From NCBI GenBank assembly GCA_017442855.1, contig JAFSPM010000037.1:124001-188000 (forward strand): a stretch of 64,000 nt of DNA, given 5' to 3'. The notes beneath the pieces are model-generated. The model was not told the origin of the DNA, ran no database searches, and worked only from the letters and a program-made list of their open reading frames with translations. Below are positions 1 through 64,000 of the stretch, in pieces. Both the position numbers and the translations under genes were made by a program. Source of the DNA: Bacteroidaceae bacterium. Lineage in GTDB: Bacteria > Bacteroidota > Bacteroidia > Bacteroidales > Bacteroidaceae. Every line of letters starts with the position of its first letter. Position 1 is the stretch's first letter.

Positions 1-1837
1 TAAGCAAACAAGCCCTATTATAATAGCCATACACGAAATCTGGCGCTAAATCTATCACCTTGTCAAGGTCTTTTCGCACCAAGGCATAGTCCATTGTATC
101 CATCTTATCCACCTTGAGCTGACCCACCAAAGGATTAGAGGTTTGTTGAGCTTGATTCTCCGCCGTTTGGTACTCAAATTGCTTAAATCTCACAACTGCT
201 CGCATAAAATAAGCGGGGAAGAACGTATCATCTACCAGGATGCATTGCGTATAATCACTGATGGCATTTGAGAAGTCCTGCACCAGATAGAAATCCAAGC
301 CACGCATAAACCTACGCATCGGATCATTCATATTAGCCACAATATCGGCACTACGTTGGTCGATAAGAGCAAAGTGCAGATTTACCTGGTTAGCATCCAA
401 TGGAGCCTCATTATTCGTAATCAGCAAATCACGATAGAAAGTTCTGTTATGATTGAGTTCATCGACATAGCGATAGTAATGCATCGTTCTCTTCATATCG
501 GTGGATCTTTCATAGAAGGTAAACACAAACATTCCCTCCGGCTTGATGGTCACGTTGCGATCCTGCACCCTACCCCTACTATCGTTGGCATAAGTTCGAT
601 TGCCTTCTGTATCATCGGCAATAACCAGCTTATGATAGTTCTCCACATTCTTGTCACTACGTTTTCTGGTAGTGCTGGCTGCATCTTCCTTCTCCGCATC
701 ATCTTCCTTTCCAGCACCTTGCTTGGATGTATTGGCAGATGATTGGTTCAGCCTGTCAATCTGTGCCCGCATAATAGCAAATTCATCTTGTTGAGCACCT
801 CTGGTGTCGCCCATCTTCCTACGAGCCTCAGCACGCTGATAATAGCCAGCTGTAAATTCCGGATAGACAGAAAGCACCTTGGAAAAGTCCATGATGGCAC
901 CTTTATAGTCTCCCGTCTGTGAACGCAACAAGCCTCTGTTATAGGTAGCCATCATATCATCAGGATCTATATTCAGCACAAAGTCAAAATCCTCAATTGC
1001 CCTGTTGTCATCCCCCACTTGGGCACGCAACAAACCACGATTATAATGACCCATAAAGTTACCAGGATCAATATCGAGCGCCAAATCATAGTCACTCATG
1101 GCGCCACGTAAGTTATTCTGATGGAAACGAGCCAAAGCTCTGTTGATATAGTTACTCGCGTTTCTGACACTTAGACGGATAGCCTGGTCAAAATCTTCCT
1201 CCGCTTCCTGATATTTCCCTTGCTTCAGCTTCACAAGAGCTCTTGAGCTCCAACCTCCAGGTTCATATTTTTCCAGTTCTATGGCTTTATCATAATCCAT
1301 CAGGGCTTGTGTCGTATCTTTCTCGTTGAGCAACACCTCGCCCCTCATCAGATAAGCTGTAGCATAACGGGGAGCCACTTCCAACAACCTATTCAAGTCT
1401 TCTTTAGCTTGTTCATATTCTTTCTGCTGCATGTGACAGAGCGAAAGATTGTGCCAAAGCACCACATTCTCCGGGTCGAGACGCAAGGCAGTGGTATAGT
1501 CCCGAATGGCTTCTGTGTATTTCTGTTGACGAATGCGAGCCAATCCTCTGATCTGATAAGCTCCCACCACAAAGGGATTACGGTCGATGGCCATATTACA
1601 ATCATTCTCGGCACCCACATAGTCGTCCAAGTAGAATTTGGCCATTCCCCTATAGAAATATGGTTCATAGAGATAAGGCTTAGCGCTGACAACCTGGTTG
1701 AAGTATTGAATAGACAACACATAGTCCTCAAAATACAATGCATTACGGGCGATAGCCATCACTCGGTCTGTATTGATTTGAGCCATCAATAGGTTGGGCA
1801 CAAATAATAGTAGAAATAGTAGTTTGCGTATTTTCAT
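1..1837 (-). CDS. TPR-repeat protein, 3' end cut by window
   Basis: The reading frame is open from an ATG at 1837 to the window edge, giving 612 residues and no stop. The first 20 residues look like a signal peptide (MKIRKLLFLLLFVPNLLMAQ), so the protein is exported. At least ten tetratricopeptide units of about 34 residues follow, with repeated signatures such as YNRGLLRAQVGD, ALDIDPGNF and GHYNRGLL. A Lys/Asp/Glu-rich low-complexity linker follows (SKQGAGKEDDAEKEDAAS). TPR arrays are protein-interaction scaffolds; the partner is not visible. It lies just downstream of def on the same strand, 8 bp away, so it is probably the last gene of a ruvX-def-TPR unit. The family call is firm and the specific role unknown. 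Confidence 0.85.
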   Translation of the reverse strand, partial: MKIRKLLFLLLFVPNLLMAQINTDRVMAIARNALYFEDYVLSIQYFNQVVSAKPYLYEPYFYRGMAKFYLDDYVGAENDCNMAIDRNPFVVGAYQIRGLARIRQQKYTEAIRDYTTALRLDPENVVLWHNLSLCHMQQKEYEQAKEDLNRLLEVAPRYATAYLMRGEVLLNEKDTTQALMDYDKAIELEKYEPGGWSSRALVKLKQGKYQEAEEDFDQAIRLSVRNASNYINRALARFHQNNLRGAMSDYDLALDIDPGNFMGHYNRGLLRAQVGDDNRAIEDFDFVLNIDPDDMMATYNRGLLRSQTGDYKGAIMDFSKVLSVYPEFTAGYYQRAEARRKMGDTRGAQQDEFAIMRAQIDRLNQSSANTSKQGAGKEDDAEKEDAASTTRKRSDKNVENYHKLVIADDTEGNRTYANDSRGRVQDRNVTIKPEGMFVFTFYERSTDMKRTMHYYRYVDELNHNRTFYRDLLITNNEAPLDANQVNLHFALIDQRSADIVANMNDPMRRFMRGLDFYLVQDFSNAISDYTQCILVDDTFFPAYFMRAVVRFKQFEYQTAENQAQQTSNPLVGQLKVDKMDTMDYALVRKDLDKVIDLAPDFVYGYYNRACLL

Positions 1838-1845
1838 TCTTGTCT

Positions 1846-2403
1846 TTAAATCTTAACTGCTTTATAGCGATAAGCGCAACGGACCTTACCCTTTAGCATA
1901 GAGCCCAGCTTGCCTCTTATCATCTGCTTGCGGAGGGTTGAGATGCGGTCAATGAACATCTTCCCATCCAAATGGTCAAACTCGTGTTGCATTACCCTTG
2001 CCAAGTAACCTTCCACCATCTCGTCATGCGGTTGCAAATCTTCGTCAAGGTAGGTTACATGAATTTTCCCTGCCCTCTTCACATTCTCATGAATACCTGG
2101 CAAACTCAAGCAACCTTCTTCCATATCTTCCAACTCGCCACTGGTTTCCAGGATATGCGGATTGATATATGCCTTACGGAAACCCTTGAACTCAGGGAAC
2201 TCATCAGAAAGCACATCAAGATTAATGACAGCCACGCGTATCGGCAAACCAATCTGAGGAGCTGCCAAACCAACGCCCTCAGCATTATCCATCGTTTCAA
2301 ACATATTGGCGATTAACTCCTTCAGGTTAGGATAATCTGGTGCTATATCTTGCGCTACCTTTCGTAAAACGGGCTGTCCGTAAATATAAATGGGTAAAAC
2401 CAT
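1846..2403 (-). CDS. def: peptide deformylase
   Basis: This enzyme removes the N-terminal formyl group from nascent proteins in the cytoplasm. All three family motifs are present in 185 residues: [10 protein letters not shown] (43-52), EGCLSLPG (96-103, metal ligand Cys98) and QHEFDHLDG (139-147, ligands His140 and His144, catalytic Glu141). The length is normal. The start is 7 bp after the ruvX stop, so the two genes are probably co-transcribed, with the TPR gene following. The identification is secure. Confidence 0.97.
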
Positions 2404-2410
2404 ATTTTTT

Positions 2411-2833
2411 TTAGCTTACTATTGTTTTATTCTCCATATACGACTGTAAGATAATGGTAGCACTAATCTCATCTACCAATGCCTTATTCTGTCTGTCTTT
2501 CTTTTTCAGTCCTCCGTCAATCATCGCACGATGAGCCAACACAGAAGTAAAGCGTTCATCTACATACTCTATTGGTACGTTTGGGAACAACTTCTTGAAA
2601 CGGTTGACAAAAGGCGTAATGTTCGCCATATTGTCCGAGGCCTCGTTGTTCATCTGTTTGGGCAAACCGATTATTACCCTATCCACCGTTTCTTTGGCCA
2701 TATAGTCAGTAAGGAAAGCCATCAGCTGTGCCGTAAGAACCGTAGTCAATCCATTGGCAATAATTTGCAACGGATCAGTAACGGCAATGCCTGTACGTTT
2801 TCTTCCATAATCTATAGCCAGAATCCTTCCCAT
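2411..2833 (-). CDS. ruvX: RuvX/YqgF-type Holliday junction resolvase homologue
   Basis: This is a YqgF/RuvX RNase H-fold protein of 140 residues. The N-terminus [18 protein letters not shown] carries the first catalytic Asp strand, and VDERFTS and DEISATIIL are the later conserved motifs. Family members act in Holliday junction resolution and in 16S rRNA 5' maturation. I place the start at the ATG at 2833 rather than further upstream because a TATTTTTG -7 element at 2851-2858 on the same strand would put transcription start just above this ATG, and the upstream extension is hydrophobic and unlike the family. It heads a unit with def and the TPR gene. Confidence 0.9.
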
Positions 2834-2850
2834 AAATAACAAATACTTTG

Positions 2851-2858
2851 CAAAAATA
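2851..2858 (-). promoter_or_regulatory. -7 promoter element for ruvX-def
   Basis: On the minus strand this reads TATTTTTG, an exact match to the Bacteroidota -7 consensus TAnnTTTG, about 18 bp upstream of the ruvX ATG. A -33 TTTG at the expected distance is not clear. The position supports the shorter ruvX start. Confidence 0.5.
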
Positions 2859-2903
2859 CGAATATTAATTGAGAATAGAAGTAAAAAAAACATATAATAT
2901 GAA

Positions 2904-2933
2904 AAAAGGGTACTCAAAACCGAGTACCCTTTT
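2904..2933 (-). terminator. rho-independent terminator after ompA-like gene
   Basis: A 12-bp perfect stem (AAAAGGGTACTC with GAGTACCCTTTT) and a 6-nt loop are followed on the minus strand by a run of six T. It lies 28 bp beyond the stop of the OmpA-like gene and ends the envelope cluster. Confidence 0.9.
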
Positions 2934-2960
2934 AACTTATCTAGATGATAATGATTCTAA

Positions 2961-4109
2961 TCAATCAACACCCATGATTACGACACGAGTTGTTTCACGA
3001 TCGCCGAACATGTTGTCAACACCACCGTTAGAAACGATCTCAAGCTGGCTTGTTGGAACGCCCTCAGCAACGAGTGCATCGTAAACAGCCTTAGCACGAG
3101 CATCGGTCAACTTCTGGTTGAAGCTTGAGCTACCAGTAGCCTTGTCAGCATAAGCCTGTACCTTGAAAGTACCACCGCTTGCCTTGATGCCATCAGCCAC
3201 CAACTTAACGGTTGCCTTAGCATAGTTGTCAAGCTTAGAGCTACCAATCTTGAAGAAGATAGGAGTCTTGTTGAACTTGGTCTCAGTAACAGTCTTAGTT
3301 TCAACAACTGTGCGAACCTCAGCTGGCTTGTTGAGAGCAGCTGCCAATTCGTTGCGCAGACGGTTGATCTCGTCGTTGAGAGGAGTAACATCCACGTATG
3401 GATTAACCTTCTGGAACTTCTTGCCACCGAAGGTGTAAGTAACACCTGCACCGAAGTACAAAGCACCGATAGCAGTAGAAGTATTGGTATAACCCAGATA
3501 AGAGTCAGCAACTTCACCACGAACTTCGAGGTCGATATCCCAGTACTGGTTTACGTTGAACTTACCCAGCAAACCAACAGAACCGTTGATATGTGGACGA
3601 AGCTTCTCGCCATTAGTACCACGACGATGAACAACCATACCATCACCAAAGCTCTGGTAGATATCGAAGCCCTTAGAAGTCTTAGCGAAAGTCAGGCCAG
3701 GACCAGCGAATACTGACAGAGTGAACAGGCGATCAGGGTTGTAACCCCAGATAGCGTTAGAAATATTATACAGACCATCGAGGCGAGCAACCACCATGTT
3801 CTTGTGATTTTCCTGTCTAGCAGCGTTGCTAGGATTGTGCTGGGTGTAGAAGTTAGTTCTCCAGAAGCCAACCTGACCACGCAGACCAATCACTGGAGTA
3901 AACCACTTACCAACAGAAACTGTGAAATGTGGTGCAATCTTACCAAATTTACCCTCGCTTTTGCCAGAGTAAGTGGTAGAGATACCACCTGTAGCACTGA
4001 TAAAGATGTTATCAGCACCATTGCTTGTATATTTCTCTTTGGTTTGAGCTGATGCAGACATTGCAAAACCAACCATAGCCAAAGATAACAGTATTAATTT
4101 AGTCTTCAT
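2961..4109 (-). CDS. OmpA-family outer membrane protein
   Basis: This 382-residue protein begins with a clear signal peptide (MKTKLILLSLAMVGFAMSASAQ). The first 230 residues alternate as in an eight-stranded outer-membrane barrel (for example FTVSVGKWFTPVIGLRGQVGFW). A short coiled linker (NDEINRLRNELAAALNK) follows, and residues 280-382 form an OmpA C-terminal peptidoglycan-binding domain. Such proteins tie the outer membrane to peptidoglycan. It is the last gene of a minus-strand envelope cluster and has its own terminator. It resembles the abundant OmpA-like major porin of Bacteroidales. Confidence 0.92.
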   Translation of the reverse strand: MKTKLILLSLAMVGFAMSASAQTKEKYTSNGADNIFISATGGISTTYSGKSEGKFGKIAPHFTVSVGKWFTPVIGLRGQVGFWRTNFYTQHNPSNAARQENHKNMVVARLDGLYNISNAIWGYNPDRLFTLSVFAGPGLTFAKTSKGFDIYQSFGDGMVVHRRGTNGEKLRPHINGSVGLLGKFNVNQYWDIDLEVRGEVADSYLGYTNTSTAIGALYFGAGVTYTFGGKKFQKVNPYVDVTPLNDEINRLRNELAAALNKPAEVRTVVETKTVTETKFNKTPIFFKIGSSKLDNYAKATVKLVADGIKASGGTFKVQAYADKATGSSSFNQKLTDARAKAVYDALVAEGVPTSQLEIVSNGGVDNMFGDRETTRVVIMGVD

Positions 4110-4156
4110 TTTTTTTGTTTTAAAAATTAAAATGTTCTTCTATAAACTCAAATTTC

Positions 4157-4906
4157 CTACTTTAAGTAAATTTTGTAAGCCAAACCGCCTGTAAACCTGC
4201 TCATCTTTTGTAATTCAAACTGCATGTGCAGATGATTGAAGAGCAAATACATGGCACCAATCGCAAAATCTTTTGAATCGTATTCTGCCACTAATGTCAG
4301 AGGCTTGTGGAAAGAAGGACTATAGGTAACACCCACTGCAGGTCCGTTCAAGGGATAATCTTTACGCTTGTTATAAAGGTAAGCCACATGTACCCCTATT
4401 TCTTCCTTGCCAATCTGGAAATGCTTGGTGGCTGCTATGTAGAAACGGCTAAAATATCCGTTACCCGTTGCAGAACCAATCTGCTCTCCCGATGAAGTGA
4501 AAGGATCAGAAGTTCCCAACACAACACCTGGCATATACTTCCAGAACTGTCCCTCTTTCAAGGCTCTTATTCGGAACGAAAAATATCGATCCTGATTAGT
4601 GAAACCCGTATAACCGTATTTCTTAAGTCCTAAATGTTCCGCACTGAACAACGTACAAGTGTACGCTACTTCCAACCACGGAAAGATTGTTACGTTTAAG
4701 TAATAGTTATACGTGCCGTAATACCAAGCTGGCGGTGTAATCGACTTGTTCAAGAAATTTCCTCCGAGCATCACGGTTTTGTCTTTTTGCATCTCGCCCG
4801 AAGGCATGTGCAATAAGCCAGTGACACCGTAGGTCATTTGAGCCGATAGCACGATGGGAAAGCACACTAAAATAATCAATAAGCCTATTTTGTGGCGAAT
4901 ACCCAT
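4157..4906 (-). CDS. YjbH-like outer membrane barrel protein (first half)
   Basis: This 249-residue protein has a signal peptide ending near SAQ (residue 22). The mature start TYGVTGLLHMPSGEMQKDKT resembles the N-terminal beta-barrel motif of YjbH (DUF940) exopolysaccharide-associated outer-membrane proteins, and the rest is amphipathic strands ending in GLAYKIYLK. The protein is much shorter than enterobacterial YjbH (about 700 residues). The neighbour at 5868-7130 looks like the other part, so the family seems split over two genes with a lipoprotein gene between them. The link to surface polysaccharide is by family only. Confidence 0.65.
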   Translation of the reverse strand: MGIRHKIGLLIILVCFPIVLSAQMTYGVTGLLHMPSGEMQKDKTVMLGGNFLNKSITPPAWYYGTYNYYLNVTIFPWLEVAYTCTLFSAEHLGLKKYGYTGFTNQDRYFSFRIRALKEGQFWKYMPGVVLGTSDPFTSSGEQIGSATGNGYFSRFYIAATKHFQIGKEEIGVHVAYLYNKRKDYPLNGPAVGVTYSPSFHKPLTLVAEYDSKDFAIGAMYLLFNHLHMQFELQKMSRFTGGLAYKIYLK

Positions 4907-4951
4907 CCTTGATGTCCATTAGTTAATACCTAATATCAATTGGTCGGCTGA

Positions 4952-5860
4952 TTAGTTACCTTCACCACCACCTGCGCCATTGGTATTACCATGAATGTGA
5001 CCATGATCGTGAGCAAGGCTCTCACCTTCAACTTTAACAGTATACTCTTCCACCATTTCTACTGCCTGTTCGAAATCACCCTCATCCAATGGGAATACGA
5101 GAGTCTTAAATACTCTAGTCGGAGTAACGGTAATCTTTGAAACCTTGAACTGAGCAGGAACTGTAACACTCAACAAGCCCCAATATTTGCCATAGCCCTC
5201 AAATGGATCATTACCATAAACATTTTTAACCCACTGAACGAAGAGTTCCTTACCAGAAGCTTTCTCAGGAGCAGCGATAACACCATAAGGCAAGTCTAAG
5301 TCTAATTCACTTGCATAGAAAGAGAATGCAACCTCTTCATCTGAAGTATTAGTCATATATTTGCCATAGCCAGCCTCTTCAAGAGCAGCAGCAGTCTTAG
5401 CTTCAGCCTCAGCTGTCCATTCCTCAACAGTTACTTCTTTTTCGCCCAAAGCAGCTGCCAAGTTCGGAGAATTCAAAGATACCATAGCAGCATTCAAGTT
5501 GTAAACTGCGTTGCCAGTTTCCAATGTAGCCATTTTCAGTGTACGGGTAGTTTTAAAGAAACCTTCCTTTGTAAAGACAACATCGCCATTGAAAGGAGCA
5601 GATAATGTAGCAGAGAAAGCACCATTAGCATCAGTAGTCTGACCAACCAACAAGCCAGAAATTGCTACATCTGACATAACAGCACCAGTGTCAAAATTAG
5701 TAACAGTACCATTCACTACATAAACAGGCTTTGGCCATACAACAGAAGTCTGATTAGGGATTATTACATCACCACCCTCAGAATCATAGCAACTTGCGAA
5801 AGACACAACAGCCAAAGCGGCTAATGTCATTTTCAAACCAAAAAACTTTTTCATTTTCAT
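4952..5860 (-). CDS. surface lipoprotein with regulatory-like beta domain and His-rich tail
   Basis: A 302-residue predicted lipoprotein: the lipobox ends SFASC at residue 24 and is followed by YDSEGGD, an acidic stretch like the Bacteroidota surface-export signal. Residues 45-110 (VYVVNGTVTNFDTGAVMSDV to TKEGFF) match a carboxypeptidase-regulatory or CnaB-like beta sandwich. The C-terminus carries HDHGHIHG followed by a Gly/Asn tail, which could bind metal. It lies between the two YjbH-like genes and is probably co-transcribed with them. It may belong to DUF3869, but I hold that only loosely. The function is unknown. Confidence 0.6.
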   Translation of the reverse strand: MKMKKFFGLKMTLAALAVVSFASCYDSEGGDVIIPNQTSVVWPKPVYVVNGTVTNFDTGAVMSDVAISGLLVGQTTDANGAFSATLSAPFNGDVVFTKEGFFKTTRTLKMATLETGNAVYNLNAAMVSLNSPNLAAALGEKEVTVEEWTAEAEAKTAAALEEAGYGKYMTNTSDEEVAFSFYASELDLDLPYGVIAAPEKASGKELFVQWVKNVYGNDPFEGYGKYWGLLSVTVPAQFKVSKITVTPTRVFKTLVFPLDEGDFEQAVEMVEEYTVKVEGESLAHDHGHIHGNTNGAGGGEGN

Positions 5861-5867
5861 TTAAAAT

Positions 5868-7130
5868 TTAATAATTTAACAATTCCGATTTAATAAATAT
5901 TGGGTTAAAACTATTTTCCGTACCAAAATCTCTATCTGCTCTCGGTGCAAACGACTTACCATAATTACGTTCATTACCTGCATTGTACGTTGTGTTAATG
6001 TTATGCACTAACACCCTGGGCACATATCCTTTCCTCTTATATTTATAAGGAGGCAGGTTTATGGCAAATCTAAAGCCACCATTTAGGCCGTGGTGTGCCG
6101 CATCACTTTTAAACACCTTCATGGCATAAAAGCCAATGGCTGCATACCTAAATTGGCGGACAAACTGGAAGTGAACACCACATTCGCCTAACAAATACTG
6201 TTGGGCATGCAGGTCGAACTTCACATTAAACCTCGGCCAGTAGAACGAACCACCCACACTCCAAGTAAGCGTGTTCATCGTTCCCACCTTCCATCTCCAA
6301 TTTTCGAACCAAGAAGTACCCGTATAGGCAATTTCGCCATCCAGCGCAAATCTTGGATCCTTGAAGACATACCTGGCCTGCAGGTCAGTACCCCATCGCA
6401 TATTGTTGAAAGTTCCAAACGTTCCCGTCAAGAAAAGACTCTTCCATCTATAATCTTGCGAAATCGTTATGTAGCCTTGCCTAATCTGACTACGACCGTA
6501 TGAATCACCATATTCATTCAGAATAGGGAATATCACCTGACCCGTCAGCTTATTGCCTGGCCACAAGGAAACCTCAACAGCTGGACTTACCAGTATCTGG
6601 AACGTGTAAATCTTATTGATTACATAGTTCCTGTAATTCACCTTGGGGTAAACCACGATATCAGTCTTGAACAAAGAGCGATTTTTCTTTTTTGTTTTGC
6701 TGGCCACCTTATAGGAATCGCCCAACTCGTAAGTTGCTTCCCAGTCGGCCCTGCTCACATCAGCGTTGCCATCTTCATCTTCGTCGTGCCATTGATAAAC
6801 AAGCGAATATTGTGGTATGTTGTTATCCAACACCACAATTCGGCAATTTCTATCATTCGGCATTCCTAAAGACTGAATAACATCCACTGCTTTTGCCATA
6901 CCCACTCCTTGGAGTCGATAGGCAGTATTTTGCACAATATACACACGTTCTGCGTCTGTGTCCGTACAACTGACATTCTCAAAACCCATCTTTACCAGCT
7001 CTTCTACAGCTGCATCGCCTGACTGCGACCAACCCTTCAAGGGGTAAACTAAAACAATCAATAAAAGCAAGATGACAGCTTTTTGGCTGATTCTTAGCTT
7101 CTTACCTATGTCAGTACATCCAAAATACAC
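5868..7130 (-). CDS. YjbH-like outer membrane protein (second half)
   Basis: An exported protein of about 420 residues with an alpha/beta N-terminal region (AAVEELVKMGFENVSC, RIVVLDNNIPQYSLVYQW) and a long beta-barrel region ending GFRFAINLPPYKYKRKGYVP, a YjbH-like strand. I use the in-frame GTG at 7130 because it gives a short leader into the hydrophobic signal (KAVILLLLIVLVYPLKGWSQ) and lies below a promoter at 7164-7194. In-frame ATGs at 7241 and 7280 would place the start above that promoter. It heads the cluster with the lipoprotein, the other YjbH-like gene and probably the OmpA-like gene. Family moderate, start uncertain. Confidence 0.6.
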   Translation of the reverse strand: MYFGCTDIGKKLRISQKAVILLLLIVLVYPLKGWSQSGDAAVEELVKMGFENVSCTDTDAERVYIVQNTAYRLQGVGMAKAVDVIQSLGMPNDRNCRIVVLDNNIPQYSLVYQWHDEDEDGNADVSRADWEATYELGDSYKVASKTKKKNRSLFKTDIVVYPKVNYRNYVINKIYTFQILVSPAVEVSLWPGNKLTGQVIFPILNEYGDSYGRSQIRQGYITISQDYRWKSLFLTGTFGTFNNMRWGTDLQARYVFKDPRFALDGEIAYTGTSWFENWRWKVGTMNTLTWSVGGSFYWPRFNVKFDLHAQQYLLGECGVHFQFVRQFRYAAIGFYAMKVFKSDAAHHGLNGGFRFAINLPPYKYKRKGYVPRVLVHNINTTYNAGNERNYGKSFAPRADRDFGTENSFNPIFIKSELLNY

Positions 7131-7163
7131 CGTAAAACAAGTATTTACTTGCAAAATACTCTG

Positions 7164-7194
7164 CAAAAGTAGAGACAATTTTAGAAACCACCAA
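7164..7194 (-). promoter_or_regulatory. promoter of the YjbH-like/lipoprotein/OmpA cluster
   Basis: On the minus strand a TTGG (near TTTG) at 7191-7194 lies 19 bp upstream of TACTTTTG at 7164-7171, matching the Bacteroidota -33/-7 pattern. It argues for the GTG start at 7130. Confidence 0.6.
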
Positions 7195-7288
7195 GTTTTT
7201 TTATAAAAAATTAAACATTTATTTGCTTTTTCTTTATTCATACACCTCGTGGTTTGAGAGAAAGTCTCTAATACACTCAAAGCAACAG

Positions 7289-7307
7289 CGGGATTTGCAG
7301 CTCCCGC
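7289..7307 (-). other. short hairpin downstream of the SPOR gene
   Basis: A 6-bp stem (GCGGGA with TCCCGC) with an 8-nt loop lies between the SPOR gene stop and the next gene. No T-run follows, so a terminator role is doubtful. Confidence 0.3.
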
Positions 7308-7339
7308 CGTTACACCTTATTATATATAAGGAAGAGGGA

Positions 7340-7849
7340 TCAGTTCAAACGGTACAGCAACCATGCATTCTGGAAGTCGGCACGGTTGGAATACTTAGCC
7401 TTGAAAGCATCACGTGCTTGCTGGGCAGCTGCATAGTCGGTGAATGATGATACAATCACCCTGTACATGTTGTTGTCAGCATTGAATACAACAATTGAAT
7501 TGTAGCCTTCGCCATCCAGGAATTTCTTCAGGTTCTCTGCATTGGTCTTTACGCCAAAGCTACCGCACACCACGCTATAGTCCTGTAGGCCATCGCCTGA
7601 CACCACTGACACTCTTTCCTGACGAGCATTTCCCTGTGCAGGAGCCGGAGCTGGTGATGGGGTGTTTGTCTGTACTGGAGCTGCTACTACGGGAGCTACC
7701 TCTGCAGTAGCCGGAGCGGTCTGAGGCTGAGCCACTTCCTGCTGCTTGGCTTTCTCATAAGCCTTCTTATAAGCACTCTCACTGCTCTTGCAGGATGCAA
7801 ACGCAAAAGCCACACAAATACCTAATCCTAATACAAATAATTTCTTCAT
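7340..7849 (-). CDS. SPOR-domain lipoprotein
   Basis: A 169-residue protein with a lipoprotein signal (MKKLFVLGLGICVAFAFASC, Cys at 20) followed by KSSES. A Pro/Ala/Gln-rich linker leads to a C-terminal SPOR domain (about 92-169) starting DYSVVCGSFGVKTNAENLKK. SPOR domains bind denuded glycan strands of septal peptidoglycan, so a septum or cell-wall role is likely. The start at 7849 is chosen because a full promoter lies just upstream (7888-7919) and a longer N-terminus would bury the signal peptide. Confidence 0.85.
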   Translation of the reverse strand: MKKLFVLGLGICVAFAFASCKSSESAYKKAYEKAKQQEVAQPQTAPATAEVAPVVAAPVQTNTPSPAPAPAQGNARQERVSVVSGDGLQDYSVVCGSFGVKTNAENLKKFLDGEGYNSIVVFNADNNMYRVIVSSFTDYAAAQQARDAFKAKYSNRADFQNAWLLYRLN

Positions 7850-7887
7850 TTTAAAATTGCATTTAGTGTTATACGATAAAGTTTGTG

Positions 7888-7919
7888 CAAAAATAATAGA
7901 AAATCTCACACCTTTCAAA
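7888..7919 (-). promoter_or_regulatory. promoter of the SPOR lipoprotein gene
   Basis: Textbook Bacteroidota promoter on the minus strand: TTTG (7916-7919), 20-bp spacer, TATTTTTG (7888-7895). Predicted transcription starts about 30 bp before the ATG at 7849. Confidence 0.75.
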
Positions 7920-8011
7920 AAAAAAACTGTGAAAAATGATTATAGAAACGATTTTGTTTATTACCTTTGCTAAAAAGAATGTGTAAACTAAAGATTTAAG
8001 GAGGAAATATC

Positions 8012-8218
8012 ATGAAAGGTTTTAATGTTTTTGCAGCATTTATTTCAGGAGCAGTTATCGGAGCAGCAGTAGGTTTGCTGTTTGCGCCAGAGAAGGGTGA
8101 AGACACTCGTTCAAAGATTGCTGAGATCCTGCGCAAGAAGGGCATCCGTCTGAGCAAGGCCGATATGGAGAGCCTGATTGACGAGATTGCTGACGTTAAG
8201 GACGAAGAGGCTGAATAA
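8012..8218 (+). CDS. YtxH-domain small membrane protein
   Basis: A 68-residue protein with one membrane segment (FAAFISGAVIGAAVGLLFAP) followed by the YtxH signature PEKGEDTRSKI and an acidic tail. YtxH proteins are small envelope proteins often linked with stress. The gene is preceded by AAGGAGG at 7998-8004, an unusually strong Shine-Dalgarno for this group, and by a TACCTTTG -7 element at 7962-7969. Its stop overlaps the ATG of the next gene by one base, so the three genes at 8012-8845 form an operon. Confidence 0.85.
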   Translation: MKGFNVFAAFISGAVIGAAVGLLFAPEKGEDTRSKIAEILRKKGIRLSKADMESLIDEIADVKDEEAE

Positions 8219-8619
8219 TGTTTGGTGTAGAAAAGGGCATAGAGAACCTCCAACAGCTGTTTGCTGAATCGAAGAAATATCTCGAACTGCAAACGGAATA
8301 TGCCAAGTTAGAATTGACAGAGAAGTTAACCATCTTACTGTCAACGCTTATCTTGGTGTTAGTGCTCATCATACTGAGTATGGTGACGCTCTTCTATTTT
8401 TCATTCGCCTTAGCCTATGTGCTAGCCCCATACATTGGCGGTTTGATGAACAGCTTTGCACTTATCACTATTTTCATGCTGATTATCATAGCTGGAGTTT
8501 ATTACTTCCGGCAAAAGCTGATAGTGGAACCTATGGTAAAATTCTTGGGCAATTTGTTTCTGAAAGACAACACCCCATCTTCTGAGGAGAATACAGATTA
8601 TGAGCAACCAGCAGAATAA
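8218..8619 (+). CDS. phage-holin-superfamily membrane protein (holin-X/DUF1469 type)
   Basis: A 133-residue protein with a cytoplasmic amphipathic start (KYLELQTEYAKLELTEKLT) and two long membrane helices (about 40-65 and 72-95), the layout of the holin-X (DUF1469) family. These are chromosomal membrane proteins of unknown function, usually paired with YtxH genes as here, and no phage genes are nearby. The tail is acidic and Ser/Glu-rich. It overlaps the next gene by 20 bp. Confidence 0.8.
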   Translation: MFGVEKGIENLQQLFAESKKYLELQTEYAKLELTEKLTILLSTLILVLVLIILSMVTLFYFSFALAYVLAPYIGGLMNSFALITIFMLIIIAGVYYFRQKLIVEPMVKFLGNLFLKDNTPSSEENTDYEQPAE

Positions 8620-8845
8620 CATATCGTTAGAGAGCATTGCCCAGCAAAAGGCTGCTATACTCAAGCGCATTAACGCACAAAAGCAGAAGATGTCGTCTTT
8701 GTCGCAAGGATTCATAGAGCCTTGGAAACCAACGACCAAGAAGAGTTCAGCCGCTTTGGGACTTTTCAACAAAGGACTGATGGTGGTTGACGGAGTGGTG
8801 TTAGGGCTAAAGCTACTAAAACGACTCAGAAAAATGCTAAGATAA
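8600..8845 (+). CDS. small conserved-type protein of the YtxH/holin-X operon
   Basis: An 81-residue protein I cannot assign to a named family. It has a Gln/Lys-rich start (QQKAAILKRINAQKQK), a short hydrophobic stretch (AALGLFNKGLMVVDGVVLGLKLL) and a basic end (KRLRKMLR), which suggests a membrane-associated protein. It overlaps the preceding gene by 20 bp in another frame and is followed by a terminator, so it is the last gene of the operon. Confidence 0.7.
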   Translation: MSNQQNNISLESIAQQKAAILKRINAQKQKMSSLSQGFIEPWKPTTKKSSAALGLFNKGLMVVDGVVLGLKLLKRLRKMLR

Positions 8846-8854
8846 TGTTCAGTT

Positions 8855-8887
8855 AAAAGGGTACTGCTTTCAGTACTCTTTTTTTAT
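8855..8887 (+). terminator. rho-independent terminator of the YtxH operon
   Basis: Stem AAAAGGGTACTG with CAGTACTCTTTT (one G-T wobble), a 4-nt loop, then a T-run. It starts 10 bp after the last stop codon. Confidence 0.9.
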
Positions 8888-8933
8888 TTTCTAACTAGGG
8901 AAAAATATTTTCCTAACTAGAGAGAAAAAAAAC

Positions 8934-8990
8934 GAGAACCGTTCTCATACCCTTTGAGAACGGTTCTCGTCGTCATCGAGAGCCGTTCTC
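8934..8990. repeat. three palindromic 13-mers at exact 22-bp spacing
   Basis: GAGAACCGTTCTC (8934), GAGAACGGTTCTC (8956) and GAGAGCCGTTCTC (8978) are dyad-symmetric cores starting exactly 22 bp apart, with unrelated 9-bp spacers. The spacing is two helical turns, so all dyads face the same side of the DNA. No gene overlaps them. Confidence 0.85.
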
Positions 8991-9026
8991 GTCTCCAGCA
9001 AGGAAGAACATTTTCAAAGATTCATT

Positions 9027-9245
9027 GAAAGCCTTTCAGCCTTTACCTGTAGTAAGCGAAATGTTTAGTACTAGTAAGCGGGGCGTTTAGTTCTAGTAAG
9101 CCGCAAAATTCTCTAGAGAATTTAAGGGCTTAGTTCTAGTAACAAAAGCGCTTAGTTTAAGCAAGAGGGGCGCTTAGTTTAAGCAAGAGGGGCGCTTAGT
9201 TTAAGTAAGCGGGGCGTTTAGTTTAAGCAAAGGGCCGACCAAGTG
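9027..9245. repeat. degenerate 22-bp tandem array running into the nadD 3' end
   Basis: Units start at 9027, 9049, 9071, 9093 (a 43-bp unit), 9136, 9158, 9180, 9202 and 9224. The best-conserved units (9158 and 9180) are identical and carry inverted arms TAAGC and GCTTA; other units keep AGTAAGC or GGGCGTTTAGT. The long unit contains a perfect 18-bp palindrome AAATTCTCTAGAGAATTT (9107-9124). The first unit is a 13-bp palindrome TGAAAGCCTTTCA. The array supplies the last codons and stop of nadD. Together with the upstream cores it fills the 8888-9217 gap, where I see no gene. Confidence 0.85.
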
Positions 9246-9778
9246 GAAGGATGCAGGAAATAACGGACGTCCTTGCCTTCTTTCAGGGCTTCTCGGATAA
9301 AGGTAGAAGACACTTCAAACTGAGGAGCATCGACAAGTTGCACGTTTTCAGGAAAAGAAGTCTCATCCAACTCACACCCAGGACGAGGATAAACGATAAT
9401 AGGATTTTCCTTAATAATCTTCTCGCCTTGGTACCAATTCTCAAGATTGGGCCAATTATCGGCACCCATCAACAAGATAAACTCGATATCTGGATACAAC
9501 TCCTTCAGTTTCTGTAGGGTATGATAGGTGTAGGAAGGTCGGGGCATCGAAAACTCCACATCGCATGCTTGGAATTTGGGATAGTCTTTAATGGCCAACT
9601 GAACTAACCTCAAGCGCAAGTCATCGTCCATTAAATCAGCTTGTTGTTTGAACGGATTACGAGGACTCACCACAAACCATAACTCATCTACCCCACCCAA
9701 CTCGCAGAGATAGTTGGCGAGGGCAAGGTGACCCACATGAATGGGGTTAAAGGAACCAAAGTAGAGAGCGACCTTCAT
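9218..9778 (-). CDS. nadD: nicotinate-nucleotide adenylyltransferase
   Basis: Converts nicotinate mononucleotide and ATP to deamido-NAD in NAD biosynthesis. The 186 residues hold the nucleotidyltransferase signature GSFNPIHVGH (8-17), the NadD substrate region SPRNPFKQ, and the second ATP motif SSTFIREAL near 157. The length is normal. The final residues (SALCLN) and the stop codon are encoded by the 22-bp repeat array, so the array may have set the present C-terminus. It begins a run with the small membrane protein and gmk. Confidence 0.95.
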   Translation of the reverse strand: MKVALYFGSFNPIHVGHLALANYLCELGGVDELWFVVSPRNPFKQQADLMDDDLRLRLVQLAIKDYPKFQACDVEFSMPRPSYTYHTLQKLKELYPDIEFILLMGADNWPNLENWYQGEKIIKENPIIVYPRPGCELDETSFPENVQLVDAPQFEVSSTFIREALKEGKDVRYFLHPSTWSALCLN

Positions 9779-9811
9779 AATTTGAGAATTGAAAATTGAA
9801 AATTAACAATT
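9779..9811. repeat. AATTGAAAATT-type intergenic repeat
   Basis: Tandem copies of TTGAGAATT/GAAAATT lie between nadD and the next gene. The same A/T-rich motif recurs at 10030-10054 and inside a coding sequence at 39271-39301. Confidence 0.6.
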
Positions 9812-10022
9812 ATTCTTTCAATTCTTGTTTTATTCTTCCCCAAAGTTTCCAATTGTTGAGGGCACTAAGGCAAGCCACGACTACCAGCATAATGGCTAAG
9901 TCGTTGACGCCATAATAGAAAAAGAATATCGCCATAAAGACAAAGCACACCATAGCAAAAACGTTGATGGCGAACAAGATACGAACTACCTTGGTTGACA
10001 ATTTACTTCCGTTAAAATCCAT
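9810..10022 (-). CDS. small two-helix membrane protein
   Basis: A 70-residue protein with two hydrophobic segments (about 17-34 and 38-54: ILFAINVFAMVCFVFMAIFF and DLAIMLVVVACLSALNNW) and a basic/acidic end. The ATG at 10022 is preferred because further-upstream codons are simply a translation of the AATTGAAAATT-type repeat. It sits between gmk and nadD on the same strand. I cannot assign a family or function. Confidence 0.65.
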   Translation of the reverse strand: MDFNGSKLSTKVVRILFAINVFAMVCFVFMAIFFFYYGVNDLAIMLVVVACLSALNNWKLWGRIKQELKE

Positions 10023-10029
10023 ATTAGTA

Positions 10030-10054
10030 AAATTGAAAATTGACAATTGAGAAC
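10030..10054. repeat. AATTGAAAATT-type intergenic repeat
   Basis: AATTGAAAATTGACAATTGA lies between gmk and the small membrane protein gene and touches the gmk stop codon. It belongs to the same family as the copies at 9779 and 39271. Confidence 0.6.
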
Positions 10055-10626
10055 TAATTAGAAGCAAGGAAATCGCGAATAATTTGCAATGTCTCTGCTT
10101 TGGCAGTTTCCAAATTGTCGTTAATCACTACTTTGTCGAATTGAGGAGCAAAACCCAACTCAAACTCGGCTCGAGCAATGCGGTCGTTAATAACCTCAGG
10201 CGTTTCTGTGCCTCGCTTCTCCAATCGGCTTCTCAAAGCCTCAATCGAAGGAGGTTGGATGAAAACGCTCAAAGCACGATCACCATAGTATTTCTTGATG
10301 TTCACCCCACCTTTCACATCCACATCAAACACCACATTCTGGCCTTCCGCCGATTGCTTCTCCACCTGAGCCTTCAAAGTGCCATAAAAGCGGCCAGGAT
10401 AGACTTCCTCATACTCCAAGAATTCATCGTTGTCGATACGCTGACGGAAATCCTCTGGTGTCAAGAAAAAATACTCAACCCCATGTTGCTCTTTGCCCCT
10501 CGGAGCACGACTTGTAGCACTGATCGAGAAGGCCAGTTTCAACTCCGGATGTTCTTCCAAGAGGTAGTTGATGATAGTCGATTTCCCACTACCTGATGGA
10601 GCGCTAAAGATAATTAGTTTTCCCAT
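10054..10626 (-). CDS. gmk: guanylate kinase
   Basis: Phosphorylates GMP to GDP using ATP in the cytoplasm. The 190 residues start with the P-loop IIFSAPSGSGKSTI (GSGKST at about 12-17), followed by the GMP-binding region SATSRAPRGKEQHGVEYFF and the lid region. The start is 2 bp after the yicC stop, a pairing common in bacteria. Length and motifs are normal. Confidence 0.97.
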   Translation of the reverse strand: MGKLIIFSAPSGSGKSTIINYLLEEHPELKLAFSISATSRAPRGKEQHGVEYFFLTPEDFRQRIDNDEFLEYEEVYPGRFYGTLKAQVEKQSAEGQNVVFDVDVKGGVNIKKYYGDRALSVFIQPPSIEALRSRLEKRGTETPEVINDRIARAEFELGFAPQFDKVVINDNLETAKAETLQIIRDFLASN

Positions 10627-10628
10627 AA

Positions 10629-11507
10629 TTACATGACATTCAAGACTTGCTCCTTAATCTGCTCCAGTTCGTCTTTCATCTGCACCACAATGCGTTGCAT
10701 CTCAGCTTGGTTGCTCTTGCTTCCCAAGGTATTGATTTCTCGTCCCATTTCTTGAGCGATAAATCCCAACTTCTTACCTTGTCCGTATTTGCCTTCCATT
10801 GTGGAAATGAAATACGCCAAATGGTTGGAAAGACGCTGCTTCTCCTCATTGATATCCAGCTTCTCAATATAGTAGATCAGCTCTTGCTCCATACGGCTCT
10901 TATCGTAGTCAACGGGCAACTTCGACAAGGCATCGAGGATGCGTTCCTTGATCTTAGGTACTCGTTCTTTCTCATAAGGTTCTACAGAAGCCAGCAACTC
11001 GCCTATGCGAGTGATGTTTGCGCGGAATTTCCTATCCAATGCCTCACCCTCTTGTCGGCGGAAATCCAACAAGTGTTGTACTGCTTCCTTCACTCCTTTA
11101 AACACCGCATCCCACTCTTCCTCAGTCAGTTCCACGGCCTCATCCTTAGTGGACATCACATCGGGCATTCGCAACAAAGTGGTAAACCAATCTTGCGGAG
11201 CAGGAATGCCTGTTTCCTCCACAATTTCAGTCAAACGTTTATAATAAGCCGCCATCGTACTTTGGTTGATGGGCACCATCACATCGGTCGTTTCTTTTTT
11301 CTCTATCCACAAAGCGAAATCCACCTTTCCACGCTCAACTTGTTGAGCGATGAAGTTGCGGATTTCCATCTCTTTTTCCCTATAAAGTGGCGCTACACGC
11401 GTTGAAAGATCCATCGCTTTACTGTTGAGCGACTTGATCTCAATATTAACCTTCTTATCGGACAATTCGACAATCGTCTTGCCGTAGCCCGTCATTGATA
11501 GAATCAT
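10629..11507 (-). CDS. YicC/YloC-family endoribonuclease
   Basis: A 292-residue protein with the YicC N-terminal signature MILSMTGYGK and the C-terminal DUF1732 region ending GREINTLGSKSNQAEMQRIVVQMK. Family members are RNases; E. coli YicC affects small-RNA turnover. It precedes gmk with 2 bp between them, and a -7 element (TAATTTTG, 11543-11550) lies upstream. Confidence 0.92.
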   Translation of the reverse strand: MILSMTGYGKTIVELSDKKVNIEIKSLNSKAMDLSTRVAPLYREKEMEIRNFIAQQVERGKVDFALWIEKKETTDVMVPINQSTMAAYYKRLTEIVEETGIPAPQDWFTTLLRMPDVMSTKDEAVELTEEEWDAVFKGVKEAVQHLLDFRRQEGEALDRKFRANITRIGELLASVEPYEKERVPKIKERILDALSKLPVDYDKSRMEQELIYYIEKLDINEEKQRLSNHLAYFISTMEGKYGQGKKLGFIAQEMGREINTLGSKSNQAEMQRIVVQMKDELEQIKEQVLNVM

Positions 11508-11542
11508 AATTTAAATCACACTTTTTTTGTTCTAAACAGATG

Positions 11543-11573
11543 CAAAATTAAAGGAATATTTTAAGATGTGGAA
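11543..11573 (-). promoter_or_regulatory. promoter of yicC-gmk
   Basis: On the minus strand TAATTTTG (11543-11550) matches the -7 consensus, with a TTTC about 20 bp upstream as a weak -33. It overlaps the divergent tsaB promoter region. Confidence 0.5.
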
Positions 11574-11582
11574 ATAAAAGAC

Positions 11583-11590
11583 TAAATTTG
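11583..11590 (+). promoter_or_regulatory. -7 element for tsaB
   Basis: TAAATTTG matches the -7 consensus and lies 28 bp before the tsaB ATG. The -33 position holds TTTT only. Confidence 0.5.
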
Positions 11591-11618
11591 TTGGCGGAAA
11601 TAGAAAAGTAAGCTGAAT

Positions 11619-12323
11619 ATGTCGTGTATTTTACATATCGAGACATCCACTGAGGTATGTTCAGTAGCTGTAAGTCAAGACGGAACCAACATTTGGCACG
11701 AAGAAGACTATAGCGGACCGAACCACAACACGCAGTTGGGTGTCTATGTTGACGAAGCTCTTTCATTTGTGGAAAGTCATGCTATTCCCTTGGATGCTGT
11801 GGCAGTAAGCTGTGGTCCAGGTTCTTATACAGGTCTTCGCATCGGCGTTTCAATGGCAAAGGGGGTATGTTACGGCAGAAACGTCAAACTGATAGGCATC
11901 CCTACCCTGAAAGTGCTTTGTGTGCCCGTATTGCTGAGACAAGAATTGCCTGAAGATGCCCTGCTTTGCCCCATGATAGATGCTAGAAGGATGGAAGTTT
12001 ATGCAGCTATTTACGATAGGGCACTTCGAGTAGTAAGGGACACGAAGGCCGATATTGTGAATACCGAAACTTACAAGGCTTTTCTGGATGGGCATCCTGT
12101 GTATTTCTTTGGCAATGGGGCCAATAAGTGCAAGGAAGTGTTGGCTAACCATCCGAATGCCCACTTTATCGACGACATTCACCCTGTAGCCAAATGGATG
12201 TTTCCGTTGGCTGAAAAAGCCATAGCAGATCAGGATTTCAAGGATGTGGCCTATTTTGAGCCTTTCTATTTAAAAGAATTTATTGCTACGGTAGCAAAGA
12301 ACCCACTGGATATTAATAATTGA
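11619..12323 (+). CDS. tsaB: tRNA threonylcarbamoyladenosine biosynthesis protein TsaB
   Basis: Partner of TsaD and TsaE in making t6A37 on ANN-decoding tRNAs. The 234 residues begin CILHIETSTEVCSVAVSQDG, the ASKHA-fold phosphate-1 motif, followed by VAVSCGPGSYTGLRIGVSMA near 65-85, the most conserved TsaB stretch. The length is typical. It is the first gene of a long plus-strand run (DUF4290, murA, rimM, dxr), with a 4-bp gap to the next gene. Confidence 0.94.
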   Translation: MSCILHIETSTEVCSVAVSQDGTNIWHEEDYSGPNHNTQLGVYVDEALSFVESHAIPLDAVAVSCGPGSYTGLRIGVSMAKGVCYGRNVKLIGIPTLKVLCVPVLLRQELPEDALLCPMIDARRMEVYAAIYDRALRVVRDTKADIVNTETYKAFLDGHPVYFFGNGANKCKEVLANHPNAHFIDDIHPVAKWMFPLAEKAIADQDFKDVAYFEPFYLKEFIATVAKNPLDINN

Positions 12324-12327
12324 AATT

Positions 12328-12954
12328 ATGCAATATAACACTCAACAGAAGAAAATGGCGCTCCCTGAATACGGACGCAGTGTACAGAATATGGTGGATT
12401 ATGCAGTGACGATTGAGGATCGTGCTGAACGCCAATGGTGTGCTGAAACCATTATACATATTATGGAAGGTATGTTTCCCAACCTGAAGAATGTGCCCGA
12501 CTTTGAGCATAAGCTGTGGGATCATCTGGCTATCATGTCGGATTTCAAACTCGACATCGACTATCCTTTTGAAACCATCAAGCCTGAGAACCTGAAGGTA
12601 AAGCCCGATGCTATCCCCACCAACCAAAAGAGGATGCACTATCGTCATTATGGCAGGTTGTTGGAGAACCTCATCAAGAAGGCTTGCGACATAGAAGAAG
12701 GTGAAGAGAAGAATAATCTCATAGCGTTGATATGCAATCACATGCGCAAGGATTACATCACTTGGAACAAAGATTCAATCGACGATCAGAAGATTGCCGA
12801 CGACCTCAAAGAGTTGTCAGAAGGCAAGTTGCACCTCAACGAAGACATCTTGGCATTGATGGCAGAACGTTTGGAGAAGAATTACCGTCAGCAACGTCCT
12901 ATGCAGAAGAACATGCAGAACCAAAAACAGAACAAAAACAAGAAACAAAAATAA
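12328..12954 (+). CDS. DUF4290 protein
   Basis: A 208-residue cytoplasmic protein of DUF4290, a Bacteroidota family without known function. The recognisable start is LPEYGRSVQNMVDYAVTI followed by HIMEGMFPNLKN. The last 25 residues are Gln/Asn/Lys-rich (MQKNMQNQKQNKNKKQK), a likely disordered basic tail. It sits 2 bp before murA, a linkage I associate with this phylum. Confidence 0.85.
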   Translation: MQYNTQQKKMALPEYGRSVQNMVDYAVTIEDRAERQWCAETIIHIMEGMFPNLKNVPDFEHKLWDHLAIMSDFKLDIDYPFETIKPENLKVKPDAIPTNQKRMHYRHYGRLLENLIKKACDIEEGEEKNNLIALICNHMRKDYITWNKDSIDDQKIADDLKELSEGKLHLNEDILALMAERLEKNYRQQRPMQKNMQNQKQNKNKKQK

Positions 12955-12956
12955 GT

Positions 12957-14261
12957 ATGGCTTCATTCGTAATTGAAGGCGGACACCGTTTAGAAGGAGA
13001 AATCTACCCACAAGGCGCTAAGAACGAGGTACTTCAAATTATCTGTGCTACCTTGCTTACCGCAGAAGAGGTGACAGTACACCATGTGCCCGACATCCTG
13101 GATGTAAACAACCTGATTCAGCTGATGCGCGATATGGGTTCGGAAGTGAAGAAGGTGGGCGTCGACTCCTATAGTTTCAAAGCTGCCAACATCGACCTGA
13201 ACTACCTGAACAGTGAGGCTTTTGTGAAGCGAAGCGCTTCTTTGCGAGGAAGCATCATGCTGGTGGGTCCTATGGTGGCTCGTTTTGGTAAGGCATTTAC
13301 GCCTAAGCCTGGTGGCGACAAGATTGGTCGTCGAAGACTCGACACCCACTTTATCGGCATTCAGAACCTGGGAGCCGACTTCAAGTACAACGCCAACCAA
13401 CGTACCTATGAAATTACGGCTAAGAAGCTGAAAGGCACCTACATGCTATTGGATGAAGCTTCTGTTACGGGTACGGCTAACATCGTGATGGCAGCTGTCT
13501 TGGCCGAAGGTACCACCACTATTTACAATGCAGCTTGCGAACCTTATATCCAACAGCTTTGCCGTATGCTCAACAGCATGGGAGCACGTATCAGTGGTAT
13601 TGCCTCGAACTTGCTAAGCATAGAGGGTGTGAAAGAATTGCATGGTACGGTACATACGGTTTTGCCCGATATGATTGAGGTGGGTAGCTTTATCGGTATG
13701 GCGGCAATGACACAGAGTCAGCTTACCATCAAGAATGTATCCTACGAAAACTTGGGCATTATCCCCAATAGCTTCAGTCGTTTGGGCATCCAATTAGAGC
13801 AACATGGCGACGATATTTTCGTACCAGCACAAGATAGCTATCAGATTGAGTCGTTTATGGATGGCTCTATTATGACCATCGCTGATGCACCTTGGCCAGG
13901 ACTTACACCAGACTTGCTGAGTGTAATGCTGGTGGTGGCTACGCAAGCCAAGGGTAGCGTACTGATTCACCAGAAGATGTTCGAAAGTCGTTTGTTCTTC
14001 GTGGATAAGCTCATCGACATGGGAGCACAGATTATTCTTTGCGACCCTCATAGAGCCGTTGTGATAGGGCACGACCACCAGCTTCGTCTGAAAGGGGGCA
14101 ATATGACATCGCCTGATATTCGTGCGGGTATCGCTCTGCTGATTGCGGCTATGAGTGCCGATGGTATCAGTCGCATTCACAACATCGAGCAGATTGATCG
14201 TGGCTACCAGAATATCGAAGGACGACTGAATGCTTTGGGTGCAAGGATTACGAGAATATGA
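12957..14261 (+). CDS. murA: UDP-N-acetylglucosamine 1-carboxyvinyltransferase, Asp-type active site
   Basis: First committed enzyme of peptidoglycan synthesis; adds enolpyruvate to UDP-GlcNAc. I start at ATG 12957 (434 residues, MASFVIEGG), 2 bp after the DUF4290 stop. The conserved Lys in GAKNEV (residue 23) is present. The loop that carries catalytic Cys115 in E. coli reads PGGDKIG, with Asp at residue 121 (codon 13317-13319). Cys-to-Asp MurA enzymes are active but are not alkylated by fosfomycin. It overlaps rimM by 4 bp (ATGA). Confidence 0.96.
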
Positions 14262-14776
14262 TTAAGGCTGAGGACGTATATAGGATTGGCATCATCAACA
14301 AGCCCCATGGGGTACATGGAGAGTTGTTGTTCACCTTCGACGATGATATCTTCGACCAAGTAGATGCCGACTATATCGTTTGTCTGATGGACGGCATCCT
14401 GGTGCCTTTCTTCTTTGAGAGTTATCGTTTTCGGAGCGACTCTACAGCTTTGATCAAGTTAGAAGGCATTGATACCGAGCAACAAGCCAGACGGATGACC
14501 AATGTGGAGGTATATTTCTCCAAGGAACATGCTGAGAAGTTAGAGGACAACGAACTGACTTGGAACTATTTTGTGGGGTTCCTAATCAAAGATATTGATA
14601 AAGGTGAGATAGGCAAAGTGACGGATGTGGATGATTCCACCATCAATACGTTGTTTGTGGTGGATCACAAGGGTACTGAGGTATTGATACCTGCTCAAGA
14701 AGATTTCATGGTAGATTTGGATAGGAAAAAAAAGGTAATTACGATGCATCTGCCAGAAGGACTGTTAGAATTATGA
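14258..14776 (+). CDS. rimM: 16S rRNA processing factor RimM
   Basis: A 172-residue 30S maturation factor that binds ribosomal protein S19. The N-terminal RimM domain starts [18 protein letters not shown], and a PRC-barrel follows ([20 protein letters not shown]) ending [12 protein letters not shown]. Its start overlaps the murA stop and its stop overlaps the dxr start (both ATGA), so the three genes are translationally coupled. Confidence 0.95.
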
Positions 14777-15936
14777 AGAAAAAAATAGCCATATTAGGAT
14801 CAACGGGGTCTATCGGTACACAAGCGTTGGAGGTGATAGAGGAGCATAGTGACCTCTATGAAGCCTATATCCTTACGGCCAACAATCAGGTTGACAAACT
14901 GATTGAACAAGCCAGAAAACACCAACCTGAAGCGGTAGTGATTGCCAACGAGCAACACTATGCTACGCTGAAGGAAGCGCTAGCCGACCTTCCCATCAAG
15001 GTATATGCTGGCGCCAAAGCCTTGGAAGAGGTGGTGCAAGATGTACAAGTAGATATAGTGCTCACTGCTTTGGTGGGTTTCTCAGGCTTACGCCCAACGA
15101 TTAGCGCCATTCGTGCCAAGAAGCCCATTGCTTTGGCTAACAAAGAAACGATGGTGGTAGCTGGAGAGCTCATCAATCAACTTTGCGATGACAACCGTGT
15201 GCCTTTGTTGCCCGTAGATTCTGAACATTCTGCTATCTTCCAGAGTCTGCAAGGCAATGAATACAACCGCATTGAGAAGATATTGTTGACGGCATCTGGT
15301 GGACCATTCCGCACTTTCACTCACGAACAACTGAAAACGGTAACAAAAGAGCAAGCCCTGAAGCATCCTAATTGGAGCATGGGAGCCAAGATTACCATCG
15401 ACTCAGCCTCGATGATGAACAAAGGTTTCGAGGTAATGGAAGCTCGTTGGCTTTTCCGTGTAAAGCCTGAACAGATAGAAGTGTTGGTGCATCCGCAAAG
15501 CATCATTCATTCTGCTGTACAGTATGAGGATGGAGCCATCATGGCTCAGTTGGGTATGCCTGATATGCGTGTACCTATACAGTATGCTTTCTCCTACCCT
15601 TTGCGTTTGAAGTCATCCTTTCCACGTATAGATTTCACAAAGTATTCGCAACTTACCTTCGAGCAACCTGATACAGAAAAGTTCCGCAACCTGGCTTTAG
15701 CATACGAAGCCATTCGTCGGGGTTGTAATATGCCTTGCATCGTTAATGCGGCCAACGAGATAGTGAATGCAGGCTTCCTACATGACCAAATATCTTTCTT
15801 AGGTATGAGCGAAGTAATAGAAAAGACAATGGAACGTACCACATTTGTGGCAAAGCCTACATTAGAAGACTACTTGTCAACGGATGCGGAAGCAAGGATA
15901 ATCGCTAAAGAGATTATGAACAATATTAATAAATGA
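14773..15936 (+). CDS. dxr: 1-deoxy-D-xylulose 5-phosphate reductoisomerase
   Basis: Second step of the MEP isoprenoid pathway (NADPH-dependent, cytoplasmic). The 387 residues begin with the dinucleotide-binding motif [28 protein letters not shown] (about 150) carries the metal/substrate acidic residues, and [15 protein letters not shown] is the substrate loop. The length is normal. In many Bacteroidales dxr is followed by the site-2 protease gene rseP; here a GH3 hydrolase follows 4 bp later. Confidence 0.97.
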
Positions 15937-15940
15937 TTTT

Positions 15941-18292
15941 ATGAATAAGAAACTGGTTTTATTTGTAGTAAGTACATTAGCATTGGGTACTGCTTTTGCT
16001 CAGAAGCTGAATCCCAATAATGTGGATGAAATTGTAAAGGCGATGACCTTAGAGGAAAAAGCTGAACTCATTGTAGGTGGTGGTTGGGGTAGCATGACCG
16101 CAGGTGCCATGACTGCTTCTTCTGAAGTGTTGGTTCCTGGTGCAGCTGGCACTACCAACGCTATTGAACGTTTAGGCATTCCCGCTACCGTTCTCTCTGA
16201 CGGTCCTGCAGGTGTGCGCATCAGTCCTACCCGTAGTGGAACAAACAAGACTTTCTATGCAACAGGTTTCCCTGTAGGTACCTCTTTGGCCAGCACTTGG
16301 AACACCGAATTGGTAGAGCAAGTAGGCAAAGCTATGGGTAACGAGGTATTGGAATATGGCATCGACGTATTGTTGGCTCCTGGTATGAATATCCACCGTA
16401 ACCCACTAAACGGACGTAATTTCGAGTATTATTCAGAAGACCCGTTCTTGGCTGGTAAGATAGCTACGGCTTATACCAAAGGTATCCAGAGCAATGGCGT
16501 GGGTGTAAGCATCAAGCACTATGCAGCCAACTCTCAGGAAACCAACCGTATGGCGGTTGACTCAAGAGTTAGTCAGCGTGCCTTGCGCGAAATCTATCTC
16601 AAGGCTTTTGAGATGGTGGTAAAGGATGCTGATCCTTGGACGGTAATGTCTTCTTACAATAAGATTAATGGCAAGTTCACCCAGCAAGACCGTGAGTTGC
16701 TGACCGACCTGTTGCGCACTGAATGGGGCTTTAAGGGTATCGTGATGACCGACTGGACAATGGTTCGCGACATAGCTGCTCAGGTACATGCAGGTAACGA
16801 CTTGATGGAGCCAGGTATGCCTCAGCAGAAGACCGACCTTATCAAAGCGGTTAATGAAGGCAAGGTAAGTATGGAAGATGTGGATGTTTGCGTAAAGCGC
16901 ATCCTGCAATACATCGTACGTACCCCACGCTTCAAAGGTTACAAATATTCTGATGCACCAGACTTGAAAGCGCATGCTCAGGTAACCCGTAACTCAGCTG
17001 CTGAAGGTATGGTATTGCTGAAGAACGAAGACAATGCCCTGCCTATCAAGGATGCCAAGAAGGTTGCCCTGTTTGGCATCACTTCTTACAACTTTATTGC
17101 TGGTGGTACAGGTTCAGGTAACGTAAACAAGGCCTACACCATCGACCTGCTTACAGGTTTGAAGAGTGCAGGCTATGAGGTAAATGAAGAACTGAAGAAC
17201 GTGTATGAAAGTTATACCACCTACGAACGTAACCGTCAGGCAGCTGCCCGTGCAGCTCGTGGTGGCATGTTAGGTATGATGAACTTGGGTGAAGCTGCTC
17301 TGACAGAAATGCCTGTAGAGCGTGCCATCATCGACAAGCAAGTAGCTGCAAACGATATCGCTATTGTAACCATTGGTCGTAATGCCGGTGAAGGTGCCGA
17401 CCGTAACGTACCTAACGACTTCAACATCTCTGAGGTAGAGCGTCAGTTGCTCAATGACGTGACTGAAGCATTCCACTTGGCAGGCAAAAAGGTAGTGGTA
17501 GTTCTGAATATCGGTGGTGAGATTGAATCTGCTTCTTGGAAGAATCTGCCAGACGCTATCTTATTGGCATGGCAACCAGGTCAGGAAGGTGGCTATTCCG
17601 TAGCTGACATCCTGAGTGGCAAGGTAACTCCTTCTGGCAAGCTCACCATGACTTGGCTCAATAATTATATGGATGACCCATCTTCCAAGAACTTCCCATT
17701 CGACCAGAAATCTGATGGCATGATGGGTATGGGGGCAGCTATGGGTGGCCAGCAGCGTGAAGTGAAGAATGTAAGCTACTCTAACTTCGAAGAAGGTATC
17801 TGGGTAGGTTATCGTTACTTCAATACTGCAGGTAAAGCTGTTTCTTATCCATTTGGCTACGGTTTGAGCTACACCACTTTTGAGTATAGCGCTCCAAAAG
17901 TGACTCCTACCAAGGATGGTTTCCGTGCTACCGTTACAGTAAAGAACACAGGCAAGGTAGCTGGTAAGGAAGTAGTGGAACTGTATGTATCTGCTCCAGC
18001 TGGTAACCTTGTGAAGCCAGAACAAGAGTTAAAGGGCTTTGCTAAGACCAAGGAATTGCAGCCAGGTGAGAGCCAGACCTTGACAATGGATGTGACGCTC
18101 TATTCTTTGGCATCATTCAATGATGTAGTTGACCAGTGGGAAGCAGCTGCCGGCAACTATATCGTGAAGTTTGGTACCAACGTAGAAGATATCCGTTGTA
18201 CAGCTCCATTTAAGTTGGCGAAAGAGCAGAATTGGAAAGCTTTGGATATTCTGAAGCCTGAGAAGGAGATTAAGGAAATTGCTGTGAAATAA
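15941..18292 (+). CDS. GH3 beta-glucosidase-type hydrolase, secreted
   Basis: A 783-residue glycoside hydrolase family 3 enzyme. Signal peptide MNKKLVLFVVSTLALGTAFA; N-terminal TIM barrel with the nucleophile Asp271 in GIVMTDW; an alpha/beta sandwich with the acid/base region near 490; and a C-terminal fibronectin-III-like domain (ATVTVKNTGKVAGKEVVELY). The sugar contacts SDGPAGVR and IKHYAANSQE are present. It probably acts in the periplasm on beta-glucosides. It starts 4 bp after dxr and ends 3 bp before the symporter gene, so it is probably read through with both. Confidence 0.9.
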   Translation: MNKKLVLFVVSTLALGTAFAQKLNPNNVDEIVKAMTLEEKAELIVGGGWGSMTAGAMTASSEVLVPGAAGTTNAIERLGIPATVLSDGPAGVRISPTRSGTNKTFYATGFPVGTSLASTWNTELVEQVGKAMGNEVLEYGIDVLLAPGMNIHRNPLNGRNFEYYSEDPFLAGKIATAYTKGIQSNGVGVSIKHYAANSQETNRMAVDSRVSQRALREIYLKAFEMVVKDADPWTVMSSYNKINGKFTQQDRELLTDLLRTEWGFKGIVMTDWTMVRDIAAQVHAGNDLMEPGMPQQKTDLIKAVNEGKVSMEDVDVCVKRILQYIVRTPRFKGYKYSDAPDLKAHAQVTRNSAAEGMVLLKNEDNALPIKDAKKVALFGITSYNFIAGGTGSGNVNKAYTIDLLTGLKSAGYEVNEELKNVYESYTTYERNRQAAARAARGGMLGMMNLGEAALTEMPVERAIIDKQVAANDIAIVTIGRNAGEGADRNVPNDFNISEVERQLLNDVTEAFHLAGKKVVVVLNIGGEIESASWKNLPDAILLAWQPGQEGGYSVADILSGKVTPSGKLTMTWLNNYMDDPSSKNFPFDQKSDGMMGMGAAMGGQQREVKNVSYSNFEEGIWVGYRYFNTAGKAVSYPFGYGLSYTTFEYSAPKVTPTKDGFRATVTVKNTGKVAGKEVVELYVSAPAGNLVKPEQELKGFAKTKELQPGESQTLTMDVTLYSLASFNDVVDQWEAAAGNYIVKFGTNVEDIRCTAPFKLAKEQNWKALDILKPEKEIKEIAVK

Positions 18293-18295
18293 GAT

Positions 18296-19657
18296 TTGAA
18301 CGAACTGGATGACATATTAGCTCAAATTAGTGGTTGGCTTTGGGGCTGGCCCATGATTATCATGTTGTTGGGAACGCACCTGTATCTTACTATCAGGTTG
18401 CGTTTTCCACAACGTATGATCTTCACAGCCATCCGTCTTTCCGTCAAGAAAGACCCAGATGCTTCTGGTGATGTTTCACAGTTCCATTCATTAGCCACCG
18501 CATTAGCGGCCACTATTGGTACAGGCAACATCGTGGGTATGGCCACCGCTATTGCGTTAGGTGGCCCAGGTGCAGTGCTATGGTGTTGGCTTACGGGTGT
18601 TTTCGGCATCTCTACCAAATATGCCGAAGGCCTGCTGGCCATCAAGTACCGCGTAAAAGGCACCGATGGCAAAATGCAAGGTGGACCGATGTATGCCTTA
18701 GAGCGTGGCTTGGGATGGAAATGGTTGGCCATCCTCTTCGCACTATTTACCGCCATCGCCTCATTCGGCATCGGTAATATGGTACAAGCAAATGCTATCT
18801 CCACCATAACAGAAGAGTCTTATCAAGTATCCCCTTACCTCTCAGGTGCCATCATCAGTATCATGGTAGCTTTGGTTGTGATCGGAGGAGTGAAGAGCAT
18901 CGCAAAAGTTTGCGGTATGTTGGTACCCTTCATGGCCTTCTTTTATGTATTGGGTTGCATCGTTATCTTGATTGTCAACGCCACCTACATCTGGCCAGCG
19001 TTAAAGCTCATCTGCATCTCCGCCTTTACCCCTACGGCAGCTGGAGGTGGCTTCTTGGGCGCTACAATAATGACAGCAGCACGTTTCGGTATAGCACGAG
19101 GTCTGTTTTCCAATGAGTCAGGTATGGGTTCTGCTCCTATTGTTGCAGCAGCTGCTCAAACACGTAACCCTGTTCGTCAGGCATTGGTATCATCATCGGG
19201 TACTTTTTGGGACACAGTAGTCATCTGTGCCTTGACAGGCATGGTGATAGTGAGCAGTGTACTCGCCTACCCTGATATCAGTTTTGATGATGGTGCCACC
19301 CTTACCAAGATGGCGTTTGCCAAGATTCCTTATATTGGTGCCCTATTATTAACCTTCGGCCTGATGACATTTGCCTTCTCCACCATTCTTGGGTGGTGTT
19401 ATTATGGTGAACGTGCCGTAGAATACCTTAAAGGAAAACGTTGGGTCAAGATTTATCGCATTCTTTATATTGTTGCAGTCTTCATAGGTAGTGTGGCCAA
19501 TTTGGCCATTGTTTGGGACTTGGCCGACTGCATGAATGCGCTGATGGCTCTCCCTAACCTCATCTCATTGTTATGTCTGAGTGGCATCATCGTACAGGAA
19601 ACCCGTAAATACCTTTGGAGCGGACAACTGGACAAAGAAATGGAAAAAGAATCATAA
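18296..19657 (+). CDS. sodium:alanine/glycine symporter (AGCS family)
   Basis: A 453-residue inner-membrane Na+-coupled amino-acid transporter. Family signatures include ATIGTGNIVGMATAIALGGP (about 65-85), GGPMYALERGLGW, FSNESGMGSAPIVAAAA and FSTILGWCYYGERA, with about ten or more hydrophobic segments. The start codon is TTG at 18296, 3 bp after the GH3 stop. The next ATG would remove the first helix region, so TTG fits the family better. Alanine or glycine is the likely substrate. Confidence 0.93.
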   Translation: MNELDDILAQISGWLWGWPMIIMLLGTHLYLTIRLRFPQRMIFTAIRLSVKKDPDASGDVSQFHSLATALAATIGTGNIVGMATAIALGGPGAVLWCWLTGVFGISTKYAEGLLAIKYRVKGTDGKMQGGPMYALERGLGWKWLAILFALFTAIASFGIGNMVQANAISTITEESYQVSPYLSGAIISIMVALVVIGGVKSIAKVCGMLVPFMAFFYVLGCIVILIVNATYIWPALKLICISAFTPTAAGGGFLGATIMTAARFGIARGLFSNESGMGSAPIVAAAAQTRNPVRQALVSSSGTFWDTVVICALTGMVIVSSVLAYPDISFDDGATLTKMAFAKIPYIGALLLTFGLMTFAFSTILGWCYYGERAVEYLKGKRWVKIYRILYIVAVFIGSVANLAIVWDLADCMNALMALPNLISLLCLSGIIVQETRKYLWSGQLDKEMEKES

Positions 19658-19669
19658 TCACAACACCTT

Positions 19670-20911
19670 ATGAGATATCAACTGAAAGCACCAAAAACAC
19701 TACAAGGCACTATCCCTCTGCCAGCATCGAAGAGCATCAGTAACCGTGCACTGGTACTTCGAGCGTTGGCTCATGGCAATGCACCTATTGAGAATTTGGC
19801 CGACTGTGATGACACAATGGTCATCATCAATGCTTTCGAAAAAGAGGAGGATGTGATTGACATCAAGGCTGCTGGTACTGCTATGCGCTTTCTCACGGCT
19901 TTCTATAGCACACAACCAGGTAGTCATACCCTAACAGGTACGGAGCGCATGAAGCAACGTCCCATCAGTATTCTAGTGGATGCACTCAGATTATTAGGTG
20001 CACAGATTGACTATGTGGGCAAAGAAGGTTTTCCCCCGCTACATATCACGGGCAAGCAACTGCAAAGCAATGATCTGACTCTGCCAAGCGACGTGAGTTC
20101 GCAATACATCTCTGCCTTACTGATGATTGCTCCTACCCTGCCCAATGGACTGAAACTGAAGTTGACAGGTCATGTTACGTCTCTGCCTTACATTGATATG
20201 ACGCTACAACTCATGCGCGAGTTTGGTGCAGCAGTCCATAGAAGCGAAAGCCTCCATCCCATGCAGATTGAGGTAAAGTCAGGAGGATATCAAGACATTC
20301 CCTATATTATTGAGAACGACTGGAGTGCTGCTTCGTATTGGTATGAGATGGTAGCCCTTAGTAACGACCCTCAGGCTACTATCACCCTGCCAGATTTGAA
20401 AAGAGAGAGTACTCAAGGCGATTCTAAAGGAGCAGAATTGTTTAAGTCGTTGGGAGTTCACACCGAATACACAGAGAGTGGTATCACCATCTACAAGCAA
20501 GGCGAATTGCCTCAGCAATTGGATGCCAACCTGCGTGAGATGCCCGACTTGGCCCAAACCTTTGTAGTGACCTGTTGTTTCTTGGGTATTCCTTTCCGTT
20601 TCACAGGCCTGCACACCCTTCGCATCAAGGAGACCGACCGTATCAGTGCCCTTATCAACGAACTACATAAATTAGGATTTATTCTATATGCAGAAGGCGA
20701 CGATGCTTTGCGATGGGATGGAGAACATTGTCAAGCAGACGACAACCCTGTAATTGCCACCTATGATGACCACCGTATGGCAATGGCATTTGCTCCAGCT
20801 GCACTGAAAGTAAAAAGCATAGTGATTGATCACCCTGAGGTAGTGAGCAAATCCTACCCTCGTTATTGGGAAGACTTACAGCAAGGAGGGTTTGATATAA
20901 TGGTTGATTAG
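19670..20911 (+). CDS. aroA: 3-phosphoshikimate 1-carboxyvinyltransferase (EPSP synthase)
   Basis: Sixth shikimate-pathway step. The 413 residues contain LPASKSISNRALVL (PEP/S3P site), GTAMRFL (69-75), TERMKQRPI, LRIKETDRI and DDHRMAM. In E. coli the GTAMR motif is followed by Pro101; here it is Phe74. Changes at this Pro are known to lower glyphosate sensitivity in other enzymes; whether that holds here is not shown by the sequence. The stop overlaps the convergent DUF4112 gene by 4 bp. Confidence 0.95.
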   Translation: MRYQLKAPKTLQGTIPLPASKSISNRALVLRALAHGNAPIENLADCDDTMVIINAFEKEEDVIDIKAAGTAMRFLTAFYSTQPGSHTLTGTERMKQRPISILVDALRLLGAQIDYVGKEGFPPLHITGKQLQSNDLTLPSDVSSQYISALLMIAPTLPNGLKLKLTGHVTSLPYIDMTLQLMREFGAAVHRSESLHPMQIEVKSGGYQDIPYIIENDWSAASYWYEMVALSNDPQATITLPDLKRESTQGDSKGAELFKSLGVHTEYTESGITIYKQGELPQQLDANLREMPDLAQTFVVTCCFLGIPFRFTGLHTLRIKETDRISALINELHKLGFILYAEGDDALRWDGEHCQADDNPVIATYDDHRMAMAFAPAALKVKSIVIDHPEVVSKSYPRYWEDLQQGGFDIMVD

Positions 20912-21360
20912 AATAATCCGGCAAACCAATCCCATGCCCAAACGGCAAGTTTAATCAAGAACCAAATCAACAGGCAGAGGATAACAATCAATGCCGCCAT
21001 CCACCAAGCACGGCGATCAACGCTTTTTATCATTTCCTCATCCCCCTCCACATAGCCGGTTATCAATCTGTAATTCTTGATGTAACTGCGATTGAAGAAG
21101 TCCAGGACATCTCCTATCCAGAATGGAATCACCCCCATAGCGAAATCTATCAACATATTGCACAATAATGCCAAAGTTAAAGGGATGGAACGAAGTTTGA
21201 ACATACTGAAGTACAAATATGGAAGGGTCAATAGCGAAGTCACTGCATCACCCACCGTAGGTACCAAACCCAACAACGGATCTACATAATATTGGTCCAT
21301 TACCTTGGCAATGGCCTCGATCAACTTGTACGTCTTCGATTCCTTAATGTCTTTCTGCAT
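20908..21360 (-). CDS. DUF4112 membrane protein
   Basis: A 150-residue protein matching DUF4112 by its core (DQYYVDPLLGLVPTVGDAVT and DFAMGVIPFWIGDVLDFFNR), with hydrophobic segments near 45-65, 70-90 and 118-140. The family is a bacterial membrane family without known function. The gene is convergent with aroA and overlaps it by the stop codons. Confidence 0.8.
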   Translation of the reverse strand: MQKDIKESKTYKLIEAIAKVMDQYYVDPLLGLVPTVGDAVTSLLTLPYLYFSMFKLRSIPLTLALLCNMLIDFAMGVIPFWIGDVLDFFNRSYIKNYRLITGYVEGDEEMIKSVDRRAWWMAALIVILCLLIWFLIKLAVWAWDWFAGLF

Positions 21361-21391
21361 ATTTCTATTGCCCGTTCAAAACTATAAATAG

Positions 21392-24007
21392 TCAACGCTC
21401 AACTGTCAACCTTTTTATCTTTCCCATCAGTTGTTCCCCCAATCCGATGGTATAACCCTGTGAGACAAACACCACACGGTTGAAAGTGTCGGCTATGATA
21501 AACAACGGCAACTGGCTCTGATCATCAAGATGCATATTAGTGACAATCTGCTTCTGAATCTGATGATGGTTATCCACACCGTATATTACTGTTGATGGCA
21601 ATGCACCGAATTCTTCCTCCCGGTAATTCTGCCTTTGCGTATCATCGGTAAACAACAAAACCATAGGTCGGCCCCATGACTCGAAGTCGGCTTTCAGTTT
21701 GGCAATATCACGCAAGGCATGGTTAGTAGGCTCCTGTCCTATGCCCAAAACACCTATCACGAAATAGCCCCTGCCTGTTGTGGCAAGCACACTGGTTTCA
21801 TCACCTTCCTTCATGTACTTGCTTTCAGAATCAAATGAGCCTATCACCGTCACATCTTCCTTGGAAGGCTCACGCAAGTTCAAATCCAAAGAAGTGACCT
21901 TGCCATCTGAGATACTGAATTGCTGCATTGAAGCCAGCACTTTGCCACTTGCCATACGCTTGCCGCTCACCAACAGATAAGTTCCCTTATCTAACTGCAT
22001 TCCCTTCTTAAACGTATTACGCCAGCTCACGCCACCACCCATATCCACTTGTCCTTCATCAAAGCTTAGCAAGGTGGTAGTGCCATCGTCCTTGATACGA
22101 CTGATGGTGAAATGACTGTAATACTCCGGATTCTCCAACGAGGGCGTTGGTTGATAATTGATCACAAACGTACCGACAGGAGTAGTTGTCTGCTCAGTTG
22201 CCTCGAAATTCACATCTACCCATTTGCCTTCATGAAGATATTGTACCTTGCCTGTCACCCCATCTTTACGGGCATCAATACCAAGGCTCCATGCCACATT
22301 CACGAAGAAGATATCACGAGAGCGAGGGTCAGCCACCTTTGACCTCCACACGCCTACCGAAGACATAGCGATACGTTGGGCATACGGACCATCGACAATG
22401 TACAAACTATCGGAGCACCACTTCACTAATTCCGCTGGATTATTACGGAAACGCTGTTGGTCAGCTAGTGAGATATGTTGTTGGAAGAACTGCTTGTATG
22501 GCACCAGCATCTCATCCTCCACCCTCATATTAGGCTTACTGCCAGGTGTCTGTTGGTCTGCTAACACCTCAAGGCTCACATCCCGAAGGTCCTTGTCACT
22601 TAAGAGTGCCAGATAGTGCACGCTTCCACCATTTGTCAGATAACGCTTAATGGTTGTATGATTGCCGCTCGACTTAATTAAATAAGGCACAGCATCCAGA
22701 CTTAGCTGATGTTCTTTTACAAAAGCAATTGCCGTTTCCTCATTCATGAATGTATTCATATAGGCAATACGCAGGGAGTCTTCAGTCACCTTGCGGGCAT
22801 CATTTTGTATTCGCTGTTCATCCGTGACTTCTGGCAAGGTGTATTGTTCTATAGGAGGCACAATATCTATCTGCTCAACAGGACTGTCATCAGCAGGATT
22901 GACTTTATCCAACACTATACTAATCTCATCATCGGTACCGAAAGAAGCCTTACTATATCCATAACGTCCACCATGAGAAGCCCATACCAGCATATCACCC
23001 TTACCTGCCGTCAGGAATGTATGTCCGTCGGCATCAGTATATTTAGTCACCACTGGGCAGAACTCTGCATAGTTGTATATCATGAAATCCACACGGGCAT
23101 CTGCCATTGGTTTGCCTTGCGTATCCACCACATTGAAATCAATACGAGCCGTTGATGCATAATTATCAATCAAGTTGATTTCTGTAAAAGTATCAGACAC
23201 CAGCATCTTCTCCTCTGAACCGTTGTATTTGCCAAACACACGGGTATGCATCAGCATCGCCCTGCTGGCTGCACTGTTGAACCAACCCAAGTTCAACACC
23301 GCCTCTGGCTCACAAGCGCCCATAAACCACCACTGACCATCAGCCCAAGCTTCCACCCAAGCATGATTGTCGTCGGTATGAGCCCAACGAGGCGTATAGA
23401 CCTGACGGGCAGGAATGCCGATGGCACGCAAAGCAGCCACCGTGAAGGTGGATTCCTCGCCACACCTGCCGTATGCCGCACTGATGGTAGCCAATGGTGA
23501 GGTAGTCCGGGCATCCGAAGGTTGGTAGGTCACATGTTCATGACACCAGTGGTTCACCTCCAATATGGCCTCCTGCATACTGAGTCCCTTCACCCTTTCC
23601 TTCAGTTCCTCATAGCAGTCATGGCGGAATGTGTCAAGGTTTTCGTTGTTCACGCGGATAGGCAATACGAAATGCCGGAACAGCAGTTCAGGCACTTGCC
23701 TGCCCCACGGCATTTCTTGTTGCGCCTTGAATGACATGCGTACATTCTCCAAGAAATAATCTGTAGAATAATCCGTCATGTCAGCAATGGGCATATAGGC
23801 ATAGAGAAACTGCAAGGCCTCCAACTCTTTCGCAGAAATGCCCTCAGCTGGTGTATAGAATTGTGCGCCTACCAGTCCGATTTTCGCCTCAAAGTCTGCT
23901 ATCACTTGCTGGCGATAGTCGTTATCGCTGATAAAATGACCATCGTTGGGGTTGCAGGCAGTCAGCACTACCAGCAGTACAGTCAGCCATCCGTATAGTT
24001 TTTTCAT
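21392..24007 (-). CDS. transglutaminase-like lipoprotein
   Basis: An 871-residue predicted lipoprotein (signal MKKLYGWLTVLLVVLTAC, Cys18, then NPNDG). A transglutaminase-like papain-fold domain spans about 150-240, with Cys182 in AAYGRCGEES and His215 in DDNHAWVEAW. The remainder is beta-rich with an Ig-like region (VDTQGKPMADARVDF) and a C-terminal thioredoxin-like region (MVLLFTDDTQRQNY). Family members are thought to act as extracytoplasmic proteases or cross-linkers. It is divergent from the GH106/GH2 genes and shares their short promoter region. Confidence 0.8.
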   Translation of the reverse strand: MKKLYGWLTVLLVVLTACNPNDGHFISDNDYRQQVIADFEAKIGLVGAQFYTPAEGISAKELEALQFLYAYMPIADMTDYSTDYFLENVRMSFKAQQEMPWGRQVPELLFRHFVLPIRVNNENLDTFRHDCYEELKERVKGLSMQEAILEVNHWCHEHVTYQPSDARTTSPLATISAAYGRCGEESTFTVAALRAIGIPARQVYTPRWAHTDDNHAWVEAWADGQWWFMGACEPEAVLNLGWFNSAASRAMLMHTRVFGKYNGSEEKMLVSDTFTEINLIDNYASTARIDFNVVDTQGKPMADARVDFMIYNYAEFCPVVTKYTDADGHTFLTAGKGDMLVWASHGGRYGYSKASFGTDDEISIVLDKVNPADDSPVEQIDIVPPIEQYTLPEVTDEQRIQNDARKVTEDSLRIAYMNTFMNEETAIAFVKEHQLSLDAVPYLIKSSGNHTTIKRYLTNGGSVHYLALLSDKDLRDVSLEVLADQQTPGSKPNMRVEDEMLVPYKQFFQQHISLADQQRFRNNPAELVKWCSDSLYIVDGPYAQRIAMSSVGVWRSKVADPRSRDIFFVNVAWSLGIDARKDGVTGKVQYLHEGKWVDVNFEATEQTTTPVGTFVINYQPTPSLENPEYYSHFTISRIKDDGTTTLLSFDEGQVDMGGGVSWRNTFKKGMQLDKGTYLLVSGKRMASGKVLASMQQFSISDGKVTSLDLNLREPSKEDVTVIGSFDSESKYMKEGDETSVLATTGRGYFVIGVLGIGQEPTNHALRDIAKLKADFESWGRPMVLLFTDDTQRQNYREEEFGALPSTVIYGVDNHHQIQKQIVTNMHLDDQSQLPLFIIADTFNRVVFVSQGYTIGLGEQLMGKIKRLTVER

Positions 24008-24030
24008 GGTAAAATCTTCACTTATTTATC

Positions 24031-24060
24031 GCAAATGTACTAAAAAAAACGTACATTTGC
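24031..24060. promoter_or_regulatory. perfect inverted repeat carrying divergent -7 elements
   Basis: GCAAATGTAC and GTACATTTGC flank an A-rich 10-bp spacer. Each arm contains TACATTTG, a -7 consensus match, one reading left (24032-24039, transglutaminase gene) and one reading right (24052-24059, GH106 gene). The -33 regions would overlap, so the two promoters may compete. Confidence 0.65.
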
Positions 24061-24098
24061 ACAAATAGACAGAAAGAATAATCTTAATACTAATAGAT

Positions 24099-27000
24099 AT
24101 GAAAAAACTAATCTGGATAGTAGCTGCAGGCCTTATACTGGCATTGGGCAGCTGTGGGGTTCCTGAAGCAGATCCGAACCTGTATAATGAATTCCTAAAT
24201 CCTCCCACCGAGGCAAAGCCTCGTGTATGGTGGCATTGGATGGATGGTAATGTAACGAAGGATGGTATCTACAAAGACCTGACTTGGATGAAACGTTCCG
24301 GCATTGCTGGTTTCATGAACTTCGACGCTGGTTTCAGTACCCCACTTCTAATAGACAAGAAAGTGGCTTACATGACAGATGAGTGGAAAGATGCTTTTGC
24401 CTATACCGTGCATCTGGCCGACTCATTAGGTATGGAGATGTCGGTAGCTGCATCACCAGGATGGAGCTTCACTGGTGGGCCGTGGGTAGAGCCCAAGGAT
24501 GGTATGAAGAAATTGGTGTGGCGCGAGATGCTCGTTTCAGGTGGCACCACCTACGATGGTTTCCTGCCTGAACCCTACAAGACCATCGGTGCTTTCCAGA
24601 ATATCCCGCGTTCATCCAGGGATCCAAATGATGGCTATTATGCTGACATTGCCGTGTTGGCCTTCAAGTTGCCTGAAGCCGACAAGAACCTATCGGCTAT
24701 GAATCCACGAATCACCTCCAGTGGAGGCAGTTTCTCTTTACAAAAACTCACTGATGGCGACTTGACCAACGCCGACTTATTGCCTCCTGGAACAGGAGGA
24801 ACAAACGGCAAGGCATGGATTCAGTATGAGTTTGCTGCACCTCAAAAAGTAAAGGCACTGACCATTGTGGATGGTAGGGTTCGTAACCAATGGGGAGCTC
24901 CTAAGCAGGAAATCAACAAGGTGTTGCAAGCAAGCGATGATGGCAGAACCTTCCGCGAAGTGTGCAGGATACCTAACAGTTCTGCCCCTCAAGGTACGGT
25001 AGATATCCCTGAAACTACAGCCAAGTTTTTCCGACTGGTAGTTGACAATGTGATAACCGTGAACCCATACGCTGGCTTGATGGGACTAAGTACAGAGCCA
25101 CAGGCAGAACCTACCCCCATAGCAGAGTTTGTGTTGCATACCGTGAGCCGCATCAACCATACCGAGGAGAAGGCTGGCTTCGCCGCTCCTGCAGACTTAG
25201 CCTTGTATGACACTCCTGAAGAAGCCGCAGTGGTGGCTTTAGACGAAGTGATTGACATCACTGAGAACGTCAAGGATGGCCGTCTGACTTGGGAAGTACC
25301 AGCTGGCACATGGAAGATTGTACGCTATGGTTACTCGCAGACGGGCCACCAGAACAGTCCGGCTCCTCCAGAGGCTACTGGTTTCGAGGTAGATAAGATG
25401 GACCCTATTGCTTTCAGGGCCTATATGGACCATTATCTCGGCATGTATGTAGATGCCTCGAAAGACCAACTGGGCAAGGTGGTGAAATATATCATGACCG
25501 ACAGCTATGAATCTGAACAAGAGAACTGGACACCTGCATTGGAAGAGGAGTTCGAGGCGCGCAACGGCTATAGTCTGCGACCTTGGATGCCAGTGCTGAT
25601 GGGGCACATCGTGAACAGTTCAGAGGAGAGTGAACGCTTCCTGCGCGACTGGCGTCGCACATTAGGCAGTCTCGTAACAGATAATTGTTACAACCTACTG
25701 ACCGACATTTTGAAGGAACGTGGCATGGGTCGCTATACTGAATCTCATGAGAACGGTCGTGTATATCTGGTGGACGGCATGGAAGTGAAGGCAAAGGCCG
25801 ATGTGCCAATGGCAGCAGCTTGGGTGCCTCATAACACGAATGCTTCTTCCCCTGCCATGAGTAGGGCGGATATCCGCGAGGCTGCTTCTGTGGCACATAT
25901 CTACGGACAAAATCTCGTAGCCGGTGAGTCATTGACCGCTCCCGGTGGAGAAGGTCGTTCGTATGCCTATTACCCTGGTAACCTGAAAGCAACCGCTGAC
26001 ATGGAAATGGCAAGTGGTTTGAACCGTTTCGTCATCCACACCTCCGTACACCAGCCGCTCGACGAGCTCAAACCTGGCTTGGGCTTAGGTCCTATCGGAC
26101 AGTGGTTCAACCGTCTGGATAACTGGTCAGAGTCTGCCTGGGCATGGACGGACTACCTGTCACGTAGCTGCTACTTGTTGCAGAAGGGAACATTTGTTGC
26201 CGATATCCTATACTACTATGGTGAGGACAACAACATCACAGGTCTGTTTGGTGAGGAGCAACCAGCCTTCCCAACAGGTTATAATTATGACTATATCAAC
26301 AGCGACGCATTACTGAACCTGCTCGATTACGAGTATGACAAGCTGACTACGCCGAGTGGCATGAGCTACCGTATGCTGGTGCTCGACCCGAACGTGAAGC
26401 GTATTCCTGTAAATGTACTCAAGAAGATTGCCGAACTGGCAAAGGCTGGTGCTGTTATCTGTGGTGCAAAGCCCGAACTGCCTGGTAGATTGACGGATGA
26501 CGTGGAGGAATTCAACGGCATTGTGAATGAGATATGGGGTGGCGAACTGAGCAATGTCTATCTCACCAGCGACATGAAGAGCGTACTCGACAAGATAGGT
26601 GTAAGGCCAGACGTGACCATTGGTGATGACCTGCGTTTCGTACACCGTCATACCAGTCGTGCTGACATTTATTGGATTAACAACCCCGAAGGCCCAGCCA
26701 AGACTGTCGAACTGTCGTTCCGCGTGAGAGGCAAGAAGCCAGAGATTTGGCATCCAGAGACAGGCAAGCGTGAGGAGGTGACCTATCGCACAGAGGGTGG
26801 TCGCACAGTCGTAAAGGTAAACTTAGTGGAGAACGATGCCCTGTTTGTGGTGTTCAACGGACCAGCAGAACAAGAGGTAGTCACCTTGCCAGAACTGAAA
26901 GAGGTGCATGTCAACACCATCAATACGCCTTGGCAGGTAACCTTCCAAGAACAACGTGGTGCCCCTGCTTCCGTCCAGTTCGACCAGCTCATCAACTTGG

Positions 27001-27392
27001 CCGACAGCGAGGTGGAAGGCATCAAGTACTTTAGTGGTGTGGCCACCTATACTAATAGCTTCGACATCACGGAAGACCAGCTGAATGCTGAGCAGGTGTT
27101 GCTCGACTTAGGTAACGTGGGGGTAATGGCCGAGGTAACCATCAATGGTCACGGCCTGGGTGTGTATTGGAAGGCACCTTATCGTGTAGATATCAAGGAG
27201 GCACTGCAAGTTGGCAAGAATGATATTGAGGTGAAGGTAACGAACCTGTGGATTAATCGTCTAATTGGCGATTCACGACCCGACATGAAGGAAAAGGTTA
27301 CATGGTCGCTCTATCCATTCTATAACCCCAACTCCCAGATGTCACCATCTGGCCTCATGGGACCTGTAAATATTGTGATTTGTAAGAACTGA
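24099..27392 (+). CDS. GH106-type alpha-L-rhamnosidase, lipoprotein
   Basis: A 1097-residue glycoside hydrolase with a lipoprotein signal (LILALGSCGVPEAD, Cys at 19). The N-terminal signature PRVWWHWMDGNVTKDGIYKD is characteristic of GH106. DSYESEQENWTPALEEEF and ESHENGRVYLVDG hold acidic residues of the catalytic barrel. The C-terminus (about 940-1097) is a galactose-binding-like sandwich. GH106 enzymes remove terminal rhamnose from plant pectins or glycosides. It is followed 4 bp later by a GH2 enzyme, and no SusC/SusD pair is nearby. Confidence 0.88.
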   Translation: MKKLIWIVAAGLILALGSCGVPEADPNLYNEFLNPPTEAKPRVWWHWMDGNVTKDGIYKDLTWMKRSGIAGFMNFDAGFSTPLLIDKKVAYMTDEWKDAFAYTVHLADSLGMEMSVAASPGWSFTGGPWVEPKDGMKKLVWREMLVSGGTTYDGFLPEPYKTIGAFQNIPRSSRDPNDGYYADIAVLAFKLPEADKNLSAMNPRITSSGGSFSLQKLTDGDLTNADLLPPGTGGTNGKAWIQYEFAAPQKVKALTIVDGRVRNQWGAPKQEINKVLQASDDGRTFREVCRIPNSSAPQGTVDIPETTAKFFRLVVDNVITVNPYAGLMGLSTEPQAEPTPIAEFVLHTVSRINHTEEKAGFAAPADLALYDTPEEAAVVALDEVIDITENVKDGRLTWEVPAGTWKIVRYGYSQTGHQNSPAPPEATGFEVDKMDPIAFRAYMDHYLGMYVDASKDQLGKVVKYIMTDSYESEQENWTPALEEEFEARNGYSLRPWMPVLMGHIVNSSEESERFLRDWRRTLGSLVTDNCYNLLTDILKERGMGRYTESHENGRVYLVDGMEVKAKADVPMAAAWVPHNTNASSPAMSRADIREAASVAHIYGQNLVAGESLTAPGGEGRSYAYYPGNLKATADMEMASGLNRFVIHTSVHQPLDELKPGLGLGPIGQWFNRLDNWSESAWAWTDYLSRSCYLLQKGTFVADILYYYGEDNNITGLFGEEQPAFPTGYNYDYINSDALLNLLDYEYDKLTTPSGMSYRMLVLDPNVKRIPVNVLKKIAELAKAGAVICGAKPELPGRLTDDVEEFNGIVNEIWGGELSNVYLTSDMKSVLDKIGVRPDVTIGDDLRFVHRHTSRADIYWINNPEGPAKTVELSFRVRGKKPEIWHPETGKREEVTYRTEGGRTVVKVNLVENDALFVVFNGPAEQEVVTLPELKEVHVNTINTPWQVTFQEQRGAPASVQFDQLINLADSEVEGIKYFSGVATYTNSFDITEDQLNAEQVLLDLGNVGVMAEVTINGHGLGVYWKAPYRVDIKEALQVGKNDIEVKVTNLWINRLIGDSRPDMKEKVTWSLYPFYNPNSQMSPSGLMGPVNIVICKN

Positions 27393-27396
27393 TATT

Positions 27397-29865
27397 ATGA
27401 GAAGACTATTATTGGGCTTAGTCGCTTTCCTTCCTCTGCTGGCATTCTCACAACGACAGGAAATGCTACTGGAGAAAGGATGGCACTTTGTTAACCAAGA
27501 GGTGACAGATGCCTGGCGCATCGACTATAATGATAGTGGCTGGCAACAAGTGACGGTACCACACGACTGGGCTATCTATGGTCCTTTCGATGGAAACAAC
27601 GACCGTCAGGTAGTAGCCATAGAGCAAGACGGTGAGACAGAAGCCTCTCAAAAATCTGGTCGCACAGGCGGTTTGCCCTTTGTGGGCATCGGGTGGTATC
27701 GCAATACCTTTGATGTGCCTGCGGGTAAGCAGACAGCTTTAGTATTCGATGGCGCCATGAGCGAGGCTCGAGTATATGTCAATGGCGAAGAAGCGATTTT
27801 CTGGCCCTACGGCTACAACTCGTTCTACTGCGATGTGACACCTTTCATCCATGCCGATGGCAAGAACAATGTGGTGGCAGTCCGCTTGGAGAACCGTCCG
27901 TCATCCTCTCGTTGGTACCCCGGAGCAGGTCTGTATCGCAATGTGCATGTGGTAACAACCGAGAAGATCCATATCCCTGTATGGGGCACCCACATCACTA
28001 CCCCACATGTGGAAAAAGACTATGCATCCGTTAGTTTGAATATCTCGTTGGCGAACTCTACCCACCAGCAGATGATCCGTCTGGTAACGGATATCATTGC
28101 TCCAGATGGAAAGATAGTTGCCACCAAGGACGATACCAAGATGGCGGTACACGACATCGCTTTGGGACAAAACTTCATCGTAGATCATCCACAACTATGG
28201 TCGCCAGAGATGCCTTATTTATATAAAGCCCACACTCGTGTATATGCCGATGACAAGCAGGTGGATGAATACACTACTCGCTTTGGCATCCGTAGCATCG
28301 AGTATGTGCCAGAGAAAGGTTTCTTCCTCAATGGCGAACTGCGTAAGTTCCAGGGTGTGTGCAACCACCACGACTTAGGACCATTGGGCGCTGCTATCAA
28401 CAAGGCGGCTTTGCGTCGCCAACTCACCTTGCTCAAAGATATGGGTTGCGATGCTATCCGTACATCACACAACATGCCTGCCCCCGAATTGGTGGAGCTG
28501 TGCGACGAGATGGGCTTTATGATGATGGTGGAGCCATTCGACGAATGGGACATGGCGAAGTGCGAGAACGGTTATCACCGTTTCTTCCAGGAATGGGCGG
28601 AACGCGATATGGTGAATATGGTGCAACATTACCGAAATAACCCATCAGTAGTAATGTGGAGCATCGGCAACGAAGTGCCCAACCAACGTGATCCAGAGAG
28701 TTATAAGACAGTAGCTTTCTTACAGGACATCTGCCATCGCCTCGACCCTACCCGACTTGTAACGGTAGGCATCGACCAGGCAGAGAACTCGCTGCATAAC
28801 GGTTTTGCTGCTACTATTGACATCCCTGGCTTCAACTACCGCCTGCCTTTCTACCAAGAGGCTTACGACATCCTGCCACAAGGCTTGGTATTGGGCTCAG
28901 AAACGGCCTCTACCGTTAGTTCACGAGGCGTGTATAAGTTCCCTGCCGAACTGAAGAAGGGTGCCACCTACGATGACATGCAGTCATCCGGCTACGACAC
29001 CGAGGCTTGTTGGTGGTCGAACATCCCCGACCTTGACTTTGCGATGGCTGATGACTACGAATGGGAAATCGGGCAGTTCGTATGGACAGGCTTCGACTAC
29101 TTGGGAGAACCAACGCCTTACTACGACAACTGGCCTGCACATAGTTCCTACTTTGGTATCATCGACCTGGCTTCCATCCCTAAGGACCGCTATTACCTCT
29201 ATCGCAGTGTGTGGAACAAGCAGGAGAGCACCTTACACCTCCTGCCCCACTGGACTTGGAAGAACCGCAAGGGCCAGGTTACACCCGTTTATGTCTATAC
29301 CAGCTATCCTGAAGCCGAACTGTTTGTCAACGGCAAGAGTCAGGGTAAGCAGCACAAGTGGACAGCCACTGAGGCCAAAGCGAAAGAGGCTGAGTTAGGC
29401 GAGAAAGCCACCATGCACCGCTACCGCCTGATGTGGGAGGAGGTGAAGTATGAACCAGGAGAGCTCAAGGTAGTAGTGTATGATGCTAATGGCCAGGTGG
29501 CAGAGACAAAGATTGTACGCACAGCGGGCAAGCCTCATCACTTGCAGCTTTCCGTAGATAGAAGTCAGATTGATGCCGATGGCAAGGACTTGGCATATAT
29601 CACCGTCAGCATTGTGGATAAGGATGGCAATCTCTGTCCTAACGACGGTAGAGAGGTAAACTTCAAGGTCAGTGGTGCTGGCTCCTTCCGTGCCGTTGCC
29701 AATGGCGACCCCACTTGCCTCGAGCTCTTCCATCAGCACCACATGCATGCCTTTGCTGGTCAGCTCACGGCCATTGTGCAGAGCAGCGAGCAGGCTGGTA
29801 CCATCACTTTGCAAGCTTCTGCTAAAGGGCTAAAGCCTGCCAGTGTTCAAGTGCAAGTAAAATAA
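27397..29865 (+). CDS. GH2 beta-galactosidase-type hydrolase, secreted
   Basis: An 822-residue glycoside hydrolase family 2 enzyme with a signal peptide (MRRLLLGLVAFLPLLAFS). Domain order: sugar-binding sandwich (20-190, GIGWYRNTF), Ig-like (200-300), TIM barrel (305-590) with acid/base Glu426 in WSIGNEVPN and nucleophile Glu502 in VLGSETAST, then a DUF4982-type region and a C-terminal Ig-like domain. Beta-galactosidase is the best guess; beta-glucuronidase is less likely. It is co-transcribed with the GH106 gene and probably removes the next sugar from the same glycan. Confidence 0.88.
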   Translation: MRRLLLGLVAFLPLLAFSQRQEMLLEKGWHFVNQEVTDAWRIDYNDSGWQQVTVPHDWAIYGPFDGNNDRQVVAIEQDGETEASQKSGRTGGLPFVGIGWYRNTFDVPAGKQTALVFDGAMSEARVYVNGEEAIFWPYGYNSFYCDVTPFIHADGKNNVVAVRLENRPSSSRWYPGAGLYRNVHVVTTEKIHIPVWGTHITTPHVEKDYASVSLNISLANSTHQQMIRLVTDIIAPDGKIVATKDDTKMAVHDIALGQNFIVDHPQLWSPEMPYLYKAHTRVYADDKQVDEYTTRFGIRSIEYVPEKGFFLNGELRKFQGVCNHHDLGPLGAAINKAALRRQLTLLKDMGCDAIRTSHNMPAPELVELCDEMGFMMMVEPFDEWDMAKCENGYHRFFQEWAERDMVNMVQHYRNNPSVVMWSIGNEVPNQRDPESYKTVAFLQDICHRLDPTRLVTVGIDQAENSLHNGFAATIDIPGFNYRLPFYQEAYDILPQGLVLGSETASTVSSRGVYKFPAELKKGATYDDMQSSGYDTEACWWSNIPDLDFAMADDYEWEIGQFVWTGFDYLGEPTPYYDNWPAHSSYFGIIDLASIPKDRYYLYRSVWNKQESTLHLLPHWTWKNRKGQVTPVYVYTSYPEAELFVNGKSQGKQHKWTATEAKAKEAELGEKATMHRYRLMWEEVKYEPGELKVVVYDANGQVAETKIVRTAGKPHHLQLSVDRSQIDADGKDLAYITVSIVDKDGNLCPNDGREVNFKVSGAGSFRAVANGDPTCLELFHQHHMHAFAGQLTAIVQSSEQAGTITLQASAKGLKPASVQVQVK

Positions 29866-29871
29866 TGTAAA

Positions 29872-30037
29872 GTGACTAAGAAAAAGAGAAAGGGCATATG
29901 TGTAGAGGCGTTTAAAAATAACGAGTTTTTTGCGTTAAAAGGTAAAATCAAATAAGACCTTTGGTCGTCTATTTTACCTTAGCAAAAAGCGAAGTTATTT
30001 TAGCCTCGGAGCATCAGCCCTTGACTTTTTCTTTCAC
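29872..30037. repeat. 166-bp nested imperfect inverted repeat (MITE-like or long hairpin)
   Basis: Between convergent GH2 and xth genes, the two halves pair almost throughout. Termini are GTGA..AAGAAAAAG..GGGC with its complement; next come GAGGC/GCCTC and AAATAAC/GTTATTT, then AAGGTAAAAT/ATTTTACCTT, and an apical GACCTTTGGTC. Unpaired stretches are of equal length on both sides. No gene is visible inside. Confidence 0.75.
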
Positions 30038-30043
30038 ATAAAG

Positions 30044-30802
30044 CTATTTCACCTCTACTGTTAGCTCCACAGGACAATGGTCAGAGCCAAATATTTCGCT
30101 ATGAATGCGAACCCCCTGCAGCTTCTCATCCAATGACTTAGAGGTGAGGAAATAATCAATACGCCACCCTGCGTTCTTCTCACGAGCATGGAAGCGATAG
30201 CTCCACCACGAGTACTGGTTAGCCATGTCTGGATAGAAATAGCGGAAGGTATCAGTAAAGCCACTGCTGAGCAACTGCGTCATCTTCTCACGCTCCTCAT
30301 CCGTAAAGCCCGCATTGCGACGATTCGTCTTTGGGTTTCGCAAGTCAATCTCCTGGTGCGCCACATTCATATCGCCACAAGCGATAACAGGCTTCTTGGC
30401 ATCCAATGCCAGCAGGTAAGCGCGGAAATCATCTTCCCACTTCATGCGATAGTCCAATCGGCGTAGTTCCTCCTGCGAATTAGGTGTATAGACATTAACA
30501 AGGTAGAAAGTAGGCATCTCCAATGTGATGACACGCCCCTCGTGGTCATGCTCATCAATGCCCAAGCCGTAAGTCACCGCCAGCGGGTCATGCTTCGAAA
30601 AGATGGCAGTGCCCGAATAGCCTTTCTTCTCGGCATAGTTCCAATAAGAACGATAGCCCTCGAATGACAAGTCCAGTTGTCCTTCCTGCATCTTCGTCTC
30701 TTGCAGACAAAAGAAATCGGCATCCAGTGCCTTGAACGCATCAGCAAACCCTTTGTCACAAACGGCTCTCAGTCCGTTTACATTCCATGATATCAGCTTC
30801 AT
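30044..30802 (-). CDS. xth: exodeoxyribonuclease III
   Basis: A 252-residue AP endonuclease/3'-5' exonuclease of base-excision repair. Family motifs are MKLISWNVNGLRAV at the N-terminus, LQETKMQ (metal ligand Glu), YSGTAIFSK, GDMNVAHQEIDL and a C-terminal GSDHCPVEL with the catalytic His. The length is normal. It is followed downstream by the long inverted repeat and preceded by the Lrp-type regulator gene 14 bp away. Confidence 0.96.
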   Translation of the reverse strand: MKLISWNVNGLRAVCDKGFADAFKALDADFFCLQETKMQEGQLDLSFEGYRSYWNYAEKKGYSGTAIFSKHDPLAVTYGLGIDEHDHEGRVITLEMPTFYLVNVYTPNSQEELRRLDYRMKWEDDFRAYLLALDAKKPVIACGDMNVAHQEIDLRNPKTNRRNAGFTDEEREKMTQLLSSGFTDTFRYFYPDMANQYSWWSYRFHAREKNAGWRIDYFLTSKSLDEKLQGVRIHSEIFGSDHCPVELTVEVK

Positions 30803-30816
30803 AATATTTTGTTCAA

Positions 30817-31278
30817 TTAAAAATTAAGTCCATAATTGTGCTTCACCTCACTCATCACAAACATACTCTCTACCGCTCCGAGGCTTTCTATAGCTCCAAG
30901 CTTATTGATCAAGAACTCATTATAAGCCTTCATATCGGTGGCATGAATTTTCAACAAATAATCGGTGGTACCAGAAACATTATAGCACTCGGTCACCTCA
31001 GGCAGTTCCTGCACCATTAGCATAAAGTCCTTGGCAATGTCACGATTCATGCGCTTCAGCTTCACGTTGCAAAACACAATGAAGCCCTGATTCAGTTTCT
31101 CAGCATCCAACACAGCAATGTATTTCTTGATATAGCCACCCGATTCCAGTCGTTTTAATCGTTCATATACAGGTGTAGATGAAAGACTTACCTTACCTGC
31201 CAGTTCCTTGATGGTAAGGCGTCCATTCTCCTGCAATACCCGCAATATCTGCAAGTCGGTTTTATCCAAAGTATCCAT
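30817..31278 (-). CDS. Lrp/AsnC-family transcriptional regulator
   Basis: A 153-residue regulator with the classic start MDTLDKTDLQILRVLQENGR and a helix-turn-helix (TIKELAGKVSLSSTPVYERL), followed by a C-terminal RAM effector domain with VSGTTDYLLKIHATDMKAY. The family binds amino acids and works as dimers or octamers. The ATG at 31278 gives the usual length. It is divergent from metY with interleaved promoters, so metY and its own gene are plausible targets. Confidence 0.92.
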   Translation of the reverse strand: MDTLDKTDLQILRVLQENGRLTIKELAGKVSLSSTPVYERLKRLESGGYIKKYIAVLDAEKLNQGFIVFCNVKLKRMNRDIAKDFMLMVQELPEVTECYNVSGTTDYLLKIHATDMKAYNEFLINKLGAIESLGAVESMFVMSEVKHNYGLNF

Positions 31279-31348
31279 AAAAGAAGATTTATTCTGTTTT
31301 CCTTTCAATTATCATGCGAATGCAGCACATACATTCTACTTACAACTA

Positions 31349-31380
31349 CAAAAGTAGAAACATTTTCTGAATATTCCAAA
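31349..31380 (-). promoter_or_regulatory. promoter of the Lrp-type regulator gene
   Basis: On the minus strand TTTG (31377-31380), a 20-bp spacer and TACTTTTG (31349-31356) match the consensus. The -33 box overlaps the first of two TCCAAAT copies (31375-31381). Confidence 0.7.
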
Positions 31381-31383
31381 TAA

Positions 31384-31416
31384 TTTGTTTGATATATCCA
31401 AATCATCTTAACTTTG
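31384..31416 (+). promoter_or_regulatory. promoter of metY with TCCAAAT repeats
   Basis: TTTG (31384-31387), a 21-bp spacer and TAACTTTG (31409-31416) match the consensus. TCCAAAT occurs at 31375-31381 and 31397-31403, exactly 22 bp apart, flanking the -33 box; these are candidate regulator sites. Confidence 0.7.
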
Positions 31417-31461
31417 CAGCAGAAAACTTAACAACAAAAACAAATTAAAAACTCAAATAGT

Positions 31462-32748
31462 ATGGCAACAAAGAATTATCGTTTTGAAACGCTCCAGTTG
31501 CATGTAGGCCAGGAGCAAGCAGACCCGACTACCGATTCACGTGCGGTACCTATCTATCAGACTACCTCGTACGTATTCCGTAACTCACAGCATGCCGCCG
31601 ACCGCTTTGGTCTGCGTGACGCAGGTAATATATATGGTCGTCTGACCAACACCACACAAGGTGTCTTTGAAGAGAGAATAGCCGCTTTGGAAGGAGGCGT
31701 AGCAGCCTTGGCAGTAGCCAGTGGCGCAGCTGCCATCACCTATGCTTTGCAGAATGTGGCACACAGTGGCGACCATATCATTGCAGCCAACAACCTCTAT
31801 GGTGGCACCTTTAATTTGATTGAGCATACGCTCACCACACAAGGCATCAGCACCACCATCGTCAATCCTGAAGATTTTGCAGCGGTTGATGCAGCTTTCC
31901 GTCCCAACACCAAAGCCATTATCGTTGAGACCTTCGGCAACCCTAATGCCAGCGTAACAGACATCGACCGCATAGCTGAGATAGCACACAAACATAACAC
32001 CATATTAATAGTTGACAACACATTCGCAACACCCTATATATTCCGTCCTTTAGAACATGGAGCAGACGTGGTAGTGGAATCAGCTACCAAGTTTATTGGA
32101 GGTCATGGCAGTACCTTAGGTGGCGTAATTATTGACGGCGGTAAGTTCGACTGGATAGCCAATGCCGACAAATACCCCACCTTGGGACAGCCCGACCCCA
32201 GCTATCATGGTACTGTCTTTGCCCAGGTGGCAGGACCTGCAGCCTTCGTAACCCGCATTCGTGCCGTTATCTTGCGCGACACAGGTGCCTGTATCGCCCC
32301 CATCAGCGCATGGATCTTGTTACAAAGTCTGGAAACCCTCTCTCTGCGCGTAGAGCGTCATGTCTTTAATGCGCTGAAGGTCGTTGAGTTCCTCAACAAC
32401 CACCCCAAGGTAGCAAAGGTGAATCACCCATCACTGCCCAGCCATCCCGATCATGCTTTGTATCAGAAGCTGTTCCCCAACGGCGCAGGCTCCATCTTCA
32501 CCTTCGAGATTAAAGGCGGACAAGAAGAGGCATGGAAATTTATCGACAAACTACATATATTCTCGCTGCTGGCCAACGTGGCTGATGTGAAGAGCTTAGT
32601 GATACACCCAGCTACCACTACCCACTCACAGCTGTCGCCCGAAGAACTGGAAGAGCAGCACATTTACCCATCTACTATTCGATTAAGTATTGGCACAGAA
32701 CACATTGACGACATTATTGAAGATTTGCGTCAAGCGTTAGAAGATTGA
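31462..32748 (+). CDS. metY: O-acetylhomoserine sulfhydrylase (aminocarboxypropyltransferase)
   Basis: A 428-residue PLP enzyme of the Cys/Met-metabolism family that makes homocysteine from O-acetylhomoserine and sulfide. Motifs are FETLQLHVGQE at the start, IYGRLTNTTQGVFEERIAAL, VASGAAAITYALQN, and the PLP-lysine region ESATKFIGGHGSTLGG near 207-222. The length fits O-acetylhomoserine sulfhydrylase rather than the roughly 390-residue cystathionine gamma-synthase. It is divergent from an Lrp-type regulator. Confidence 0.93.
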   Translation: MATKNYRFETLQLHVGQEQADPTTDSRAVPIYQTTSYVFRNSQHAADRFGLRDAGNIYGRLTNTTQGVFEERIAALEGGVAALAVASGAAAITYALQNVAHSGDHIIAANNLYGGTFNLIEHTLTTQGISTTIVNPEDFAAVDAAFRPNTKAIIVETFGNPNASVTDIDRIAEIAHKHNTILIVDNTFATPYIFRPLEHGADVVVESATKFIGGHGSTLGGVIIDGGKFDWIANADKYPTLGQPDPSYHGTVFAQVAGPAAFVTRIRAVILRDTGACIAPISAWILLQSLETLSLRVERHVFNALKVVEFLNNHPKVAKVNHPSLPSHPDHALYQKLFPNGAGSIFTFEIKGGQEEAWKFIDKLHIFSLLANVADVKSLVIHPATTTHSQLSPEELEEQHIYPSTIRLSIGTEHIDDIIEDLRQALED

Positions 32749-32832
32749 GTTACTCTCAGGAAATAAACATGAACCATTGGTATTAGTTAGGTAAAAAGAG
32801 TATTATATTAAACTACTATTCAATTAAGAATT

Positions 32833-32866
32833 CCCCTACCGTGAGGCAGGGGTTTTCTGTCTTTTT
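32833..32866 (+). terminator. terminator after metY
   Basis: CCCCTACC pairs with GGCAGGGG (one A-C mismatch), followed by TTTTCTGTCTTTTTT. It lies 85 bp past the metY stop. Confidence 0.75.
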
Positions 32867-32869
32867 TAT

Positions 32870-33089
32870 CGGAATGCCTTCTATCAACCGACGGAGGCTT
32901 TGCTATCACCCGTCGCAGTATCTCCTTTCACTGAACGCAGTATCTCCTATGGGGGTATGGCAGATACTGCGACGACCCATAGCAGATATTGCGGCCAGTG
33001 GTAGCAAGCTTTCCGTCACCTCATAGCAAACTTTAGTCATGGAGATAGCAAGCTTTAGCCATAGGGTTAGGAGGCATTGGGATAATAAT
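32870..33089. repeat. second array of degenerate 22-bp repeats
   Basis: Nine to ten units start every 22 bp without any indel (32870, 32892, 32914, 32936, 32958, 32980, 33002, 33024, 33046, weakly 33068). Each unit has a conserved first half: CGCAGTATCTCC in units 3-4, GGCAGATACTGC/AGCAGATATTGC in 5-6, and TAGCAAGCTTT or TAGCAAACTTT in 7-9. The second half is variable. The array fills most of the gap between metY and the DUF6169 gene, where I see no coding sequence. Confidence 0.8.
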
Positions 33090-33108
33090 CCCACACTTAG
33101 GTCATAAT

Positions 33109-33612
33109 TTAAATTGATGTGTCGAATAACAGAGAAGTTATTTCTTCAAACTCATCAATAGCCTGTTCTAATCGTGGGTTGTCACGACGGACTATAATAG
33201 CCATGAAGTTGTCTTGCCCCTCCATCTTACCTTCAGCTGTGCGAATAAGATATAGATCCCGATGGTTATAGGTATTAAACCAACTTATAAAGAGCCTGTT
33301 CCGTAGTTTCTGTCGTCCATCTCCTGTTTCCGTTATATAAAGCAACACCTCGTTGTTCTGTTTGAAAAACTCCTCGATGATAGCCAATAGGGTAAGACGG
33401 AACTTAGGATCGCCCGGTGTCGGTCCCTGTCCACGGTTAGTAACGTCCAGCATATAGGTGCATGAAGGCATCACCGTATCATCAGGCCTAATGCTGATTT
33501 CATAATCTACACCAAAATCTGAACGGAAATAAAAGTCGTTAGGACGGTCATTACGTTGTTTCACGCAATATGGCGAGCTATTGTTAATAGCTGCAAGACT
33601 GAGCAAATTCAT
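33109..33612 (-). CDS. DUF6169-type protein of unknown function
   Basis: A 167-residue soluble protein that I place in DUF6169 from its N-terminal pattern SPYCVKQRNDRPNDFYFRSD; I am fairly but not fully sure of the family number. The middle holds EEFFKQNNEVLLYITETGDG and RQKLRNRLFISWFNTYN, a mixed alpha/beta region with many basic residues. Its ATG overlaps the TGA of the 57-residue gene upstream (ATGA), so the two are translated together from one promoter. It sits in an accessory patch next to IS debris. A toxin-antitoxin or defence role is possible by layout only. Confidence 0.65.
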   Translation of the reverse strand: MNLLSLAAINNSSPYCVKQRNDRPNDFYFRSDFGVDYEISIRPDDTVMPSCTYMLDVTNRGQGPTPGDPKFRLTLLAIIEEFFKQNNEVLLYITETGDGRQKLRNRLFISWFNTYNHRDLYLIRTAEGKMEGQDNFMAIIVRRDNPRLEQAIDEFEEITSLLFDTSI

Positions 33613-33782
33613 GGTATCGAAGGAGTGGTAGGTTCAAAAAAACCTTGTTCGCTCATCGATTCCAAGCGAGCCAAAGCCTCGCGCTGATAAGCTTTTTTCC
33701 TTTTGAGAGCATCCTTAAATGCTGCTCTCAACTCCTCACGTGTACGTTTGATAGTTGTTTTTCTTCTTACAGTTGTTTCCAT
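33609..33782 (-). CDS. 57-residue basic protein, partner of DUF6169 gene
   Basis: A short gene of 57 codons. The protein starts METTVRRKTTIKRTREEL, continues as a Lys/Arg/Ala/Glu-rich helix (RAAFKDALKRKKAYQREALA) and ends SEQGFFEPTTPSIP. It has no signal peptide or membrane segment. A complete promoter lies 35 bp upstream (33817-33847), and its TGA overlaps the downstream ATG by the ATGA pattern, which supports it being real. The function is unknown; the size and position resemble the first gene of toxin-antitoxin pairs, but no known antitoxin fold is recognisable. Confidence 0.6.
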   Translation of the reverse strand: METTVRRKTTIKRTREELRAAFKDALKRKKAYQREALARLESMSEQGFFEPTTPSIP

Positions 33783-33816
33783 TGTTAATTCAAAATTAAA
33801 TTATTGGTTGTGACCG

Positions 33817-33847
33817 CAAAGATACAACTAATATCAATAACTGCAAA
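33817..33847 (-). promoter_or_regulatory. promoter of the small-gene/DUF6169 operon
   Basis: On the minus strand TTTG (33844-33847), a 19-bp spacer and TATCTTTG (33817-33824) give a near-perfect Bacteroidota promoter 35 bp before the ATG. Confidence 0.75.
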
Positions 33848-33936
33848 TCTTTTCTATACTTATCTTCTAGAAAAAACCTCAAACTGTTGATTTATTAATC
33901 ACAATACTATATCTTTTTAAGCATTCGACATGTAAA

Positions 33937-34008
33937 TAATAATCGAAAAGTATACCACTATAATAATTGAAAAGTATACCACTATAATAATTGAAAAGTA
34001 TACCAGTC
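33937..34008. repeat. three 24-bp direct repeats, left end of an IS21-type element
   Basis: GAAAAGTATACC occurs at 33945, 33969 and 33993, inside a 24-bp unit beginning AATAAT. Multiple short transposase-binding repeats at each end are typical of the IS21 family, and an istA start follows 70 bp later. No inverted copy (GGTATACTTTTC) occurs downstream in this patch, so the right end is gone. Confidence 0.75.
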
Positions 34009-34074
34009 AATCAGAGTTTGTACGTTATATCAGCGCTTTATTTGAGTCGCTAATTAAGTGCAAAGGGTAAAAAA

Positions 34075-34674
34075 ATGATTGACATGGATAAGAAAGAGCA
34101 AATCCTTCATTACTATCGAGTTGATGGTTTGAGTTTACGGGAGATCTCCCGCAGAGTTGGTCTTAACAGGAAGACGGTAACACGTTACGTGCGTGAGTAT
34201 GAGGACTCCATCAAGGTTGATCCTGAGGAGGGGCTTGACATGTGTCTTGCCAGTAAGCCAAAATATCCTTCACGTAATGTGGAGCGTACCCGTCTGACAG
34301 ATCCTGTATGCGCTGAGATTGAGTATTGGCTGCAGGAAAACGCCAAGCGCAGGCAGACAGGCATGCGTAAGCAATGCCTAAAGAAACAGGACATACATCG
34401 TGCCTTAATAGAGAAGGGCTTCGATATCAGCTATTCCAGCGTTTGCAAGTACAAAAAAGCCGTATATGCTCAGCAGACAGCTGCTGCCAAAGAAAAAGGC
34501 GAATCTAACTGCCCTCTCTATGCAATTGGTCACGACGCTAACCACACTAAGATTTGGGACTTGAAAGACATGGATGCCGACCACGTAACAGCTTGGAGTA
34601 AGGGTGGCTCAACGGACATTGAAAACTGCCAGATGCTGTGCTAGACACATAACAGGGCGAAAGGAAACAGATAA
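34075..34674 (+). pseudogene. chimeric relic: IS21 istA N-terminus fused to HNH nuclease C-terminus
   Basis: The frame opens with an IstA start: a helix-turn-helix (SLREISRRVGLNRKTVTRYV, about 19-38) and the next IstA segment to about residue 126. It then changes to the C-terminus of a DUF262-associated HNH nuclease (NCPLYAIGHDANHTKIW, DMDADHVTAWSKGGSTDIEN). IstA is normally about 500 residues, so its DDE catalytic domain is missing. The HNH part stops at TAG (34642-34644) where homologues read Lys; beyond it THNRAKGNR and TAA (34672-34674) still fit the HNH end. This looks like a deletion junction plus a nonsense change. Confidence 0.75.
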
Positions 34675-34746
34675 AAAAAATGCAACTCAAGAAAAAGACC
34701 TCGCAGTTGTTCTTCCGAAAGGCTTAATCCTATTCTTGCAAACGTA

Positions 34747-35133
34747 ATGGCTCAGCTTGACTATATGGAGAAGCGAGGCAGTGGTCTCACACGCATCTGC
34801 AATGAGACAAAGGCGTTGGATGGGTACAGGGACGAATTGAAACCAAAGTTCAAATCAACCCCGACCCAGTTCCAGACCATCATCTTTGCCTCTTCCGACA
34901 CCCCGAATATCGGAGATAATGTCGGAGACGTGTCGGAGACGAAACTCACTGAACGTCAACGGAAAATCCTGAACCTCATCAAAGAGTCTCCGACAATAAC
35001 AGGCAAACAAATGTCGGAGATGCTGTCGGTGAGTCAACGCACTATCGAACGTGACATTTCTGTCTTACAGAAGAGTGGCGTTTTGAGACACGAAGGTAAG
35101 GATAATGATGGAGTGTGGGTGCTTTACACATAA
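34747..35133 (+). pseudogene. 5'-truncated AlbA_2/ATP-binding regulator relic
   Basis: The 128 codons from ATG 34747 encode the C-terminal part of the ATP-binding transcriptional-regulator family (HATPase_c_4 type): MAQLDYMEKRGSGLTRICNE, a linker, then a winged helix (TERQRKILNLIKESPTI, SVSQRTIERDISVLQKSGVL). In-frame codons upstream of the ATG still spell family sequence (RLNPILANV, from about 34717), which shows the gene has lost its 5' half. Intact members are about 400-500 residues. The remaining HTH piece could still be made, but I treat it as a remnant. Confidence 0.65.
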
Positions 35134-35376
35134 TCATTCCCTAAAGCCAATTGAATTCAGGCAATATCAGAATAACACAGTATATAGGATTTGTGTAATG
35201 GCAATATCCACTACCTGGTAGATGCTATTTTTTCTGTTCTACTGTTCGTTGTTCGGTTTTGCGACTAATCTTTATTACTCCCTCGTGAGAAAAATATTAA
35301 TTCCTCGTAAAGGAGAATAAAATCCTTATATATTTTTATTCCGATTTTACTGCAATATTACAATAAATTCCGAATA

Positions 35377-35393
35377 CAGTCAAGCCTTGACTG
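35377..35393. repeat. 17-bp palindrome in a gene-free stretch
   Basis: CAGTCAAGCCTTGACTG is dyad-symmetric around a central C. It lies 14 bp beyond the end of the convergent GH3/beta-lactamase gene. The surrounding 35134-35406 region is A/T-rich and shows no gene. Confidence 0.5.
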
Positions 35394-35406
35394 ATGACAT
35401 ATTACT

Positions 35407-38400
35407 TTACTTCATCGCATCATAGATGGCCTGCTGGATACGGGGACGGATATTGAGCTGTCCCAGTTTAGGATTCCAGGAATAGGGATGGACACGATTG
35501 CTAAGGAAGATATAGACTATCTGGTTGGTAGGATCCACCCAAACGCAGGTGCCGGTGAAGCCAGTATGGCCATAGACAGTGGCGGGGGCATCGTCAGCAC
35601 AAGGACTCTTGGCCTTGTTCACCATATCGGGTTTGTCGAAGCCCAGACCTCGGCGACTGATACGCGACTTGCTGGTGGTAAACAGCTGGCAGGTACTCTC
35701 GCTGAGATAGCGCTTGCCATCCAGTTCGCCACCGTTCAGCAGCATCTGATAGATCTTCGACACCTCAGTAGCATTGGAGAACAAACCGGCATTGCCAGAG
35801 ACACCGCCCTGGAAGGCAGCGGCCTCATCGTGCACATAGCCTTGCAAAAGCTGCTTACGTAAGAACTTATCCTGCGACGTAGGCACAATCTCATCTTTGG
35901 GGATACGCTGCAAGGGGTGGTAGCCCGTGCGTTGCAGGCCCATAGGCTCATAGAACTCACGACTTACATATTGGTCAAGACTCATGCCTGTGAGTTGCTC
36001 CACCATCTGCTGCAAGAGAATGAAATTCACATCACTATAGCGATAGGTACGTGAGCGCAAGGTTGCCTCCACTATCTTGGTGCGATAAACTTCCTTAAAC
36101 AATGGAGAGAGCCACAAGCCTTCTGCTATCTGCAGGGGATAGTCGGCCGACTGCTGGTGTGACACCAAAGAATCGTGATACTGATAGTTGGGGTTCACCC
36201 AATCGCGAGCTGCTATCTGTACGGTATGCAGACGGTCACGCCTGTTGCTCAAGATATTGCCATCGTAACTCTCCTTATCGATGGCTTCACGATAGAAAGA
36301 GATGGAAGCAGGCAAGCCCGACTCATGATACAGTAAACTGCGCACAGTGATGGTTTGCTTATCGGTGCCTTTGAGATAAGGAAGATAAGTGGACACCCGT
36401 TCAGTAAGATTAATCTTACCCTGGTCATAGAGCTTCATGACGGCCAACAACGTGGCGGTAGTCTTGGTCATGGAAGCCAAATCATATACATCGTTTGGTC
36501 TGACAGGTTGGACGGGCTTTCCTTGCACACCCTCATACGTATGGTTGCCAAACACTTTATTGTATATGGTATGTCCCTGTTTCATCACCACCACCTGACA
36601 ACCAGGGAAGGCCTTCTCACGAATGCCCAGCAACGCCAAGGTATCGATGGCCTGTAGTTTCTCGGCATCAATGCCGAAGTCTTCAGGAGAATATACCGGC
36701 AACTTGTTTGCCAGGAGGTCAGTACCCTGCCCTGCCCTCATCAGCTTTCCTATAGAAGTAGAAAGTCGGCCCGTAATGGAAGCCTCACCCACCATGGCCT
36801 TCGCCACATGTTGCTGAATGGGCTCTGTCTTGTCATGTGCTATGATCACAGCATCGGCCAGCTGCACAGCCTGAGGCAATTTGGCTACGTCCTTCTGAGC
36901 AATGAAAAACACTGACACCACAGGACTGGTAGGTTTGTATTCATTGAAGAATGGTTGGAAGGCATTGGTATTCTTGTCGGTTACGGCAACAATTACACGC
37001 TTGTAGCCACCCAGTTGGCGGATGATTTGCTGACGGGAAGTTGCAGTATTCTCTGCCGGCAAGCCAATGGTCTTTACTTTTACACGTTTAGACAGTTCAT
37101 CGACAAACGATTTGATAGCCGCAGAACGATTGCCCACATTCAGCACGGCCACCTCCCCTTCGCTACTATCGATAGGCAATGACGGACGACTATTGCCTAC
37201 CAGCACGACAGCTGCCTGCGACAAGCGGTTCACCAGGTCGTTGGCCTCGGGGGTATTGATGCGTTGTTCCAAGCCAGAAATCTGGATGTTTGGCTTTTCG
37301 GTAAGGCCCAGTACATATTTATACATCAACACCTTCTTACAGTGCAGGTTAATATCCCCCTCCTTGACTTGCCCTTTGGCTACCACATTGAGGATGGCAT
37401 CCATCTCAGCGCCAATAGCTGTGGGTACCAACAGCATATCGTTGCCTGCTTGCAGCGCCTGCAAAGAAGCAGAGGCTCCATTCACGGCACCTTTCATCTC
37501 CAAGGCATCGGTGAATTTCAAACCACTGAAACCTAATTCCTTTGTAAGTAAATCAGTAACTATGTTGTGAGACAACGACGAGGCAAGGCCTTTACGCTCC
37601 GTAAGAGAAGGAATATCCAAGTGCCCCACCATCACACCATCGATGCCAGCTGCAAAAGCCTCTTCGAATGGCACCAGTTCGACACTGTCGAGGCGTTCGC
37701 GGGTAAAGTTGAGTACAGGCAAAGCCTGATGCGAATCGACATCGGTATCACCATGACCTGGGAAATGCTTGACCACAGCCACCACCCCACCGTCTTGGAG
37801 GCCTTTGCTATAGGCTATCACCTGCTTGGCTACCCTGTGTGGGTCTTCACCAAAAGAACGAACGTTGATAACGGGGTTGTTAGGGTTGATATCCACATCA
37901 GCCACAGGAGCAAAGTTGACGGTGATACCCATCAGACGACTCTCGCGTGCCACTTCCTTGCCATATTCATACAACAGGCTCTCATCGGTGATATTACCTA
38001 AGATGCGGTTCTTGGGGAAAACAGGAGAAGGTTTAAGGCGCATAGCCAAGCCCCATTCGCCATCAAGGGTTATCATGAGGGGTACTTCAGCCAAGTTTTG
38101 TGCCTCGTTGGTGAGTATAGCCTGGTTTTGCAGTACGCCACCAGAGAAAAGCAAACCACCAATCTTATACTCTTGCACCACCTTCTTGATAAGCTGTAGG
38201 TTGGCTGCCGTTCGCTCTGGGGCTACCTTATAGACAAACAACTGTCCGATGCGTCCGCGAAGGTCCAATGTCTGCATCACAGAATCCGCCCAAGCAGCCG
38301 CCTTGCTATCGGCATTGATTATCCTGCCAAACTGACTCTCTTTGGGGTCGTAAGGTGCAGGCGAAGGACGGTCAAACCCCTCAGTTTCGATTTTCGCACT

Positions 38401-38442
38401 GCAAAGCAACACAGCCAGCAAAAGGAACAGTAGCCTCTTCAT
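35407..38442 (-). CDS. NagZ-type GH3 N-acetylhexosaminidase fused to a beta-lactamase-like serine hydrolase
   Basis: A 1011-residue exported fusion. Residues 40-380 form a GH3 barrel of the NagZ type with KHFPGHGDTDVDSH (225-238, containing the catalytic His) and nucleophile Asp312 in KFTDALEMKG. Residues 390-570 form the GH3 sandwich. Residues 580-1011 form a class-C beta-lactamase/transpeptidase-like domain with the SxxK motif S657-M-T-K660 and YSDVN as the second motif. The first part suits cleavage of GlcNAc from muropeptides and the second suits peptide or ester hydrolysis, so a cell-wall recycling role is likely. Confidence 0.9.
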   Translation of the reverse strand: MKRLLFLLLAVLLCSAKIETEGFDRPSPAPYDPKESQFGRIINADSKAAAWADSVMQTLDLRGRIGQLFVYKVAPERTAANLQLIKKVVQEYKIGGLLFSGGVLQNQAILTNEAQNLAEVPLMITLDGEWGLAMRLKPSPVFPKNRILGNITDESLLYEYGKEVARESRLMGITVNFAPVADVDINPNNPVINVRSFGEDPHRVAKQVIAYSKGLQDGGVVAVVKHFPGHGDTDVDSHQALPVLNFTRERLDSVELVPFEEAFAAGIDGVMVGHLDIPSLTERKGLASSLSHNIVTDLLTKELGFSGLKFTDALEMKGAVNGASASLQALQAGNDMLLVPTAIGAEMDAILNVVAKGQVKEGDINLHCKKVLMYKYVLGLTEKPNIQISGLEQRINTPEANDLVNRLSQAAVVLVGNSRPSLPIDSSEGEVAVLNVGNRSAAIKSFVDELSKRVKVKTIGLPAENTATSRQQIIRQLGGYKRVIVAVTDKNTNAFQPFFNEYKPTSPVVSVFFIAQKDVAKLPQAVQLADAVIIAHDKTEPIQQHVAKAMVGEASITGRLSTSIGKLMRAGQGTDLLANKLPVYSPEDFGIDAEKLQAIDTLALLGIREKAFPGCQVVVMKQGHTIYNKVFGNHTYEGVQGKPVQPVRPNDVYDLASMTKTTATLLAVMKLYDQGKINLTERVSTYLPYLKGTDKQTITVRSLLYHESGLPASISFYREAIDKESYDGNILSNRRDRLHTVQIAARDWVNPNYQYHDSLVSHQQSADYPLQIAEGLWLSPLFKEVYRTKIVEATLRSRTYRYSDVNFILLQQMVEQLTGMSLDQYVSREFYEPMGLQRTGYHPLQRIPKDEIVPTSQDKFLRKQLLQGYVHDEAAAFQGGVSGNAGLFSNATEVSKIYQMLLNGGELDGKRYLSESTCQLFTTSKSRISRRGLGFDKPDMVNKAKSPCADDAPATVYGHTGFTGTCVWVDPTNQIVYIFLSNRVHPYSWNPKLGQLNIRPRIQQAIYDAMK

Positions 38443-38472
38443 ACTTTCTATCTAAACAAAAGCCTCAGTCTT

Positions 38473-39339
38473 TTATTTCTTACCTAATGTAATGACCGTC
38501 TCACTGAGATAAACCCCATTGTTGCCAATATGCATCACTGGCACCTCATGACCGTCAGCATCCTTCACCATTCGTGGTTTCTCAAGGAAGGTGTGGGTAT
38601 GTCCGCCCAGCACCAAGTCGATGCCATGTGTCTGTGGCAGGATGGCATTATCATACACATCATCCACCCCAGGGTTCTGTACGATACCCAAATGCGAGAG
38701 GCAAATCACCACATCACACTTCTCCTGTTCGCGAAGAATCATCACCATGCGGTTAGCCACAGCAGCAGGCTTGTGATAGACAATGCCCTCACATTTGCTC
38801 TGTTGCACCAAGCCTTCAAGCTGCGGACAAAGTGCAAAGACGCCAATCTTCACGCCATTGCGCTTGAACACCACATAGGGTTTCACCAAGCCTTCGAGCG
38901 GGGTACCCTCGAAGTCGTAGTTAGAACATATTACAGGGAAGTTGGCCATCTTGAAAAGGCAAGCCATATTGTCAAGTCCGAAATCGAACTCATGGTTGCC
39001 AATGGTCATGGCATCATACTTCATCAGGTTCATGGCCTTGATTTCCACCTCACCTTGGTAGAGGTTATAATATGGGGTACCCTGCGAGATATCACCACTG
39101 TCGAATAATAACATCTCAGGATGTTGTTGGCGGTACTGATTCACCAATCCGGCTCTGCGTGCCACGCCTCCCATATTGGCGTTTCTTGCTGAGGTACTTG
39201 CATCTATAGGATCTATGCGACTGTGGGTGTCACTGCTATGTAACACAAAAAGCTGCTTCTGAGCACTTACAATTGAAAATGGAGAATTGAGAATTGAAAA
39301 TGCTAAAACAAGTAATATGCTTATAATTCGTGTTTTCAT
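38473..39339 (-). CDS. 5'-nucleotidase-family metallophosphoesterase domain protein
   Basis: A 288-residue exported protein equal to the N-terminal catalytic domain of UshA-type 5'-nucleotidases: VLHSSDTHSRIDP, LLFDSGDISQGTPYYN, AMTIGNHEFDFG and LGGHTHTFLEKP hold the dimetal ligands. The C-terminal substrate domain is in the next gene upstream (39336-40112), overlapping it by ATGA. The signal peptide (MKTRIISILLVLAFSILNS..) contains a run, FSILNSPFSIV, encoded by an AATTGAAAATT-type repeat. The two products probably assemble in the periplasm. Confidence 0.88.
   Translation of the reverse strand: MKTRIISILLVLAFSILNSPFSIVSAQKQLFVLHSSDTHSRIDPIDASTSARNANMGGVARRAGLVNQYRQQHPEMLLFDSGDISQGTPYYNLYQGEVEIKAMNLMKYDAMTIGNHEFDFGLDNMACLFKMANFPVICSNYDFEGTPLEGLVKPYVVFKRNGVKIGVFALCPQLEGLVQQSKCEGIVYHKPAAVANRMVMILREQEKCDVVICLSHLGIVQNPGVDDVYDNAILPQTHGIDLVLGGHTHTFLEKPRMVKDADGHEVPVMHIGNNGVYLSETVITLGKK
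39271..39301. repeat. AATTGAGAATTGAAAAT-type repeat inside a coding sequence
   Basis: The same motif seen between genes at 9779 and 10030 lies here within the signal-peptide codons of the metallophosphoesterase gene, keeping the frame open. Confidence 0.7.
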
Positions 39340-40112
39340 AAATTATCAATTTGTTTTATTCTACCATCGAGATGAGAGGTAATCTTCTTCCCCAACTTGG
39401 TTTGCTCCTGTACATAGTTGATGAACAGGCTACGCAAGGTAAGACCATCGGGACAATCTTTCTTTACCGCCTTGGGCAAAGCATGCAGGCCGTCGTTGCC
39501 TTCGGAGAGATAGTCGATAGTACCTATGGTGTACATGCGATTGTCGTCGATAGGTTGTCCTTGCACCGTAGCTTCCACCACCTCGTTCTTGCTATTGAAC
39601 ACCAGTGTGGCACCACTGATGCCCTCACCACCTCGCGTGGCAATATTCGCCATCAGTTCTTTCATGTCAGAGCCTTTAAGGGTAAGTACACAGAGGGAGT
39701 TTTCAAAAGGCAACACCTCGAAGGCATTGCTCACGGTGAAGTCGCCCGCCCCCACATCGGCACGCAAGCCACCAATATTAATCAATCCCATATCAGCAGG
39801 TTGGCCCAATACACGAGCCGCACTCAGACGCAACACCTCTGCCACCAGATTGCCCAACAAGCACTCTGGTCGTCTGCGGTCCATCGCTATCTCGCTTTGT
39901 CCCAATACAGTGTTCATCATACTATCAATACTGGCACGATAGGGTGCTATCAGCTGCACGGCTTCTTGACTCTGTATAGCATCAAGGGTAGCATCAATGG
40001 CTATTCTGCTGCTTTGCACATCGGTCACCACATAGTGACTCTTGCATCCACTTATCAACAATAAGGCACAGAGCATGAGCCCTAAGCCCCATTGTGTAGT
40101 TCTTTTCCTCAT
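39336..40112 (-). CDS. 5'-nucleotidase C-terminal-domain lipoprotein
   Basis: A 258-residue lipoprotein (signal ending LLISGC, Cys about 23) that matches the 5_nucleotid_C domain: LLGNLVAEVLRLSA, INIGGLRADVGAGDFT, FEVLPFENSLCVLTLKG and YTIGTIDYLSEGNDGL. It lacks the metallophosphoesterase half, which is the next gene downstream and overlaps by 4 bp. UshA carries both on one chain with the catalytic half first; here they are separate genes in reverse order. Confidence 0.88.
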   Translation of the reverse strand: MRKRTTQWGLGLMLCALLLISGCKSHYVVTDVQSSRIAIDATLDAIQSQEAVQLIAPYRASIDSMMNTVLGQSEIAMDRRRPECLLGNLVAEVLRLSAARVLGQPADMGLINIGGLRADVGAGDFTVSNAFEVLPFENSLCVLTLKGSDMKELMANIATRGGEGISGATLVFNSKNEVVEATVQGQPIDDNRMYTIGTIDYLSEGNDGLHALPKAVKKDCPDGLTLRSLFINYVQEQTKLGKKITSHLDGRIKQIDNL

Positions 40113-40160
40113 AGACTTTTTAAGTTATTTGCTTCAAAGTTAACAAAAAAGTAGAAAACA

Positions 40161-40192
40161 TTTGCATATTTGTCTTTTTTTTCGCAACTTTG
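40161..40192 (+). promoter_or_regulatory. promoter of rplS
   Basis: TTTG (40161-40164), a 20-bp spacer and CAACTTTG (40185-40192). It gives an unusually long leader of about 85 nt before the rplS ATG. Confidence 0.65.
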
Positions 40193-40203
40193 CACCCGCT
40201 TTT

Positions 40204-40253
40204 GCGCAATCGCTGTCAGGATACATCCCACGATGAGGCCTGGTATGTTGCGT
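40204..40253 (+). ncRNA. structured 5' leader of rplS (candidate L19 autoregulatory element)
   Basis: A nested hairpin: GCGCAA pairs with TTGCGT, CAGG with CCTG, and CATC with GATG around a CCAC loop, with two asymmetric internal loops. It lies between the promoter and the rplS start. Ribosomal-protein leaders often bind their own product; no direct evidence for that exists here. Confidence 0.45.
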
Positions 40254-40282
40254 TGTTACAAACAATTTATACAATTAAGAAG

Positions 40283-40657
40283 ATGGATTTACTTAAAATT
40301 GCAGAAGAAGCATTTGCTACTGGCAAGACCTATCCTCAGTTCAAGGCTGGTGATACCGTAACTGTAGCATATCGTATCGTGGAAGGTAACAAGGAGCGTG
40401 TACAGCAGTATCGTGGTATTGTTATCAAGATTTGCGGTCATGGTGAGAAGAAACGTTTCACCGTACGCAAGATGTCAGGCACCGTAGGTGTTGAGCGTAT
40501 TTTCCCTATCGAGTCTCCGCATATCGAGAGCATCGAAGTGAACAAGGTAGGTAAGGTACGTCGCGCTAAGCTGTATTACCTGCGTAAACTCACTGGTAAG
40601 AAAGCTCGCATCAAGGAGAAGAGAGTCAACACAAAGTCAGCAGCTGCTGAGGCTTAA
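40283..40657 (+). CDS. rplS: 50S ribosomal protein L19
   Basis: A 124-residue L19 at the 30S-50S interface. [20 protein letters not shown] and the motifs [47 protein letters not shown] and [16 protein letters not shown] are diagnostic. The ATG at 40283 fits the family start; the TTG further up belongs to the leader. The tail is Ala/Lys-rich. It is a single-gene unit with its own promoter, structured leader and terminator. Confidence 0.97.
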
Positions 40658-40681
40658 TTCTTCCCTCCCAAAGAAAAGTAC

Positions 40682-40715
40682 AAGAGGAGTGTTCTATTTG
40701 AGCACTCCTCTTATT
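40682..40715 (+). terminator. terminator of rplS
   Basis: AAGAGGAGTG..TC pairs with GA..CACTCCTCTT around a short loop, followed by ATTTATTT. It lies 25 bp past the stop. Confidence 0.85.
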
Positions 40716-40789
40716 TATTTGGAGGAAACGATTGGTAATCTCACAAAAAACATGTAACTTCGCATCATTAAATAAAAAAGGAAAAAGAT

Positions 40790-41173
40790 ATGGAATTTAG
40801 TGGAAGAGTCATAGCTATTTTACCTGCTCGCACCGGTGTGTCAAAATCAACGGGTAACGAGTGGAAAGTTCAGTCATACGTAGTGGAGAATCACGACCAA
40901 TATCCTCGTCGCATGTGCTTTGAGGTGTTTGGTGGCGACAAGATAGACCAATTCAATATTCAGATGGGGGAAGAAATCAATGTTTCATTCGACATTGATG
41001 CCCGTCAGTGGCAAGATAAATGGTTCAATACCATTCGCGCATGGAAAGTGGAGAGAGTGCAGGAAGGTGCTGCAGAGGGTCAGCCAACAGCTGAGTCGAT
41101 ACCTCCATTTGCTCCAGAACCTGCCCCGTTCGCAGGTGGTGAGAGCAATCCGGCAGATGATCTGCCATTCTAA
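40790..41173 (+). CDS. DUF3127 protein with SSB-like acidic C-terminal tip
   Basis: A 127-residue protein with an N-terminal OB-fold-like DUF3127 domain (MEFSGRVIAILPARTGVSKS, WKVQSYVVENHDQYPRRMCF, FNTIRAWKVERV). It has a flexible Pro/Gly/Ala linker and ends NPADDLPF. That tip matches the acidic DDxPF end by which single-stranded-DNA-binding proteins recruit partners. This suggests a second, SSB-like nucleic-acid-binding protein. Its stop overlaps the convergent next gene by 4 bp. Confidence 0.85.
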   Translation: MEFSGRVIAILPARTGVSKSTGNEWKVQSYVVENHDQYPRRMCFEVFGGDKIDQFNIQMGEEINVSFDIDARQWQDKWFNTIRAWKVERVQEGAAEGQPTAESIPPFAPEPAPFAGGESNPADDLPF

Positions 41174-41871
41174 TAGTTCATCTCCCACTGGTTGTCTATC
41201 TTTTGATAGACAGCTGTGCGAGCAAAAGAAGACTTGGTGTTTTGCAAATTCATAAAGGCGGCATTGCTGGAAAGCGTGCCGCTTTCTTGTTGGGCGTCAA
41301 TGACCTGTTGCAACAACTCATTGCTAAAACTGAGTGCTAACAGGTTATCAGTAAGGTATGCTGAAAGTACATGCCCATCGGCCATCTGATATACAGCTAT
41401 ATCCTCACCATTATAGCTGAACACTTCAGGTTCGCTGACCGGACTCATAAAACAACGGGTAAAGAACTCCTGCAACAAAGGAGCATCATCATCCTCGACA
41501 TTACAATAGAGAATCTGATTGACCGAATTCTCCGGTTGATGATAGCTCAGCAACACCTTACTTAGCTGCGTACTGAGTCCGTGGGGGGATGCCTCCAGAA
41601 ATTCATGCACATAATCCCGCAAATAATTCACCATATCGGATGTCGGCAAGGAAGCAATAATCAACGAGCCCTCGCTAACATCATCCAAAAATGCCACCAC
41701 ATCATCAGTTTCCACCACGGCAATGGCATCGGCAGGTACCAAAGAGTATAAACTGGTTATTTCTGTCTGCGAAATCCTGGAATGACGTAGATACTGATAA
41801 GCCACCACGCCTGCTATCAGCAATAGCAAGGACATAGCTACGGCAATCCTATGTACCACGACGGATTTCAT
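41170..41871 (-). CDS. membrane-anchored protein of unknown function
   Basis: A 233-residue protein with a single N-terminal membrane segment (IAVAMSLLLLIAGVVAYQYL) and a periplasmic domain starting SLVPADAIAVVETDDVVAFL, a pattern seen at the start of DUF3352-like Bacteroidota proteins that are usually far longer. It ends shortly after SFARTAVYQKIDNQWEMNY, so it may be a shortened form. The gene is convergent with the DUF3127 gene. No function can be assigned. Confidence 0.6.
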   Translation of the reverse strand: MKSVVVHRIAVAMSLLLLIAGVVAYQYLRHSRISQTEITSLYSLVPADAIAVVETDDVVAFLDDVSEGSLIIASLPTSDMVNYLRDYVHEFLEASPHGLSTQLSKVLLSYHQPENSVNQILYCNVEDDDAPLLQEFFTRCFMSPVSEPEVFSYNGEDIAVYQMADGHVLSAYLTDNLLALSFSNELLQQVIDAQQESGTLSSNAAFMNLQNTKSSFARTAVYQKIDNQWEMNY

Positions 41872-41938
41872 ATTTGTTAGAAAATTTTCACAAAAGTATT
41901 AAAAACTTCTAACATGCGCAAGGAAAGTCTAAAAAAAA

Positions 41939-42700
41939 TTAAAATTTTAATTCTAATCTATCGTAAGCATAATGGATATGAGGAGGTAGTTGAGCATCTG
42001 CGACAGCATGAAGGCCCGCATAATGACTCATGTGAATAAAGTAGGTTTCCTTAGCACCTATGCGGAGTGCATTGTCAATGGCTTGTTCTATGTTCTGATG
42101 GGTAGGATGTTCATAAACATGCAAGGCATTCATGATCAACACATCCAATCCTTTCAAGGCATCATACGACTCCTGGGGCATGGTTTTCATATCAGTGACG
42201 TACCCAAAGGTGCCGATACGGAAGCCTAAGATAGGCAAATCGCCATGCATGACTCTCAAAGGGAGCACTTCAGTATTCTTCACCTTGAACGCTTGGAAAG
42301 GGACAACTTCATGAAGGCTGATGCCTGGCACTCCAGGGTATTTCTCCTTTACAAAGCAATAGGGCAAACGTGTTTGCAGGTCACGAGCCGTATAATCCTC
42401 AGCATACACATCCACATCACCAAACACATTGCTGGGACGTAAATCATCCAAACCGCCTACATGGTCGGAATGCTCATGGGTAATCAGAATGGCATCTGGT
42501 ACCACGAATGGCTGCACCTGCAAATATTGTTGACGGAAATCAGGACCACAATCAATCAGGATCACAGCATCATCAGTATAAACCAACGAGGAGCAACGCA
42601 AGCGCTTGTCACGAGGGTCAGTTGACCTGCATACCTCGCAATTGCACCCTAAAGTGGGTACGCCCATGGATGTTCCAGAGCCTAAAATCCTGACTTTCAT
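41939..42700 (-). CDS. MBL-fold metallohydrolase (PhnP-like)
   Basis: A 253-residue metallo-beta-lactamase-fold hydrolase. It has the HxHxDH signature THEHSDH near 75-81, an N-terminal GTSMGVPTLGCNCEVCRS (PhnP/TrmZ type with Cys pair), and a C-terminal HMSHYAG for the metal site. PhnP-like members cleave cyclic phosphodiesters; the substrate here is unknown. It lies 7 bp downstream of murB on the same strand. Confidence 0.88.
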   Translation of the reverse strand: MKVRILGSGTSMGVPTLGCNCEVCRSTDPRDKRLRCSSLVYTDDAVILIDCGPDFRQQYLQVQPFVVPDAILITHEHSDHVGGLDDLRPSNVFGDVDVYAEDYTARDLQTRLPYCFVKEKYPGVPGISLHEVVPFQAFKVKNTEVLPLRVMHGDLPILGFRIGTFGYVTDMKTMPQESYDALKGLDVLIMNALHVYEHPTHQNIEQAIDNALRIGAKETYFIHMSHYAGLHAVADAQLPPHIHYAYDRLELKF

Positions 42701-42707
42701 ATCGACA

Positions 42708-43703
42708 CTATTCTATAAAATTCACTTCGGGATGTATCTCAATGCCAAACTGCGATACCACATCACGGCAAACAGCCTCCGACAATGCCACAATATCAGC
42801 ACCCGTAGCGTTACCTAAATTGACCAATATCAATGCTTGCTTGTCATAGACAGCTGCATGGCCCAACGCCTTGCCCTTCCAGCCTGCTTGTTCAATCATC
42901 CAACCAGCAGGTATCTTGACATGCTGCTCATCTACTTCATAATATGGCATATTGGGATATTGAGCCAAGAGACTTTGCCATTTCTCCCTGGTCACGATAG
43001 GATTAGTAAAGAAGCTGCCAGCATTACCCAGCACTTGAGGGTCGGGCAACTTACTCTGGCGTATCTTGATGATAGTTTGTCGCACTAATGGCAATGTGAC
43101 TGATGGAGCATCTGCTAACTCTTTACGGATGGTACCATAATCCAATTTAAATTGGACCACTTTACTCAACTTAAAGTTGACATAGGTCACAAAGTAAATC
43201 TTCATCTCAGGGCGTTTGAAGACACTATCGCGATAAGCATACGCACATTCAGACTGCTGGAATACCCTTTTCTGTCCTTTGTTATCAATGGTTTCAACAG
43301 AGGTAATCAAGTCTTTCACCTCTACACCATAAGCGCCGATATTCTGTACGGCACTGGCACCCACCTCACCGGGGATGAGTGAAAGATTCTCTGCACCATA
43401 CCAACCTTGACTGACGCAGTAGTCAACAAAGTCATCCCACACTTCTCCAGCACCCACACGGATAAATACTTCACTATCATTTTCAGCGGTCACCTCCATC
43501 CCTTTAATCTGAGAATGTAGCACAGTGCCTTCATAGCGTTCATGCATGAACAACAGATTGCAGCCACCACCCACATGCAGGTAAGGAGTTTTCACCTTTC
43601 CAGCAGCAATAAAGCCGATGAGTTCCTCCTCACTGTGGTATTCCAGTAACTGAGCTGCAGTTACCTTCAATCCAAAAGTATTCTTTATAATGCCATTATC
43701 CAT
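42708..43703 (-). CDS. murB: UDP-N-acetylenolpyruvoylglucosamine reductase
   Basis: Reduces the MurA product to UDP-MurNAc using NADPH and FAD. The 331 residues include the FAD site ([31 protein letters not shown]), the type-I insertion ([10 protein letters not shown]), the catalytic Ser region [11 protein letters not shown] and the C-terminal Glu in HPEVNFIE. Length and motifs fit a type-I (E. coli-like) MurB. It is followed by the MBL hydrolase. Confidence 0.95.
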
Positions 43704-43723
43704 TATTAATTATGCATTATTCA

Positions 43724-44584
43724 TTAAATCGAAGTATCTTCAAACTTATACATTTCCCATTCACCGCCACGCTTACGAAAATACAGGATAATAGAGGTAC
43801 CATCCTGAAATCCATTCACCTTCAATATCTTTCTTCTCGACCTGCCATCATTAGCCTGGCCGTAGTTGATGTTCGTCAATCTATCGACGGGCAGTTCGGG
43901 CTTGAAAGCGAACCACTGACTGATGCCCAAAGTTGTCTCCAAGATGGAGAACTCATCATCAGGATCTAAGGTAACAAATTCTATGGGATTGGATAAATGA
44001 TACAACTGATAAATGCTGTCATTGGCAAATCTACTATAGAAAGACAAGAAACCACTTGCATCATCTATAGAAGACAACGGCATCAAAGAGATGGAGTCGA
44101 GCATCCAGACACCCTTGTCCCGTTCAAAAAAATAGCGTTGCCTCATCCTGGAATCCAAATAGATCCATTCCACTTCTGCTGAGTTGAGCGAGGTGTCACC
44201 TTCAAAATCAAAATCCGAGTCCTTGTCGAACATCAAGGTATAAGTGGATTGTTCGGAGAACAGATGGTCGTGTTGCCAATCATTCCGTTCAACCAGATTT
44301 GTACCTTCCTGCGTAATGACAGGTAACGGGAACCTCACCCTACGTCGTTGCAAGCGTTCATTGGAAGCAAAATTCCATATAAAGTCGTCGAACAGCTCAT
44401 CCACCCTGGTGGAAACTTCCACTTTTTCTTCTTCAGGCTCCTGTTCGGGTGGTGCTATAGCTACTAATGTATCGTTGGGTATCAATTCACTCTCTTCAGT
44501 GACATGAACTTTCTTCCCCCCACAGGATGCGAGGAGATACGTCATCAAAAGACAACCAAATAATTCCCAACTACACCTCTTCAT
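43724..44584 (-). CDS. DUF4348 lipoprotein
   Basis: A 286-residue lipoprotein (signal ending YLLASC, Cys 21, then GGKK). It has an acidic Pro/Glu linker (PPEQEPEEEKVE) and a C-terminal domain with DFIWNFASNERLQRRRVRFP and WYLD/YFFERDKGVWML-type strands that I recognise as DUF4348, a Bacteroidota family. The function is unknown. It overlaps the tdh gene by 4 bp (ATGA), so it is translated with it. Confidence 0.8.
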   Translation of the reverse strand: MKRCSWELFGCLLMTYLLASCGGKKVHVTEESELIPNDTLVAIAPPEQEPEEEKVEVSTRVDELFDDFIWNFASNERLQRRRVRFPLPVITQEGTNLVERNDWQHDHLFSEQSTYTLMFDKDSDFDFEGDTSLNSAEVEWIYLDSRMRQRYFFERDKGVWMLDSISLMPLSSIDDASGFLSFYSRFANDSIYQLYHLSNPIEFVTLDPDDEFSILETTLGISQWFAFKPELPVDRLTNINYGQANDGRSRRKILKVNGFQDGTSIILYFRKRGGEWEMYKFEDTSI

Positions 44585-45537
44585 TTATTCAGCTTAATCT
44601 TTAATTTCTCCAACATATCAGCAGTCATGGTGGCTAAATCATACTTTGGCTGCCACCCCCACTCTGCTCGTGCACAGCTGTCGTCCATGCAGTCGGGCCA
44701 ACTCTCAGCTATGTGTTGTTTCAACGGATCAACCTGATATTCCATCTCAAACTGAGGCAGATGCTGCTTAATTGCCTCATAAATAGTCTCAGGCGCAAAA
44801 CTCATAGAGGCCAAGTTAAAAGCATTGCGATGTACCAGTTTGGCAGGATCGGCCTCCATCAACATGATAGAAGCATGCAATGCATCAGGCATATATATCA
44901 TATCCATCAGGGTACCCTCTTTAATAGGACAGATAAACTTCTCACCCCTTACAGCATAATAATAGATATCCACTGCATAGTCAGTAGTACCACCACCTGG
45001 AGGCGTTACATACGAAATGATGCCCGGATAGCGTACCGACCTGGTATCCACCCCATATTTCATAAAATAATAGTCGCTCAACAACTCGGTGGTTACCTTG
45101 CTTACGCCATAGATGGTACCCGGACGCTGTATGGTGTCCTGAGGAGTCATCACATGGGGCGTAGAAAGGCCAAACGAACCGATGGAACTGGGGGTAAACA
45201 CAGCACAATGATACTCACGTGCCACCTCTAACACATTCCACAAACCATCCACACCAATCTTCCAAGCCAAGCGAGGATTTCTTTCTGCCACCACCGACAG
45301 CAAAGCTGCCAGATTATAAATGGTGTCTATATGGTAATCCCTTACCACTTTCGCTATGGCATCGGAATCAGTAACATCAGCCAAAGCTGATGGTCCTGAC
45401 TCTTTCAACACGCCCGTTGGTTCTGCTCCTCTTATATATCCAGCAATCACATGACTATTGCCATACCTGTTTCTTAACTCCATGGTTAGCTCCGAACCAA
45501 TCTGTCCAGTAGAGCCAATGACCAGTATATTTTTCAT
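44581..45537 (-). CDS. L-threonine 3-dehydrogenase, SDR type
   Basis: A 318-residue NAD-dependent epimerase/dehydratase-fold enzyme. It has the Rossmann GSTGQIGSELTMEL start, FTPSSIGSFG with the catalytic Ser, and YGVSKVTTE with the YxxxK pair. It is divergent from kbl, whose product (2-amino-3-ketobutyrate CoA ligase) acts on the dehydrogenase product, so SDR-type threonine dehydrogenase is the natural call. A UDP-sugar epimerase is less likely. TATCTTTG (45575-45582, minus) is a plausible -7 element. Confidence 0.85.
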   Translation of the reverse strand: MKNILVIGSTGQIGSELTMELRNRYGNSHVIAGYIRGAEPTGVLKESGPSALADVTDSDAIAKVVRDYHIDTIYNLAALLSVVAERNPRLAWKIGVDGLWNVLEVAREYHCAVFTPSSIGSFGLSTPHVMTPQDTIQRPGTIYGVSKVTTELLSDYYFMKYGVDTRSVRYPGIISYVTPPGGGTTDYAVDIYYYAVRGEKFICPIKEGTLMDMIYMPDALHASIMLMEADPAKLVHRNAFNLASMSFAPETIYEAIKQHLPQFEMEYQVDPLKQHIAESWPDCMDDSCARAEWGWQPKYDLATMTADMLEKLKIKLNK

Positions 45538-45658
45538 ATCTTAAGTTTTTTAGGTCTATTCTCATTTTGTTGGACAAAGATAATCAATATTTGAATTATT
45601 TTCGCTAATTTGGCGGTGAAATTGAGTATTAACACTAAATCTTAAACATTTTGATATT

Positions 45659-46846
45659 ATGTACGGAAAAATGCAAGAACATCTCGCCCAAACATTGGCT
45701 GAGATCAAGGAAGCCGGACTCTATAAAGAGGAGCGACTCATTGAAAGTCCACAACGTGCTGCCATTACGGTGAAAGGACAAGAAGTGCTGAATTTTTGTG
45801 CAAACAACTATTTAGGACTATCTGACAATCCACGGTTAATCGAGGCAGCCAAGAAGATGATGGATAAACGTGGCTACGGCATGTCATCTGTTCGTTTTAT
45901 CTGTGGCACACAAGATATTCACAAAGAATTGGAGGCTGCCATAGCCGACTATTTCCACACCGAAGACACCATTCTGTATGCAGCCTGCTTCGATGCCAAC
46001 GGTGGTGTGTTCGAGCCTCTGTTCACTGAAGAGGACGCTATCATCAGCGACTCACTGAACCATGCCAGCATCATCGATGGCGTTCGTCTATGCAAAGCAA
46101 AACGCTATCGTTATGCCAACGCCAATATGGAAGAACTGGAGAAATGTCTGAAGGAGGCTCAGGCCCAGCGCTTCCGCATCATCTGTACAGATGGTGTATT
46201 CTCTATGGATGGCAATGTTGCTCCACTCGACAAGATTTGTGATTTAGCAGAAAAGTACGATGCCCTGGTAATGGTTGATGAATCACACTCTGCGGGTGTG
46301 GTAGGTGCAACAGGACACGGTGTGAGTGAGTTATACAAGACCTATGGTCGTGTGGACATTTATACAGGCACTTTGGGCAAGGCCTTTGGTGGTGCAATGG
46401 GTGGTTTTACTACCGGTCGCAAAGAGATCATCGACTTATTGCGCCAGCGCAGTCGTCCTTACCTATTCTCCAACTCAGTGGCTCCTGCTATTATCGGTGC
46501 TGCTCTCGAAACATTCAAGATGCTGAAAGAAAGCAATGCGTTGCATGACAAACTGGTAGGCAATGTAAACTATTTCCGTGACAAGATGATAGCAGCTGGC
46601 TTTGACATCAAACCTACACAGAGTGCCATCTGTGCCGTTATGCTGTATGATGCGAAGTTGTCGCAGGTATTTGCTGCCAAGATGCAGGAAGAAGGTATCT
46701 ATGTTACTGGCTTCTATTATCCAGTTGTACCGAAGGGTGAGGCTCGTATTCGTGTACAGCTCTCTGCTGGTCATGAGCGCGAGCACCTCGACAGGTGTAT
46801 CAATGCCTTTATAAAAGTTGGCAAAGAGCTTGGCGTACTGAAATAA
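45659..46846 (+). CDS. kbl: glycine C-acetyltransferase (2-amino-3-ketobutyrate CoA ligase)
   Basis: A 395-residue PLP enzyme (alpha-oxoamine synthase family) that splits 2-amino-3-ketobutyrate into glycine and acetyl-CoA. Motifs are FCANNYLGLSDNPRLIEA, GYGMSSVRFICGTQ, VDESHSAGVVGATGHG and the PLP-lysine stretch YTGTLGKAFGGAMGG. The length matches Kbl; 8-amino-7-oxononanoate synthase is the nearest alternative, but the neighbouring threonine dehydrogenase favours kbl. Confidence 0.93.
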   Translation: MYGKMQEHLAQTLAEIKEAGLYKEERLIESPQRAAITVKGQEVLNFCANNYLGLSDNPRLIEAAKKMMDKRGYGMSSVRFICGTQDIHKELEAAIADYFHTEDTILYAACFDANGGVFEPLFTEEDAIISDSLNHASIIDGVRLCKAKRYRYANANMEELEKCLKEAQAQRFRIICTDGVFSMDGNVAPLDKICDLAEKYDALVMVDESHSAGVVGATGHGVSELYKTYGRVDIYTGTLGKAFGGAMGGFTTGRKEIIDLLRQRSRPYLFSNSVAPAIIGAALETFKMLKESNALHDKLVGNVNYFRDKMIAAGFDIKPTQSAICAVMLYDAKLSQVFAAKMQEEGIYVTGFYYPVVPKGEARIRVQLSAGHEREHLDRCINAFIKVGKELGVLK

Positions 46847-46866
46847 GAAAAGTCCCTGATTGAAGC

Positions 46867-46897
46867 AAAATCCCCCGCTAATTGGCGGGGGATTTTT
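46867..46897. terminator. bidirectional terminator between kbl and lysA
   Basis: AAAATCCCCCGC pairs with GCGGGGGATTTT around a 6-nt loop, with T-runs on both strands. It serves two convergent genes. Confidence 0.9.
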
Positions 46898-46919
46898 TAT
46901 AATCTGTCAGCATAAACGT

Positions 46920-48080
46920 TCAGAACAATTCTTCAGTCGTATAGCTATGGGGCAAAGCCCTGCAGTTATATTGCGATGCCATCGTTTCACCATAGGCACC
47001 TGCCGAACGAATGGCAATCAAGTCACCACGCCTTACCTTATTCAAATCAACCGCCTTACCGAATACATCGCTCGATTCACAGATAGGGCCTACCACGTCA
47101 TACGTCTCGACTGGCAAGTCAGAAGTGATATTTTCAATCTTATGATATGCCTGATAAAGAGCGGGACGGATCAATTCAGTCATGCCGGCATCCAAAATAG
47201 CAAACTGCTTGTTGGTGCCTTGCTTAACATATAGCACCTTTGAGATAAGACTTCCACACTGTGCCACCACCGAGCGACCAGGTTCGAAGTGCAAAATTTG
47301 TCCTTCACGTCGCTTGATAAGAGCATTGAATGTCCTCAAATATTCTTGGAAGTTGGGTATAGATTGTCGGTTAGGATGCTGGTAATCAACACCCAGTCCG
47401 CCTCCTACATTAATATTCTCTATCTTAATATGATGTTGCTCGAATTGTGTCAGCAACTCATTCACACGATTGCAGAGAGCTGCAAAATCTCCCATGTCCA
47501 AAATTTGAGAACCTATATGGAAATGCAAACCAACAAACTTGACATGCTGCATCTGTTGTGCTAAAGCAATCACACGTTCCACATCGCTCAAGGCAATGCC
47601 AAACTTATTCTCAGCCATACCCGTAGTGATGTTAGCATGAGTATGCGCCTTCACATCAGGATTCACACGAAACTCCACCTGTGCCACGACTCCTTTGGCA
47701 GCTGCCAGTTCGTTGATAATCTCCAGTTCTGGAATCGACTCCACATTGAAGCAGAAAATGCCGTGTTCCAAACCGAGGTTGATTTCCCAATCAGCTTTAC
47801 CAACACCTGCAAACACAATCTTATCTGGGGAAAAGCCAGCCTGCAAAGCCGCCCTGATTTCTCCTCCACTCACACAATCGGCACCTAACCCATATTCACG
47901 GATGGTACGCAACACTTGAGGATTGGCATTAGCTTTCACCGCATAATGCACTACGGCATTGTCTATCTTGCTCAGCTCTTTCTGAATCACCTCCAGTGTT
48001 TCACGCAAGATGCGAGTGTCGTAATAATAAAATGGTGTCTGCAAGGCACCGAACTTTTCAATAGGAAATTGTCCTTTCAT
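46920..48080 (-). CDS. lysA: diaminopimelate decarboxylase
   Basis: Last step of lysine synthesis, PLP-dependent. The 386 residues have VHYAVKANANP (PLP Lys), GLHFHIGSQI, NVGGGLGVDY, HFEPGRSVVAQCG and GPICESSDVFGK (active-site Cys). The length is a little below the E. coli enzyme but normal for this phylum. It follows lysC by 51 bp on the same strand. Confidence 0.95.
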   Translation of the reverse strand: MKGQFPIEKFGALQTPFYYYDTRILRETLEVIQKELSKIDNAVVHYAVKANANPQVLRTIREYGLGADCVSGGEIRAALQAGFSPDKIVFAGVGKADWEINLGLEHGIFCFNVESIPELEIINELAAAKGVVAQVEFRVNPDVKAHTHANITTGMAENKFGIALSDVERVIALAQQMQHVKFVGLHFHIGSQILDMGDFAALCNRVNELLTQFEQHHIKIENINVGGGLGVDYQHPNRQSIPNFQEYLRTFNALIKRREGQILHFEPGRSVVAQCGSLISKVLYVKQGTNKQFAILDAGMTELIRPALYQAYHKIENITSDLPVETYDVVGPICESSDVFGKAVDLNKVRRGDLIAIRSAGAYGETMASQYNCRALPHSYTTEELF

Positions 48081-48097
48081 TTAGTTGCATTAATGAA

Positions 48098-48123
48098 TAC
48101 TCCCCCGCCCTTATGGGCAGGGG
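48098..48123 (-). other. G/C-rich hairpin between lysC and lysA
   Basis: On the minus strand CCCCTGCCC pairs with GGGCGGGGG around ATAA. No T-run follows, so it may be an mRNA processing or stability element or a partial terminator. It resembles the hairpins at 32833, 46867 and 58639. Confidence 0.5.
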
Positions 48124-48131
48124 AATAATAA

Positions 48132-49451
48132 TTATTTTCCGTTAAATAACTTGTCACTGAGTTGCTGCAATGCTTTCTTCTTGTCGCACTGGCGAATCAA
48201 CAGAGAAATGTTATAGTTACTGCCACCATAGGAAATCATACGTACAGGGATGTCTTGCAAAGCATCAACAGCCAATGCCTCGAAGCCAATGTTCTCCCAT
48301 TCCAGATCACCCACAATGCAAACAATACACATCTCCTTATCCACCGTCACTGTGCCATATTTACGCAAGTCTTCCAGTATTTCATTCAAGTGCTTGGTAT
48401 TATCAATTGTCACAGACACACCCACCTCAGAGGTACAAATCATATCGATACTGGTCTGGTAGCTCTCAAAGATTTCAAATACCTTACGCAAGAAACCGTA
48501 AGCCAGCAACATACGGCTCGACTTGATTTTAATAGCTGTGATATTGTCCTTAGCAGCTACAGCCTTGATAGTGTCACGCTTGGTCTTATTGGAGATCAAG
48601 GTACCAGGAGCGTTAGGCTCCATCGTATTCAGCAAGCGTACAGGGATATTGGCATACTTAGCAGGCTGGATACAGGTCGGGTGCAGGATCTTGGCACCGA
48701 AATAAGCCAACTCGGCAGCTTCCTCGAAATGCAGCATAGGCACAGGATCGGTCTTGTCCACCACACGAGGATCGTTGTTGTGCATACCGTCGATGTCAGT
48801 CCATATCTGAATCTCCTCTGCATTGATAGCGGCACCCAGCAGTGAAGCCGTATAATCGCTGCCACCACGCTGCAGGTTATCCACCTCACCATAAGAGTTG
48901 CGGCAGATAAAGCCCTGGGTAATATAGAGATCGGCACCCTGATGCAAATCCAATTGAGCCAATAATTTATCCTTGATATATACAGGATCTGGTTCCGCAT
49001 TCTTATCCATGCGCATAAAGTCAAGTGCATTCAGCAGCACCGACTTTACTCCTTGCTCCTGCAAATAAAGATTCATCATGGCGGTAGAAATCAGTTCACC
49101 ATGAGAAAGAATCAGCCTTTCTTCATACAAAGTGAAGAGGTCTTTGGTATAAGAGCGTATTTCATCAAAATGCGACTTGATGACTTCCAAGCCCTTCTGC
49201 TTGAACTCTGGTGTCGAATAGAGTTCGTCAATATGACGCTCATATTTACTTTCCAGTTTGTTAATCACTTCATTGGCGCCATCTGGATTCTTCTTGTACA
49301 GATAATCCGAGATTTCCACCAATGTGTTTGTAGTACCCGACATGGCCGACAAAACCACAATCTTACACTCACCGTCAGAGATCAGCTTAGCCACATCTTT
49401 CATGCGCTGCGCTGTGCCTACTGAAGTACCTCCAAACTTTAATACTTTCAT
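48132..49451 (-). CDS. lysC: aspartate kinase (monofunctional)
   Basis: First step of the aspartate family pathway. The 439 residues start MKVLKFGGTSVGTAQRMKDV, with RGGSDYTASLLGAA (substrate loop), WTDIDGMHNNDPRV and a C-terminal pair of ACT domains (TAIKIKSSRMLL, VCIVGDLEW). No homoserine dehydrogenase domain follows, so it is monofunctional. The ACT domains imply feedback control by lysine and/or threonine. It precedes lysA. Confidence 0.94.
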   Translation of the reverse strand: MKVLKFGGTSVGTAQRMKDVAKLISDGECKIVVLSAMSGTTNTLVEISDYLYKKNPDGANEVINKLESKYERHIDELYSTPEFKQKGLEVIKSHFDEIRSYTKDLFTLYEERLILSHGELISTAMMNLYLQEQGVKSVLLNALDFMRMDKNAEPDPVYIKDKLLAQLDLHQGADLYITQGFICRNSYGEVDNLQRGGSDYTASLLGAAINAEEIQIWTDIDGMHNNDPRVVDKTDPVPMLHFEEAAELAYFGAKILHPTCIQPAKYANIPVRLLNTMEPNAPGTLISNKTKRDTIKAVAAKDNITAIKIKSSRMLLAYGFLRKVFEIFESYQTSIDMICTSEVGVSVTIDNTKHLNEILEDLRKYGTVTVDKEMCIVCIVGDLEWENIGFEALAVDALQDIPVRMISYGGSNYNISLLIRQCDKKKALQQLSDKLFNGK

Positions 49452-49475
49452 TTTCTAACGCTATTAATTGTTTTT

Positions 49476-50147
49476 TTATTCTTCTTTTACCAGTTTCTGA
49501 TCCTCACAACGATACACCTCCCCCAGGAACTCACGGAGCAGTTGCAGGTTGTGGGTAGTCATAATCACCAGTGAACCTGTGTCGCTCAAGTCGTGCAACA
49601 ACTTAGTAATGGCACGTCCCGTTTCGGTATCCAGGTTACCTGTAGGCTCATCAGCCATGATGATATCAGGAGAGTTGAGCACTGCACGAGCTATCACCAC
49701 ACGTTGCTGCTCGCCACCCGACAACTCATTGGGCAACTTGTCACCCTTATCTTCCATACCCACCAGGTTCAGCACGGCTTTAATACGGTTGTCAATTTCC
49801 TTCTTATCGTGCCAGCCTGTTGCTCGTAACACAAATTTGAGGTTGTCATACACAGAGCGATCGGTAAGCAATTGGAAATCCTGAAACACAATACCCAATC
49901 TACGTCTTAGCTTAGGTACGTGCTTCTGTTTCAACTTACGCATGTTATAACCCAAAACCTCAGCCTCGCCATCGGTAATATCCAATTCACCATACATGGT
50001 TTTCAGTAAACTCGACTTACCTGCACCTACCTTGCCAATAAGATAGACAAAAGAGCCCCTGCATAATTCCAGGTCCACCCCTCGCAGTACAGTGTCATAG
50101 TCCTGACTAACCCTGACGCCCTTGTATTTTACCAACACTTCACCCAT
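49476..50147 (-). CDS. FtsE-like ABC transporter ATP-binding protein
   Basis: A 223-residue ABC ATPase with Walker A GKVGAGKSS, Q-loop VFQDFQLL, signature LSGGEQQRV, Walker B IIMADEPTG and D-loop GNLD, most like FtsE. FtsE with FtsX controls septal peptidoglycan hydrolases. No ftsX-like gene adjoins it. The start at 50147 is chosen because that ATG overlaps the hisIE TGA (ATGA), in line with the other coupled starts here. Confidence 0.85.
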   Translation of the reverse strand: MGEVLVKYKGVRVSQDYDTVLRGVDLELCRGSFVYLIGKVGAGKSSLLKTMYGELDITDGEAEVLGYNMRKLKQKHVPKLRRRLGIVFQDFQLLTDRSVYDNLKFVLRATGWHDKKEIDNRIKAVLNLVGMEDKGDKLPNELSGGEQQRVVIARAVLNSPDIIMADEPTGNLDTETGRAITKLLHDLSDTGSLVIMTTHNLQLLREFLGEVYRCEDQKLVKEE

Positions 50148-50755
50148 CAATGTTTCTTCCAATTAGGTTTATGACGCTCTTCCAACTCACGCGCCAAATC
50201 CTCTATACTCAAGCCCTTGGCAGTGAGCATCACGATGAGGTGATACAACAAGTCAGAACCTTCATATATCAAGCGATCATTGGTACCGTTAGCAGCCTCA
50301 ATGATGGTCTCAACGGCCTCCTCACCTACTTTTTGTGCCATCTTGTTGATGCCACTCTGGAACAGACTGGTGGTATAGGAACCTTCTGGCATCTCCTCAT
50401 GACGTTGCTGTATGAAACGCTGCAACTCTTTAAGGAACATCACAGGTTCCCGATTCTCTTCACCCCAACAGGTATCTGTTCCCGTATGACATACAGGTCC
50501 TCTGGGATGTACCTGTATCAATAAGGTGTCATGATCGCAGTCCTCCTTGATAGACACCACATCCAAAAAGTTGCCACTTTCTTCTCCTTTGATCCACAAA
50601 CGCTGTCGTGTGCGGCTATAGAAAGTAACAAGTCCTGTTCCCACAGTCTTGTCATACGCTTCCTGATTCATATATCCGAGCATCAGCACCTTAGCTGTTT
50701 CTGCATCCTGTATAATGGCAGGTACCAGCCCGTTCATTTTGTTAAAATCTAACAT
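50147..50755 (-). CDS. hisIE: bifunctional phosphoribosyl-AMP cyclohydrolase / phosphoribosyl-ATP pyrophosphatase
   Basis: A 202-residue fusion of two histidine-pathway steps. The N-terminal HisI domain has MLGYMNQEAYDKTV and the zinc site VHPRGPVCHTGTDTCW. The C-terminal HisE domain (from about 105) has EEAVETIIEAANGTNDRLIYEGSDLLYHL. The length is normal. It is 3 bp downstream of hisF, and its stop overlaps the FtsE-like gene. Confidence 0.95.
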   Translation of the reverse strand: MLDFNKMNGLVPAIIQDAETAKVLMLGYMNQEAYDKTVGTGLVTFYSRTRQRLWIKGEESGNFLDVVSIKEDCDHDTLLIQVHPRGPVCHTGTDTCWGEENREPVMFLKELQRFIQQRHEEMPEGSYTTSLFQSGINKMAQKVGEEAVETIIEAANGTNDRLIYEGSDLLYHLIVMLTAKGLSIEDLARELEERHKPNWKKH

Positions 50756-50758
50756 CTT

Positions 50759-51514
50759 TTACCTTCTTATTGTGATATTCTCGTTGCAAAGATACGACTT
50801 TAATTCGGAAATACGTATATCTCCAAAGTGAAAAACGCCAGCTGCCAGTGCAGCATCTGCTTTTCCTATGGTAAAAACATCACGAAAATGTTCCATCTTA
50901 CCTGCTCCACCTGATGCGATGACCGGTATCGACAAGTCATCACTAAGTTTTGCCAACGCCTCATTGGCATAGCCCGTACGCACACCGTCATGGTTCATGC
51001 TGGTAAAAAGAATCTCGCCTGCACCGCGCTGCTCACCTTCCTTTGCCCAGCTGAACAACTCTTTGTCGGTCTCTACCCTGCCACCATTCAAATAGCACCA
51101 CCATCCCTTCTCCGTCTGTTTGGCATCAATCGCCAACACGCAAACCTGCGATCCGAAGTTACGGGCTATCTCGTCTATCAGTTCAGGATGTTTGATAGCT
51201 GCCGAGTTGATGGATATCTTATCGGCACCAGCGCCCAGCAGTCTGTCCACGTCACTCAACTCATGGATGCCACCACCCACCGTAAAGGGGATGCTGATAT
51301 TCTCGGCAATGCGTTTTACCAATTCGGTAAAAGTCTTACGCCCCTCGAAACTGGCCGTAATATCCAGGAAGACCAGTTCGTCGGCACCCTGCTCGCTGTA
51401 AGCACGTGCCAGTTCCACTGGGTCGCCAGCCTGACGAAGGTTCACAAAGTTAGTGCCCTTCACCGTCTGTCCGTCCTTGATGTCCAGACAAGGTATGATT
51501 CGTTTAGCTAACAT
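50759..51514 (-). CDS. hisF: imidazole glycerol phosphate synthase cyclase subunit
   Basis: A 251-residue TIM-barrel subunit that uses ammonia from His[21 protein letters not shown] at the start has the catalytic Asp (about 11); [21 protein letters not shown] contains the second (about 130); [10 protein letters not shown] is the phosphate loop. It is 2 bp from hisA. Confidence 0.96.
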
Positions 51515-51516
51515 AC

Positions 51517-52242
51517 TTATTGAATTACGTACTTCTCTATATCTGTAATTGTAATGCGGCCCTCATAAAGCGCCTTGCCAAAAATCACGCCAGGCACGTT
51601 TGCTTCCGCCAGTGCCTCAATATCCTCCATGCTGCTCACGCCACCACTGGCAATAAGGTACAAGTCGGGATATTGAGCCAAAATATCTTTGTATAAAGAG
51701 ATGGCAGGTCCTTGCAACATGCCATCCCTACTGATTTCAGTGCATATCACCTTCTGCACACCTTGTTGCGTATAATGCTGCAGAAATGCCATCAGTTCGT
51801 TGTCGCTGTCTTCCAGCCATCCACTTACGGCTACCTTTCCCTCTTTCACATCGGCGCCTAAGATGATTCTCTCAGGACCATATTTCAGCAACCAACGCTG
51901 AAAGGTATCAGGCTCTTTTACGGCAATGCTGCCACCTGTCACCATCTGCGCCCCACAATCAAACACAATGCGCAGGTCATCATCTGTCTTCACCCCACCA
52001 CCAAAATCTATCACCAGACTGGTGGCATTGGCAATCTGCTCCAGCGTGCGCCAGTTCACCACATGCATTGATTTAGCGCCATCCAAATCCACCACATGCA
52101 GACGGGTAATGCCATGATCTTCCATCTCCTTGGCCACATCAGCAGGCAAAGCACTGTATTCCTTCACCTTGTCATAGTCACCCTGCGAGAGCCTCACGCA
52201 CTTGCCGTCGATGATATCTATAGCGGGTATCAGTTCAATCAT
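51517..52242 (-). CDS. hisA: phosphoribosylformimino-5-aminoimidazole carboxamide isomerase
   Basis: A 241-residue TIM-barrel isomerase of histidine synthesis: [17 protein letters not shown] with catalytic Asp 8, [18 protein letters not shown] and [13 protein letters not shown] phosphate loops. Its start overlaps the hisH stop by 4 bp (ATGA). Confidence 0.96.
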
Positions 52243-52832
52243 ATCTCAAACAAGAAGTTTTTAAGAATCTGTTCGCCTATCGAGCCACTCTTTTCGGGAT
52301 GAAACTGGGTAGCATAGAAATTGTCTTTCTGCATGGCAGCACTGAAAGGCTGTATATAGTCGGTGGTTGCCGCCGTATAGTCGCCCACAGGCACATAGTA
52401 GCTGTGCACGAAATACACGTAAGGGTCAGCAGGCAGTCCTTTCAGCAGCTTGCCCTTCATATTATATAAGGTATTCCAACCCATGTGTGGCACTTTATCC
52501 TCATGGCGCTGGTTGATAAAACGTTTCACCTCAGTGTCAAAGATACCTAAGCACTGGGTATCACCTTCCTCTGAATAGCGGCACATCAGTTGCATACCCA
52601 GACATATACCCAACACTGGTTTCGTAAGACTCTTGATCAGCAAGTCAAGACCACGTTCCTTCAAGAAACTCATGGTGGTAGCAGCCTCTCCCACTCCGGG
52701 AAAAATCACCTTGTCGGCATTTCGTATCAGTTGTTCATCAGCCGTAATGACAGATGCCACGCCCAGCCTTTTCAAGGCATTCTCTACCGAGCGTATATTG
52801 CCAGCATTATAGTCTATGATGACTGCTTTCAT
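52239..52832 (-). CDS. hisH: imidazole glycerol phosphate synthase glutaminase subunit
   Basis: A 197-residue class-I glutaminase: VIDYNAGNIRSVENAL, KVIFPGVGEAATTM, GICLGMQLMCRYSEEG with the nucleophile Cys (about 77) and ATQFHPEKSG with the catalytic His. It leads the hisH-hisA-hisF-hisIE run and is preceded by a full promoter at 52868-52899. Confidence 0.96.
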   Translation of the reverse strand: MKAVIIDYNAGNIRSVENALKRLGVASVITADEQLIRNADKVIFPGVGEAATTMSFLKERGLDLLIKSLTKPVLGICLGMQLMCRYSEEGDTQCLGIFDTEVKRFINQRHEDKVPHMGWNTLYNMKGKLLKGLPADPYVYFVHSYYVPVGDYTAATTDYIQPFSAAMQKDNFYATQFHPEKSGSIGEQILKNFLFEI

Positions 52833-52867
52833 TATTCTCTAATTCTGTTAGTAAAAAAAATCGGCAA

Positions 52868-52899
52868 CAAAAATAGCAAAATTATTTGCACAATCCAAA
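52868..52899 (-). promoter_or_regulatory. promoter of the his operon
   Basis: On the minus strand TTTG (52896-52899), a 20-bp spacer and TATTTTTG (52868-52875). It interleaves with the tRNA-Asp promoter facing the other way. Confidence 0.75.
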
Positions 52900-52916
52900 T
52901 ATAATACATACCTTTG
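52885..52916 (+). promoter_or_regulatory. promoter of tRNA-Asp
   Basis: TTTG (52885-52888), a 20-bp spacer and TACCTTTG (52909-52916), 19 bp before the tRNA. The -33 box lies inside the his operon promoter. Confidence 0.75.
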
Positions 52917-52934
52917 CAACCGCAAAACCAAATT

Positions 52935-53008
52935 GGTGCGTTAGTTCAGTTGGTTAGAATACGTGCCTGTCACGCACGGGGTCACGAGTTCGAGTCTCGT
53001 ACGCACCG
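52935..53008 (+). tRNA. tRNA-Asp (GTC)
   Basis: Acceptor GGTGCGT pairs with ACGCACC; anticodon stem CGTGC/GCACG around CTGTCAC with anticodon GTC; T-loop GTTCGAGTC; discriminator G, as expected for Asp. The 3' CCA is not encoded. Confidence 0.95.
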
Positions 53009-53011
53009 CCT

Positions 53012-53042
53012 AAAGGATAGCTCACAAGGCTATCCTTTTTGT
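53012..53042. terminator. terminator after tRNA-Asp, also facing DUF4250 gene
   Basis: AAAGGATAGC pairs with GCTATCCTTT around a 7-nt loop, followed by a T-run on the plus strand. The minus side can serve the convergent DUF4250 gene that ends 2 bp away. Confidence 0.9.
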
Positions 53043-53043
53043 T

Positions 53044-53232
53044 TTATACGGGCCTGAACTGTCGTTGTTCCTCGTTATACACGAAGCCGTTTTCCAACAA
53101 AACAGCCTTCAGTTCCTCCATGTCCTTGTCAAAGTAAGCGCACAAGCCCTCCAAGTCGTCAAACTCGCCGTCTCTCAGCAGCATGTTCACGCTGGAAACC
53201 AGCATCATCGGATCATTGGGTAGATAGTCCAT
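53044..53232 (-). CDS. DUF4250 small protein
   Basis: A 62-residue cytoplasmic protein with the DUF4250 pattern LPNDPMMLVSSVNMLLRDGE followed by DLEGLCAYFDKD and a C-terminal EEQRQFR. The family is small, widespread in gut Bacteroidota and Firmicutes, and without known function. It lies downstream of the UDG-family gene on the same strand, 33 bp away. Confidence 0.8.
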   Translation of the reverse strand: MDYLPNDPMMLVSSVNMLLRDGEFDDLEGLCAYFDKDMEELKAVLLENGFVYNEEQRQFRPV

Positions 53233-53265
53233 TGTCTATTCTTGTTTTTAGTTAAGCATATTCTC

Positions 53266-53895
53266 TTACAGCATAAAACGGTCAAACATCGCCTTATAGG
53301 CCTCCACCTTTTTGTCAAAGGCCAATGGATAAGCCCTTGATGACGAAGGAAGACGATAGAGCACTATCTGCATACCATCGCAGTTGCTAACGTCAGGTAC
53401 AGGTACAGAGCCATTCACCTTAGGCATTTCAGCGATGTGAAGTATATCACAGATGGTTGCTGTAGCTTTCTCGCCTGTAGTGACAATAGCTCGCAAATGA
53501 GGAAGACGTTTCATCAGTTGCTGTATATCGGTAGGCTCCACCACTTCCAGGAACTTATCGGAAGCATTGTCCTTCAGTCGCCTCACAGCCGTAGAGGTGT
53601 CGAAGAAAGCAATGCCCTTTTCCTGGCAAAACGCCACAATCTCCTCTATCTTGAACCGCTTGGCAGCTTCATCCACAAAGTGATGACGGTTGCCAAAGAA
53701 CACTGCCCCCTCAATTCTCCAGTGGTCGTTGATGAAGTTAGGATAGAAGAAGTCCATGCACCACCGCTTTCGCTGGGGAGGAAAGCTACCCAGAAACAAC
53801 ACCTTGCCATTTTCGGGCAAGAACGGTTGCAAAGGATGATACTCCACCTCATCAGTGCTACGCTGTATATTCTCTATGTTCAGATACGATATCAT
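53266..53895 (-). CDS. uracil-DNA glycosylase superfamily protein
   Basis: A 209-residue protein with the UDG-fold motif 1 region KVLFLGSFPPQRKRW, a second region FFDTSTAVRRLKDNASD, and LPSSSRAYP near the end as the DNA-intercalation-like motif. It is closest to the Mug/UDG-like families that excise damaged bases. The exact substrate cannot be read. TATCTTTG (53901-53908, minus) just upstream is a possible -7 box, which would leave a very short leader. Confidence 0.75.
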   Translation of the reverse strand: MISYLNIENIQRSTDEVEYHPLQPFLPENGKVLFLGSFPPQRKRWCMDFFYPNFINDHWRIEGAVFFGNRHHFVDEAAKRFKIEEIVAFCQEKGIAFFDTSTAVRRLKDNASDKFLEVVEPTDIQQLMKRLPHLRAIVTTGEKATATICDILHIAEMPKVNGSVPVPDVSNCDGMQIVLYRLPSSSRAYPLAFDKKVEAYKAMFDRFML

Positions 53896-53985
53896 GGCAT
53901 CAAAGATACGAAAAACGCAACAATCTCTGCGCTGATGACAGGATAATTATTATCTTTGCACCATAACTACTAAAAAACATTGGTT

Positions 53986-54438
53986 ATGAACATAGGAGAT
54001 AAAGCCCCCGAGATACTGGGCAAAGACGAACAGGGACGTGATATCCGTCTGAGTGATTATCGTGGACGCAAACTGGTGCTCTATTTTTACCCCAAGGACA
54101 ACACCAGTGGCTGCACAGCAGAGGCATGCAGCCTGCGTGATCGTTACAGCGACCTGCAAGGAGCAGGCTACGAGGTGGTAGGCGTGAGCAAAGACTCAGC
54201 TGCCTCTCATGTAAAGTTCAAGGAGAAACACGAACTGCCTTTCCCACTGATAGCCGATGTTGACCACACCCTCCTGGAAGCCATGGGCGCCTGGGGCGAG
54301 AAAGTCATGTATGGCAAGAAGACAGTAGGCACCATCCGCACCACCTTTATCATCAACGAAGAAGGCATCATCGAGCAGATTTATGCCGGCAAGCAGGTGA
54401 AGACCAAGGAGCATGCCGACCAGATCTTGGCAAAATAA
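53986..54438 (+). CDS. bcp: thioredoxin-dependent peroxiredoxin, BCP type
   Basis: A 150-residue peroxiredoxin that reduces H2O2 and organic peroxides. It has MNIGDKAPEIL, LYFYPKDNTSGCTAEACSLRD with peroxidatic Cys43 and resolving Cys48, and VVGVSKDSAASHVKF. The ATG at 53986 is the family start; an in-frame TTG two codons earlier is less likely. A -7 match TATCTTTG (53951-53958) lies upstream. Confidence 0.94.
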   Translation: MNIGDKAPEILGKDEQGRDIRLSDYRGRKLVLYFYPKDNTSGCTAEACSLRDRYSDLQGAGYEVVGVSKDSAASHVKFKEKHELPFPLIADVDHTLLEAMGAWGEKVMYGKKTVGTIRTTFIINEEGIIEQIYAGKQVKTKEHADQILAK

Positions 54439-54444
54439 CAACTT

Positions 54445-55206
54445 TCAGCTTTTCATCCATTCCCTGCGCTCTGCTTCGTCCATCTTCTCAATGGCATAGC
54501 GGAGTGTAGTGCGTGGCATCTCGTGCACATGCTGTCGCAAGAATGCACGCAGCAATTCCATGCTCACCCGTTTGCCCATCTCACGCAGCATCCATCCCAC
54601 CGCCTTGTGCATCAGGTCGTGCGGATGGTGCAGGTGCATCTCGGCATAGCGCAGGCACCACGACGGGTCGCCCGCCTGCGATGTTTGCCAGGTACACACC
54701 ATACTCATGCGTTGTCGCCACAGGTTATTGCTATGCGCCAGTTCGTCAAGTACCTTTTGTTTATAGTTTTTGTCCCCCAGCTGTGAAGGCAATAGCAGCC
54801 AAGAGCCCAGTATCTTAGGCACAGACAAGTCCACTAAGTCCCAGTTATTTGCCTGTTCGGCATATTGCAGATACATTGTCACTATCTCATCGCGCCCTTT
54901 GATGGCCTCCACCTCATTTTCCAGTCGCTTGGTAGCCAGCTTCTCAAATTTCGCCACAAGTATCAGCAGTCCGCAGAGCCTCACCTCATGCCATTTGTTC
55001 ATCAGCAGCTCAGGCACCTCATTCAGTGGGTACTCCTTCCATACCCCCTTCACCACCTCCCTGGTCTGTGGCACTTTCAATCCCAAGAACGCATCGCCCT
55101 CACCATACTCCCCCTCTCCAGTCTTGAAGAAGCCCATCAGCACCTCTCGTTGCTTATCATTCCGCAACAATTCCATATATCTTATAATCTCCTTTGCGGT
55201 ATTCAT
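54445..55206 (-). CDS. AlkD-like DNA alkylation repair protein
   Basis: A 253-residue all-helical HEAT-repeat-like protein of the AlkD family of DNA glycosylases: FFKTGEGEYGEGDAFLGLKVP, VPQTREVVKGVWKEYPLNEV, NNWDLVDLSVPKILG and KAVGWMLREMGKRV. Family members excise alkylated purines. The start at 55206 is used because TACCTTTG (55235-55242, minus) lies upstream and the extra 20 residues of a longer reading would sit over that promoter. It is convergent with bcp. Confidence 0.88.
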   Translation of the reverse strand: MNTAKEIIRYMELLRNDKQREVLMGFFKTGEGEYGEGDAFLGLKVPQTREVVKGVWKEYPLNEVPELLMNKWHEVRLCGLLILVAKFEKLATKRLENEVEAIKGRDEIVTMYLQYAEQANNWDLVDLSVPKILGSWLLLPSQLGDKNYKQKVLDELAHSNNLWRQRMSMVCTWQTSQAGDPSWCLRYAEMHLHHPHDLMHKAVGWMLREMGKRVSMELLRAFLRQHVHEMPRTTLRYAIEKMDEAERREWMKS

Positions 55207-55322
55207 ATCAGAACATGCCAGTAACTCATTTTCGCAAAGGTACAACTTTTTCCTTTCTCCAAACAATCATTATTGAAATATTCTTCTTACCTTTACGGTA
55301 ATTATTAATAATTGTATCGACC

Positions 55323-56591
55323 ATGAAAAGATTTGTTTCAACCTTACTTTTGGTGTTTATCACCATGATGACCTGGGCGCAAAGCAATGCTGCATTTGAC
55401 AAGCTCAAGGCTGATCCGAAAAAGGCTTATGGCAATGATTACCCTTACGAAATGAAGGTTAGTAAGCTGACCAAAACGCCCAAAGGATACAAACCATTTT
55501 ACATCAGTCACTACGCTCGTCACGGATCGCGTTATTACTGGAGCGACCAGCTATACAAAGACCTGGACACGCTGCTTACCACCGCCCACGACAAGCGCTT
55601 GCTTACCCAAGAGGGTGAGAACTTCTACAACAAGTTTATGGTGGCCAAGCAGGAACTGATGACGGGTGTTAGCGAACTTACGCAACTGGGTTGGGACCAG
55701 CATCAGTTTATTGCCCGTACCATGTATAACAACTTCCCTGAAGTGTTCAAGAAAGGGGGCAATGTATTGGCTATCTCATCACTGTCAGGTCGCTGCGTCA
55801 TCAGTATGGCTGCTTTCTGTCAGGAACTGGTGCAGTGTAACCCCAAAATAGAGATACGTGAGCAGTCATCGCGCTTTACCCTCGACGGGGTGGTGCCTAC
55901 TGACAGTCAGAACCCTGTAAAGCATAACTTTCCAAGACCGAACAGGCCTCGTTATGAGAACAATCGTGATAAGTTCCAAAGCGACAACAGTCTGAGCAGC
56001 AAGGTAGTGGAAAGAGTATTTACCAGCACCGAGGGCTTGCCTGGCAAACCAGAGACATTGGGCAACAGCCTCATCGGTCTTTATACTACATTGCCCAGCA
56101 TCTTCCACGAGGGCATGATGGGCAACATCGTGACTGACCAGGAGATTGTGGATCGTTGGGAGGCTTCGAACCTGGGTTCGTACTCATGGGTTTTTGCAGG
56201 CCAGTATAACATGATTCCTATCTTGGAAGACATCATGAACAAGGCTGATGCGGTGGTGAAAGGCACCAGCGACCGTATATCGGACTTGCGCTTCGGACAT
56301 GACACTTGCATTGGTCCGCTGACCGTACTGATGGGCATCAACGGTGCCGACCTTGACCCTGAGGATCCCTATGAGGTGAAGAACATCTACCAGAACTGGG
56401 AGACTTGCAAGGCTTCGAACATCCAGTTGGTGTTCTATCGTGGCAAGAAGGGCAGCGATGACATTCTGGTAAAGTGCCTGCTGAATGGCGATGAGGCAAA
56501 ACTGCCTGTGCCTACCAGCATGTACCCATATTATAAGTGGAGCGATTTCAAGAAGTATTATCAGGATAAGATTAACAGCATCGTGAAATAA
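55323..56591 (+). CDS. secreted histidine acid phosphatase (MINPP-like)
   Basis: A 422-residue exported protein: signal MKRFVSTLLLVFITMMTWAQ. The N-terminal phosphatase motif HYARHGSRYYW contains the RHG nucleophile His, and the C-terminal HD pair is in DLRFGHDTCIGPLTVLMG. Such branch-2 histidine phosphatases cleave phosphate esters; the best-known gut members (MINPP) degrade inositol polyphosphates such as phytate. The substrate here is not proven. Confidence 0.85.
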   Translation: MKRFVSTLLLVFITMMTWAQSNAAFDKLKADPKKAYGNDYPYEMKVSKLTKTPKGYKPFYISHYARHGSRYYWSDQLYKDLDTLLTTAHDKRLLTQEGENFYNKFMVAKQELMTGVSELTQLGWDQHQFIARTMYNNFPEVFKKGGNVLAISSLSGRCVISMAAFCQELVQCNPKIEIREQSSRFTLDGVVPTDSQNPVKHNFPRPNRPRYENNRDKFQSDNSLSSKVVERVFTSTEGLPGKPETLGNSLIGLYTTLPSIFHEGMMGNIVTDQEIVDRWEASNLGSYSWVFAGQYNMIPILEDIMNKADAVVKGTSDRISDLRFGHDTCIGPLTVLMGINGADLDPEDPYEVKNIYQNWETCKASNIQLVFYRGKKGSDDILVKCLLNGDEAKLPVPTSMYPYYKWSDFKKYYQDKINSIVK

Positions 56592-56613
56592 GAAACAAAA
56601 ATACGGCAGAGTT

Positions 56614-56644
56614 TTTGTTGTTTCCAAATAAAGCACTACCTTTG
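56614..56644 (+). promoter_or_regulatory. promoter of tRNA-Thr-mltG-nudC
   Basis: TTTG (56614-56617), a 19-bp spacer and TACCTTTG (56637-56644), 32 bp before the tRNA. Confidence 0.75.
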
Positions 56645-56675
56645 CAGTCGCAAAAGCAACAAAAGCTGCTGCATC

Positions 56676-56748
56676 GCCACTTTAGCTCAGTCGGTAGAGC
56701 AACGCATTCGTAACGCGTAGGTCGCCAGTTCAAGTCTGGCAAGTGGCT
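56676..56748 (+). tRNA. tRNA-Thr (CGT)
   Basis: Acceptor GCCACTT pairs with AAGTGGC; D-arm GCTC..GAGC; anticodon loop TTCGTAA (CGT); T-loop GTTCAAGTC; discriminator T. The anticodon stem ACGCA/CGCGT has an A-C mismatch at the pair next to the loop. No encoded CCA. The mltG ATG begins only 10 bp later. Confidence 0.93.
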
Positions 56749-56758
56749 CAAAACTCGC

Positions 56759-57796
56759 ATGAAGAAACGCACCATACACATTCTGATTGGCATTTTTATC
56801 GCCTTAGTGCTGGTGGCTTGTGCCATCGGCGGTGCTTTCTATTATTTCTTCATGGCACCACAATTCTTCCCCCAGCAAACTGCCTATGTCTATATTGATC
56901 GTGACGATACGGCCGACTCGGTGTATGTCAAGGTGCAGGAGGTGGGCAACGTGAAGGATTTTCATGGTTTCAAGTGGATGAGCGAGTACCGTCACTATCC
57001 TGAGAGCATCAGTACTGGGCGCTACGAGATTCGCAACGGCGAGAGTGTGTATCATGTGTTCAGCCGTATCTGGCGAGGCTATCAAACGCCTTTGAACGTT
57101 ACCATCAACAGTGCTCGCACCATGAGGAGGTTGGCCGGACAGGTGGGGCGTCAGCTGATGATTGACTCTGTGGAGATTGCCATCTTGATGTATGACTCGG
57201 CTTTTCAGGTGAAGATGGGTTATACCAAAGAGACGATGCCTGCATTGTTTATCCCTGAGACCTATGAGATGTACTGGGATATCTCGGTGGATGAGTTTTT
57301 CGAGCGTATGCAGACTGAGCATAAAAGGTTCTGGAACAACAGTCGTCAGGCCAAAGCCAAAGAGATGGGACTGACAGAGAACGAGGTATCTACCCTTGCC
57401 TCGATTGTGGAGGAGGAAACCAACAACAATCCAGAGAAACCATCGGTAGCTGGTTTGTACTATAACCGCTTGCGTATAGGCATGCCTTTACAAGCTGACC
57501 CTACCATCAAGTTTGCGCTGCAAGAGTTTGGCATTCGCCGTATCCTCAACTCTGATCTGAACGTGGAGTCGCCTTATAACACCTATCTGCACAAAGGATT
57601 GCCTCCTGGTCCAATACGCATCCCTTCTGTAGTGGGCTTGGATGCCGTATTGAACTATACACATCATAATTATCTCTATATGTGTGCCAAGGAAGACTTC
57701 TCTGGTACGCACAACTTTGCCGCCACCTATCGTGAGCACCTGAACAATGCACAGCGTTACTGGGCGGCTCTGAACAAACGTAGGATCAGCAGATGA
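56759..57796 (+). CDS. mltG: endolytic murein transglycosylase MltG
   Basis: A 345-residue inner-membrane enzyme that cuts nascent glycan strands and is thought to set their length. A single N-terminal membrane helix (ILIGIFIALVLVACAIGGAF) precedes a LysM-like region and a YceG domain with catalytic Glu218 in LASIVEEET and YNRLRIGMPLQADPTI, then GLPPGPIRIPSV. It lies 10 bp after tRNA-Thr, so it is probably on the same transcript, and overlaps nudC by 4 bp. Confidence 0.95.
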   Translation: MKKRTIHILIGIFIALVLVACAIGGAFYYFFMAPQFFPQQTAYVYIDRDDTADSVYVKVQEVGNVKDFHGFKWMSEYRHYPESISTGRYEIRNGESVYHVFSRIWRGYQTPLNVTINSARTMRRLAGQVGRQLMIDSVEIAILMYDSAFQVKMGYTKETMPALFIPETYEMYWDISVDEFFERMQTEHKRFWNNSRQAKAKEMGLTENEVSTLASIVEEETNNNPEKPSVAGLYYNRLRIGMPLQADPTIKFALQEFGIRRILNSDLNVESPYNTYLHKGLPPGPIRIPSVVGLDAVLNYTHHNYLYMCAKEDFSGTHNFAATYREHLNNAQRYWAALNKRRISR

Positions 57797-58632
57797 AATG
57801 GTTTGTATTCTATAATGGTCAACTGCTGTTACAGCAGCAAGGCGATGCTTTGCAGGTGCCTGAAGGCGACAATCCTCCAGTGCCTGTGCCTGCTGGTCAT
57901 CAGGTGCATGAGGTGACGATGGACGATGGCGTGAAGGTGAAGACTTTCGAGCTGGATAAAGAAGTGGAGGAGTTGGCTGTTCAAGCCTGCCATGAAGAGC
58001 CCACAGCACTCCTCCCCTTAGCAAGGGGAGGTGTTTGCGAAGCAAACAGAGGGGTATGTCAATGGTCAATGGTTGGTTTACGTGATTCCTTCAACTATAT
58101 CCCTTTAGAAGATTATCTCTGCGGAGGAAAAGCCTCACAGATTCTCTATTGGGACAAGCACAGTCGCTTCTGTCCCACTTGTGGGGTACCTACCGTACAG
58201 GAGACGCCCATCATGAAGAAATGTCCTATGTGTGGACTGGAAATGTATCCTCCTATCGCTACTGCCATCATTGTGCTGATTCAGCGTGGTGACGAGATAC
58301 TGCTGGTGCACAATCGTGCGTTCAAACGCGACTACTACGGACTGGTGGCTGGCTTCCTGGAGGCTGGCGAGAGTCTGGAGCAGTGTGTGCATCGTGAGGT
58401 AATGGAAGAGACAGGACTCACCATTAAGAACCTTCGATACTTTGGCAGTCAGACATGGCCCTACCCCAGCGGACTGATGGTAGGGTTCACAGCCGAATAC
58501 GAAAGCGGTACCATCAAATTGCAGGAAGACGAACTGACGGCAGGTGCCTTCTACAATCGCAATAACCTACCGCATATTCCGCAAAAGATGAGCATCGCCC
58601 GCAAGCTCATAGACTGGTGGTTGACGAAATAA
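57793..58632 (+). CDS. nudC: NAD(+) diphosphatase NudC, with repeat-derived insertion
   Basis: A 279-residue Nudix enzyme that hydrolyses NADH/NAD+ and in E. coli removes NAD caps from RNA. It has the zinc ribbon CPTCG/CPMCG (about 122-145), the Nudix box GLVAGFLEAGESLEQCVHREVMEETG (read in two parts: GFLEAGESLEQ and REVMEETG) and the NudC signature SQTWPYPSGLM. Residues about 71-88 (TALLPLARGGVCEANRGV) come from a palindromic repeat element (58011-58048) inserted in frame upstream of the zinc ribbon. It overlaps mltG by 4 bp. Confidence 0.93.
   Translation: MKWFVFYNGQLLLQQQGDALQVPEGDNPPVPVPAGHQVHEVTMDDGVKVKTFELDKEVEELAVQACHEEPTALLPLARGGVCEANRGVCQWSMVGLRDSFNYIPLEDYLCGGKASQILYWDKHSRFCPTCGVPTVQETPIMKKCPMCGLEMYPPIATAIIVLIQRGDEILLVHNRAFKRDYYGLVAGFLEAGESLEQCVHREVMEETGLTIKNLRYFGSQTWPYPSGLMVGFTAEYESGTIKLQEDELTAGAFYNRNNLPHIPQKMSIARKLIDWWLTK
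58011..58048. repeat. double-hairpin palindromic repeat inside nudC
   Basis: Two adjacent perfect palindromes: CCTCCCCTT/AAGGGGAGG around AGC (58011-58031), then TGTTTGC/GCAAACA around GAA (58032-58048). This type of element is usually intergenic in Bacteroidota; here it lies in a coding sequence and keeps the frame. Confidence 0.85.
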
Positions 58633-58638
58633 AAAACA

Positions 58639-58668
58639 ATCCCCCGCCGAATGGCAGGGGATTTGTTT
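58639..58668. terminator. bidirectional terminator between nudC and nqrF
   Basis: AATCCCC.GC pairs with GC.GGGGATT around CGAATG, with T-rich flanks on the plus strand and A-runs read as T on the minus strand. It serves convergent nudC and nqrF. Confidence 0.85.
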
Positions 58669-58670
58669 TG

Positions 58671-59939
58671 TTAGGCGAAGTTATCGAACATCAAGTTCTG
58701 TGAAGGAACGCCCAAATCATAGAGCAGACCTTCTACAGCCTTAGACATCGGACCAGGACCACACATGTAGTACTCGATATCCTCTGGTGCCTCATGATCC
58801 TTCAAGTAGTCATTATACATCACTTGATGAACGAAACCAGCTGTATATTTCACGCCAGCAGCATCAGCAGCGGGATCTGGACGGTCGAGTGCCAAGTGGA
58901 AGTGGAAGTTCGGGAAGTCTTTCTCCAATCCGAGGAAATCATCCAAATAGAATACTTCATTCAAAGCACGTGCGCCATAGAAATAGTGCATCTCACGATC
59001 TGTGGTATGCAACGTCTTACACATATGCATAATCTGTGCACGCAGAGGAGCCATACCGGCACCACCACCTACCCAAATCATCTCGCGCTTAGAATCGAAG
59101 ATTGGATGGAACTCTCCATAAGGACCACTCATTCTCACCTTGTCGCCTGGCTTCAGGCTGAAGATATATGAAGAAGCGATACCTGGACTAACATCCATAA
59201 AGCCCACCTGTGGTTTTGGCTTAAACGGAGGTGTTGCAATACGGACGGTCAACATGAAGCGATCGCCCTCAGCAGGATAGTTAGCCATAGAGTAAGCACG
59301 GATAGTTGGCGTGTCGTTCTTGCACTTCAAGGTGAACAAGCCGAACTTCTCCCATGCTGGCAAATATTCGCCCAAAGATTCCTTATCAATGTCCTTGTCA
59401 TAGTCCATTGAGTATGCAGGAATCTGGATCTGTGCATAAGAACCTGGGATGAAGTCCATGTGCTCGCCAGGAGGCAGCTGTACGATGAACTCCTTGATAA
59501 ATGAAGCCACATTCTTATTAGAAACAACAGTACACTCATATTCCTTCACACCGAGGATGCTCTCAGGAATCTTGATAGAGAGGTCGTTCTTCACCTTTAC
59601 CTGACAGCCCAGACGCCAATGGTCTTGCTGCTGTTTACGGGTAAAGTGAGAGGTCTCTGATGGCAGGATCTCACCACCACCTTCGAGCACCTGTACCTTG
59701 CACTGGCCGCAAGAGCCCTTACCACCGCAGGCAGAAGGGAGGTGAACGTCATTTGTAACCAATGTATTGAGCAAAGTGTTACCCATTTGGACATCGAGCA
59801 CCTTATCACCCCCATTAATCGTAATCTTAACATTGCCTGAAGGCACCAGATAATACTTGGCCACCAACAGGATAATGACAAGCAGCAGGATGACTACAAG
59901 GAATACCCCAATGCTCGCTAATATTAAATTCATATCCAT
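58671..59939 (-). CDS. nqrF: Na+-translocating NADH:quinone reductase subunit F
   Basis: The NADH-oxidising subunit (422 residues). An N-terminal membrane helix (about 8-30) is followed by a 2Fe-2S ferredoxin domain with Cys71, Cys77, Cys80 and Cys112 ([18 protein letters not shown]), then an FAD domain (RAYSMANYP) and an NADH domain ([21 protein letters not shown]). It takes electrons from NADH into the complex. Last gene of the operon. Confidence 0.97.
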
Positions 59940-59957
59940 TGTATATTCCTTTCCTTT

Positions 59958-60584
59958 TTAGAGTTTCAAACCAGAGAAGCACATAAAGCCCATAGCCATC
60001 AAGCCTACTACGATGAATGTAATGCCCAAACCCTTCAGAGGAGCAGGTACATCTGAGTAAGCCATCTTTTCACGGATAGCAGCCAAACCTACAATAGCCA
60101 GCAACCAACCGATACCAGAACCTAAAGCATAGCCCAGCGCATCAAGCACACCACCTATATATTTAGGATCACTTGGATTCAAACCTATGCGCTGCTGCAT
60201 GAACAATGACGCACCCATGATAGCGCAGTTAACGGCAATCAGAGGCAGGAAGATACCCAAAGCGTTATAAAGTGAAGGGCTGAAACGCTCCACCACCATT
60301 TCCACAATCTGTACGATAGCGGCGATAACGGCAATGAAGAGGATGAAGCTGAGGAAACTCAGATCAACACCTGGAATCAAAGCGCCTTCAGATAAAACGT
60401 ATGTCTGCAGCAGATAGTTCACAGGCAAGGTAACCACCAACACGAAAGTAACGGCAGCACCCAAGCCCAAAGCAGTCTTTACATTCTTTGATACGGCAAG
60501 ATAAGAGCACATACCCAGGAAGAATGCAAATATCATATTGTCCACGAAAATAGAGCGGACGATTAAGCTAAAGAAATGTTCCAT
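59958..60584 (-). CDS. nqrE: Na+-NQR subunit E
   Basis: A 208-residue membrane subunit with six hydrophobic segments; [20 protein letters not shown] and [14 protein letters not shown] are typical of NqrE. NqrD and NqrE have inverted topologies and together hold an iron centre between their Cys residues. 18 bp upstream of nqrF. Confidence 0.96.
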
Positions 60585-60597
60585 ACTCTTTCAATTA

Positions 60598-61233
60598 TTA
60601 CTTTTCTTGCAATTCTTTATTGTGGGCACGCTGGTACCAAATGATGCAAGCCACGATGATCAGCGCCATCGGAGACATCACCATCAGACCATTGTTAATG
60701 TAACCCATATCCTTTATCCAATCATAGTTCAACAGGTTGAAGCCAAGCAATGTACCTGAGCCGAGAATTTCACGGAACACAGCCACAATAACAAGAATCT
60801 TGGCATAACCCAGACCGTTACCAACTCCATCAAGGAATGACTCCCAAGGACCGTTCTGCATGGCGAACGCCTCCAAACGACCCATCAGGATACAGTTGGT
60901 AATAATCAGACCCACATACACTGACAGCTGAACACTTACATCGTAAGCGAAAGCCTTCAGAATCTCACTAACGATGGTCACCAAGCTCGCAACCACTACC
61001 AACTGAACGATGATACGGATGCGGTTAGGAACCGTCTTACGAAGCAAGGAGATTACCACATTGGCAAAAGCGGTGATAACCGTTACTGCCAGACCCATCA
61101 CAATGGCTGGCTCCAACTTGCTGGTCACAGCAAGCGCAGAGCAGATACCCAATACCTGAACGGTAACAGGATTGTTCAAGCCAAGAGGAGTCATGAACAC
61201 TTCTTTATTCTTTGCTGAAAATAATGATGACAT
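60598..61233 (-). CDS. nqrD: Na+-NQR subunit D
   Basis: A 211-residue membrane subunit with LNNPVTVQVLGICSALAVTS, GLIITNCILMGRLEAFA and six membrane helices, as in the NqrD/RnfE family. The Cys in ITNCILMGR is a conserved iron-ligand candidate. 13 bp from nqrE. Confidence 0.96.
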   Translation of the reverse strand: MSSLFSAKNKEVFMTPLGLNNPVTVQVLGICSALAVTSKLEPAIVMGLAVTVITAFANVVISLLRKTVPNRIRIIVQLVVVASLVTIVSEILKAFAYDVSVQLSVYVGLIITNCILMGRLEAFAMQNGPWESFLDGVGNGLGYAKILVIVAVFREILGSGTLLGFNLLNYDWIKDMGYINNGLMVMSPMALIIVACIIWYQRAHNKELQEK

Positions 61234-61247
61234 ATTCTTTCCTCCTC

Positions 61248-61925
61248 TTATTTATTGGTTAAAAATGCCTTGTAATTATTCAAGCAGTCTTTCAGCATGG
61301 CATCTACACCATTAGAGGTCATGGTACCACCAGTGATACCATCCACCTTGTTGATGTGACCCTTAGCCTGACCACTCTTCACCACTTCCAGTGCCACTTC
61401 AGCACCATCAAGCACCTTCTTACCCTCGAACTGCTGCTGGAAGGCTGAATAGCTTTGGATTTCTGCACCCAAACCCGGCGTCTCGCTGGCATGTGAGAAA
61501 TAAGTGCCATAAACGGTATCCTTATCCTCGTTCAATGTCACATAACCCCAGATAGCGCCCCACAGACCTGCACCGAACACCGGGAATACATACTTCTTCT
61601 GACCGTCGATTTCTGCCTCGAAAATGTGCAGCTGACCGTTCTTCTTGAAATCGTTCTCGAAGCTGGTAACGAACTTGCCAGTATAATCGGTGAGCTGTCC
61701 GTTCTGGAACAGCTTGTCGGCCTTCACATATTTATTAAAGTCGGCTGCAGCATCAGCTGACTCACGCACGTTGAGTGCATACAGAATCTGCTTCTTGGTG
61801 TCGAGCTCTACATTAGCATCCTGACGGCTGCTGAAAGCAGAGTGCACAAAAGAGAGCAGGAATGCCACAATAACAACCATTACCGCAGCATAAATGATAG
61901 TATAACTATTACTATTGGTATTCAT
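61248..61925 (-). CDS. nqrC: Na+-NQR subunit C (FMN-binding)
   Basis: A 225-residue subunit with one N-terminal membrane helix (YTIIYAAVMVVIVAFLLSFV) and a periplasmic FMN-binding domain. The flavinylation region GITGGTMTSNG near the C-terminus carries the Thr to which ApbE attaches FMN (an S/TGxTxT-type motif). HASETPGLGAEI is also typical of NqrC. Normal gene order. Confidence 0.95.
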   Translation of the reverse strand: MNTNSNSYTIIYAAVMVVIVAFLLSFVHSAFSSRQDANVELDTKKQILYALNVRESADAAADFNKYVKADKLFQNGQLTDYTGKFVTSFENDFKKNGQLHIFEAEIDGQKKYVFPVFGAGLWGAIWGYVTLNEDKDTVYGTYFSHASETPGLGAEIQSYSAFQQQFEGKKVLDGAEVALEVVKSGQAKGHINKVDGITGGTMTSNGVDAMLKDCLNNYKAFLTNK

Positions 61926-61946
61926 TTTCTTAAACGGTATTAATTG

Positions 61947-63125
61947 TTAAACTTTAGCAACTCGTTTCTCACGGTTGCTGATATTGCTCTGTACTACACA
62001 GTAGTCAATCAGCGGAGCGAAGATATTCATCAACAGGATAGCGAGCATCATACCCTCAGGATAACCTGGGTTAAGTACACGAATCACAATCGCCATCACA
62101 CCAATGAGGAAGCCATAGATATACTTGCCACACTCGGTGCGGGCAGAGGTTACAGGATCGGTAGCCATGAACACGGCACCGAAGCAGAAGCCACCCAGTA
62201 CCAGGTGCTCATACCAAGGCATGTTAGCAATGGCAGTGTCAGGACCAATGGCATTGAATACCCAAGCCATCAGGGCACCACCAACAAACACGCTGCACAT
62301 GGTCTTCCAGCTTGCCACACCCGACCACAGCAGAATCACTGCACCAATGGCAATGGCAATCACACTGGTCTCACCAATGGAGCCAGGGATGAAACCTGTA
62401 ATCATATCCATGTTGAAGTCTGGGAATCCTGTTGGAGAAGCAGCTGTTGCAGCCTGTCCAAGAGCAGTAGCTCCAGTGTAACCATCAACAAACTGATCAC
62501 CGCCCAAGCCAAAGATAGAACCTTGTGATACCCAAACAGCATCACCCGACATCTTGGTAGGATAAGCAAAGAACAGGAATGCACGGGTAATCAGTGCCAC
62601 ATTGAACACATTCATACCAGTACCGCCAAATACCTCCTTTGCAAATATCACGGCGAAAGCCGTAGCAATGGCCAGGATCCACAACGGGCATTCGATGGGT
62701 ACAATCAGTGGAATCAACATACCAGATACCAGGAAACCTTCCTGAATCTCCTCGTTCTTCCACTGAGCCACGGCGAACTCAATGCCCAGACCTACCACGT
62801 AAGATACTATGATTTTAGGCAGCACAGCCAGGAAACCATAGAAGAACATAGCCCAGAAGCCTCCTTCTGCGCCAGTAGCATTGAAATGCTGATAGCCCAC
62901 GTTGTACATACCGAACAACATGGCCGGAATCAATGCAATCACTACCAATGACATGATTCGTTTGCTGTCGATGGCATCATGAATATGCGTTCCGGATTTC
63001 GCTGTATTGTTAGGCACGAACAGGAAAGTTTCGAAGCCGTCGAATACAGAACGAAATGCGTGTAATTTGCCGCCTTCTTCGAAGTTCGGCTTTATCTTAT
63101 CCAGATAATTTCTTAACGCGCTCAT
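61947..63125 (-). CDS. nqrB: Na+-NQR subunit B
   Basis: A 392-residue integral membrane subunit with about ten helices, holding riboflavin and a covalently bound FMN. The flavinylation motif is YTGATALGQ (Thr of GAT). CPLWILAIATAFAVIFAKEV and GGTGMNVFNVALITRAF are diagnostic NqrB stretches. It forms much of the sodium channel. 35 bp downstream of nqrA. Confidence 0.96.
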   Translation of the reverse strand: MSALRNYLDKIKPNFEEGGKLHAFRSVFDGFETFLFVPNNTAKSGTHIHDAIDSKRIMSLVVIALIPAMLFGMYNVGYQHFNATGAEGGFWAMFFYGFLAVLPKIIVSYVVGLGIEFAVAQWKNEEIQEGFLVSGMLIPLIVPIECPLWILAIATAFAVIFAKEVFGGTGMNVFNVALITRAFLFFAYPTKMSGDAVWVSQGSIFGLGGDQFVDGYTGATALGQAATAASPTGFPDFNMDMITGFIPGSIGETSVIAIAIGAVILLWSGVASWKTMCSVFVGGALMAWVFNAIGPDTAIANMPWYEHLVLGGFCFGAVFMATDPVTSARTECGKYIYGFLIGVMAIVIRVLNPGYPEGMMLAILLMNIFAPLIDYCVVQSNISNREKRVAKV

Positions 63126-63160
63126 TATTTAGTTTCTGTTTTTAATTACTTGTTAAAACT

Positions 63161-64000
63161 TTAAGCCATTTCAGCACGAAGTGCGTCAAGTCCTTCACGT
63201 ACGATGCGCTGTACCTCCACCTTAGAAGAGCATACAAACTCGCAGAGAGCGAAGTCTTCTGGAGCCACCTCATAGATGCCCAACGCCTCCATCTTGTCGA
63301 TGTCACCGGCGATGATAGCCTTTACCAAATACTCAGGATAGATGTCCATCGGGAATACACTGTCGTATTCACCAGACATAATCATGTGACGTTCGCCACC
63401 CTTGACACGTGCGTCCATCACATATTCCTTCTTGCCTTGCAGCCAGCTGAAATAAGAGCGGCTGGTACTGAAGTCGTTGATGCGAGGCATGATCCAACCA
63501 AACATCTCGTGTACGTCATTGCCTTCAGGAATGACCGTCAGCTGTGAATGGAAAGCGCCCAGATAACTTCCTTCAGCGTTTACCTGCTTGCCTGTAAGTA
63601 CGTTGCCACTGATGTAGCGCAGGTTCTTGCCAGTAGTCACATGTCCTTTGAACACGTTGTCGAGCTTAGCGCCCAACAACATCTTCACATAGCAAGGCTT
63701 CACAAACTCAGAGCCTGTGAGTGCTACGGTGCGAGTCAGGTCCACTTTACCCTCGTTGAACAGACGTCCGATAAAGATGACAGCCTCAGCACCAATGGTC
63801 CAAACCACCTCGCCCTTGTTGATAGGAGCCACATGATTGATCTGCACACCTACATTACCTGCAGGATGAGGACCGTCAAATACGGTGATGGTTACATTCT
63901 TTGCCTGTGTCAAAGCTGCTGACTTCTGACTTACACTCACGCCAAGATAGACCTTAGCCATCTTAGCCAGGGCGTCAAGACCCGTCTGGAAGTTAGCTTC
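63161..64000 (-). CDS. nqrA: Na+-NQR subunit A, N-terminus cut by window end
   Basis: The frame is open through the window edge (the last codons read EANFQTGLDALAKMAK), so this is the C-terminal 279 residues or so of a protein usually about 450 long. HPAGNVGVQINHVAPINKGE and VVWTIGAEAVIFIGRLFNEG are NqrA motifs, and the C-terminal part resembles Rnf-C/NqrA. NqrA is the peripheral cytoplasmic subunit and first gene of the nqrABCDEF operon. Its start and promoter lie outside the window. Confidence 0.95.
   Translation of the reverse strand, partial: EANFQTGLDALAKMAKVYLGVSVSQKSAALTQAKNVTITVFDGPHPAGNVGVQINHVAPINKGEVVWTIGAEAVIFIGRLFNEGKVDLTRTVALTGSEFVKPCYVKMLLGAKLDNVFKGHVTTGKNLRYISGNVLTGKQVNAEGSYLGAFHSQLTVIPEGNDVHEMFGWIMPRINDFSTSRSYFSWLQGKKEYVMDARVKGGERHMIMSGEYDSVFPMDIYPEYLVKAIIAGDIDKMEALGIYEVAPEDFALCEFVCSSKVEVQRIVREGLDALRAEMA

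Follow-up and report, generated by a model that had tools for sequence, protein, structure and literature searches.

The stretch of Bacteroidaceae DNA analyzed here (64,000 nucleotides, hereafter the window) carries a nudC gene whose product matched the NCBIfam family NF001299 with 223.6 bits against a cut-off of 158. Within nudC lies a short element that consists of two perfect hairpins followed by a tag (Table 1). The two hairpins and the unbroken reading frame had both been recognized in the earlier note on this DNA, and both were confirmed. Other details had to be corrected. The element is shorter than the span of 57991..58060 proposed there, and it gives 16 residues and not about 18; the wider clade-specific segment includes non-element sequence and the TCAATGG heptamers as well. 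The insert had also been placed just before the zinc ribbon, but the ribbon match starts at residue 123, which is 34 residues past the element, and the insert falls inside the N-terminal NUDIX-like domain (Pfam match to residues 2-120). As single-stranded DNA, the element is predicted to fold into two adjacent hairpins that are exactly the two palindromes, with a folding energy of -15.2 kcal/mol versus a mean of -7.27 for shuffled sequences (z -3.79; 0 of 200 shuffles as good). Between positions 57000 and 59000, no Rfam match at E<=1 covered the element. The gene looks functional because its frame is open and the remainder of nudC is under purifying selection (dN 0.071 and dS 0.842 outside the element, compared with relative G008). 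Elsewhere in the window, Rfam matched a tRNA gene at 56676-56748, upstream of a gene that we take to be mltG-like, and another heptamer-like run is located at 21385-21410.

Table 1. Features of nudC and of its palindromic element (positions in the window)
Feature	Position	Strand	Basis
nudC, NAD(+) diphosphatase, 279 aa, host gene	57793..58632	+	ORF; NCBIfam NF001299; Pfam NUDIX, NUDIX-like, zinc ribbon
Captured palindromic element; 48 bp, codons 73-88, peptide LLPLARGGVCEANRGV	58009..58056	+	covariance model R1; NudC alignment
Hairpin 1, CCTCCCCTT-agc-AAGGGGAGG	58011..58031	+	perfect palindrome; single-strand fold
Hairpin 2, TGTTTGC-gaa-GCAAACA	58032..58048	+	perfect palindrome; single-strand fold
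3' tag GAGGGGTA of the element	58049..58056	+	alignment of 15 copies
Two TCAATGG heptamers directly 3' of the element	58059..58072	+	sequence
Zinc ribbon of NudC, residues 123-152	58159..58248	+	Pfam PF09297, 20.7 bits, under the 24.8 cut-off

The genome that contains the window (G000, a 2.76-Mb draft; other G-numbers denote relatives) has 20 matches to the pattern CCTCCCCTT..GGGGAGG at 17 places, three of which match on both strands, and the reversed control of this pattern gave no match in the same 2.76 Mb. We aligned 15 copies picked by a pattern that fixed hairpin 1 and the tag and left hairpin 2 free. These copies are 44-48 bp long, with two hairpins and a G-rich tag, and their consensus is YTCCTCCCC-loop-GGGGAGGT-hairpin 2-(A/G)GAGGGGTA. 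The hairpin 1 core and the tag GAGGGGTA are identical in all 15, although the pick demanded both. The stem of hairpin 2 varies among the copies with pairing kept: 5 of 6 positions change on both sides, 100% of cells are paired, and the covariation score was reached by 0 of 500 shuffles.

A covariance model (R1), built from 15 sequences with the nudC copy among them, revealed the following distribution of matches at E<=1e-3: 52 in G000 (one of these being the nudC hairpin matched in antisense), 43 in G008, 12 in G006, 4 in G013, and 3 in G027. At least one R1 match was found in a survey of 61 genomes (our own and 60 relatives) in 20 of them, and the counts of this survey are lower bounds, with 102 candidates scored per genome. 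In G000, 43 of 51 placed copies lie outside genes, a figure that includes the reassignment by hand of three copies to "inside," as the crude gene caller had missed the VapE-like frame that holds them. Since most copies are outside genes, genes seem to be avoided by the element rather than closed to it. An intergenic repeat family, as the earlier note had suspected, is therefore what these matches describe. A possible orientation of the GAGGGGTA side toward gene starts was dropped: among 46 copies called outside genes by script (including the three VapE-like ones), 44 are followed by a called gene, which has the same direction as the copy in only 21 cases. Rfam matches at gathering level in 13 loci with copies were tRNAs only. 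In relative G005, which has 37 copies, the three loci examined (L342-L344) show facing pairs about 150 bp long, and two of the three pairs have common flanking sequence. A second repeat, of 72 bp, was also observed, with 42 matches in G013 and 21 each in G000 and G008 at E<=0.01.

Eight of the 51 placed copies in G000 are genic, five by script and three by hand. Those called by script are one in nudC, two in a 228-aa frame, one in CoaE, and one in a DUF5119 protein (L235), the last a weak partial copy that is counted among the eight and is not firm. The three assigned by hand are all in a VapE/BT4734-like protein. The 228-aa frame (L005/L050, G000:C14:112.8-115.9 kb) has a weak MutS_I match and adjoins a reverse transcriptase (RVT_1), which we take to be like that of a diversity-generating retroelement. 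In the VapE/BT4734-like protein (L046, G000:C29:7921-8292), opposite-facing elements flank a 42-bp tandem repeat (SPSQGEELREEVAN); the tandem array between the two elements differs in G008. The protein of G006 has no element at the G000 site and carries a variant element at another site, where the G000 protein is without insert. In G008, a pyridoxamine kinase (NF005491) contains one element. Relatives align to this kinase in two pieces around the insert, as the closest of them do to the VapE-like protein; insert-free relatives were aligned for both and for the protein beside the reverse transcriptase, and in CoaE the Pfam match is split into two stretches. These in-frame copies (VapE/BT4734-like protein, pyridoxamine kinase, CoaE, protein beside the reverse transcriptase) bear out the earlier proposal that the family can create protein insertions. 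The element is read as LLPLARGG in NudC, in an SSP frame in four hosts (e.g., SSPKLGEVSQSDGGV), as the variant ALPLRKGEYGKAGRG in G006, and in reverse in the VapE-like protein. Because the frames of the other hosts examined differ, a proteome search with the peptide pattern LPLARGG..EAN, which the earlier note had recommended, would miss them.

Other repeats were seen at some of the same sites. TCAATGG/TCAACGG heptamer tandems lie beside the element or replace it at the nudC and VapE-like capture sites (L261, L302, L013), the VapE-like protein of G013 (L302) has an in-frame capture of the 72-bp repeat, and a segment that resembles it by eye is present in an unrelated G000 protein (L292). Three candidates were set aside and not counted as captures. 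A 131-aa frame in G008 and G027 (L248, L076) is probably spurious, the DUF5119 protein of L230, in which the candidate was the N-terminal stretch, has an uncertain start, and the match at L225 has four mismatches.

Alignment of 30 NudC proteins (our own and 29 relatives) revealed a lineage-specific insertion: the element is intact in two (G000 and G008), decayed in one (G027, where hairpin 1 is destroyed and the frame is kept), and absent from 27. The same peptide in all NudC homologues, the finding that the earlier note held to speak against a captured repeat, was thus not what we observed. In the nudC genes of G006 and G013, heptamers of the TCAACGG/TCAATGG type occupy the element's place. 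Between G000 and G008, the element is identical at 47 of 48 positions and the remainder of nudC at 660 of 786, and the element has one synonymous and no nonsynonymous change. Synonymous changes affected 1 of 13 sites in the element versus 85 of 168 in the rest of the gene (Fisher p 0.003), which suggests that the two intact copies are constrained at the DNA level. The G027 element differs from our own copy by 9.5 nonsynonymous and 1.5 synonymous differences, and on these differences the element peptide can be regarded as free to drift in NudC. With a dS of 0.84 elsewhere in the gene, the conservation of the intact element exceeds what a plain neutral insertion predicts, and this counts against the explanation that we favor below. 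We observed a multi-copy family, a lineage-specific insertion, other in-frame copies, empty orthologous sites, and a covarying hairpin 2; sequence evidence could hardly make the capture of a mobile palindromic repeat in nudC more certain.

The pattern TCCTCCCC-N-GGGGAGGTG-N-GAGGGGTA, which fixes hairpin 1 and the tag, was also found outside Bacteroidales, in Sphingomonas, Sphingobium, Novosphingobium, Asticcacaulis, Roseithermus, Patescibacteria, and a Chloroflexi bin (at least 117 stretches in the scan of named genomes). Because hairpin 1 and the tag were fixed when both of our copy sets were picked, the information comes from hairpin 2 and the loops alone. In 90 distinct hairpin-2 regions across phyla, Watson-Crick pairing was 0.746, compared to 0.578 for swapped arms (maximum 0.606 of 500); by a weaker measure, a contiguous stem of at least 5 was present in 31 of 90 regions, against a fraction of 0.115 for swapped arms. 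When the proteins of these loci were clustered, the third-largest cluster was a nuclease family, 8 of whose 10 members lie 0-62 bp from copies. Later scans identified it as DUF559 (PF04480), and this partner protein has the EDxHD/Vsr-type endonuclease fold. A profile found the family in 15 frames of the loci, 13 of them with an element within 400 bp; one G000 gene accounts for three of the 15 through overlapping loci, and all loci had been fetched for the element.

In a test that did not select for the element, PF04480 was present in 18 of the 61 genomes, and R1 matches were found in 11 of these 18 compared to 9 of the 43 others (Fisher p 0.006). The only DUF559 gene of each main carrier adjoins a copy. 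In G000 (L333, G000:C37:174802-175032) this gene covers profile positions 4-78 of 109 and looks truncated; the best-scoring element lies 71 bp away from it. In G008, 21 bp separate the gene start from an element, and a DUF559 match in G023 lies 90 bp from one. The element is located upstream of the gene in both G000 and G008, and a bracketing pair was found around neither gene (flank scores of 7.0 and 9.0), and G005 (94% completeness) gave no PF04480 match despite its many copies.

Are such repeats a regular feature of DUF559 loci? In a set of 20 DUF559 loci we counted 45 C-rich hairpins, with at least one in 16 of the 20. Controls, which come mostly from genomes other than the DUF559-positive ones and omit the closest element-rich relatives (L009-L013, L268-L271), had C-rich hairpins in 1 of 38 nudC/kinase loci (a G005 locus) and 2 of 16 VapE-type loci; none occurred in the 10 of the 38 that come from DUF559-positive genomes. 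R1 gave 50 matches at E<=0.1 in the DUF559 loci and no match at E<=0.2 in 129 kb of control. For a plasmid set we chose 11 of 31 matching records, from Novosphingobium, Sphingomonas, Sphingobium, Deinococcus, Cyanobacteria, and Azospirillum; the records passed over include those of Sinorhizobium, most Azospirillum, E. coli, and Neisseria. An inverted repeat brackets the DUF559 domain in 9 of the 10 plasmid loci tested (the best repeats reach 98% over 56 nt and 100% over 40 nt, and one, at 74%, is weak), and in three loci the downstream arm extends into the 3' end of the gene or match. For the two sets together (29 loci), 20 were above the 95% level of mismatched flanks and 13 above the 99% level, compared to 0 of 25 nudC controls at either level, in tests that treat pairs as independent. 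In a phylum sample, 78 of 148 genomes were DUF559 positive, and a further 30 loci from this sample were weaker, with 12 of 28 above the 95% level and 3 of 28 above the 99% level. At one locus (L329, in G036), a DUF559 gene is repeated in tandem together with its palindromes, and at least two copies of the gene are present. The family and architecturally similar repeats are thus associated with DUF559 genes, beside or around them, in several phyla, and the DUF559 genes of Bacteroidota, Sphingomonadales, Deinococcus, and Cyanobacteria are often bracketed by palindromic inverted repeats.

DUF559 domains were also found inside other proteins. In the same phylum sample, which is from Bacteroidota, 12 of 30 best DUF559 matches are separated by more than 100 aa from each end of an open frame, a share that is overstated, as one locus per genome was taken from the best matches and embedded domains rank high; among about 150 matches listed, 25 are in frames of 600 aa or more. 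A C-rich hairpin is present on both sides in 9 of the 12 embedded cases and on at least one side in 11. Scans of 10 of the 12 hosts identified HsdR (twice, at different positions), HsdM, MetH (twice), LeuRS, a type-ISP protein, two DNA-methylase-like proteins, and an M23 peptidase; the two others are LeuRS by eye. The domain is likewise embedded in LeuRS of G055 and G038 and in a PglX gene of Pseudanabaena galeata. Palindromic C/G-rich stretches, judged by eye, lie on both sides of the domain in 6 of 7 LeuRS/MetH cases (imperfect in L364), and peptides of the SPLPLGEDLGEG type occur beside embedded domains. In-frame DUF559 domains inside host proteins are thus associated with palindromic flanks.

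The palindromic elements of Rickettsia likewise lie between genes and in frame in unrelated proteins whose orthologues are insert-free. Our comparison, which draws partly on PMC3733652, is one of described features, and it also shows differences: the present family has units of 44-48 bp with two hairpins and a G-rich tag, occurs in a Bacteroidota-type genome, and is linked to DUF559. On the basis of its intergenic copies and its in-frame copies in unrelated proteins, the family seems to work like the Rickettsia elements, and the likeness that the earlier note had drawn holds as one of behavior.

We consider it probable that nudC carries a solo, non-autonomous copy of a mobile palindromic element, for which we propose DUF559-linked mobility. 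Most simply, the element would have entered nudC in an ancestor of G000, G008, and G027, and it may have been retained there because it kept the frame and hit a part of the N-terminal domain that tolerates insertions. Given the association, the fold, and the embedded cases, movement of the repeats by DUF559 would be the best-supported mechanism. The DUF559 protein, with its Vsr/EDxHD homing-nuclease fold, would nick or cut DNA in or close to the hairpins, and the element would then be copied elsewhere during repair or replication. Short copies with hairpins only, like that of nudC, could have been moved in trans or could be remnants of ends, and their persistence in frame would reflect selection against frame-breaking insertions rather than a frame-aware mechanism. 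Transposition, cutting, or target duplication was not seen. G005, with copies and no PF04480, is the main exception to the DUF559 mechanism, and the R1 matches in 9 of 43 genomes without PF04480 and the low yield above the 99% level in the phylum sample (3 of 28) also count against it.

One alternative is that DUF559 genes and repeats share insertion-tolerant niches, with the nuclease acting in repair or defense and the repeats not being moved by it. A Caulobacter DUF559 protein (VsrA) is indeed proposed as a Vsr-like nuclease for mismatch repair, and PMC12907096 names no palindromic repeat; several embedded hosts are restriction or BREX-type genes, and many copies in G005 occur without a DUF559 match. 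We nevertheless think this unlikely, as the bracketing inverted repeats are locus-matched in 20 of 29 loci (9 of 10 in the plasmid set, one weak), the domain is embedded with such flanks in leuS and metH, and control genes are without bracketing repeats.

The element could also be an ordinary REP moved by a RAYT (Y1, PF01797) transposase, with the DUF559 neighbors as passengers. GTAG- and CGTC-tagged REPs are likewise short, high-copy hairpins with inverted pairs, some of them in ORFs, and intragenic ones are documented in several phyla (PMC3733652); the present repeats are short, high-copy hairpins as well, and PF01797 matches occur in G006, G005, and others. However, our family differs in having two hairpins per unit and no such terminal tag, and the draft genome yielded no RAYT. 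A GTAG or CGTC end tag is absent from all 15 aligned copies, their ends being YTCCTCC and GAGGGGTA (ends that the pick demanded), and CGTC appears in some copies only inside the hairpin-2 arm, on the other strand. PF01797 had no match at E<=1e-3 in G000, G008, G013, and G027, drafts of 74-90% completeness in which a gene may have been missed, and G000 and G008 hold the most copies. A RAYT origin therefore seems quite improbable to us.

We give very little credence to a third possibility, that the hosts are not truly extended because the embedded DUF559 units are removed by splicing as inteins or introns. DUF559/EDxHD nucleases are reported in an intein context (PMC9403480), and EDxHD nucleases in introns (PMC3943268). 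Compared with EDxHD/Vsr-like homing endonucleases of inteins and introns (I-Bth0305I), the units here have palindromic ends, many different hosts, hairpin-only copies, and no detected splicing domain: intein, Hint, and LAGLIDADG were absent from the Pfam matches of 13 embedded hosts (several frames were cut by locus ends), and 15 loci had no Rfam family, introns included, at gathering level. The nudC element itself, at 48 bp, is too short for an intein or intron. That the extra peptide is a functional, protein-conserved feature of a NudC lineage, with the palindromes a by-product of codon choice, is barely credible and already largely contradicted: the lack of nonsynonymous change between G000 and G008 would fit, but the element's synonymous sites are conserved too, the G027 copy has changed mostly at nonsynonymous sites, 27 of 30 NudC proteins are without the element, and closely similar repeats lie elsewhere in the genome.

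Intragenic palindromes are already known from Rickettsia and from REPs (PMC3733652), and what would be new here is the nuclease link. A search of the open-licence literature found no paper that links DUF559 to such repeats. We are not aware of any enzyme shown to mobilize the Rickettsia palindromes that code for protein. Should the present family be moved by a DUF559 nuclease, the question could be tested with one small protein and short DNA substrates. We see about even chances for a broader generalization, in which DUF559 and G/C-rich palindromic ends form widespread small mobile elements that enter essential and accessory genes in frame and unspliced, with solo ends seeding new peptide segments such as that of nudC. 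If true, homing-type nucleases would have, after inteins and introns, a third means of residing in genes. A DUF559 nuclease that moves the present family would also give a role to a large protein family of unknown function, explain the SPLPLGEDLGEG-type peptides, and reveal a continuing source of new segments in the conserved enzymes LeuRS, MetH, CoaE, and NudC.
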